From the NCBI GenBank assembly GCA_905236205.1, contig CAJOPF010000046.1, positions 1-33,444 on the forward strand: a DNA stretch of 33,444 nucleotides, given 5' to 3'. The translations under genes were made by a program, and so were the position numbers. This stretch comes from Candidatus Gastranaerophilales bacterium (GTDB lineage: Bacteria > Cyanobacteriota > Vampirovibrionia > Gastranaerophilales > Gastranaerophilaceae). Below are positions 1 through 33,444 of the stretch, in pieces. Position 1 is the stretch's first letter; every line of letters begins with the position of its first letter. The notes below the pieces were generated by a model. The model was not told the origin of the DNA and searched no databases. It saw only the letters and a program-made list of their open reading frames with translations.

Positions 1-110
1 TCAATTTGTGTTCCCAAAAAGATAATTCTTTCTCTTAATAATCTTGAAAAGATATCAAAAGAACGTTCACCTCTGCTTGATTGTTCGATTACTACAGGTA
101 CGAAACTCAT
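1..110 (-). CDS. clpP: ATP-dependent Clp protease proteolytic subunit ClpP (partial, N-terminus only; runs off left edge)
   Basis: Reverse complement from ATG at 110 translates [36 protein letters not shown], a typical ClpP N-terminus; lies directly downstream of tig, the usual order. Confidence 0.93.
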
Positions 111-162
111 TTTTAATTTTCCTTTCTTATACTTATATTATATTCATTTTCAATATTTTGTC

Positions 163-1503
163 TTACTGTTTTTTAGAAGATTTTTTCTTTTCTGTTTTTG
201 GTGCTATGTAATTCATTGTGTTATTTTCAACAAGGAATTTTGTTACTTTTTCACTCAAAATTTGTTGAGAAACAGCACTTAACATTGTAGGATTCATAGC
301 AAGCTGTCTCATAACTTCTGTTTTATCCAATCCGTAAGAATTTTGCATTTCTGCAACTTTTGCCTGCATATCATCAGAATTCATATCTATTTTTTCTAGT
401 TTTGCAATTTTATCAATTACAAGAGTATTTTTAATTCTTCTCAATGCATCTTCTTGAGTTGATTTAAGAATTTCATCTTCGCCTTGTTGTTCTACGGCTT
501 GTTCGTAAGTAAAACCTTGTTGAGCAAGACGACTTTTATATTCTTCTAATAGAGTATTTTGTTCACGTTCAATCATAGAAGGTTGAATTTCAATTTCAAC
601 AGATTCAAGAATTTTGTCAAAAACTGCTAATTCTGCAGCTTTTCTATCTCTGTCTTCTTTGTCGTGTTGTAAAAAGTCTTTAATATCTTTTTCTAAAGCT
701 TCAACTGAATCAAATCCTAATTTTTTCGCAAATTCTTCATTTAATTCAGGTCTTACTTTTTGTTTAATTTCGTGAACTTTTATTTTGAATATTGCAGGAG
801 CTCCTGCCAATTTTGCTTCATGATAATTTTCAGGAAACGTAACATTTATATCAAATTCTTCGTCAACACTGTGACCGACAAGTTGTTCCGCAAACCCTGG
901 AATAAATCTTGAGTTAGCAAGATCAAGCGTATAATTTTTGCCGTCACCATGTTCAATTTTTTCACCGTCTTCAGTAAAACCTTCAAAATCAAATTTTATT
1001 AAATCGTCTTCTTTTGCAGGTCTGTCAACGACAATTTCGTAAGTTACCGCTCTGTCCAACACATTTTGCAAAGATTTTTCGTAAGCATCTTCTGGAATAA
1101 CATATTCTTCAACATCTACCGTTAAACCTTTGTAATTATTCAATTCAAATTCAGGTCTTACTTCAACTTTTGCCGTAACTTTTAAATCTTCACCGATATT
1201 AAAATCATAAGAATCAACAGTCGGTTGAGAAATCACATCCAAATCGTTTTCTTTTATAGCTTGTTGAAAAACTTTAGGTAACAAACTTTCTAACGCTTCA
1301 TATTTAATCCTTTCAGCGCCCACATGTTGTTCAACAACACTTCTTGGAGCCTTACCGCGTCTAAAACCAGGAATATTTATGTGTTGAGCTATTCTCATTG
1401 ACGCTCTGTTATATGCTTCCACAGCCTCTTTTGCAGGAAACTCAATGTTCATTTTTACCACATTGTTTTTTTCTTTTTCTAATTCAATTTTCATATTTTT
1501 CAC
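163..1503 (-). CDS. tig: Trigger factor (ribosome-associated chaperone / PPIase)
   Basis: 446 aa; N-terminal ribosome-binding motif GFRRGKAPRSVVEQHVG, FKBP-like middle domain (EDDLIKFDFEGFTEDGE), helical C-terminal domain. Confidence 0.96.
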   Translation of the reverse strand: MKNMKIELEKEKNNVVKMNIEFPAKEAVEAYNRASMRIAQHINIPGFRRGKAPRSVVEQHVGAERIKYEALESLLPKVFQQAIKENDLDVISQPTVDSYDFNIGEDLKVTAKVEVRPEFELNNYKGLTVDVEEYVIPEDAYEKSLQNVLDRAVTYEIVVDRPAKEDDLIKFDFEGFTEDGEKIEHGDGKNYTLDLANSRFIPGFAEQLVGHSVDEEFDINVTFPENYHEAKLAGAPAIFKIKVHEIKQKVRPELNEEFAKKLGFDSVEALEKDIKDFLQHDKEDRDRKAAELAVFDKILESVEIEIQPSMIEREQNTLLEEYKSRLAQQGFTYEQAVEQQGEDEILKSTQEDALRRIKNTLVIDKIAKLEKIDMNSDDMQAKVAEMQNSYGLDKTEVMRQLAMNPTMLSAVSQQILSEKVTKFLVENNTMNYIAPKTEKKKSSKKQ

Positions 1504-1591
1504 CCTATACTACTACTGCTTAAATTATACCAAGAAAAGATTGCTTGTAAAGTTATTAACAATCTATGGTAAAATATTTTCAGGCAAAAGC

Positions 1592-2620
1592 ATGGATAAA
1601 ATTTTAGAAAAAGCAAAAAGCACAAATAATCTTACAAAATCCGAACTTGTTCAAATTCTGCAAAACGATGAACTTAATGAGGATTTGTTTACACTTGCCG
1701 ATAAAATCAGAAAAGATAATGTCGGAGACGAGGTTCATTTAAGAGGATTGATTGAATTTTCAAATATTTGTAAATGTTCCTGCAAATACTGTGGCTTAAG
1801 AAAAGACAATGACATTCTTGAAAGATATCGTCTTACTCCTGAACAAATTATTGATTTTGCTATAAAGGCAAGTAAATACGGTTATAAAACAGTCGTTTTG
1901 CAATCAGGTGAAGACGCTTGGTTTTCCGCAGAAAAAGTGTGTGAAATAATAAGAGAAATCAAAAAATTTAACCTTGCAATAACTCTAAGTATCGGCGAAA
2001 AAACATTTGAAGAGTATAAAGCATACAAAGAAGCAGGCGCTGACAGATATCTAATCCGAATAGAAACAACAGATGAAAACTTGTATAAAAAAATGCATCC
2101 TAATATGGATTTTGAAAACAGAACAAGATGCTTAAAAGATTTGAAGAAATTAAACTACGAAGTCGGAAGCGGATGTTTGGTCGGACTTCCAAACCAAACA
2201 TTAAACTCTTTGGCAGACGACATTCTGTTTTTTAAAGAAATTGATGCCGATATGATAGGTATAGGACCGTTTATACCAAATCCGAATACACCGCTCAGTG
2301 ACGAACAAGGCGGCACATTTAAACTTGCCCTAAAAGTTATGGCAATTGTCAGAATACTAATGCCAACAATAAATATCCCCGCAACAACCGCAATGGAAAC
2401 ACTAAATCCAAACGGGCGCATTATTGCACTTCAATCAGGAGCAAATGTTGTCATGCCAAATGTTACAGAGGGTGATTACAGAAAAAAATATGAAATTTAT
2501 CCTGGGAAAATTTGCATAAATGACACACCAAATCAATGCCGAAACTGCATTGAAAGCAAAATAAAATCAATAGGCAGAACAATATCAACAAACTACGGTT
2601 TTCACATAAAAACAAAATAA
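1592..2620 (+). CDS. hydE: Radical SAM protein, HydE-like ([FeFe]-hydrogenase H-cluster maturase family)
   Basis: LRGLIEFSNICKCSCKYCGLRKDN radical SAM CxxxCxxC motif with HydE/BioB-type context. ORF-track start at 1445 overlaps tig; ATG at 1592 (MDKILEKAKSTNNLT...) is more plausible. Confidence 0.82.
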   Translation: MDKILEKAKSTNNLTKSELVQILQNDELNEDLFTLADKIRKDNVGDEVHLRGLIEFSNICKCSCKYCGLRKDNDILERYRLTPEQIIDFAIKASKYGYKTVVLQSGEDAWFSAEKVCEIIREIKKFNLAITLSIGEKTFEEYKAYKEAGADRYLIRIETTDENLYKKMHPNMDFENRTRCLKDLKKLNYEVGSGCLVGLPNQTLNSLADDILFFKEIDADMIGIGPFIPNPNTPLSDEQGGTFKLALKVMAIVRILMPTINIPATTAMETLNPNGRIIALQSGANVVMPNVTEGDYRKKYEIYPGKICINDTPNQCRNCIESKIKSIGRTISTNYGFHIKTK

Positions 2621-2651
2621 AAAAAAGACCGCCATAGCGGTCTTTTTTTAT
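2621..2651. terminator. Rho-independent terminator hairpin between convergent genes
   Basis: aaaaaaaGACCGCcataGCGGTCttttttt: perfect stem with A/T tracts on both sides (bidirectional). Confidence 0.9.
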
Positions 2652-2662
2652 GATAAAGAAAA

Positions 2663-2977
2663 TTACATATTTTTAACACTGGCATCAAAATCTGATGAAC
2701 AATGTTTCATTTGAGCATCAATCATTGAAAGTTGAGTTTGATATTGCAACAATTGTTGATCAAGTTTCTTTTCAAGAAGATGCAATCTTTCTTTTCTTGC
2801 TTCAAGCTGTTTCAACACAGGACTGTCTGCACTCAAATCGGTTCCGGCATTAACCAATTGAGCATTTTGAGCTGCAAGGTCAGCTTTTGCTTGAGTAACT
2901 AAATCTATTTTGTAGTTCAAATCAGATCTTTGAGACTGAAGTGTGAACATTCTTAGTGATGATGTTAATACGCCCAT
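2663..2977 (-). CDS. Small all-helical protein; minimal paralog of the MGMAASQAR-type family
   Basis: 104 aa. N-terminus MGVLTSSLRMFTLQSQRSDLNYKIDLVTQAKADLAAQNAQLV aligns without gaps to MGMAASQARYLGLTARKTNVEYEGQQINQARTALANQSAELW of 11455-12768; C-terminal coiled coil is also similar. Confidence 0.75.
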   Translation of the reverse strand: MGVLTSSLRMFTLQSQRSDLNYKIDLVTQAKADLAAQNAQLVNAGTDLSADSPVLKQLEARKERLHLLEKKLDQQLLQYQTQLSMIDAQMKHCSSDFDASVKNM

Positions 2978-2998
2978 AATATCTTTCCTTTTTGTTTT

Positions 2999-3274
2999 TT
3001 ACCTTGTTTGATCGAAATTTTTACCTTTTAAGAAGTTGTGTTGATTATTCTCTGCAATCAATGCTTCCATTCTGTTGAATTGGTACTTGTGGTAATTAAC
3101 CCTGTATTGAGCCATTTTCAGCTTTTTACGGATAGTTAACAAATCCTTAATACCGTTGATAATATCATTTCCCATTGCTTGAATAGGATTTTTCTTCACG
3201 AAATAGTTTCTTGTAAATGCCAAGAAGTTCATAATTCGTTTGAAGTTAGTCTGTAAAGCTTCGGCTTGGAGCAT
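2999..3274 (-). CDS. Small helical hypothetical protein
   Basis: Start reassigned from 3310 to ATG at 3274 because of AAAGGAGGGCTT-ATG Shine-Dalgarno; 91 aa, MLQAEALQTNFKRIMNFLAFTRNYF... Same strand and spacing as 2663-2977. Confidence 0.72.
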   Translation of the reverse strand: MLQAEALQTNFKRIMNFLAFTRNYFVKKNPIQAMGNDIINGIKDLLTIRKKLKMAQYRVNYHKYQFNRMEALIAENNQHNFLKGKNFDQTR

Positions 3275-3605
3275 AAGCCCTCCTTTTCTCACTTTATAGA
3301 TTGACTTCACATATATAAAAACATGTCTTTGCCTTTTTTTGCCTACATTTCAGCATGTCTGTAACATGTCTTAATCATGTGGTACAATCTATTCTGTCTC
3401 CCGTGATACTTAAAAAGACAATCTCTTTTCTCATATCTGTATATTTTATCGGCATAGATTTTTTAAACTTTAGGGGAAATGGTATTTTTTGATACAAATT
3501 GTAATAAAACTTTACAATCCACAACAAAGCCCTTATAAATACGTTATTTATAAAGACTTTGTATATTATCATTCTTAAATAAGTGCGTGTTTTCATAGAT
3601 TATAA

Positions 3606-4457
3606 TTACAAGTTTTGGATTGCTTTTGAATCCGAATCCATACCTTCTTTTAGCATTTTTCTTACAATTTCACCTTGAGTATCAAGCATTTTGCAAACTG
3701 TTTCAATGTTTCTTACCTTATTTGATAGGATTGTGTCGGCATTAGACAAGATATTGGCAGAAACATTTTGATATGCTGCAAGTGCCGCAGAAGATGTACC
3801 CTGCATTAAGTTACCCATAACAATTGCAGGTAAACCGTATTCGCCCAAATAAGGAGCAGCTGCCGTCATGATACCGCCCCAACCGGAAATCAAACCGGCA
3901 AGAGGCATAACAACATTTTGCATGCCAAGTCCGTATCCGTTAGCAGTACCTACACCGTAAGCTGTTGCACTTGCAACATCAGCAATACTGCCCAAAGCAG
4001 AAGCTCCGCCCGTTACCGTACCTGAAGACTGTCCTATTCCTGATATCAAATTATTTGTTATAGAAGAAGCTCCGCCCGTAGCAAAACCGCTTAATGAAAG
4101 TCCTGCTGCGCCGCTCGGAAATCCTGAAAAACTACCTAAATTTCCGATACCAAAAGCTGAAGTTGTTCCGTTAACTTGAGCAGTTGAGCCAGTAATAGGT
4201 GACCAATAAGAAGTACCAGGGATATTGAACGAATCAGTTCCGCCCATTACACTCATAAAAGATGAAGGAGCGAATAAGCTTGCAAGTTTATACAACGCAC
4301 CGCCTGCCAATTCAAAGCCTGTGCCTGAACTTGCAGAACCTGAAACGGTTAAATCTCTTAATCGGTCGTAAGTTTCATATAATTGAACTTTTGCATCACT
4401 TGATGCAGAACCGAATTTATTTGCTATTACCAATAAACTATCGTTTTTGTATGACAT
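3606..4457 (-). CDS. Ala/Gly/Ser-rich hypothetical protein with helical ends
   Basis: 283 aa; low-complexity GASSITNNLISGIGQSSGTVTGGASALGS core, charged helical N- and C-termini (ETVCKMLDTQGEIVRKMLKEGMDSDSKAIQNL), SD GAGG upstream of ATG. Confidence 0.75.
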   Translation of the reverse strand: MSYKNDSLLVIANKFGSASSDAKVQLYETYDRLRDLTVSGSASSGTGFELAGGALYKLASLFAPSSFMSVMGGTDSFNIPGTSYWSPITGSTAQVNGTTSAFGIGNLGSFSGFPSGAAGLSLSGFATGGASSITNNLISGIGQSSGTVTGGASALGSIADVASATAYGVGTANGYGLGMQNVVMPLAGLISGWGGIMTAAAPYLGEYGLPAIVMGNLMQGTSSAALAAYQNVSANILSNADTILSNKVRNIETVCKMLDTQGEIVRKMLKEGMDSDSKAIQNL

Positions 4458-4509
4458 AATCTCAACCTCGTGGTTTTTGGTGCGTTACCAAACTTGACTT
4501 GTATCCGTT

Positions 4510-4539
4510 GCAAGTGTGCGGCGTATTAAGCACACTTGC
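4510..4539. other. Intergenic hairpin 1 (10-bp perfect stem)
   Basis: GCAAGTGTGC-ggcgtattaa-GCACACTTGC. Confidence 0.8.
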
Positions 4540-4553
4540 AATTTTATTAAGGA

Positions 4554-4579
4554 GCTTATTAAAGAGCCTTTTAATAAGC
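4554..4579. other. Intergenic hairpin 2 (10-bp perfect stem)
   Basis: GCTTATTAAA-gagcct-TTTAATAAGC, immediately after the stop of the minus-strand gene 4589-5914. Confidence 0.8.
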
Positions 4580-4588
4580 CCGTAATTA

Positions 4589-5914
4589 TTATTTGAATGT
4601 ACCAAAAGTACCTTCGACGTTCTTTTGAAGAACACCTTTAACAGCATCCATTTCTGTTGTAAGAGCTTTTTGCTCTGTTTCAAGCTGTTTTAATCTCAAC
4701 TCAAGTGTTCTGTCTTGTTCTTGAATCAATGATGTTTTAGCGTTGATATCAGACATTTGTTTTTCGTATTTGTTCAAATCATAATAGTACTGATTCATTG
4801 CATCATCATAACCTTTTTGGTTAGTTGTTTCTTCAGCTTTTAAGTTAAATGGTGTACTCATATTTTTTAACTTAATATTTGAATAACGTCCGGAGCCTGA
4901 TGCATCATCCATTATTGCATAATCTGTTGATGTAATGGTTTCATCCATATTAGTTGCATAATAATGTGTTAGTGAAGGTTGGAAGTCCATGTTTGAAGAA
5001 ATAGCATATTCTGTTTCTTCGTGCTTAGATTTATTCCAGCAATCATCCAGTTCAGCTTTTGTTGTATAGTATACGTTACCATTTTTTTCGTATTTGTATA
5101 CTTCACCATTTTCAAACATTTCTTGAGTGATTCCGCCTGATTTACCAAAATCATAAATAATTTGTTCAATTGCTGTTTGATCAACCAAACTTGTATTTGG
5201 ATCATCAGGTAAACATACTTTTGCTTCGGAATTACCAAGTTTGTAAGAATTAGCTTCAGCGACATCTTTCAAACCATTAAATGCTGTATCTGTTGCAGCG
5301 ATATCTGCATCCGTTTTCAAGTGAGCATAACCAAGTTTACCGCCACCTGTATCATAACTGTATAATTTATAGCCTGCTGGTAATTCCTCTATGTTATTTG
5401 CCTCACAATATTTTGCAATATCTGCTTCAGCAGTAATTTCTGTTAAAATAACAGGATCACCGTTTCCATCAGTAAATGTGTCTGTATCTTTTGTGTACGT
5501 TAAACCTTCAATTGTTGCATGAATTGTCGGATCAATTTCAGTGTGCGCAGGTACAGTAACTTTTTGTACTTGTGGATTTGAATTTGTTGATTCAATACCT
5601 TTGTAAACTGTTGTCAAAGTTTTGTACGTTACTAATTTGTTGTATTTAGAACCATCTGCTTCTTTTTTATCCACAGATTGCATATCAGTAATTGTATAAT
5701 TGTTAATACCATCACTGAATGAATATGTAAGAGTTGTGTAATCCGTAATACTTGGAACAGTAGGAACCGATAATCCTAACATTTGATTCCATAATGCTGC
5801 GGATTGGTTACCAAGAGCTGTACGTGCTTGGTTAATTTGTTGACCTTCGTATTCAACGTTGGTTTTTCTTGCGGTAAGACCTAAATATCTTGCCTGTGAT
5901 GCTGCCATGCCCAT
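4589..5914 (-). CDS. MGMAASQAR-type family protein, putative exported/structural protein with helical ends and variable middle
   Basis: 441 aa; paralogous along its length to 11455-12768: shared N-term, NSNPQVQKV, YKLGN.EA, GSGRYSNIKL and C-terminal INAKTSLIQEQDRTLELRLKQLETEQKALTTEMDAVKGVLQKN. Confidence 0.88.
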   Translation of the reverse strand: MGMAASQARYLGLTARKTNVEYEGQQINQARTALGNQSAALWNQMLGLSVPTVPSITDYTTLTYSFSDGINNYTITDMQSVDKKEADGSKYNKLVTYKTLTTVYKGIESTNSNPQVQKVTVPAHTEIDPTIHATIEGLTYTKDTDTFTDGNGDPVILTEITAEADIAKYCEANNIEELPAGYKLYSYDTGGGKLGYAHLKTDADIAATDTAFNGLKDVAEANSYKLGNSEAKVCLPDDPNTSLVDQTAIEQIIYDFGKSGGITQEMFENGEVYKYEKNGNVYYTTKAELDDCWNKSKHEETEYAISSNMDFQPSLTHYYATNMDETITSTDYAIMDDASGSGRYSNIKLKNMSTPFNLKAEETTNQKGYDDAMNQYYYDLNKYEKQMSDINAKTSLIQEQDRTLELRLKQLETEQKALTTEMDAVKGVLQKNVEGTFGTFK

Positions 5915-5998
5915 AATGTCATCTCCTATCTTTATAAACTAATAACTTATTTTTGAGTTACTCTCTTTTTCTTATTAATGACGTTTGCCCGAAAGTCA

Positions 5999-6018
5999 AT
6001 AATAATCATGATTATTAT
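5999..6018. promoter_or_regulatory. Perfect 20-bp palindrome, candidate operator
   Basis: ATAATAATCATGATTATTAT, 85-104 bp upstream of the start at 5914. Confidence 0.5.
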
Positions 6019-6139
6019 ACGATATGTTTACAAATTTTTACATTAGAAAAAGACAAATTTCATACACATATATGAGCATAAAAACAAAAAAATCATTCAT
6101 GTATATTACATGATTTTAATTATTACATGTATAGTACAA

Positions 6140-6169
6140 TTGACATACAAACATAAACGGAAGTATAAT
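6140..6169 (+). promoter_or_regulatory. Sigma70-type promoter for the acyl-CoA ligase gene
   Basis: TTGACA (6140-6145), 18-nt spacer, TATAAT (6164-6169), about 50 bp upstream of ATG 6218. Confidence 0.75.
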
Positions 6170-6217
6170 ATAATCAGGGAGTGTTTATTTAGGCACTAAA
6201 TATCTAAGGGGAAGAAG

Positions 6218-7885
6218 ATGAAAAAGAGTAATATTTTAATGCTTCTGCAAGAAAAAACAGAAGATTACGCAGACAGAGTAGCGTTAGGGATTAAGACAAT
6301 TTATGGCTGGAAAGAATTTACATACAAAGGTATAGGACTTCTTTCAAGAAAAGTTGCAAGTTATTTAATGCATGAATTAAATGTTCAAAAGAATGACAAA
6401 ATTGCAATTCTTTCAGAATCAAAACCCGAATACGGAGCATGCGTATTTGCATCTGTAATGTCAGGGGCAACAACTGTTCCTTTGGATATAAAACTTACAA
6501 AATATGAATTGATATCAATACTTTCTGACTGCAAACCGTACATTTTGTTTGTATCACAACAATACGTTGAAAAAGCATTAGAAATTCAAAAAGAAGTTGA
6601 TACAATAAAACACGTTATTGTTATGGATGAGCCAAGCTATAATATGCCTCTTCCAAGCCTTTATACAATTCAGGCATCAACTGATTGCAAATGGAGACAC
6701 AGAAGTTCCAAGTCAACAGCATTTATCATTTATACTTCAGGAACAACAGGCAATCCGAAGGGTGTTGAAATTTCTTTCAGAAACATGATTTCTCAATTGA
6801 ATGACATGGAAAAAGTATTCCCTTATTTCTTGAACATGAATGAAAGAATACCTGTATTATCCATATTACCGATGAACCATTTATTTGAATTAACGGTAGG
6901 ATTTTCAGTATTCTTATACTGGGGACTTTCTGTTTACTACACTCAATCATTAAAACCGAAAGATATTTTAATGATAATGAGAGAAAAAAAAGTTAAGTTC
7001 ATGATAGTTGTACCTGCATTCTTAAAATTGTTAAAAGCAGGTATTGAAAGCGAAATTAACGCAAATCCTATTGCGAAAAAAGTATTCCCTATAATCTTCA
7101 ATTTCGCAAAACTAATTCCGTCATTCAGGCTCAAAAAATTATTATTCAAAAAAATCCATGATAATTTCGGAGGAAATTTCATAGGATGTATTTCCGGCGG
7201 AGCTCCTATTGACAAGAGTGTTGCACACTTTTTTGAAACAATCGGTATCAAAATATATGCAGGATACGGACTATCAGAAACAAGTCCTGTTGTATCCGTA
7301 AACTACGATAAACGTAACGATTACTCATCAGTAGGAAAGCCTTTGGAAAGTTTTGAATGCAGAATTGACAAAGAAACAGGTGAAATACAATTAAAAGGAC
7401 CTTCCGTAATGAAAGGTTACCATAATCAACCTGAACTTACTGCCGAAACAATAGATGAAGACGGCTGGTTGCATACCGGTGATGTTGGTCATCTTGATGC
7501 TGACGGACATATTCATATTACAGGAAGAATTAAAAATATGATTGTACTTTCAGGTGGTAAAAAAGTATTCCCTGAAGAAGTTGAATCCGTTTTGGAAAAA
7601 AGCGAACACTTTGCGGAAGTTTGCGTAACAGGTTCTTCAAGAACAGGCGGAGAAAAAGACGGTACGGAAGATATTGCGGCAATTATTGTTCCTAAAGAAC
7701 AATTTATGAGAGATAAGTCTGATGAAGAATTAAACAAGCTTGTCAGAGAAGAAGTAAAAACTTTATCACAACAGCTTGCACCATACAAAAGACCGATTAA
7801 CATAATAGTTTATAAAGAACCACTGCCAAAAACAACAACATTAAAAGTTAAACGTAAAGAAGTAAAAGAATTGTTGAAAATATAA
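6218..7885 (+). CDS. AMP-dependent synthetase / long-chain fatty acid-CoA (or acyl-ACP) ligase
   Basis: AMP-binding motif FIIYTSGTTGNPKGVEISF, YGLSETSPVV, DGWLHTGDVGHLDADGHIHITGRIKNMIVLSGGKKVFPEEVE. Confidence 0.93.
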   Translation: MKKSNILMLLQEKTEDYADRVALGIKTIYGWKEFTYKGIGLLSRKVASYLMHELNVQKNDKIAILSESKPEYGACVFASVMSGATTVPLDIKLTKYELISILSDCKPYILFVSQQYVEKALEIQKEVDTIKHVIVMDEPSYNMPLPSLYTIQASTDCKWRHRSSKSTAFIIYTSGTTGNPKGVEISFRNMISQLNDMEKVFPYFLNMNERIPVLSILPMNHLFELTVGFSVFLYWGLSVYYTQSLKPKDILMIMREKKVKFMIVVPAFLKLLKAGIESEINANPIAKKVFPIIFNFAKLIPSFRLKKLLFKKIHDNFGGNFIGCISGGAPIDKSVAHFFETIGIKIYAGYGLSETSPVVSVNYDKRNDYSSVGKPLESFECRIDKETGEIQLKGPSVMKGYHNQPELTAETIDEDGWLHTGDVGHLDADGHIHITGRIKNMIVLSGGKKVFPEEVESVLEKSEHFAEVCVTGSSRTGGEKDGTEDIAAIIVPKEQFMRDKSDEELNKLVREEVKTLSQQLAPYKRPINIIVYKEPLPKTTTLKVKRKEVKELLKI

Positions 7886-7886
7886 T

Positions 7887-7917
7887 AAAAAGCTCCTGAT
7901 AAATCAGGAGCTTTTTT
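7887..7917. terminator. Rho-independent terminator
   Basis: aaaaAGCTCCTGATaaATCAGGAGCTtttttt. Confidence 0.9.
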
Positions 7918-7935
7918 ATATCAAAGGTTTCAAAT

Positions 7936-8745
7936 TTATTTATTAAGCACAACTAATTCAGGAACATCTTCAAGCTGATAGAACATTTCTGCAGCCTTTT
8001 TAAATTCTTTCGGATTTGCACTTACCAAAAATTCTTCATGCCCGCCAGAGGTATTTAATAAATCAAGCTTTTCCAAATCAGACTTAATATATTCGGCAAA
8101 AAATACACTCGGATCAATAAACATTTCCGAAGGAACAAATTTAGTTAAAACATTAGATAAAAACGGATAATGAGTACATCCTAAAATAATTTTATCGGGC
8201 TTATTTTCAAGCATCAAATCCAATCTTTCTTTTATACATTCAATACTTTTTTCGTCGTCCTGCGTATTTTCTTCAACAATTTGAACCCAATTCGGACAAG
8301 CCATTTCAAAAACTTCAATATTTTTATTGTATTTGTTAATCTCTTTTTTGTAAGCACCTGACGATATTGTCGCAGACGTTGCAAAAACTCCCAGCCTGCT
8401 TATAGAAAAATCAGAAATAACTTTTGCACAGGTTTGGATTATCGGATAAATTTTGTAATCAAAAGAATTTTTATATTCTTCATAAACATTTGCAGATGTT
8501 GTATTGCAAGCCATAACAACAGCCTTTACATCTCTTGAAGCAAAGTAATTAAAAATATAAGATGTTATGTCTAAAAGCTGTTGCTTTGATTTCTGACCGT
8601 AAGGAGAATTGCTTAAATCGCCGAAATAAATATAATCTTCATTAGGCAAAATTGCTTTAAGCTTTTCATAAACCGTAAGTCCTCCGACTCCCGAATCAAA
8701 AATTGCAATTGGCTTATTTTTGTTATTTTTGCTGTTTGTAATAAT
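7936..8745 (-). CDS. murI: Glutamate racemase
   Basis: ACNTTSAN and GCTHYPFL motifs. Conserved IAIFDSGVGGLTVYEKLKAILPNEDYIYFGD lies upstream of the track's TTG start (8649). Frame is open to a TAA at 8749-8751, with no ATG/GTG/TTG before the motif; AUU at 8745 or 8742 is proposed. Confidence 0.85.
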   Translation of the reverse strand: MITNSKNNKNKPIAIFDSGVGGLTVYEKLKAILPNEDYIYFGDLSNSPYGQKSKQQLLDITSYIFNYFASRDVKAVVMACNTTSANVYEEYKNSFDYKIYPIIQTCAKVISDFSISRLGVFATSATISSGAYKKEINKYNKNIEVFEMACPNWVQIVEENTQDDEKSIECIKERLDLMLENKPDKIILGCTHYPFLSNVLTKFVPSEMFIDPSVFFAEYIKSDLEKLDLLNTSGGHEEFLVSANPKEFKKAAEMFYQLEDVPELVVLNK

Positions 8746-10651
8746 TTTTTATCCCCTCTGCTATTGCCTTTGCTGTTGCTTGTTTACGCTTTTCGCTAAT
8801 CATATCCTGACGTTCGTCTTCATTTGAAATAAAACCTATTTCAACTAAAATTGCAGGCATTGTTGTATGATTTATAACATAAAATTTGGACTTAAACAAA
8901 CCTCTGTCTTTTGAATTTACGTGTTTTGTAAGAGCCTCGTGAACAACTTTTGCCAAACCTATGCTGTAATCGTGGTAATAATGTGTTTCAAGACCTGTTG
9001 CCGTTGTACCCTCACTTGAGTTAACGTGAATACTTACAAATATATCAGGTTCGTTTTCTTCGGCAAAATCAACTCTTTCCTGCAACGATAAAGTTTTATC
9101 TTCATCTCTCGTCATGTAAACTTTAAATCCGTCGGAGCGAAGTATTTTTGCTACTCTTAAAGAAACATCCGTCGTTATATCTTTTTCGTTTATACCTGAA
9201 CGAATTGCTCCGTAATCAATACCTCCATGTCCCGGATCAATTACAACAACTTTTTCTCCTGATTTACGCTTTTTCAATATTTTTTCCGAACTCTTAGTCG
9301 GCAACTCTGAAATATTTTCAGGTATTCTTTGTGTTAAAGTTTCTTTTTTATTAGTTCTGAGTGTCAATTTAATTGTTCTTGAATCAGCTCCCGCATATAT
9401 GTTAACCAAATCCGTTTTTTCGATAGGTAATGAATACCTAAGCCCTATTCTCGGCATCAAATCAATTCTTGAAGAAGACATTTCCGTTCCGTTGACGGTT
9501 GTTTTGAAATCTTGGTCATTATATTGAACTGCATTAAAGAAGTATATCGTCAAATTATTGTTGTCACGTTTTACGGAATAAACAACAGGTTTGCTGAAAT
9601 AAAAATTCATTCCGCAATTTCTGTCATTAGTTTTGGTAACTTTTACGGAAGTTAAATTCGTATTGATATTTGTCAGTTTATCATGACTTAATTTTTCTTT
9701 ATCCGCAATTAAAACCGACTGGTTATCAATCGAATATATCGGTATGTATCTGTCATAATTATCGGTATTAACAACAACTCTTGCTTTATTAGCTTCAAAT
9801 TGACCGACTTTTACTGTGTCATTTCCATATTGAAACGAATTTGAACGTATTTTTGTATTGGTAAGAGTGTTTGGAAAATCAAAAACAAGCCTGCAAGGGG
9901 CGTTCATTTTAATAGGGTTTTCCATTGAAACAGAACCGATACCGTTTACTAATATTCCATTATTCTTAGCCTGTATACCTCTTAAATAATATTTTGTTTT
10001 TAGTATAAAATCCTTCTTTTTAAGTTGCACATCAGTATTTTGATATGAAGTTTTAATATTTACGGGAACTGTTGAATTATCAAAGGCTTGCTGTATTTGA
10101 ATTATAACCTTGTCTGACGCATTGATTTTCGGAACAAAAGGTTTTTCTTCCGTAGTAATATTTTGGGACATCATTGAAATATACGAATAATAATCAGTAT
10201 CTTCAAATTTTTCATCTCTGTATACCGTACGCATATAATTTGCATCATAACAAACCTGATTATTAAACTTAACAATAATGTTATTATTTAATCTGAGCAG
10301 CTTTAAATTTTCCGTATTATAGCCTTCATCAAAATAAATTACAACTCTCACCACATTTGGATTTGTAGAATTTTGAGAAACAACAATTTGTTTTAACTTG
10401 CCGCCAGAAGATATTTGGTAATTTTGTTTTTCCGTTGCAAGAATAGTATTGGGAATATCAAAATAAACTCTTTTCGGATTATCAAGGTTAACAAGTTTTA
10501 TATTATTGCTGAGTTTTGAATGTTCTGTTGACGCTATAAAAAGCATATTTGCAGATGTGTCATAATTAACGGAAGTGATTTTTTCATCCGCAAAAACACT
10601 CTGCATAGTTATAGAAAATATTAGCAATAAAAATATTATAAATTTTTTCAT
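8723..10651 (-). CDS. N-acetylmuramoyl-L-alanine amidase (amidase_3) with N-terminal AMIN-like domains and signal peptide
   Basis: VVVIDPGHGGIDYGAIRSGINEKDITTDVSLRVAKIL... SIHVNSSEGTTATGLETHYY... ILVEIGFISNEDE; signal peptide MKKFIIFLLLIFSITMQSVFA. Start moved to ATG 10651 after GGGGAAATGTTA. Confidence 0.92.
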   Translation of the reverse strand: MKKFIIFLLLIFSITMQSVFADEKITSVNYDTSANMLFIASTEHSKLSNNIKLVNLDNPKRVYFDIPNTILATEKQNYQISSGGKLKQIVVSQNSTNPNVVRVVIYFDEGYNTENLKLLRLNNNIIVKFNNQVCYDANYMRTVYRDEKFEDTDYYSYISMMSQNITTEEKPFVPKINASDKVIIQIQQAFDNSTVPVNIKTSYQNTDVQLKKKDFILKTKYYLRGIQAKNNGILVNGIGSVSMENPIKMNAPCRLVFDFPNTLTNTKIRSNSFQYGNDTVKVGQFEANKARVVVNTDNYDRYIPIYSIDNQSVLIADKEKLSHDKLTNINTNLTSVKVTKTNDRNCGMNFYFSKPVVYSVKRDNNNLTIYFFNAVQYNDQDFKTTVNGTEMSSSRIDLMPRIGLRYSLPIEKTDLVNIYAGADSRTIKLTLRTNKKETLTQRIPENISELPTKSSEKILKKRKSGEKVVVIDPGHGGIDYGAIRSGINEKDITTDVSLRVAKILRSDGFKVYMTRDEDKTLSLQERVDFAEENEPDIFVSIHVNSSEGTTATGLETHYYHDYSIGLAKVVHEALTKHVNSKDRGLFKSKFYVINHTTMPAILVEIGFISNEDERQDMISEKRKQATAKAIAEGIKNYYKQQK

Positions 10652-10753
10652 TAACATTTCCCCATTTTGATATTGTAGCACTTTTTTAAAATATTGAAAA
10701 AAAGTTGACCTTTCTTAAAAAAAATAATATCATCTTGTAAAAGGGAGTATTTT

Positions 10754-11086
10754 ATGACTTTAAAAAGAAGATGGTATGACAATAACAGCAGCGCAATTGA
10801 GGCTTTTAATATCTTAAAACAACTTGATACGGAATCAAAAAAACGTTTATCAAAAGACCTTATTGAAATTGTCAGACAAATAAAAGAACTTCACAAAGAA
10901 GAAGCCGAACCAAAATTAAGTTTGGGATTAGAAAGAGTATTAGGTTTATATCAACAAAGCGTAAACGAAAGACGTTGGTATGATACAAATGCCGACTTGA
11001 AATATGCGCTAAAAACAATGTCTACATTACCGACAGAAGACTTTTTAAACATAATGGAAGGACTTTCGGTTTCATTAAACAATTAA
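10754..11086 (+). CDS. Hypothetical protein with internal duplication (two RRWYD repeats)
   Basis: 110 aa; RRWYDNNSSAIEAFNILKQLDTE and RRWYDTNADLKYALKTMSTLPTE; SD AAAGGGAG upstream. Confidence 0.75.
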   Translation: MTLKRRWYDNNSSAIEAFNILKQLDTESKKRLSKDLIEIVRQIKELHKEEAEPKLSLGLERVLGLYQQSVNERRWYDTNADLKYALKTMSTLPTEDFLNIMEGLSVSLNN

Positions 11087-11179
11087 AATCTGAAACATGT
11101 TTTCTAATTAAAAGGGTTGATTTCAATAAAGTTCAGCTCTTTTTTGCCGTATAAAATTTCAGAAAGGAGAATTTTATCA

Positions 11180-11353
11180 ATGGCAAGAATAATTGAAAAC
11201 GAAGAAGGTTCAAGACGAATTATCAAAATGTCAACAGACGATGTAATTAACATAGTCAGAGAGTACCAAAAGCATGTTAAAAACAAAAAAAGTTATGAGG
11301 AAATAAGAAATCAACTTGAAGATTGTGTAATTTTTATTCCCGAAGATATATAA
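11180..11353 (+). CDS. Small hypothetical protein
   Basis: 57 aa MARIIENEEGSRRIIKMSTDDVINIVREYQKHVKN...; AGAAAGGAGA SD before ATG 11180; preferred over the 11117 start. Confidence 0.65.
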   Translation: MARIIENEEGSRRIIKMSTDDVINIVREYQKHVKNKKSYEEIRNQLEDCVIFIPEDI

Positions 11354-11454
11354 ATATCAACCATTTATACCAAATTACAGAAAAAATATTGATATTTAAA
11401 ATAATATCATTATAATCTAAACATAAGATAATATGGATAATGGGAGAGACGCTT

Positions 11455-12768
11455 ATGGGAATGGCAGCATCACAAGCTCGTTACTTGGGCTTAACAGCGA
11501 GAAAAACAAACGTAGAATACGAAGGTCAACAAATAAACCAAGCACGTACGGCACTGGCAAATCAATCCGCAGAACTGTGGAATAAAATGCTTAATATGTC
11601 CGTACCTATTGCACCTAATAAAACTGACTATGTAGAACAACAATATGCATTTACAGATGGTGTTAACGAATATGAAATCGACAAACTTCAACAAGTAGAC
11701 AAAGAAATTGGCGACGAAAAATATAACTATCAAGTTACATACCACTTTAATCAAAATGTATATAAAGCTATTCAAGAAACTAATTCAAATCCTCAGGTTC
11801 AAAAAATAGAGAAATTTACAACAGACCAAAAAACCGAAAATAATATTTCAGTTACAAAACAAGGTTCAAATTTCAATGTTACGGATTCAAGCGGTACTGC
11901 AGCAATCTTCACGACATGCGATGAAAAGGATTTGGATGAACTCAAAAAACTTGCTCAAGAAGGTAAAATTACTCTTGATAATGTAGCACAGTTCAGCAAA
12001 TGCGAAGGTGAAGATGATAACGGTAACAAAGTTAAACTCTTCTGCAAAAATACCGATTTGGAAGCACTTGCTCAATCAGGAACAGCAGGTCAATTAACAT
12101 ACGCAAAAACGACTCAAAATGATTTTAGTTACAAGTTGGGTAATGCTCAAGCCGAAAGATATAATTCAGCAGACAAAATTCAAAAAACGGCACTTGAACA
12201 AATAAGACACGATTACCCTGAATTGGCAACCGTTGCAGATAGTGATATTTGGGTATACGAGAGAAACGGTAAAATGTATTTTGCCACTACCGTAGATTTG
12301 GAAAAATGTGTAAATAGCGGTAACGGAAACCAAGTAAACGATAAATATCAAATTTCATCACCAATTGATTACCAAGTAGCATTACCTCAATATTATGCAA
12401 CAGATATAGAAGAAAAAATTACACAAACAGAGTACGCAAGACTTGATGACAGATCAGGTACAGGACGTTACCAAAATATAAAACTTGAAAGTATGGATAC
12501 AACTCTTGCTTTAAACTCTCAGGAAAAAGCAGATGATGCTGCGTATGAAGATGCAATGCAGCAATATAATTACAATATTACAAAATATGAAAAGAAACTT
12601 GCAGAAATCAATGCAAAAACATCTCTTATTCAGGTTGAAGACAGAACTCTTGAATTGAGATTAAGACAGCTTGATACAGAGCAAAAAGCACTTTCTACCG
12701 AAATGGAAGCAGTAAAAAGCGTTATTCAAAAAAATATCGAAACAACGTTCAAAACGTTCTCTTCATAA
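11455..12768 (+). CDS. MGMAASQAR-type family protein, paralog of 4589-5914
   Basis: Start placed at the second ATG (MGMAASQARYLGLTARKTNVEYEGQQINQARTALANQSAELWNKML) to match the paralog; GGGAGAGACGCTT SD; conserved C-terminal coiled coil. Confidence 0.88.
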   Translation: MGMAASQARYLGLTARKTNVEYEGQQINQARTALANQSAELWNKMLNMSVPIAPNKTDYVEQQYAFTDGVNEYEIDKLQQVDKEIGDEKYNYQVTYHFNQNVYKAIQETNSNPQVQKIEKFTTDQKTENNISVTKQGSNFNVTDSSGTAAIFTTCDEKDLDELKKLAQEGKITLDNVAQFSKCEGEDDNGNKVKLFCKNTDLEALAQSGTAGQLTYAKTTQNDFSYKLGNAQAERYNSADKIQKTALEQIRHDYPELATVADSDIWVYERNGKMYFATTVDLEKCVNSGNGNQVNDKYQISSPIDYQVALPQYYATDIEEKITQTEYARLDDRSGTGRYQNIKLESMDTTLALNSQEKADDAAYEDAMQQYNYNITKYEKKLAEINAKTSLIQVEDRTLELRLRQLDTEQKALSTEMEAVKSVIQKNIETTFKTFSS

Positions 12769-12812
12769 GCATAAAATTTCTTCGGTACACAGGAATTTTA
12801 AATCGAAGAATC

Positions 12813-12837
12813 GACACCGCGGTATTACCGCGGTGTC
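12813..12837. terminator. Strong GC-rich hairpin, probable terminator
   Basis: GACACCGCGGT-att-ACCGCGGTGTC followed by ttgtt. Confidence 0.8.
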
Positions 12838-12917
12838 TTGTTATATATTAGCTTATCGGAGTTAGAAAAAATTTTTATTTATTGTATTCTTAGTGTATAA
12901 TAAGAAAGGAGAAATTT

Positions 12918-13307
12918 ATGAAAAGAAATATTATTATAATTACACTAATATTTATTGTTCCGATTGTTGCTTATGCAATCATGGCAAAAAATCAAACCGC
13001 ATCAGCTGCGAAATATACTTCAGGACAGCCTGAAATATTAAAGTTTTCTTCAAAACTCTGCGCTGACTGCAAAAAAATTAAAGCTCACCTTGATGTTTTA
13101 AAACCAAAATATCAAGACAGAATAAATTTTATAGAATTTGATATTGAAAATAATGATAAAAATATTTCGGATGCAATAGACAAATATAATATTTCGCTTG
13201 TTCCGACTCTTATATTTGTTGACCAAAACGGCAAAGAAATAAGAAGACTTGAAGGTTCTACGGATAAAAACACTTTAGAGATATATATTAACGAATTATT
13301 GAAATAA
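12918..13307 (+). CDS. Membrane-anchored/secreted thioredoxin-fold protein
   Basis: N-terminal TM/signal segment MKRNIIIITLIFIVPIVAYAI, CADC redox motif, SLVPTLIFVDQNGKEIRRLEG; GAAAGGAG SD. Confidence 0.88.
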   Translation: MKRNIIIITLIFIVPIVAYAIMAKNQTASAAKYTSGQPEILKFSSKLCADCKKIKAHLDVLKPKYQDRINFIEFDIENNDKNISDAIDKYNISLVPTLIFVDQNGKEIRRLEGSTDKNTLEIYINELLK

Positions 13308-13308
13308 A

Positions 13309-14019
13309 ATGATAGAAATATTAAATACGCTAACAACAAATATTCAAAGTGAACATTTCAAGGCAACAATGTTGCTTGCCTCGTTTTTGGGCGGTATAAT
13401 CGCATCAGTAAGTCCATGTTCACTTGCAATGCTGCCGATAATTATAGGGTATGTCGGCGGATATTCAAAAGAAAAACCTCTGAAAACTTTATTGCAAATG
13501 ATATTTTTTATACTCGGAACTGCTGTTGTATTTACATCAATAGGAATAATTTGCGCGATAACAGGCAGAGTATTTATATCATTTTTTGGCAGTTATTTCA
13601 GTTTATTTATAGGTTCGTTTTTAGTTGTAATGGGCTTAAAACTTCTTGATATTTTAGATTTTGAATTTCCTGTCATAATAAAGTCAATACCTAAAAATGA
13701 AGGCAGATTTACCTATCTGTACCCGTTTTTGATAGGTATGGTTTTCGCACTTGCAGGAACTCCTTGTTCTACACCAATTTTAGCAGGTATTATGGCATTC
13801 GCTGCCGTTGCAAAGAATATTTTATTTGCTGTTTTAATGTTATTTTTATTTGCATTAGGTCAAGGGTTAATACTTGTAATAGCAGGTGTTTTCACTTCTA
13901 CAATCAAAAATATGCAAGCCTTTGTTAAAGTTTCTGAATTTTTATTAAAATTCAGCGGAGCATTACTTGTATTGTCAGGGTTGTATATTTTTTATAAGAT
14001 TTTCTCCCCGCTATTGTAA
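13309..14019 (+). CDS. CcdA/DsbD-type thiol-disulfide transmembrane protein
   Basis: Multiple TM helices; SPCSLAMLPIIIGYVGGYS and AGTPCSTPILAGIMAFAA paired Cys-Pro motifs typical of CcdA. Confidence 0.9.
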   Translation: MIEILNTLTTNIQSEHFKATMLLASFLGGIIASVSPCSLAMLPIIIGYVGGYSKEKPLKTLLQMIFFILGTAVVFTSIGIICAITGRVFISFFGSYFSLFIGSFLVVMGLKLLDILDFEFPVIIKSIPKNEGRFTYLYPFLIGMVFALAGTPCSTPILAGIMAFAAVAKNILFAVLMLFLFALGQGLILVIAGVFTSTIKNMQAFVKVSEFLLKFSGALLVLSGLYIFYKIFSPLL

Positions 14020-14064
14020 AATCAAGCCTTTGATTTACAATGAATATATAAGGAGATTTTATAT

Positions 14065-14526
14065 ATGAAAACTATTGAAGGAACATTTGTCGTACAAGAC
14101 GAAAAATTTTGTATTGTAATATCAAGATTTAACGAATTTATCAGTTCAAAATTATTATCAGGAGCAGTAGACGAATTAAAAAGACATGGGGTTTCCGATG
14201 ATAATATTGACACAATATGGGTACCTGGAGCATTTGAAATACCGTTGATAGCAAAAAAAGCTGCCAAAACAGGAAAATATTCGGCTATTATAGCATTAGG
14301 TGCCGTAATAAAAGGTTCAACAGGACATTATGAATATGTATGCGCAGAGGTTTCAAAAGGTGTTGCATCAGTAAGCCTTGAAACAGGTGTTCCTGTAATC
14401 TTCGGAGTACTGACAACAGATAATATTGAACAAGCGATTGAAAGAGCAGGAACGAAAGCAGGAAACAAAGGTTCTGATGCTGCAAAATCAGCTATTGAAA
14501 TGGCAAATTTAGTAAAACTTATTTAG
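14065..14526 (+). CDS. ribH: 6,7-dimethyl-8-ribityllumazine synthase
   Basis: [82 protein letters not shown]. Confidence 0.96.
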
Positions 14527-14538
14527 GAAGTAAGTTTA

Positions 14539-15435
14539 ATGAGTGAAGTTATAACTGAATTTCGCAACGAAAACACAAAAAATATCGATTTGTTGAGTAG
14601 TTTGGAAATTGTACAAAAAATAAATGAAGAGGATAAACTTGTAGCTCTTGCTGTTGAAAGCGAGTTGGAAAATATTGCAAAAGCAATAGATATGATTTCA
14701 AAACAGTTATTGAAGAGCGGCAGGTTGATTTATTTCGGGGCTGGAACCTCAGGACGCTTGGGAATTTTAGACGCTTCAGAATGTCCGCCTACATTTAGCG
14801 TACCTCATGATATGGTTCAGGGCATAATTGCAGGTGGAGACAGCGCGTTTAAAAGACCTATCGAAGGCGCAGAAGACAATTTTGAAAGCGGAAGATATGA
14901 CGCAAGAATATTAACAGAAGATGATGTTGCGGTAGTAATTTCAGCAAGCGGAAATCCAAAATATCTTCTTGGAGTATTAGAACAAGCTAATGAATCTAAC
15001 ACAAAAACAATCGCTTTAACATGTAATTCACAAGCAAAAATTGCAGAAGAAGCATCACTTACAATTTGTGTAGAAGTCGGTGCGGAAGTTATTGCAGGCT
15101 CAAGCAGAATGAAAGCGGGAACTGCACAAAAAATGGTTCTGAACATGCTTTCAACAGGTTCTATGATAAAAATTGGTAAAACATACCAAAATTTTATGAT
15201 TGATTTAAAACCGACAAATGAAAAATTAAAAGACAGAGCGATAAGAATTGTTGCACAAATTGCCCAAACAACTCACGCTAAAGCTTTTGAAACTTTAGAA
15301 AAATGCAATTGGGAAGTAAAAACGGCAGTTGCGGCAATAGTAAAATCTGTTGATATTGAAACAGCAAGACAACTTTTAAAACGACATAACGGAATTTTAA
15401 GAAAATTATTAACCGAAAAGGAAAAAATAAGATGA
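14539..15435 (+). CDS. murQ: N-acetylmuramic acid 6-phosphate etherase
   Basis: SIS-domain protein: YFGAGTSGRLGILDASECPPTFSVPHDMVQGIIAGGDSAFKRPIEGAEDN, AGSSRMKAGTAQKMVLNMLST. Confidence 0.96.
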   Translation: MSEVITEFRNENTKNIDLLSSLEIVQKINEEDKLVALAVESELENIAKAIDMISKQLLKSGRLIYFGAGTSGRLGILDASECPPTFSVPHDMVQGIIAGGDSAFKRPIEGAEDNFESGRYDARILTEDDVAVVISASGNPKYLLGVLEQANESNTKTIALTCNSQAKIAEEASLTICVEVGAEVIAGSSRMKAGTAQKMVLNMLSTGSMIKIGKTYQNFMIDLKPTNEKLKDRAIRIVAQIAQTTHAKAFETLEKCNWEVKTAVAAIVKSVDIETARQLLKRHNGILRKLLTEKEKIR

Positions 15436-16430
15436 AATTAACAATACTTGGAGCAGGATGCTGGGGAACAACACTTGCATGGTTACTGACAGATAATTTT
15501 GAGCAGGTTTGCTTATGGTCAAGAGAACAAGATTTACAAGAAGATTTAGTAAAAAACAAACATTGTTCAAAACCATTGGCAATCCAATTGCAAGACAAAG
15601 TTGAAGTAACTTCCGATATGAAATTGGCAATTAAAAATGCTGATATAATTTTATCTGTTGTTGCAACGGCGGGAACAAGAAGTGTTTGCGAACAATTAAA
15701 AGCCTCAGGAATAAAGCCTGAACAAATACTTGTAAACGCGTCAAAAGGTATTGAATTGCCGTCATTGATGACAATGTCTGATGTTATAAAAGATGTTTTA
15801 CCGGAACAAAAACTTGCAATACTTTCAGGACCTACACTTGCAAAAGAAGTTCTAATGGGCTGTCCTACGGCGGCTTGCGTTGCATCAGATGATGCGGAAG
15901 TTGCGGAATTTGTTCAAAAACATTTGAACGTTAAAAACAAATTCAGATTATATACTAATTCTGACGTAACAGGGGTTGAACTGGGCGGAAGTTTAAAGAA
16001 TGTAATTGCGATAGCAGCAGGTTTTGCAACTCAAATGAATTTGGGCGATAATGCTAACGGAGCATTATTAACAAGAGGTATGGCAGAAATTGTCAGAATC
16101 AGCGTAAGATTAGGCGCAAACCCTTCAACATTGTACGGTTTGTCAGGAATGGGCGATTTAATAGCAACTTGCTCAAGCCCGTTATCAAGAAACCACACAG
16201 TAGGAGCAATGCTTGCAAAAGGTAAAAAAATTGATGATATTTTAAAAGAATTAGGTTCTGTGGCAGAGGGTGTCCAAACGTCTAAGGCTCTTTGCGAACT
16301 TGCAAAGAAATTAAATGTTGAAGTTCCGCTTTCAGAAGCTATATATGAAGCTTTATATACGGATATTACACCGATTGAAGTTATGCAAAAATTGATGAAC
16401 AGAAAATTGAAAGAAGAAGAAAAGTACTAA
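15432..16430 (+). CDS. gpsA: Glycerol-3-phosphate dehydrogenase [NAD(P)+]
   Basis: ILGAGCWGTTLAWLL, ILSGPTLAKEV, GVELGGSLKNVIAIAAGF, GLSGMGDLIATCSSPLSRNH; ATGA overlap with murQ. Confidence 0.96.
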   Translation: MKLTILGAGCWGTTLAWLLTDNFEQVCLWSREQDLQEDLVKNKHCSKPLAIQLQDKVEVTSDMKLAIKNADIILSVVATAGTRSVCEQLKASGIKPEQILVNASKGIELPSLMTMSDVIKDVLPEQKLAILSGPTLAKEVLMGCPTAACVASDDAEVAEFVQKHLNVKNKFRLYTNSDVTGVELGGSLKNVIAIAAGFATQMNLGDNANGALLTRGMAEIVRISVRLGANPSTLYGLSGMGDLIATCSSPLSRNHTVGAMLAKGKKIDDILKELGSVAEGVQTSKALCELAKKLNVEVPLSEAIYEALYTDITPIEVMQKLMNRKLKEEEKY

Positions 16431-17362
16431 TGAGTAAATTTGCAGTAAGATATTTAAAAAACATGTATTATCCTCTTGATGTACCGTCAACGGTTACAAT
16501 AGAGGCTGACGATATGGTTCTTGTCCGCACAGAAAAAGGAGAAGAAGCGCTAAAAGTTGTTTATGTAACAGATGAAATAGCACAAATTTGGGAAAAGAAT
16601 AAACAAAAGCCCGACGCTTTTCCTGTTATAAGAGTTCTTGGAGAAAGAGATAAACAAGTTCTTGAGGAAATCAAAAAAGAAGAAGTTGAAGCGTTCTTCA
16701 AATGTAAAGCTTTGGTTGAAAAGCATAAACTTGTAATGAATTTGGTTCAATCGAGAATAACATTTGACAGAAAAAAAATAACCTTTTATTATACAGCTCC
16801 TGAAAGAGTTGATTTTCGTGAGTTACTAAAAGATTTAACTCAAACTTTCAAGCGGGTAAGAATTGATTTACGTCATATTGGAGTAAGAGACGAAACCTCT
16901 ATTATGGAAGGCTGCGGAATTTGCGGAAAAGAATTTTGCTGCTGTTCATTTTTGAAAAAATTCGGTTCAATAAACGTAAAACTTGCAAAAGACCAAGGTA
17001 TGCCTATTACACCTTGTAAAATTTCTGGAACTTGCGGAAGGTTGCTATGCTGCCTAAATTATGAATATTCAAACTACATTGAAGCCGCAAAAGGTATGCC
17101 ACCTGTTGGTTCACCTGTTATGACACCTGATGGTTTGGGCAAAGTTTGCGCATTACATTTCTTGAATAATTCTATTCAGGTAAAACTTGAAGACGGAAAA
17201 ATTAAAGATTATCAAAAAAATGAAATAGAAATGGTTGAAGCAGAAGTTAATGTTGAAATTGACAATAATATTCAACAAAATCTTGCTTATGATGATGATT
17301 CCAAAGATATTGATTTGAAATCTCTTGAAGACGACAGAAACAGCTCAACAGGAAACATTTAA
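16430..17362 (+). CDS. ricT: PSP1-domain protein, RicT/YaaT-like
   Basis: ITFYYTAPERVDFRELLKDLTQTFKRVRIDLRHIGVRDE...GCGICGKEFCCCSFLKKF...GTCGRLLCCLNYEY Cys-rich PSP1 signature. Confidence 0.9.
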   Translation: MSKFAVRYLKNMYYPLDVPSTVTIEADDMVLVRTEKGEEALKVVYVTDEIAQIWEKNKQKPDAFPVIRVLGERDKQVLEEIKKEEVEAFFKCKALVEKHKLVMNLVQSRITFDRKKITFYYTAPERVDFRELLKDLTQTFKRVRIDLRHIGVRDETSIMEGCGICGKEFCCCSFLKKFGSINVKLAKDQGMPITPCKISGTCGRLLCCLNYEYSNYIEAAKGMPPVGSPVMTPDGLGKVCALHFLNNSIQVKLEDGKIKDYQKNEIEMVEAEVNVEIDNNIQQNLAYDDDSKDIDLKSLEDDRNSSTGNI

Positions 17363-17368
17363 TAAAAA

Positions 17369-17728
17369 ATGGATAACAAAAATCGGGTTCGGTTCAAAAA
17401 CAGCTTAAAACGAGAGCAAGATAAAAAATTGGAGAATATTCTGTTCTCGCTTGCTGCTGCAGTTGGTATTTTAGACGGAACTTTAAGTGTTATAGTTGCA
17501 TTTAACCATAATTTTCCTTATGAACATCCTGTTATTTTTTGGACAGGACTTGGAAGTCTTTTTGTAGTACTTATTGCAGGTTTTATAATTTCCTGCATAA
17601 GAGAATACAGATATGATGCAAAAAAATTAAAACAAACATTGAAAAAAATCGGCATTATTATACTTTGTTCTTTAGTTTTCACCTGCTTATTGTTTGCATT
17701 GATGATTTATAGTATAATGAACAGATAA
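17369..17728 (+). CDS. Membrane protein, tandem paralog 1 of 3
   Basis: 119 aa, hydrophobic helices; C-terminal EYRYDAKKLKQTLKKIGIIILCSLVFTCLLFALMIYS resembles the next two ORFs; overlaps the next start (TAATG). Confidence 0.7.
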   Translation: MDNKNRVRFKNSLKREQDKKLENILFSLAAAVGILDGTLSVIVAFNHNFPYEHPVIFWTGLGSLFVVLIAGFIISCIREYRYDAKKLKQTLKKIGIIILCSLVFTCLLFALMIYSIMNR

Positions 17729-18075
17729 TGAAACTTAAGCCAAAAACAGCCAAATGTCTCAAGATGTTTTTTATTCTTTGGGGAATAGTAATTTTGTACG
17801 AATTTATATTTATGAATACAAAATTCGGTTTAAACAATTATATAAAAGAAGATTCACTGCTTTATATTTTAATGATTTTAGCTCCTATGCTTGCTGTTAC
17901 GGCATTTTTAGGAGCCTTTGTTGTTGCTTCGCACTATAAAGAAATATCTGACACTTGGGAAAAAAATCCCGAAAAAATCATAGATGAACTAAAATTACTT
18001 GGTATAGGATTATTATTTTTTGTGATAATATTTTTCCTATACTTATGCCTGTATAAATTTGGAATATTAAAATGA
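17728..18075 (+). CDS. Membrane protein, tandem paralog 2 of 3
   Basis: 115 aa; WEKNPEKIIDELKLLGIGLLFFVIIFFLYLCLYKF; ATGA overlap with next ORF. Confidence 0.7.
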   Translation: MKLKPKTAKCLKMFFILWGIVILYEFIFMNTKFGLNNYIKEDSLLYILMILAPMLAVTAFLGAFVVASHYKEISDTWEKNPEKIIDELKLLGIGLLFFVIIFFLYLCLYKFGILK

Positions 18076-18419
18076 ACAACTTAGATAAAAAAAGGCTAAA
18101 AGACAGAAACAGAGCTAAACCAATTATAATCGGCTTTGCAATTTCTGTTATTTATGAATATTTAATTCTTAATGATTGGCTTTTTGATGTAGAAGAATTG
18201 GCAAACAATCATCCTCTGCTTTACAAGATTTTAATTCCTCTGCCATTGATTCTCCTTTTATGTTACCTGATAATATACACTATTTATCTTCAGATAAAAG
18301 AAACTTACGAAAATTGGAAATATGACCGCGAAGGTTTTATTGACAGTATGAAATTATATGGAATCGGAGTTTTATTTTTTATATTTTTGTTGGTAATGTA
18401 TAAAATATTTTTGAACTGA
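18072..18419 (+). CDS. Membrane protein, tandem paralog 3 of 3
   Basis: 115 aa; WKYDREGFIDSMKLYGIGVLFFIFLLVMYKIFLN. Confidence 0.7.
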   Translation: MNNLDKKRLKDRNRAKPIIIGFAISVIYEYLILNDWLFDVEELANNHPLLYKILIPLPLILLLCYLIIYTIYLQIKETYENWKYDREGFIDSMKLYGIGVLFFIFLLVMYKIFLN

Positions 18420-18433
18420 TTTAATAAAAACAA

Positions 18434-18459
18434 GTGCGAAGATTATGTAATCTCCGCAC
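18434..18459. terminator. Hairpin between convergent genes, possible terminator
   Basis: GTGCGaAGATTAtgTAATCTcCGCAC, one mismatch, followed by atatttt. Confidence 0.55.
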
Positions 18460-18527
18460 ATATTTTGTGTGTGAAATGTGGGTGGGTTTAAGGGTAAATG
18501 AAATAAATGTGTGTGTGAAATGATTTT

Positions 18528-19400
18528 TTAAACTTTTTGGAATATAAAAATATATTCGTGCTGGAAGATAGAGAATCCGCCCATAAGAGCTCTATATCTC
18601 CATAATGGAGCCTTTCTTCCTTTTGCTCTTTCGTTGCCTTGAATATCTTTTATAATTGTTGATTTGTGTTTGAAACCAAGCTTTTTCATCCTATCCATAC
18701 ATTCAAATCCTAAAGACTGAACTTCTGAATTTTTATAACTATCTCCGATAATCAATGCTGCAAATCGACCTTTTTCAAGCAATTTGTAGCCATTCAAAGC
18801 TACTTTTTCAAACAAATCATAAAATTCTTCTGTTGTTGCACAGTTTGATAAATCTTCTTTTTTATCAGAAAACTTAATTATATCATCATAGGGTGGGTGC
18901 AGGATTAGAAGTTGTGCTTTTTCTTCACCCATAACCTCTAATCTTGCTTGAATTTTATCTATAATCTCATCACTTGCAGAATCTCCGCAAATGAGGTTCA
19001 TTTCCGTAACCAATTCTTTTGGTGTAAATTTTTGGCTTACAGAATCTACTAAATCTTGTTTTAACTCAACGCCAATGCAGCGTCGTCCTTCGTTTAAAGC
19101 TTCAATTCCTGATGTGCCTGAGCCAAAGAATAAATCTAAAACCACATCACCTTTTTTAGTGTATCGTTGCAAAAGTTGTTGTGCAATTTGAGGAATATAA
19201 TTTCCATGATATTCGTTTGAATGACCGCCCGTTTTAAGACGTGTAGGAAACAACCATAGAGTATCTGTTTTAATTTCAGGATAATTTTTCCATTCTTTTA
19301 AGTTTACATCATTGTACTTTGTTGTTTTAATCGGGTTTGTTGTAACGGCATTTAATTCAGCACTTCCATGTGCTTGTTTTAACTTCGTGTTAGTCATCAA
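18528..19400 (-). CDS. DNA methyltransferase (N4/N6 amino-methylase superfamily) with HPPY catalytic motif; apparently orphan
   Basis: SAM motif VLDLFFGSGTSGIEALNEGRRCIGVEL; catalytic-position motif LLILHPPYDDIIKFS; no adjacent restriction endonuclease. Confidence 0.8.
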   Translation of the reverse strand: MMTNTKLKQAHGSAELNAVTTNPIKTTKYNDVNLKEWKNYPEIKTDTLWLFPTRLKTGGHSNEYHGNYIPQIAQQLLQRYTKKGDVVLDLFFGSGTSGIEALNEGRRCIGVELKQDLVDSVSQKFTPKELVTEMNLICGDSASDEIIDKIQARLEVMGEEKAQLLILHPPYDDIIKFSDKKEDLSNCATTEEFYDLFEKVALNGYKLLEKGRFAALIIGDSYKNSEVQSLGFECMDRMKKLGFKHKSTIIKDIQGNERAKGRKAPLWRYRALMGGFSIFQHEYIFIFQKV

Positions 19401-19607
19401 TCTTACTATCCTCTGTCCCTCTTGTGTGTCTTAATAATATAAAATTTTTTTGACAACTTCATCAAATAAAAAGAGGATATTAAAAATTTTTTCTACATAA
19501 AACAGATGATAAATTTTGTTTAATTAGTAAAAACAAGATATTAGTATTTTTATGATATAATAATAGCAATAGTAACCAGCAAATCAGTAATAAGTTGGAG
19601 GTGTCTT

Positions 19608-20558
19608 TTGCAAATTTTAATCACCGGTGGTGCCGGATTCATCGGTTCAAATCTTGCAGACAGACTTTTAGAGAAAGGTCATAAAATTATTGTTGTTGAT
19701 AATTTTAATGACTACTACTCCCCTTTAATAAAAGAAAATAATGTAAAAAACAATTTGGATAATCCGAATTATAAGCTTTATCGCGGCGATATATGCGATA
19801 AAAATTTAATTGAACAAATTTTCAATGAAAATAATATCAATTCGGTAGTTCATATTGCAGCAAGAGCTGGTGTAAGACCGTCTTTGGAAAACCCACTGGA
19901 ATATGTTAAAACAAATATTGAAGGAACGGTAAATATTTTAGAACAAATGAAAACAAATGATGTGAAAAAGATTGTGTTTGCATCATCATCATCTGTATAC
20001 GGAAATTGTGAAGCCGAAAAATTTTCCGAAGAATTGGAAGTAACAGAACCTATATCACCTTACGCGGCAACAAAATTAGCTTGTGAACAGATGCTTTATA
20101 CATATTCAAAGCTCTATAACATAAAAGTTGTGGCATTGAGATTATTCACTGTATATGGTCCAAGACAGCGTCCTGATTTAGCAATAAGAAAATTTATAGA
20201 ACTGATAGAAAAAGATGAAGAAATACCTGTGTACGGTGACGGTACAACAATGAGAGATTACACTTATGTTGATGATATTGTATCAGGATTTGTTTCGGCT
20301 CTTGAATATGACAAAACACCTTATGAAATAATCAATATAGGCGGAGGTTCGCCTGTTACTCTTACAGAGATGATTGAAACAATAGAAAAAGTTTTAGGCA
20401 AAAAAGCAAAAATTAAACGACTTGATAACCAGCCCGGTGATGTTGAAAAAACCGTAAGTGATATACAAAAAGCAAGAATTTTACTTGGATATATTCCAAA
20501 AACAACATTTGAAAGCGGTATTCGTAAATTTGTGAAGTGGTTGAACAATGATAAATGA
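19608..20558 (+). CDS. NAD-dependent nucleotide-sugar epimerase, UDP-glucuronate 4-epimerase-like
   Basis: ILITGGAGFIGSNLADRLL, YYSPLIKENNV, HIAARAGVRPSLENPLEYVKTNIEGTVNIL, YAATK (YxxxK). Starts with TTG after TTGGAGGTG SD. Confidence 0.88.
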   Translation: MQILITGGAGFIGSNLADRLLEKGHKIIVVDNFNDYYSPLIKENNVKNNLDNPNYKLYRGDICDKNLIEQIFNENNINSVVHIAARAGVRPSLENPLEYVKTNIEGTVNILEQMKTNDVKKIVFASSSSVYGNCEAEKFSEELEVTEPISPYAATKLACEQMLYTYSKLYNIKVVALRLFTVYGPRQRPDLAIRKFIELIEKDEEIPVYGDGTTMRDYTYVDDIVSGFVSALEYDKTPYEIINIGGGSPVTLTEMIETIEKVLGKKAKIKRLDNQPGDVEKTVSDIQKARILLGYIPKTTFESGIRKFVKWLNNDK

Positions 20559-21483
20559 TATAATTGAAAAACTTGAAACAGAGCAAGATTTAAGAAACTA
20601 TATGTATGAGCATCTTAATTTATCTATGGATGAATTAAGTCAAATCAAGAAAAAAATGTACAAAATACGTACAAGGAGAGATTTAGATTTAGATACTCCG
20701 CAAACATACAGAGAAAAATTACAATGGATGATGCTTCATTACAGAAATCCTAAAATGACCATTTTGGCAGATAAATTTAAAGTCAGAGAATATATCAAAA
20801 ATACTGTCGGAGAAAAGTATTTGGTAAATCTTACAGGTGTATATGACAAATTTGACGATATAGACTTTTCTAAACTGCCTGACAGATTTGTCTTGAAAGT
20901 TAATTGGGGTTCAGGTCAAAATCTTATTGTGCATAATAAAAATGAACTTAATATTGAAGATGCCCGAAATAAGTTCAATAAATGGATGATGCCGACGTCA
21001 AATCATTATTATTTTGGTTTGGAGTGGTGCTATAAAAACATTGAACCTAAAATTATATGCGAAGAATATCTTGATTCCGTTAGTAAATCTGCGCTTGATT
21101 ATAAATTTTTATGTTTTAACGGAAAACCTCTGTATTGTTGGGTAAGCGACAAATACAAAGATATTCAGGAACGTAGTTTTTATGATATGGACTGGAATAT
21201 GCAAAATATTGAACTTGTAGAACCTCATAAAATTAAGGCTCCCGCTCCGCTTAAAAAACCTGAAAAGTTTGAAGAAATGAAAGAACTTGCAAATATACTA
21301 TGTAAAGATTGGCCGCATATAAGAGTTGATTTTTACAAATTAGATAACGGCGACATAAAATTCGGAGAGCTGACATTTTTTACAAGCTGCGGATATAGCC
21401 GCTGGGCACCCGAAACAATTGATTATGATATGGGTAAATACATAGATATTGACACTTTAAGACAAGGTGAATTTTATGTTTAA
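20548..21483 (+). CDS. TupA-like ATP-grasp protein
   Basis: TPQTYREKLQWMMLHYRNPKMTILADKFKVREYI, FVLKVNWGSGQNLIV, ICEEYLD, DYKFLCFNGKPLYCWV, WPHIRVDFYKLDNGDIKFGELTFFTSCGY. Confidence 0.85.
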   Translation: MINDIIEKLETEQDLRNYMYEHLNLSMDELSQIKKKMYKIRTRRDLDLDTPQTYREKLQWMMLHYRNPKMTILADKFKVREYIKNTVGEKYLVNLTGVYDKFDDIDFSKLPDRFVLKVNWGSGQNLIVHNKNELNIEDARNKFNKWMMPTSNHYYFGLEWCYKNIEPKIICEEYLDSVSKSALDYKFLCFNGKPLYCWVSDKYKDIQERSFYDMDWNMQNIELVEPHKIKAPAPLKKPEKFEEMKELANILCKDWPHIRVDFYKLDNGDIKFGELTFFTSCGYSRWAPETIDYDMGKYIDIDTLRQGEFYV

Positions 21484-23368
21484 AGATTTCTTCAGAAATA
21501 AAAATAAAAATAATTCCGGTAAAATATACAAAACTTTTACCTTTTGCGGGATTAGATTTAAAGTTTTAATCGGTTTTACAAATTCTCAATACGTAAACAA
21601 ATATCTGAACAATATAAAACCTTATAAAGCGTCTTCTCACAAAATTTGGGATGTACTGCCGAATGAAAGAAAAGATATACTTAAGCTTGATTGGAATGAA
21701 GCCGTAATTCCACCTTCTCCGCGAGTAACAGAAAGAATACAAGAACTTCTTAATGAACCGAATTTTTTGAATTTGTACCCTCAAACTTATAATAAAAAAC
21801 TTTTAGAAAAAATTTCCGAATACGTAAATATTCCTGTCAAAAATATTCAATATTTTTCAAGCTCAGACTCTATTCACGAATATATTGCAAAACTTTATAT
21901 AAAAGAAAATGATAAAGTTTTAATCCAAGGACCGTCTTATGATAATTTCAGACTAACGGCAGAAGCTAACGGAGCTAAAATATATTATTGTGAAGTTGAA
22001 CCTGAAAATTTTAAATTTGATGAGAAAAAATTTGATAAGGCTGTTGCCGAAATTTCTCCGACATTCGTCTACATTTGCTCTCCGAATAACCCTTGCGGAT
22101 ATATTAACAAGACCGAATATTTGGAACATCTTATCAAAAAATACACAGGTACAATGTTTTTGATTGATGAGGCTTATGCTGAATTTTCGGGGATATCTGC
22201 GAAAGAACTGAGCCTTAAGTATGAAAATATTTTAGTTACAAGAACACTTTCCAAAGCATTTGCTATGGCAAATTTACGTTTTGGATACCTTATAGCATCA
22301 GAAAACAATATAAACAGCATAAACAGTATTCGAAACCCGAAAAACATAAATACTTTTACACAAGAAACAGCTATTGCAACGCTTTCCGATATTGAATATA
22401 TGCAAAATTATGTTAAAGAAGTTAAAGAAGCAAGAAAACTTTTTATTGATGAAATGAAAAAATATTCGGACATAAAAGTTTTTGACAGTTATTCAAATTT
22501 TGTATTGATGAAATTTAAAAATTGCGGTTTAAAATACAGATTTTTTGAATATTTAAAAGAAAAAAATATATTTGTAAGAGATTTAACACAAAGTAAAATT
22601 CTCTATACTTGTCTAAGAATTACGATAGGTAATATTGAAAGCGTAAAAAAAGTTCTTGATGTTATTGAAGAATTTTTCAAAACTGAAAATACTCCTGCTC
22701 AAAAGTATCAAGATAAAGTTGCACTTTTTGATTTTTGCGAAACTTTAGTTAATTTTCAATCAGGAAACGCTTTTGTAGATTACGTAAGACGCGAAAAAAA
22801 CTCTTTTAAATTTAACCTGAGATATAAAATTCACAAAAAATTCTGTAAAATTAAAAGTAGAATTATAAAAAATTTTATCGGTAAAGAAGACTATTTAGGT
22901 ATAATTAAAAATCTTTCAAAACAGGAATTAGAGAATTTAGCACTAAACTACTATGTGGAAAAAATTCGTCCTAATTTTAATTTATCGGTAATTCAGGAAT
23001 TAAAAAGATTAAAAAATGAAGGATATCGAATTTATGTGGTATCAGGCGGATATGACACATACTTAAAGTATTTTGCAGAAGAATTTAATATTGACGGTAT
23101 TTTTTCCACAAAATTAAAATATGATAAAAATGATATTTTTACGGGAAAATTTGATGGCATTGACTGTATGTGCTCAAATAAAATATTACTGTTAAAAAAT
23201 TTCTTTAAAAATGAACCTTTTAACGAATATGAAACAGTTGCATACAGTGATAATATCAGCGATTTACCGCTTTTAAAACTTTGTAAAAAAGGTTATTTAG
23301 TGATGAATAAGGAAAAAGCTATTCCAAACTGGGCTAAAGAAGAAAAACTTGAAGTATTTTATATATGA
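21476..23368 (+). CDS. Fusion: HisC-like PLP aminotransferase + HAD-superfamily (SerB-like) phosphatase
   Basis: Aminotransferase motifs LDWNEAVIPPSP, CSPNNPCGYINK, FLIDEAYAEFSG, TRTLSKAFAMANLRFGY; HAD motifs ALFDFCETLV, YVVSGGYDTYL, CSNKILLLKNFF, VAYSDNISDLPLLKLC. ATG 21476 with AAGGTGA SD preferred over GTG 21467. Confidence 0.88.
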   Translation: MFKDFFRNKNKNNSGKIYKTFTFCGIRFKVLIGFTNSQYVNKYLNNIKPYKASSHKIWDVLPNERKDILKLDWNEAVIPPSPRVTERIQELLNEPNFLNLYPQTYNKKLLEKISEYVNIPVKNIQYFSSSDSIHEYIAKLYIKENDKVLIQGPSYDNFRLTAEANGAKIYYCEVEPENFKFDEKKFDKAVAEISPTFVYICSPNNPCGYINKTEYLEHLIKKYTGTMFLIDEAYAEFSGISAKELSLKYENILVTRTLSKAFAMANLRFGYLIASENNINSINSIRNPKNINTFTQETAIATLSDIEYMQNYVKEVKEARKLFIDEMKKYSDIKVFDSYSNFVLMKFKNCGLKYRFFEYLKEKNIFVRDLTQSKILYTCLRITIGNIESVKKVLDVIEEFFKTENTPAQKYQDKVALFDFCETLVNFQSGNAFVDYVRREKNSFKFNLRYKIHKKFCKIKSRIIKNFIGKEDYLGIIKNLSKQELENLALNYYVEKIRPNFNLSVIQELKRLKNEGYRIYVVSGGYDTYLKYFAEEFNIDGIFSTKLKYDKNDIFTGKFDGIDCMCSNKILLLKNFFKNEPFNEYETVAYSDNISDLPLLKLCKKGYLVMNKEKAIPNWAKEEKLEVFYI

Positions 23369-24204
23369 GGTTAATACGGGCTTTGAACAAAAATAAAATA
23401 AAAATACTTGTTGTATATCATAAAAAAGATAATCTGTTCAAGAGCTGTATGTTTGTACCGATACATGCAGGGCGAGCAATTGCGAAAGAAAAATCAAAAG
23501 ACGGTATAATCTCGGAAGATGAGTATAATTGGCTTGTAAAAAATACTATTGGCGACGATACAGGAGATAATATATCTTCTAAAAATCGAGAATTAAACGA
23601 ACTTACGGCAATTTATTGGGCTTGGAAAAATTATGATAAACTTGGCAACCCTGATTATATCGGTTTGAACCATTATCGCAGATTTTTTAAAGCAGATTAT
23701 AATAATTTAAAGAATTTATTAAAAGAATATTATTTTATAAAAATGGATTTCTTTTTAAATAAAAAAGAATCCCTTTACGAGTCTTGGAAAAACTGCAATA
23801 AAGACTGGACAGACAATGAATATTTAGACAATGCTTTAAAAAGCTGTAATGAGTTACAGGGTAATAATGAAATAGAAAAATACTTCAAAAATAATACCGA
23901 ATCTGACGGTTTATGCAATATGTTTATTTTACCAAAGGAAGAATTTTTCAAATATTGTGAGTTTTTGTTCGGTCTTGTTTTCCGACTCCCAGAAAAACAA
24001 GGGCTTAGAACAACAGGAATGTTTGCCGAAAGATTAAGCTCCTATTATTTTGTAACCCTTTCGAAAACAAAAAAATGCCTGACATTACCAATTTGTAAAG
24101 AGCCTGTCAGCCACTCATATAAAGAAAAATTGCGCAACAAAATTTCAGAAACAAAAAATAAATTTTCAAAATTAAAATTTTTGTTAAAGTGGTATAATAG
24201 CTAA
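23365..24204 (+). CDS. DUF4422-type glycosyltransferase
   Basis: NRELNELTAIYWAWKNYDKLGNPDYIGLNHYRRFF, GLCNMFILPKEEFFKYCEFLFGL, GMFAERLSSYYF; ATGA overlap with upstream gene. Confidence 0.83.
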   Translation: MRLIRALNKNKIKILVVYHKKDNLFKSCMFVPIHAGRAIAKEKSKDGIISEDEYNWLVKNTIGDDTGDNISSKNRELNELTAIYWAWKNYDKLGNPDYIGLNHYRRFFKADYNNLKNLLKEYYFIKMDFFLNKKESLYESWKNCNKDWTDNEYLDNALKSCNELQGNNEIEKYFKNNTESDGLCNMFILPKEEFFKYCEFLFGLVFRLPEKQGLRTTGMFAERLSSYYFVTLSKTKKCLTLPICKEPVSHSYKEKLRNKISETKNKFSKLKFLLKWYNS

Positions 24205-24221
24205 AAAGGTACAATTTAACT

Positions 24222-25976
24222 ATGCTGAGCAGATATTTTAAAACAAAAATAAAATCTAAAAATTTTGACGATAATTTACGCAATTTAATTAAAGAAAACA
24301 AAGATAAAAAAGTCCTTATTTACGGCGCAGGTCAGGGTTTTAAAGAATTAGACAAAAAGTATCTTTTCAGCAAAAACCTAAATATAAAAGCTGTTGCAGA
24401 TAAAAAATTTGAAAATAAACATAATAAATTTTTTAACGGTATACGAGCAATTGCTCCTGAACAAATAACAAAGGAAGATTATGATGTAATATTGATTTCA
24501 AACGAAAATGCTAAACCCATTTTAAAATATTTAATTGATGATTTAAAAATTAACAACAAAAATATACAAGCAATATTTAAAGAAGAAATTAAAGATGAAC
24601 GCACTAATTTTAATTATCTGCAAAAAATCAATTTCAAAAAACAATTAGCACAATTAACAAAAGAAACGTACGGAAAAAAAATAATTTTATACGGAGCAGG
24701 AGCATTTTTGCAGCTTGCTCACAAAGTATATGATTTTTCCAAACTGAATATAATCGGTATTTCAGATAAAAAATTCAGTAATCATAGCGAAAACGAAACA
24801 TTTTTAGGATACAAAGTTTATTCTCCTGATGAAATAAAAAATATAAATCCGGATATTATAATTGTTACTGCAAAAAACTACAACCATACAATAAAATTAG
24901 TTTATAATGACGTTATTAAAAATTCAAATGCCGAATATATGCCACTTGTAAAAAGTAAATCCGCATCGTTAATCGTTCAATATTTTACGATTATGTTTTC
25001 CGGATTATTTAACAGAAAATATTATTTGACACAATACGGAAGCAAATTAAATTTTCTGCAAAAACTTTTTCCAATGTGGCACTACACAAAAAACGGGTGG
25101 AAACATAACTTCAACCCATCAAACAAATTTGATGCCGTATATTTCCAAAGTACACGCCCTTGGATTTTAGAAAATCCGCTATATCATTATTTAAAATATA
25201 TCGTTAAATATTCCAACTTCCTTAATCCAACAAATTATTACTTACCGAAAGAAGAAAACATAAATAAATACCTTAAAGCAAAAGCAAAAAGAGGTAAAAC
25301 AAAAAAAGTAATCTACACCTGCCTTACAGGTGATTATGATAACTTAGAGTCAATAAAATCACATCATTATATTGATAATTCATGGGATTATGTCTGCTTT
25401 ACGGATAATCAGGAATATATAAAAAAAGGACAATACGGTATTTGGGAAATACGACCGCTTGAGTATACAAAATCCGATAATGTGAGAAATAACCGCTGGC
25501 ACAAAATGCATCCTCACATATTGTTTCCGAATTATGATGAAAGTATATATTTAGATACCAACATAAATATTTTATCAAACAGGATCTTCAAACAAATAAA
25601 AAAATGGAAAAAAGACTTGCTTTTACCAAAAAGATTGGGACACCAATGTATTTATCAGGAATACAAATGGATATACAAAGATAAAGTAGATAATCGTTCA
25701 ATTGTAAGAAAAGAATGGAAACTCATAAAACAAGCGGGTATGCCGAGAAATTACGGAGCTTGCGAATGTAATTTAATATACAGAAAACACAAAAATCCAA
25801 AAATAATAAAAATAATGGAAGAATGGTGGTATTTTGTTGAAAATTATTCAAAACGCGACCAGTTAGCTTTTCCTTACGTAATGTGGAAAAACAAATTACA
25901 AATAAAAGATTACTCAATTGAAAATTTAAAACCATATTACAAGGATTATTGCTTATTTAAACATAATAAACAATAA
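24222..25976 (+). CDS. Multidomain protein: two tandem Rossmann-like (IYGAG) domains + DUF616/TOD1-MUCI70-like glycosyltransferase domain
   Basis: KKVLIYGAGQGFKELDKKYLF and KKIILYGAGAFLQLAHKVYDF repeats; C-terminal VIYTCLTGDYDNLES...YVCFTDNQEYI...NRWHKMHPHILFPNYDESIYLDTNI...YSKRDQLAFPYVMW. Confidence 0.78.
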   Translation: MLSRYFKTKIKSKNFDDNLRNLIKENKDKKVLIYGAGQGFKELDKKYLFSKNLNIKAVADKKFENKHNKFFNGIRAIAPEQITKEDYDVILISNENAKPILKYLIDDLKINNKNIQAIFKEEIKDERTNFNYLQKINFKKQLAQLTKETYGKKIILYGAGAFLQLAHKVYDFSKLNIIGISDKKFSNHSENETFLGYKVYSPDEIKNINPDIIIVTAKNYNHTIKLVYNDVIKNSNAEYMPLVKSKSASLIVQYFTIMFSGLFNRKYYLTQYGSKLNFLQKLFPMWHYTKNGWKHNFNPSNKFDAVYFQSTRPWILENPLYHYLKYIVKYSNFLNPTNYYLPKEENINKYLKAKAKRGKTKKVIYTCLTGDYDNLESIKSHHYIDNSWDYVCFTDNQEYIKKGQYGIWEIRPLEYTKSDNVRNNRWHKMHPHILFPNYDESIYLDTNINILSNRIFKQIKKWKKDLLLPKRLGHQCIYQEYKWIYKDKVDNRSIVRKEWKLIKQAGMPRNYGACECNLIYRKHKNPKIIKIMEEWWYFVENYSKRDQLAFPYVMWKNKLQIKDYSIENLKPYYKDYCLFKHNKQ

Positions 25977-26029
25977 AGTATTTGCATATTTAACTTTATT
26001 TTCAAATATTTTTAAACTAAAATACAGAT

Positions 26030-27787
26030 ATGGCAAGAATTAAACAACTGTCTAAAAATTTAATAAATCAAATTGCAGCGGGAGAAGTTATTGAAAGACC
26101 TGTGTCCGTAGTAAAAGAACTTGTAGAAAACGCTATTGATGCAGGTTCAACAAAGATTAGTATTGAAATTAACAATAATTGCAGGGATATAAGAGTTGCG
26201 GATAACGGTTCGGGCATACATCCAGACGATATTATTCTGGCTTTTTCAAAACACGCAACAAGCAAAATACAGACAGTTGAAGATTTATATTCGATAGAAA
26301 CTCTCGGATTTAGGGGAGAAGCTCTTTCAAGTATAATTTCTATTGCAAAAGTTACCTGCACAACAAGAACAAAAGATTACGATTACGGATTTAAAGTTGA
26401 ATGTGCGAATTCGGAAGTTCAAAAAACTCAATTCGGATGCGCAGTCGGAACAATAATGACCGTAAAAGATTTATTTTATAATATTCCTGCAAGATTAAAG
26501 TTTTTGAAAAGTGAAAAAACAGAATTTTCGTATATTCAGGAACTTGTTCAATCAATTGCTTTGGTTAATTCAAATATAGCTTTTGAATTAAAAAACAATG
26601 ACAAAACAGTACTAAAAACAAACGGTTTGGGCAATTTAATCAATACAATAAAAGACCTTTATTCAAAAGATACCGCAAGTCATTTGAAAGAAGTTTTTAA
26701 AACTGATGAATTATCGGGATTAAAAATTTCAGGCTATATTTCAACACCCGATTACACACGTTCGAGTAAAAAATATAATATCTTCATAAATTCAAGAACG
26801 GTAAAATGTCAGGTATTTCAAAAAGCCATAGATACAGCCTATAAAAATATGATTGCAAAAGGAAAATATCCGTTTGTAGTTTTAAATCTTGAACTTTCAC
26901 CGACAGATATTGATGTAAACGTTCATCCTTCAAAAAAAGAAGTTCGATATAAAAACACAAACCAAATTTTTAGTTTTATATATTCCGCAATTGATATGGC
27001 TCTTTCAAATTACGTAGAAAGACCTGTAACAAATACTCTCAGCGTTGTAGAATTTAAGCCTGAGCAAACGGCAGAACAAAAATCTTTTGAAGATATATAC
27101 GTAAGTGATTTAAAACCTGTAAAACCAATTCAGGATGTATTTATAAAACCACGACAAGAAGTTACTCAAAATACCTTTTTTACAAAACAAGAAACAATTG
27201 TTCAAAACTCAATAACTCCGCAGGAAGAAGTCGAAACGGACAAAATTATAGGTCAATATAAAAAAACTTATATACTAATTGAAAAAGATGAAGGTTTGGA
27301 AATTGTTGACCAGCATATTGCAGAAGAAAGATATATTTATGAAAAATTAAAATCGCAAAATGAAATTGCATCACAAATATTGTTTTTGTCTGACGTAATA
27401 GAAGTTTCTCCGACAGAAGCTCAATTGATAAGAGAAAACAAGGATAAATTTGAGCATTTTGGTTTTCAAATTGAGGTTTTGAACGATAAAGAAGTAACCT
27501 TTAAAAAAGTTCCGCAATTACTGTCAAAAACAAACACAAAAGAAATCTTATCGGATATTTTGGAAAATCTTGACGGAGATATAGCAGGACTTGAAGAACA
27601 TATTTTAATTACAACTTCATGCAAAGCCGCAGTAAAGGCATGTCAGGAATTGTCTTTGTTTCAAATGCAGGAACTAATAAAAAAATGGCGAAAATGTGAA
27701 AAACCTTATACATGCCCGCATGGCAGACCTATTTCAAAAATAATTCCACACAAAGAACTTGCAGGATTTTTTCAAAGAAATAAATAA
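26030..27787 (+). CDS. mutL: DNA mismatch repair protein MutL
   Basis: IKQLSKNLINQIAAGEVIERPVSVVKELVENAIDAGSTKI, TLGFRGEALSSI; C-terminal DQHIAEERYIYE and CPHGRPI. Confidence 0.96.
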   Translation: MARIKQLSKNLINQIAAGEVIERPVSVVKELVENAIDAGSTKISIEINNNCRDIRVADNGSGIHPDDIILAFSKHATSKIQTVEDLYSIETLGFRGEALSSIISIAKVTCTTRTKDYDYGFKVECANSEVQKTQFGCAVGTIMTVKDLFYNIPARLKFLKSEKTEFSYIQELVQSIALVNSNIAFELKNNDKTVLKTNGLGNLINTIKDLYSKDTASHLKEVFKTDELSGLKISGYISTPDYTRSSKKYNIFINSRTVKCQVFQKAIDTAYKNMIAKGKYPFVVLNLELSPTDIDVNVHPSKKEVRYKNTNQIFSFIYSAIDMALSNYVERPVTNTLSVVEFKPEQTAEQKSFEDIYVSDLKPVKPIQDVFIKPRQEVTQNTFFTKQETIVQNSITPQEEVETDKIIGQYKKTYILIEKDEGLEIVDQHIAEERYIYEKLKSQNEIASQILFLSDVIEVSPTEAQLIRENKDKFEHFGFQIEVLNDKEVTFKKVPQLLSKTNTKEILSDILENLDGDIAGLEEHILITTSCKAAVKACQELSLFQMQELIKKWRKCEKPYTCPHGRPISKIIPHKELAGFFQRNK

Positions 27788-27812
27788 AAAGCGCTCAATG
27801 AGCGCTTTTTAT
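27786..27812. terminator. Bidirectional terminator
   Basis: aaaaaGCGCTCaatGAGCGCttttt between convergent mutL and HD-GYP genes. Confidence 0.9.
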
Positions 27813-29195
27813 TTAAACAACTTTTGTCAAAGCTTCATATATAACAGGATCCCATTTTACACCTGCTTCTTCTTTCAGAATTGCAAGAGCCTTCTCTTTT
27901 GGCATAGCTTTTCTGAACGGTCTGTCCGAAGTAAGAGCTGTATAAGCATCCGCAATCGCGATAATTCTTGAGCCCAAAGGAATTGACATTCCGCTTAAGC
28001 CCTCAGGTTCGCCTCTGCCGTCCCAACGTTCCTTGTGGTAATGAATATACGGAATAACTTCTGATAAGAAATTGATATTCATTAACAGATTTACACCAAC
28101 GTTAGGGTGATTTTGCAAACGTTCCCAATCTTCTTTGGTTAATTTTCCGCCATGATTAAACAAATCTTCAGGCAGTGTAATTTTACCTACATTTTGCAAT
28201 AATCCTGCATAATATATCAAATCACTTGTTTTTTCGTTCAATTTAAGGTTTTTACAAATTAACCTTGATAAATCAGCTGTCAATTGTGAGTGAGCAACCG
28301 TATATTCACCTTTAGCATCAACAGCTTTTGCAAGCAGGGTAACAAATATTTGTTGTTCATCACCCAAATCACCTATAAGAGCGGTCAATTCGGCTCTCAT
28401 GTGCTGCAAATCTATCATTCCTGCGTACTCATCTGCGAGTATATTGTTTACATCATCAATTGTTTTTTGTAACGACATTGATGTTGCAAACAACCTTGCC
28501 ATAGAAACAATCAATTTGCTTAACTCTGGTTTAAACGTTCTTTCAGAATAACTTTCAACAACAACTACGCCGACATTATACGCATTATTACTCATTGGAA
28601 TTGCTGATAAAAGTTTTACTTTATCTTCAAATAACGCTTTGTTAGGAACAAAATCCGCATTGTCATTAGGATTTTTTATTTCAACAATATCTCTTGTATT
28701 GAAAGCGTCAGCAACAAAAGCATGCTGATTTAAGTTATAGCCGATATTTTCTTTATATATATCATCTTTGAAATTTATTGATGAGCCGACTAAAAGCAAG
28801 TCATGGTTTTCCGTATCTAAACCTTTTGCAAAATCTTTTGTCAAATACACATGGCATGCATCCACATCCAGCATTTGAGAAATAGTTTTTGCAATAGAAT
28901 TGTAAATAACGTAATCTTCTTTCGAATTAAATCCCAAGACACAGAGCGTGTTATCAAGAGAATATATAGAAACCAATTCCCTCAATTGATTTTTGAGACT
29001 TTCTGATTTATCTTTTTTATCTTTTTCGGATTTGCCGATTTTTTGCGCCAAATCATCAGATATAAGACATTCGGAAATAAAATCACCTAAATTAAGTGCA
29101 AAGATTTCTTCTAAAGGATCGTCATTCATCAAATCCATACTGCGACCAAATAGAGATGCTCCTGTACTGTTATCCTCTAATTTTTTTTCTTCCAT
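27813..29195 (-). CDS. GAF-like + HD-GYP-like domain protein with degenerate active-site motifs
   Basis: GGKLTKEDWERLQNHPNVGVNLL...YIHYHKERWDGRGEPEGLSGMSIPLGSRIIAIADAYTALTSDRPFRKAMP; HD is QN, HHE is HKE, GYP is GEP. Confidence 0.87.
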   Translation of the reverse strand: MEEKKLEDNSTGASLFGRSMDLMNDDPLEEIFALNLGDFISECLISDDLAQKIGKSEKDKKDKSESLKNQLRELVSIYSLDNTLCVLGFNSKEDYVIYNSIAKTISQMLDVDACHVYLTKDFAKGLDTENHDLLLVGSSINFKDDIYKENIGYNLNQHAFVADAFNTRDIVEIKNPNDNADFVPNKALFEDKVKLLSAIPMSNNAYNVGVVVVESYSERTFKPELSKLIVSMARLFATSMSLQKTIDDVNNILADEYAGMIDLQHMRAELTALIGDLGDEQQIFVTLLAKAVDAKGEYTVAHSQLTADLSRLICKNLKLNEKTSDLIYYAGLLQNVGKITLPEDLFNHGGKLTKEDWERLQNHPNVGVNLLMNINFLSEVIPYIHYHKERWDGRGEPEGLSGMSIPLGSRIIAIADAYTALTSDRPFRKAMPKEKALAILKEEAGVKWDPVIYEALTKVV

Positions 29196-29459
29196 TACTG
29201 TAAATATCCTCTTTTTGTTTCTTATACATCTTATATCGGCACAATTTTTAAAAACTTTGATGTTTTTTGAAAATTTTATACTAAAGTATGAAAAAGTTTA
29301 AACTTTTTATATAAATTTTTACCCTAAAACTTGTTTGTAATAAGTATTTTTGTTATCATGTAAATAAATGTTACGGTTTTAAAACATCTTGAAATCGTTT
29401 TTTAGTAAAATACTTTATAAAAGTGTAAGTAGCACGTGATAAGAGAGGTCAGGTGTAGC

Positions 29460-29681
29460 ATGTCAGAAAACCAATTTGAAGATTTTCTTGAAAATAACAA
29501 AGGTAATTTGGAATATTTAAACAAAAATGACAGAAGAATGAGGTTTAATAATGCAAAAGACCCTATTTATTTTGCATTTAACTTTGTTGAAAATAGACCT
29601 GTAAGCGCATTGATAAAAGACTTTTTTGAAGACATGATGTTTGAAATAAAAAAAGCATTTTCTCCAAAAAAGAAGAAATAA
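29460..29681 (+). CDS. Small hypothetical protein with basic C-terminus
   Basis: 73 aa MSENQFEDFLENNKGNLEYLNKNDRRMRF...FSPKKKK; followed by a terminator; start placed at 29460. Confidence 0.65.
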   Translation: MSENQFEDFLENNKGNLEYLNKNDRRMRFNNAKDPIYFAFNFVENRPVSALIKDFFEDMMFEIKKAFSPKKKK

Positions 29682-29691
29682 TAAAAGACAC

Positions 29692-29717
29692 AAAAGCTCC
29701 GATAAATCGGAGCTTTT
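29692..29717. terminator. Rho-independent terminator
   Basis: aaaAGCTCCGATaaATCGGAGCTttt. Confidence 0.88.
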
Positions 29718-29799
29718 TGCTTAATATTTATTAAAAATATGTGTTAAAAATTTGTATTTTTTTTCTGTATCAAATAGAATATTACTAAGGGTAGGGGAA

Positions 29800-30294
29800 A
29801 TGTCGACGCAAAGTTTAAGCGATATAACGCTCACTCCGAGCGAAGTTAGAGAAATTCTTGATGCTGATAATGATGAAATTATCAGTTTGTGTAAACGTGC
29901 ATCTATTATACCTCGCAGAAACAGACGCGGATTAACTTATTTTTCTTATGATGACGTAAAACGTTTACAGCAGGTAAAACAAATGAGAAATACTTTAGTA
30001 AGAATTTCTCCAAATCAAGCTGTGGACAGAATTATGAATTCTTTCAGTCAAATGGAAGAAAAAATATCCGATAATATAATTGAAAATTTGGATAAAAAAC
30101 TTTCCGAAAAACTTAAAAATATAGAAATTATGACGGAAGAAATCGTAAAACTTCAAACCGAAAATGAAAAATTGAAAAATAAAATTATGGAACTGCATCG
30201 TGAAAATGTTCAAATGAAAATGGAATTGGATAAATTTGAAAAAATCGGTTTTGGTTTCTATAAAAAATATGAAGTAAAAGATTACAGTATATAA
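29800..30294 (+). CDS. MerR-like HTH protein with C-terminal coiled coil
   Basis: LTPSEVREILDADNDEIISLCKRASIIPRRNRRGLTYFSYDDVKRLQQVKQMR followed by a heptad-rich helix; SD TAGGGGAA before ATG 29800. Confidence 0.78.
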   Translation: MSTQSLSDITLTPSEVREILDADNDEIISLCKRASIIPRRNRRGLTYFSYDDVKRLQQVKQMRNTLVRISPNQAVDRIMNSFSQMEEKISDNIIENLDKKLSEKLKNIEIMTEEIVKLQTENEKLKNKIMELHRENVQMKMELDKFEKIGFGFYKKYEVKDYSI

Positions 30295-30306
30295 AAGGAT
30301 TTAATC

Positions 30307-31329
30307 ATGGCAGTAAAAGAAAAAGTTGAAGATTCATCAAAAGTTTCAACTGAAAGAGAAAAAGCGCTAAAACTTGCAATAGAAAAGATAGAAAAGGATT
30401 TTGGTAAAGGTTCGATAATGAAGCTTGGCGACAAGCCTTCCGTAAGCGTTGAAGCAATACCGACAGGAGCATTAGATTTGGATATTGCGCTTGGAATAGG
30501 CGGTATACCAAGAGGAAGAATTATTGAAATATACGGACCTGAAAGCTCAGGTAAAACAACTCTTGCACAGCACATTGTTGCAGAATGTCAAAAAAAAGGC
30601 GGTATAGCAGCTTTTGTTGACGCAGAACACGCTCTTGACCCTGAATATGCAAGAAATATCGGAGTAAAAATTGAAGAATTGCTTATTTCGCAACCTGATA
30701 CAGGTGAGCAAGCGCTGGATATAACGGAAGAACTTGTTCGTTCTGGAGCTGTTGATATTATAGTTGTAGACTCTGTTGCGGCATTGGTTCCGAAAGCTGA
30801 AATTGACGGTTCAATGGAAGACCAGCAAATGGGTTTGCAAGCTCGTTTGATGAGTAAAGCTTTGAGAAAATTAACGGGTATAATCGGAAAAACAAATACT
30901 ACCGTTATTTTTATCAACCAATTACGTATGAAAATAGGCTTTGTACTTGGTAATCCCGAAACAACAACAGGCGGCAACGCATTAAAATATTATTCTTCTG
31001 TTCGTATGGAAATAAGAAGAACAGAAACCTTGAAAGGTGAAAACGGAGATATCGGTAATCACGTTAAAGTAAAAGTATTGAAAAATAAAGTTGCTCCTCC
31101 TTTCAGAACAGCAGAATTTGATATTATTTTCGGCAAAGGAATTTGCAAATACGGTAATATACTTGATGTTGGTGTAAAACTCGGCATAATTGATAAATCG
31201 GGTTCATGGTTCAGCTACAAGGATGAAAAATTAGGTCAAGGCAGAGAAAAAGCAAAAGAATATCTTGCACAAAACCTTGATATTATGGAAAAAATTGAAA
31301 CAGAAATCCGAGAAAAATTAGCTGAGTAA
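30307..31329 (+). CDS. recA: Recombinase RecA
   Basis: [88 protein letters not shown]. Confidence 0.99.
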
Positions 31330-31373
31330 AGATACGTATACTGCAACAAGTGCGGTATGACAAATTTGTTTTG

Positions 31374-31398
31374 TGGCATGACGCACATTGTCATGCCA
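31374..31398. repeat. Inverted repeat, 9-bp perfect arms, downstream of recA
   Basis: TGGCATGAC-gcacatt-GTCATGCCA. Confidence 0.8.
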
Positions 31399-31440
31399 TG
31401 TTTATTACGTCATATTTGTCAACAGATATCCATAGTGCTG

Positions 31441-31488
31441 TATGACAAAATTAACTACTCACAACTCACTATTCACGATTCACTACTC
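31441..31488. repeat. Degenerate 7-bp tandem repeat array A, preceded by TATGACAAAA
   Basis: ACTACTC ACAACTC ACTATTC ACGATTC ACTACTC (31454-31488). Confidence 0.8.
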
Positions 31489-31514
31489 CACCGCAACTCA
31501 CATTGTTCGCGCAG

Positions 31515-31558
31515 TATGACAAAACTACTCAAGACTCACTATTTACTACTCACGATTC
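31515..31558. repeat. Degenerate 7-bp tandem repeat array B, preceded by TATGACAAAA
   Basis: ACTACTC AAGACTC ACTATTT ACTACTC ACGATTC (31524-31558); same leader as array A. Confidence 0.8.
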
Positions 31559-31566
31559 ACAAATTA

Positions 31567-33444
31567 TTATATCAATTGCCATTCATTAAAGCCTGACCAG
31601 TCGTCCCAACGATTATATGCGGCACAAAGAGTATATTGTCCGTCATCGTCAAGTCCGCTTGCTATAGCTTCGCTTGTGCTTGAAAATCCTCTGTCTGTGA
31701 GCCAGCCGACTACGTCAGCAATCAGAGAACCTGCATTCTTGCTCAATAAATTAGAATAATTTAATTGATAACGGCTATATTCTTCCGCAGTAACAGTTTC
31801 CATTTTTCCTTTTTCAAAACCGTCTTTGATTTTTAAGTAGTTACCCGGAGTATCTCCGCTGATAATACTGCTCAAACCTGTTGCGTCAGTAAAGTACAAA
31901 TCTTTTCCGTACGTACCGTCTAAATTTATATCAAAATAAGTAAATAAATCTGTAACCGAATTACCAAGACATATTTGCAAGCTGTCGTTTCCGCCCCTGT
32001 CTATTATAGTATAACCGCCAGGAGTAAGTTCCAATTCATAATCTTCATATATATCATCAATTTTGCTCAGGCTATTTACCAGAACATCTTTTCTGTGTTG
32101 CAATATTCCCATACCGTCAGGATCACTAAAATTAAAGTCATGATTTATGTAAGTACTACTTGTATCAACCAATTGTGTTACGCCGCTCAATGACACTTGT
32201 CCCTGCGCACTGCCCATTCTGATTTTCAAATTATCCGAGGCTTCATCTGAGTCTATATTCAATACACCTTCATTCCATTTACCTCTGAGTATAAGCTCAT
32301 TTTGGTCATAAACATCAGAATCATTAGGATTTTGAGAATAGAATCTTATATTATCGACAGCACTTGCTCCGGTATGCCAATCATGCTTGAATACCATATT
32401 TATATTATCTGCGTATCTGAAACCAATATTTGTTTTATATTTATTTAAATAGCCGTTAGTATCAACAATAGTTTGCCTATAATCATCGGAATTACAAAAT
32501 ATATTTTTCACTTTTCCTGTTGTAGCAATCGAAGCGTAAGTTATAGTGGCATAACCCTTACCATTCAAATATATTTGCTCTGCTCCTTTTGTATTTAGAG
32601 AAGAATTAAAAGTACCGTTCAAATTATAGGTTGACGCATAATCACCTGAAGAAATTATACTCACATCAGCATTTGCATTGATTATATTGCCTGTACCCGA
32701 TACTGTCATTTGTGTTTTGGAATTTAACATAACTTCGTTATATTTACCCGCTATATCAACAGTATTATGTTGATTGTTTGCAAGAGTGTTATTAAAAAAT
32801 ATGTGGTTATCTTCTGCATAATTCGACAAATTAACGGTATGCGCTTTATTACCTTCCAGCCACAAATAATCACCCCTGCAACTATTGTTAACAGTAGTTG
32901 AGGTGTTACCTGATAGAATATATAAATGATGTGATGTATCCAAAGTATACGATGTCTGATTAGTTATGTATGTAACCTCAGGCGCTGACATTCTCAAAAA
33001 ATCATCATACAAATAACCGTTTTTCCCTGTTGCAGTTGTTACCTTAAATGCATAGCCACGATAAAAATTAGTAAGTGAATAGAAATCCTTAACCGTAACA
33101 TTTTCTCCAGTTACAGATTTTAAAACAAGGTCATTACCTACTTGTTCGCCCAAGACATATTCATAATCTCTGAAATTATGAATAAGTCCGTCACCCTCGA
33201 TAAAAGTTGTACGAGCGCCAATATTATCGACACCGTAAATATAATCGTTTCCGTCACCTGCGTTGTAAACATACGTTGAATAAGAATTACCGCCTAAAAG
33301 ATTTATTACATCGTTACCCTTGCCTGCATTAACAGTCATTCTTTTTGCATCTATGGTAATTGAATCATTACCTGCACCTGCGTTGATGACACCATAGCTT
33401 CCGCCTGTAACCTTAATTTTATCTTTGCCGTTTGTTGTGGTTAA
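31567..33444 (-). CDS. Large RTX-like (hemolysin-type Ca-binding repeat) surface/secreted protein, C-terminal part; 5' end beyond window
   Basis: Reading frame stays open from the track ATG (33339) to the window edge (LTTTNGKDKIKVTGGSYGVINAGAGNDSITIDAKRM...). Nonapeptide-like GAGNDSI, GKGNDVI, GDGNDYI. Confidence 0.85.
   Translation of the reverse strand, partial: LTTTNGKDKIKVTGGSYGVINAGAGNDSITIDAKRMTVNAGKGNDVINLLGGNSYSTYVYNAGDGNDYIYGVDNIGARTTFIEGDGLIHNFRDYEYVLGEQVGNDLVLKSVTGENVTVKDFYSLTNFYRGYAFKVTTATGKNGYLYDDFLRMSAPEVTYITNQTSYTLDTSHHLYILSGNTSTTVNNSCRGDYLWLEGNKAHTVNLSNYAEDNHIFFNNTLANNQHNTVDIAGKYNEVMLNSKTQMTVSGTGNIINANADVSIISSGDYASTYNLNGTFNSSLNTKGAEQIYLNGKGYATITYASIATTGKVKNIFCNSDDYRQTIVDTNGYLNKYKTNIGFRYADNINMVFKHDWHTGASAVDNIRFYSQNPNDSDVYDQNELILRGKWNEGVLNIDSDEASDNLKIRMGSAQGQVSLSGVTQLVDTSSTYINHDFNFSDPDGMGILQHRKDVLVNSLSKIDDIYEDYELELTPGGYTIIDRGGNDSLQICLGNSVTDLFTYFDINLDGTYGKDLYFTDATGLSSIISGDTPGNYLKIKDGFEKGKMETVTAEEYSRYQLNYSNLLSKNAGSLIADVVGWLTDRGFSSTSEAIASGLDDDGQYTLCAAYNRWDDWSGFNEWQLI

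Follow-up and report, generated by a model that had tools for sequence, protein, structure and literature searches.

A four-gene cassette in a 33,444-nucleotide contig of a Candidatus Gastranaerophilales bacterium (the window, meaning the whole stretch of DNA that was analysed) encodes what we consider, with moderate confidence, to be structural or surface substrates of a second type III exporter derived from the flagellum, together with conserved partners of these substrates. This exporter, termed type B here, is distinct from the swimming flagellum. More generally, the data point to a flagellum-derived exporter that is separate and vertically inherited and has a substrate-like protein family of its own. 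The family consists of helical hairpins, many copies of which in gut Gastranaerophilaceae have a variable domain inserted at the turn.

The cassette and its hairpin family

The original prediction, made from the letters of the DNA, placed four consecutive genes on the minus strand, and all four open reading frames were confirmed at their coordinates. The features of the window that concern the cassette and its family are as follows.

5976..5999 (-): conserved upstream element TTGACTTT-N11-CATTA, exact match
4589..5914 (-): MGMAASQAR protein, 441 aa; its helical hairpin, of the 109-aa type, carries a beta-rich insert at the turn
5771..5914 (-): N-terminal helical portion of the 441-aa protein, conserved, residues 1-48 (alignments; AlphaFold helix 2-46)
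4823..5770 (-): variable, mostly beta insert, residues 49-364, absent in 109-aa relatives
4592..4822 (-): C-terminal helical portion, likewise conserved, residues 365-441 (AlphaFold helix 366-440)
3606..4457 (-): 283-aa partner, ends conserved, middle Gly/Ala-rich
2999..3274 (-): 91-aa partner, basic and helical (identity to relatives and cassette position)
2663..2977 (-): 104-aa hairpin paralogue of the MGMAASQAR core, lacking the insert (profile comparisons)
2620..2650 (-): terminator-like G+C-rich inverted repeat followed by a T run, closing the cassette (by eye)
11455..12768 (+): second MGMAASQAR paralogue, 49% identical, with no adjoining cassette partners

For the survey of gene order, the GTDB species collection (250 matching stretches) supplied 80 named loci. 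Of the 63 loci with both sides available, 62 have the MGMAASQAR gene followed on the same strand by the 283-aa, 91-aa and 104-aa genes, and the 17 truncated loci were consistent with this order on the side that could be read. Because order and strand are kept across these loci, the four open reading frames are genes rather than chance. Most of the named relatives belong to Candidatus Gastranaerophilales of animal guts; ruminants and similar samples yielded the closest (~95% identical). The 283-aa protein shares 66-76% identity with 27 relatives and the 91-aa protein 50-58% with 11; the start of the latter gene is placed at 3310 by the ORF caller and at 3274 in its homologues. A 73-aa open reading frame within the cassette (3375-3596) had no database match and was not seen in the relatives that were read. 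Against Pfam, NCBIfam and PHROGs, the four proteins, and likewise the 109-aa core described below, returned coiled-coil noise only, and a PDB sequence search with three profiles gave nothing relevant; no known cytoplasmic family was matched in the databases searched, in line with the original prediction.

Cassette MGMAASQAR genes usually start 60-90 bp after the upstream element, and TTGACTT is present in 98 of 106 upstream regions. The spacing of the element is unlike that of the usual sigma-70 promoter, and consensus sequences for sigma-28, sigma-54 and sigma-70 were not enriched upstream of family genes. Genome-wide, the strict TTGACTTT-N11-CATTA pattern gave 1-7 matches per genome versus 0-2 for the reversed control, and with so few matches no regulon is claimed.

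At the level of sequence comparison, the core unit of the family is shown to be a two-helix hairpin of ~109 aa. The members read in three sister families that carry flagellin (f3, f8 and f9) are 109-aa helical hairpins, which correspond to the N-terminal 48 and C-terminal ~61 residues of the 441-aa protein, linked through a short turn that mostly reads E/DPDSP or the like. From this make-up it follows that the 441-aa protein is a hairpin with an insert of ~316 residues at the turn, and such variable, beta-rich turn domains are shown to occur in many copies in gut Gastranaerophilaceae. In flagellated relatives, the members read were all bare 109-aa hairpins, as a rule five to eight copies per genome. 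Genomes of the window's own family (f1, of which 52 were sampled) gave 12-17 matches each with a first profile and 14-29 with a more sensitive core profile, the real gene number being below these counts because halves of large genes were counted separately. The window's genome has six MGMAASQAR genes in addition to the 104-aa one: two in the window, two on contig C11, one on C53 and one cut by the end of C83.

The original prediction also described similarity between the members of the cassette. This held for the 441-aa and 104-aa proteins, whose profiles match over residues 1-44 (E=1.3e-5); the 104-aa family profile, moreover, finds 109-aa members of the MGMAASQAR family end to end, with E down to 5e-23, and these profile matches make the 104-aa protein a diverged paralogue of the hairpins. 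It did not hold for the 283-aa and 91-aa families, for which hhalign detected no relation to the hairpin core. Both of these partners are nevertheless associated with bare hairpins: a 283-aa gene follows some 109-aa genes (E 8e-39 to 2e-70), as does a 91-aa-like gene in three 109-aa loci. The cassette is thus older than the insert, or has been kept without it.

The layout read from the sequence of the 441-aa protein (a helix at the N-terminus, a beta-rich middle and a long helix at the C-terminus) is also what AlphaFold predicts. With 24 sequences as input, the model has helices at residues 2-46 and 366-440 and a mainly beta middle (mean pLDDT 77.8, pTM 0.42), and so includes the paired terminal helices on which the original prediction hinged. 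The suggested resemblance to flagellar axial proteins fared less evenly: nine of the ten best PDB matches in Foldseek are flagellar filament or cap-filament chains, but their E-values, from 0.013 upward, fall below significance, so that the fold matches are suggestive only. At the sequence level, the earlier statement that no true homology was recognised was borne out. Alignment of the core by hhalign with FliE, FlgB, FlgC, FlgF/G and FliH revealed no relation, nor did that with 24 flagellin-type sequences (E 0.65), and PF00669, the Flagellin_N profile, had no match among the family proteins. The AlphaFold model of the 283-aa protein is confident only for the C-terminal helix (about residues 229-282; overall pLDDT 43.6); as its quality does not allow interpretation, a pore- or tip-like role for this protein is an idea only.

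A second flagellar-type export apparatus

The window's assembly (G000; 1.86 Mb, 163 contigs, 88.6% complete, 4.9% contaminated) encodes two full flagellar-type FlhA proteins. One, the flagellar FlhA, belongs to a fliP-fliQ-fliR-flhB-flhA cluster on contig C27; the other, type B, belongs to a fliE-fliF-(fliG?)-fliH-flhA cluster on C91, the third gene of which has no Pfam or NCBIfam match and is named FliG-like purely for where it lies. Type B FlhA is 36% identical to the flagellar FlhA of its own genome, 64% identical to type B FlhA of flagellated relatives and 83-85% identical to two other gut copies; judged by these identities, it is a separate lineage.

Flagellin is missing from 51 of the 52 f1 genomes, the exception being G000, although this and the other gene absences rest on draft assemblies. 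Full-length FlhA, FliP and FlhB are each found in 51 of the 52, nearly always as one copy outside G000. A single FliI exceeded the cut-off in all seven flagellin-less f1 genomes tested, and only one passes it in G000. The set was read in the flagellin-less genome G022, which is assembled in five contigs. There, a sigma factor of the FliA/WhiG type and two rod proteins of the FlgE/F/G type accompany FliMN_C, FliO, FliP, FliQ, FliR, FliH, FliE, FliF, FlgB and FlgC; FliQ and FliR were also read in the window's genome. Among the matches listed in a rod-domain search bearing on the hook protein FlgE, those from f1 are confined to short reading frames (~150 aa). Flagellated relatives carry type B beside a flagellar set, with two each of FlhA, FliP, FlhB and FliI. 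Because FliE, FlgB and FlgC are kept and the gut genomes nevertheless have no flagellin, the apparatus represents a new form of flagellum-derived type III export. That the hairpin family travels with such a near-complete exporter suggests that an old flagellum was converted, in the flagellin-less gut lineage, to another kind of surface structure or to a device for secretion.

Three further observations concern this apparatus. First, flagellin together with flagellar FlhA was seen in G000 alone of the 52 f1 genomes (contigs C27, C33, C72, C100 and C125; loci L016, L069, L191 and L192); this flagellar set could mark a flagellated member of f1 or could in part be contamination (4.9%). Second, G000 encodes on C9 a protein with the FlhA C-domain only, and a soluble protein of ~490 aa comprising only the FlhA cytoplasmic domain (L018:1824-3287 (-); L067:15224-16702 (+)) is conserved in most f1 genomes, where its gene adjoins BamA-like and Skp-like genes. 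Third, families f5 and f6 (for example, G006 and G018) have one FlhA, FliP, FlhB and FliI each, with neither flagellin nor the hairpin family; this set is another flagellar-type exporter without flagellin.

Association of cassette and exporter

As had been predicted for an export apparatus, flagellar-type type III genes accompany the family, and they adjoin the cassette in many genomes. Across 146 Vampirovibrionia genomes, the hairpin family was found in 70, all of which have FlhA (70/70), and with the first profile in none of the 52 that lack FlhA; the more sensitive core profile added one marginal match (E=0.004) in the FlhA-less genome G036. FlhA occurs where the hairpin family is absent in 24 genomes (f4, f5 and f6). 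This co-occurrence follows clades, and the genomes do not count as independent cases.

Physical linkage provides the stronger evidence. When the cassette is marked by the 104-aa gene, it is found on the same contig as type B flhA in 31 of 49 genomes, from 7 of 12 genera, always at a distance of 6.5-15.1 kb; in the other 18 genomes the two are on different contigs. In a 1.9-Mb genome, with no correction for relatedness, a single-copy locus would fall within 16 kb of another in ~2% of cases. Cassette and flhA do not share an operon, other genes lying between them, and among the window's nearest relatives the two are within 10 kb in 2 of 80 loci. In the window's assembly they are on different contigs, the one with the cassette carrying no export genes. 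In three genomes with the cassette near flhA, a coiled-coil gene of ~200 aa converges on the end of the cassette:

L053:9514-10125 (-): convergent ~200-aa coiled-coil gene
L055:16922-17599 (+): convergent ~200-aa coiled-coil gene
L057:12159-12812 (+): convergent ~200-aa coiled-coil gene

The hairpins are a new family that may work like axial proteins. If the cassette does serve type B, the hairpins would be exported through FlhA/FlhB/FliPQR, and their end helices would pack them into a rod, needle or filament, with the retained FliE-FlgB-FlgC-FlgF/G rod as the putative base of assembly. By analogy with D2/D3 of flagellin, the inserted domains might be displayed on the outside. The 104-aa form would then be a plain axial subunit or a cap, and the 91-aa and 283-aa proteins would be dedicated helpers. 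A more specific version, which we offer tentatively as possible rather than probable, is that in Gastranaerophilales and sister families the new hairpins build a hitherto unseen extracellular appendage or needle on a second, non-motile flagellar basal body; in the gut lineage this would have outlived the flagellum and, as domains were inserted, become a surface structure with many variants.

The same layout could also arise if the proteins were cargo of type B, with adhesins, enzymes or effectors in the inserts and end helices that act as handles for export or chaperones instead of as polymer contacts. Inserts that vary widely among paralogues between two conserved ends, and many dispersed copies per genome, would fit such cargo. 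However, all members read in the flagellated relatives are bare 109-aa hairpins with no cargo domain, and the conserved last residues (NIxxTFKTF) would seem to suit packing better than a handle; we regard this explanation as unlikely, although it is the best of the alternatives. Slightly less likely again is a cytoplasmic coiled-coil scaffold, chaperone or regulator, with a link to the exporter that reflects shared ancestry and a chance neighbourhood. It would account for coiled-coil noise being the best database match, for co-occurrence at the level of clades and for the position of the cassette outside the flhA operon, but not for an equally short distance to type B flhA in seven genera, and a large beta domain at the turn would be unusual for coiled-coil proteins.

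That the gut export genes are a decaying flagellum to which the cassette is unrelated appears very improbable. Soo et al. 2014 (PMC4040986) judged that the gene sets could not yield a functional flagellum and inferred loss; yet type B stands alongside a flagellar set in flagellated relatives, FlhA is 83-90% identical across three gut genera and nearly all of the 52 f1 genomes retain the complete set. Least credible of all are WXG100-like type VII substrates, that is, helical hairpins of ~100 aa secreted as dimers, which the 109-aa core fits in size and two-helix shape, but whose WxG is absent from a turn that is mostly E/DPDSP, with no WXG100 match among the families shown and known type VII cargo being attached at the C-terminus and not at the turn.

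Relation to known systems

The proposed role of the cassette in type B export invites comparison with flagella and with other type III systems. Flagellin and axial proteins share with the hairpin family helical conserved ends, a variable beta-rich middle, several paralogues and genomes that hold flagellar-type export genes, flagellar filaments also being the best fold matches; they differ in that the two have no sequence relation and that the hairpin core can stand alone at 109 aa. Injectisomes and other non-flagellar type III systems, like type B, have homologues of the core export genes but no flagellin. FliE, FlgB and FlgC are the markers by which Abby and Rocha 2012 separated flagella from non-flagellar systems, which lack them (PMC3459982), whereas type B, as seen in G022, has them. 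Similarly, the intermediate type III system of Myxococcales is a partial, flagellum-related exporter conserved without a flagellum, as is type B, but it has neither FlgBC nor FliE (PMC3459982), both of which type B has. Non-flagellated Lysobacter enzymogenes, like the hosts of type B, puts flagellar-type export genes to other use; the abstract of that study (PMC7277350) describes no dedicated substrate family, whereas type B is accompanied by a substrate-like family with a conserved cassette.

In this lineage, the 'incomplete flagellum' of gut Melainabacteria has so far been taken to reflect lost motility. Melainabacteria were described as flagellated by Di Rienzi et al. 2013 (PMC3787301); Soo et al. 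2014 concluded that no functional flagellum could be made from the gene sets and inferred its loss (PMC4040986), a reading repeated in a termite single-cell genome paper (PMC5877343), and the Vampirovibrio paper inferred loss of flagella in the order (PMC4451040). We found no description of a separate type III system in Vampirovibrionia in the open-licence literature. If the proposed role in type B export is correct, common animal gut bacteria would harbour a type III system that falls outside the definitions of both flagellum and injectisome, and the hairpins would be a second case of a helical hairpin diversified at its turn in the fashion of flagellin. The hairpin family and its cassette provide marker genes with which the structure can be sought.

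Two other proteins of the window were noted. The first, of 110 aa (10754-11086 (+)), has two RRWYDxN repeats and no database match; the second, of 590 aa (31567-33339 (-)), has GxGND-type repeats and is RTX-like in appearance.

Follow-up and report, generated by a model that had tools for sequence, protein, structure and literature searches.

Positions 19608-25976 of the window, by which we mean the whole analysed stretch of 33,444 nucleotides, hold five open reading frames that all run in the same direction on the plus strand, at the coordinates of the original prediction. The first gene (19608..20558), whose TTG start is preceded by a GGAGG ribosome-binding site identified by reading the sequence (19597..19601), encodes an NAD-dependent sugar epimerase of the UDP-glucuronate 4-epimerase-like type (Pfam PF16363/PF01370). 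It is followed by a TupA-like ATP-grasp protein (20548..21483; PF14305), a predicted carboxylate-amine (amide) ligase, and by a 633-residue fusion of a HisC-like PLP aminotransferase with a HAD-IB domain (21467..23368). The fourth gene (23365..24204) encodes a DUF4422 protein, predicted to be a glycosyltransferase (PF14393, 6.1e-37), and the fifth (24222..25976) a protein with a TOD1/MUCI70 (DUF616-like) glycosyltransferase-like domain, the PF04765 match (1.9e-6) covering its C-terminal part only; PF04765 (TOD1_MUCI70) is presumably the former DUF616. The first three gene junctions are overlaps of 11, 17 and 4 bases, and the fourth is a gap of 17 bases, which suggests a single transcript. In this sense, the original prediction of five overlapping or tightly spaced genes was borne out, and the families it named (epimerase, TupA, aminotransferase-HAD fusion, DUF4422 and DUF616-like) were all recovered as Pfam matches.

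The window corresponds to contig C46 of a draft assembly that comprises 163 contigs, totals 1.86 Mb and is 88.6% complete, and the loci closest to it among those collected belong to Candidatus Gastranaerophilales. Upstream of the cassette lies a DNA methylase gene on the opposite strand (Pfam), and the open reading frame after it (26030-27787) appears by reading to be MutL-like. What is more, an NAD-dependent glycerol-3-phosphate dehydrogenase, which interconverts dihydroxyacetone phosphate and glycerol-3-phosphate, is encoded in a separate gene group 3 kb upstream (15432-16430). Shuffled sequences contain promoter-like sites at least as often as the DNA around the cassette does, and neither a polymerase nor an exporter was found within the cassette. 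A phage or plasmid origin was considered and set aside, the searches returning generic HisC or HAD matches only.

The epimerase and the TupA-like ligase

The cassette epimerase matches PF16363 at 1.3e-69 and appears to resemble UDP-glucuronate 4-epimerases. Its best PDB match is 5u4q, followed by 6zl6 (together with 6zla); the 6zl6 record is titled simply as an epimerase-domain protein, and we take it to be the UDP-GlcA 4-epimerase of B. cereus. In the PDB comparison, the window protein shares the LRLFTVYGPRQRPD motif, including its Arg, and among the NCBIfam matches listed none passes its cut-off. A UDP-glucose dehydrogenase family gene with all three Pfam domains is present in the same genome, on contig C22 and thus on a contig other than that of the cassette.

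The second protein matches PF14305 (ATPgrasp_TupA) at 1.3e-45 over nearly the full length of the model, and its gene is single-copy in the assembly. A PDB search returned no solved relative by sequence. Its predicted structure has a pLDDT of 94, and the top Foldseek matches to this model are ATP-grasp carboxylate-amine ligases, the L-amino acid ligase RizA coming first and Ddl, ArgX, LysX, RimK and PurK all appearing among the first 50. Residues K117, D184, K186, R259, D261 and E274 are conserved in the TupA alignment. On the strength of the Pfam match and this model, the window protein is predicted to have an ATP-grasp fold and to act as an amide ligase.

The aminotransferase-HAD fusion

The N-terminal part of the fusion matches Aminotran_1_2 (3.3e-51) and its C-terminal part the HAD family PF12710 (2.3e-19). 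Profiles, PDB comparison and reading of the sequence place the aminotransferase domain at 21578..22708, with K263 as the PLP lysine, and the HAD domain follows at 22709..23365. The latter exceeds the cut-off of the HAD-IB model TIGR01490 (115.8 against 98.3 bits), and its nearest solved relatives in the PDB search are phosphoserine phosphatases.

Could the fusion instead serve histidine synthesis, as a histidinol-phosphate aminotransferase/phosphatase whose location in a glycan cassette is accidental? The aminotransferase domain is indeed closest to HisC, both by sequence and by fold, and the HAD domain gives weak matches to histidinol-phosphatase models. However, the domain scores 259.4 bits against the HisC model TIGR01141, below the cut-off of 276.55; histidinol dehydrogenase (HisD) was not found in the 88.6% complete assembly, whereas 13 of 14 control genomes have it; and the fusion occurs in just 6 of the 382 genomes of the class, where it accompanies TupA. 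Histidine synthesis by the fusion is therefore unlikely, and its chance presence in this cassette for that purpose is an explanation to which we give very little credence. In other words, the window domain is like HisC in fold and closest sequence family, but differs from it in falling under the HisC cut-off, in being fused to a HAD domain and linked to TupA, and in belonging to a genome in which HisD was not found. A short KIYKTFTFLGIKFK-like motif was also noticed at the start of the fusion (window 21467-21577); it recurs in proteins of L011, L014 and L016, where it opens some of the TupA proteins and is internal to the GT2-TupA protein.

A conserved trio across bacteria

The search for relatives of the HAD domain covered a sample of 382 genomes of the class as well as GTDB contigs, several contigs being common to both, and most of the loci come from metagenome-assembled genomes. 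Scanning the GTDB contigs with a single HAD sequence returned no relatives, whereas a six-sequence alignment returned 23 loci, from Gastranaerophilales, Bacteroidia, Clostridia, Synergistaceae and Ignavibacteria. In 18 of these 23, the aminotransferase, HAD and TupA genes are contiguous, mostly overlapping or at most 20 bases apart, and they occur in four orders (TupA-AT-HAD, AT-HAD-TupA, TupA-HAD-AT and HAD-TupA-AT, with AT standing for the aminotransferase). The aminotransferase, the TupA ligase and the HAD protein are a conserved module in four phyla. Fusion of the aminotransferase with the HAD is limited to Gastranaerophilales loci, namely, besides the window, L015-L018, L020 and L021.

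In the class sample, the HAD is borne by 6 of the 382 genomes and TupA is adjacent in all six, broken in one, while TupA as such is present in 70 of the 382. Moreover, among 30 loci chosen by TupA score, the aminotransferase-HAD pair was found just once, at what is itself a module locus. Since TupA alone is so much commoner and the pair so rare beside it, the association of the trio does not merely reflect how common these genes are in glycan loci. The distances of the three proteins correlate with Mantel r values of 0.31 to 0.51, that for TupA and the aminotransferase being a moderate 0.31, and shared ancestry of the genomes alone could give the same values.

The arrangement varies at individual loci. 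In L014, which is on the same contig as L021, TupA forms the C-terminal half of a GT2 protein, and in L031 a separate HAD gene adjoins TupA without an adjacent aminotransferase of the module type. L013/L018, L014/L021 and L029 likewise have a UDP-glucose dehydrogenase gene in the vicinity of the module, a DUF4422 gene adjoins it in L010/L015, and TOD1-like relatives are found near it in L015, L025, L028 and L034.

Several further arrangements were observed. In L031 (6201-11815), the genes on either side of TupA and HAD encode an octopine-dehydrogenase-like protein and a fusion of a nucleotidyltransferase with an aminotransferase, which may represent a further amine route. L024 (1931-10565) has three TupA and two aminotransferase-like genes within 9 kb, only one TupA being beside the HAD, and in L087 TupA adjoins a UDP-glucose dehydrogenase, with a window-like epimerase close by and neither aminotransferase nor HAD. 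Finally, the TupA and aminotransferase frames of L019 (6651-9657) are interrupted, in the case of the aminotransferase immediately ahead of an A8 run. The copy in L020 (5415-8422), which is 89% identical, has an open frame at the L019 break site; the broken copy may represent decay, phase variation or an assembly error.

At two loci (L033:572-1861 and L037:6522-7814), a 430-residue protein with matches to the PaaK family of adenylate-forming enzymes stands beside an aminotransferase and a HAD with the DxCxT motif discussed below, and the end of a similar PaaK-like protein was recognized by eye at a third (L060:3-311). The aminotransferases of L033, L037, L059 and L060 are of a more distant type (58-78 bits). 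An unrelated carboxylate-activating enzyme in the place of TupA would argue for amide formation as the function of that position. In L036, the third gene of the module locus (9617-10738) has no Pfam match, and an ATP-grasp profile probability of 8% together with a synapsin match at E 0.09 is only suggestive of another ATP-grasp protein.

A cysteine in HAD motif I

HAD phosphatases carry the motif DxDxT, in which the second Asp is the acid/base (PMC8069645). In the window, motif I (22730..22744) instead reads DFCET (D422-F-C424-E-T426), with Cys424 at the site of that Asp, a feature absent from the original prediction, while the remaining catalytic residues (D422, T426, S526, K572, D595 and D599) are kept. 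The domain thus shares its fold and motifs II to IV with HAD-IB phosphatases of the phosphoserine phosphatase type, but differs from them in having DxCxT where they have DxDxT. In the alignment of 22 module HADs, D8, C10, T12, S112, K158, D181 and D185 are invariant, and DxCxT is found in all module HADs that could be clearly aligned and in none of about 45 non-module homologues. One of the HAD search patterns included the Cys, and selection bias was therefore considered; that said, L016, L026, L029, L031, L035 and L036 lie outside this pattern and still carry the Cys. In a profile search of 395 Bacteroidia genomes, the three best HADs have Cys and each adjoins an aminotransferase, whereas 17 weaker ones have Asp and are without either partner. 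Among 391 Clostridia genomes, the sole module HAD is that of Butyrivibrio; the other HADs have Asp and none adjoins TupA, the motif of L129 being unreadable. Separately, in L108, L109, L110, L115, L116 and L118, clostridial HADs with DxDxT are paired differently: their neighbour is a distant aminotransferase of HisC/CobD-like type (44-72 bits), and there is no TupA.

Lacking DxDxT, the window HAD may be no ordinary hydrolase. Namely, the Cys could give rise to a long-lived phospho-aspartate whose phosphate is transferred or stays bound, so that the glycan would keep a phosphorylated amide, or the domain could be regulatory. The invariance of the Cys within the module, its absence from non-module relatives and the role of the second Asp in the HAD mechanism all speak for such a possibility. 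However, every other catalytic motif is retained, and the functional counterpart in C. jejuni is a proven phosphatase (PMC11800397). We consequently regard a non-phosphatase role as quite improbable, and continue to treat the domain as a putative phosphatase. Either way, the DxCxT HAD raises a question of enzymology, namely how catalysis proceeds once the acid/base Asp is replaced by Cys.

Discussion

We propose, with a probability of roughly 60%, that the cassette assembles part of a surface polysaccharide and decorates it with a uronamide derived from a phosphorylated amine, the substrates, the order of steps and the glycan being inferred. In particular, the UDP-glucose dehydrogenase encoded elsewhere in the genome would supply UDP-GlcA, which the cassette epimerase may convert to UDP-GalA, and the DUF4422 and TOD1-like proteins would add sugars. 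The phosphorylated amine produced by the HisC-like domain would most probably be (S)-serinol phosphate, formed from glutamate and dihydroxyacetone phosphate; the TupA-like ATP-grasp would couple this amine to the carboxylate of the uronic acid, and the fused HAD domain would remove the phosphate, with Cys424 standing where the acid/base Asp normally is.

The closest precedent comes from the HS:2 capsule of Campylobacter jejuni, in which Cj1437 transaminates dihydroxyacetone phosphate to (S)-serinol phosphate, Cj1436 decarboxylates L-Ser-P to ethanolamine phosphate, and the C-terminal domain of Cj1438 amidates glucuronate within the growing chain (PMC11800397). This domain, Cj1438C, is a TupA-like ATP-grasp that amidates GlcA (PMC11800397, PMC11800379, PMC13276843), and our literature search on TupA-like enzymes found this function described for C. 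jejuni only. Cj1437, Cj1438C and Cj1435 of HS:2, as well as HS19.10, HS19.11C and HS19.09 of HS:19, have the three functions predicted for the window trio (PLP enzyme, TupA-like ATP-grasp ligase and HAD phosphatase), and in both organisms the trio comes with known or predicted glycosyltransferases and UDP-GlcA supply. There are also differences. Namely, the window TupA stands alone, whereas the GT2-TupA layout of Cj1438 is present in the relative L014/L021; the aminotransferase and HAD of the window form a single protein; and the window trio is accompanied by a 4-epimerase-like enzyme, a DUF4422 protein and a TOD1-like protein. The GTDB contig scans with HAD queries gave no Campylobacter match, and none of the PDB matches was recognized as one of the proteins Cj1435 to Cj1438. 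A serinol amide also occurs in an O-antigen of E. coli/Shigella, for which our literature search found no usable description.

With the trio conserved in four phyla, UDP-glucose dehydrogenase present and the epimerase resembling UDP-glucuronate 4-epimerases, the original prediction of amine synthesis joined to uronic-acid amidation appears largely right in its logic. On the other hand, it had taken the ligase to be different from that of Campylobacter, which does not hold: since Cj1438C is likewise a TupA-like ATP-grasp, the ligase is the strongest point of agreement with C. jejuni. Nor is free serinol or an amino acid the default prediction, since the Campylobacter ligase attaches the amine in phosphorylated form to a sugar that the chain already contains, with dephosphorylation by the HAD as the final step.

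This order of steps deserves scrutiny. If the HAD acted before ligation, the product of the fusion would be a free amine, either an amino-alcohol or an amino acid, for TupA to couple to the carboxylate in a teichuronopeptide-like or amino-acid decoration. It could be argued in favour of such a scheme that the HAD is fused to the aminotransferase and not to the ligase, that its closest solved relatives are phosphoserine phosphatases, and that TupA may accept other amines, since most TupA genes of the class are without HAD or aminotransferase. However, the C. jejuni ligase uses the amine phosphate, Cj1435 (HAD) dephosphorylating last, after the amine phosphate has been joined (PMC11800397; for HS:19, PMC13276843), and outside the fusion the HAD is a separate gene found in several orders, once (L031) beside TupA without an adjacent module-type aminotransferase. 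We therefore consider early dephosphorylation possible but unlikely. The alkaliphilic Bacillus TupA of teichuronopeptide synthesis shares PF14305 with the window protein, but the window lacks the polyglutamate context, its TupA has an aminotransferase and a HAD as partners, and the predicted amine is a phospho-amino-alcohol.

As for the amine itself, sequence alone does not reveal which substrate a HisC-like or CobD-like enzyme uses, and serinol is favoured here by the HisC-like score and the C. jejuni precedent only. With the rest of the pathway the same, the amine could instead be ethanolamine phosphate, made by decarboxylation of L-Ser-P as by Cj1436. The aminotransferase domain does match the CobD threonine-phosphate decarboxylase model at 139.9 bits, and the C. 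jejuni ligase takes both of these amines (PMC11800397), but the HisC match is much stronger (259.4 bits), and we hold ethanolamine to be improbable.

Beyond the cassette, we see about an even chance that a general modular route to phospho-amine-derived uronic-acid amides, made up of an aminotransferase, a HAD of a distinct DxCxT subfamily and an interchangeable ligase (TupA or, in some lineages, adenylate-forming), operates in several mostly uncultured lineages, with C. jejuni as one instance. The combination of a DxCxT HAD with a neighbouring HisC-like enzyme and a ligase, TupA or another, provides a genome-search signature for such glycans. Amide-decorated uronic acids alter the charge and recognition of surface glycans, and this amidation chemistry is known enzymatically from Campylobacter. 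The module predicts that gut and rumen bacteria from several phyla decorate their glycans in a similar way.
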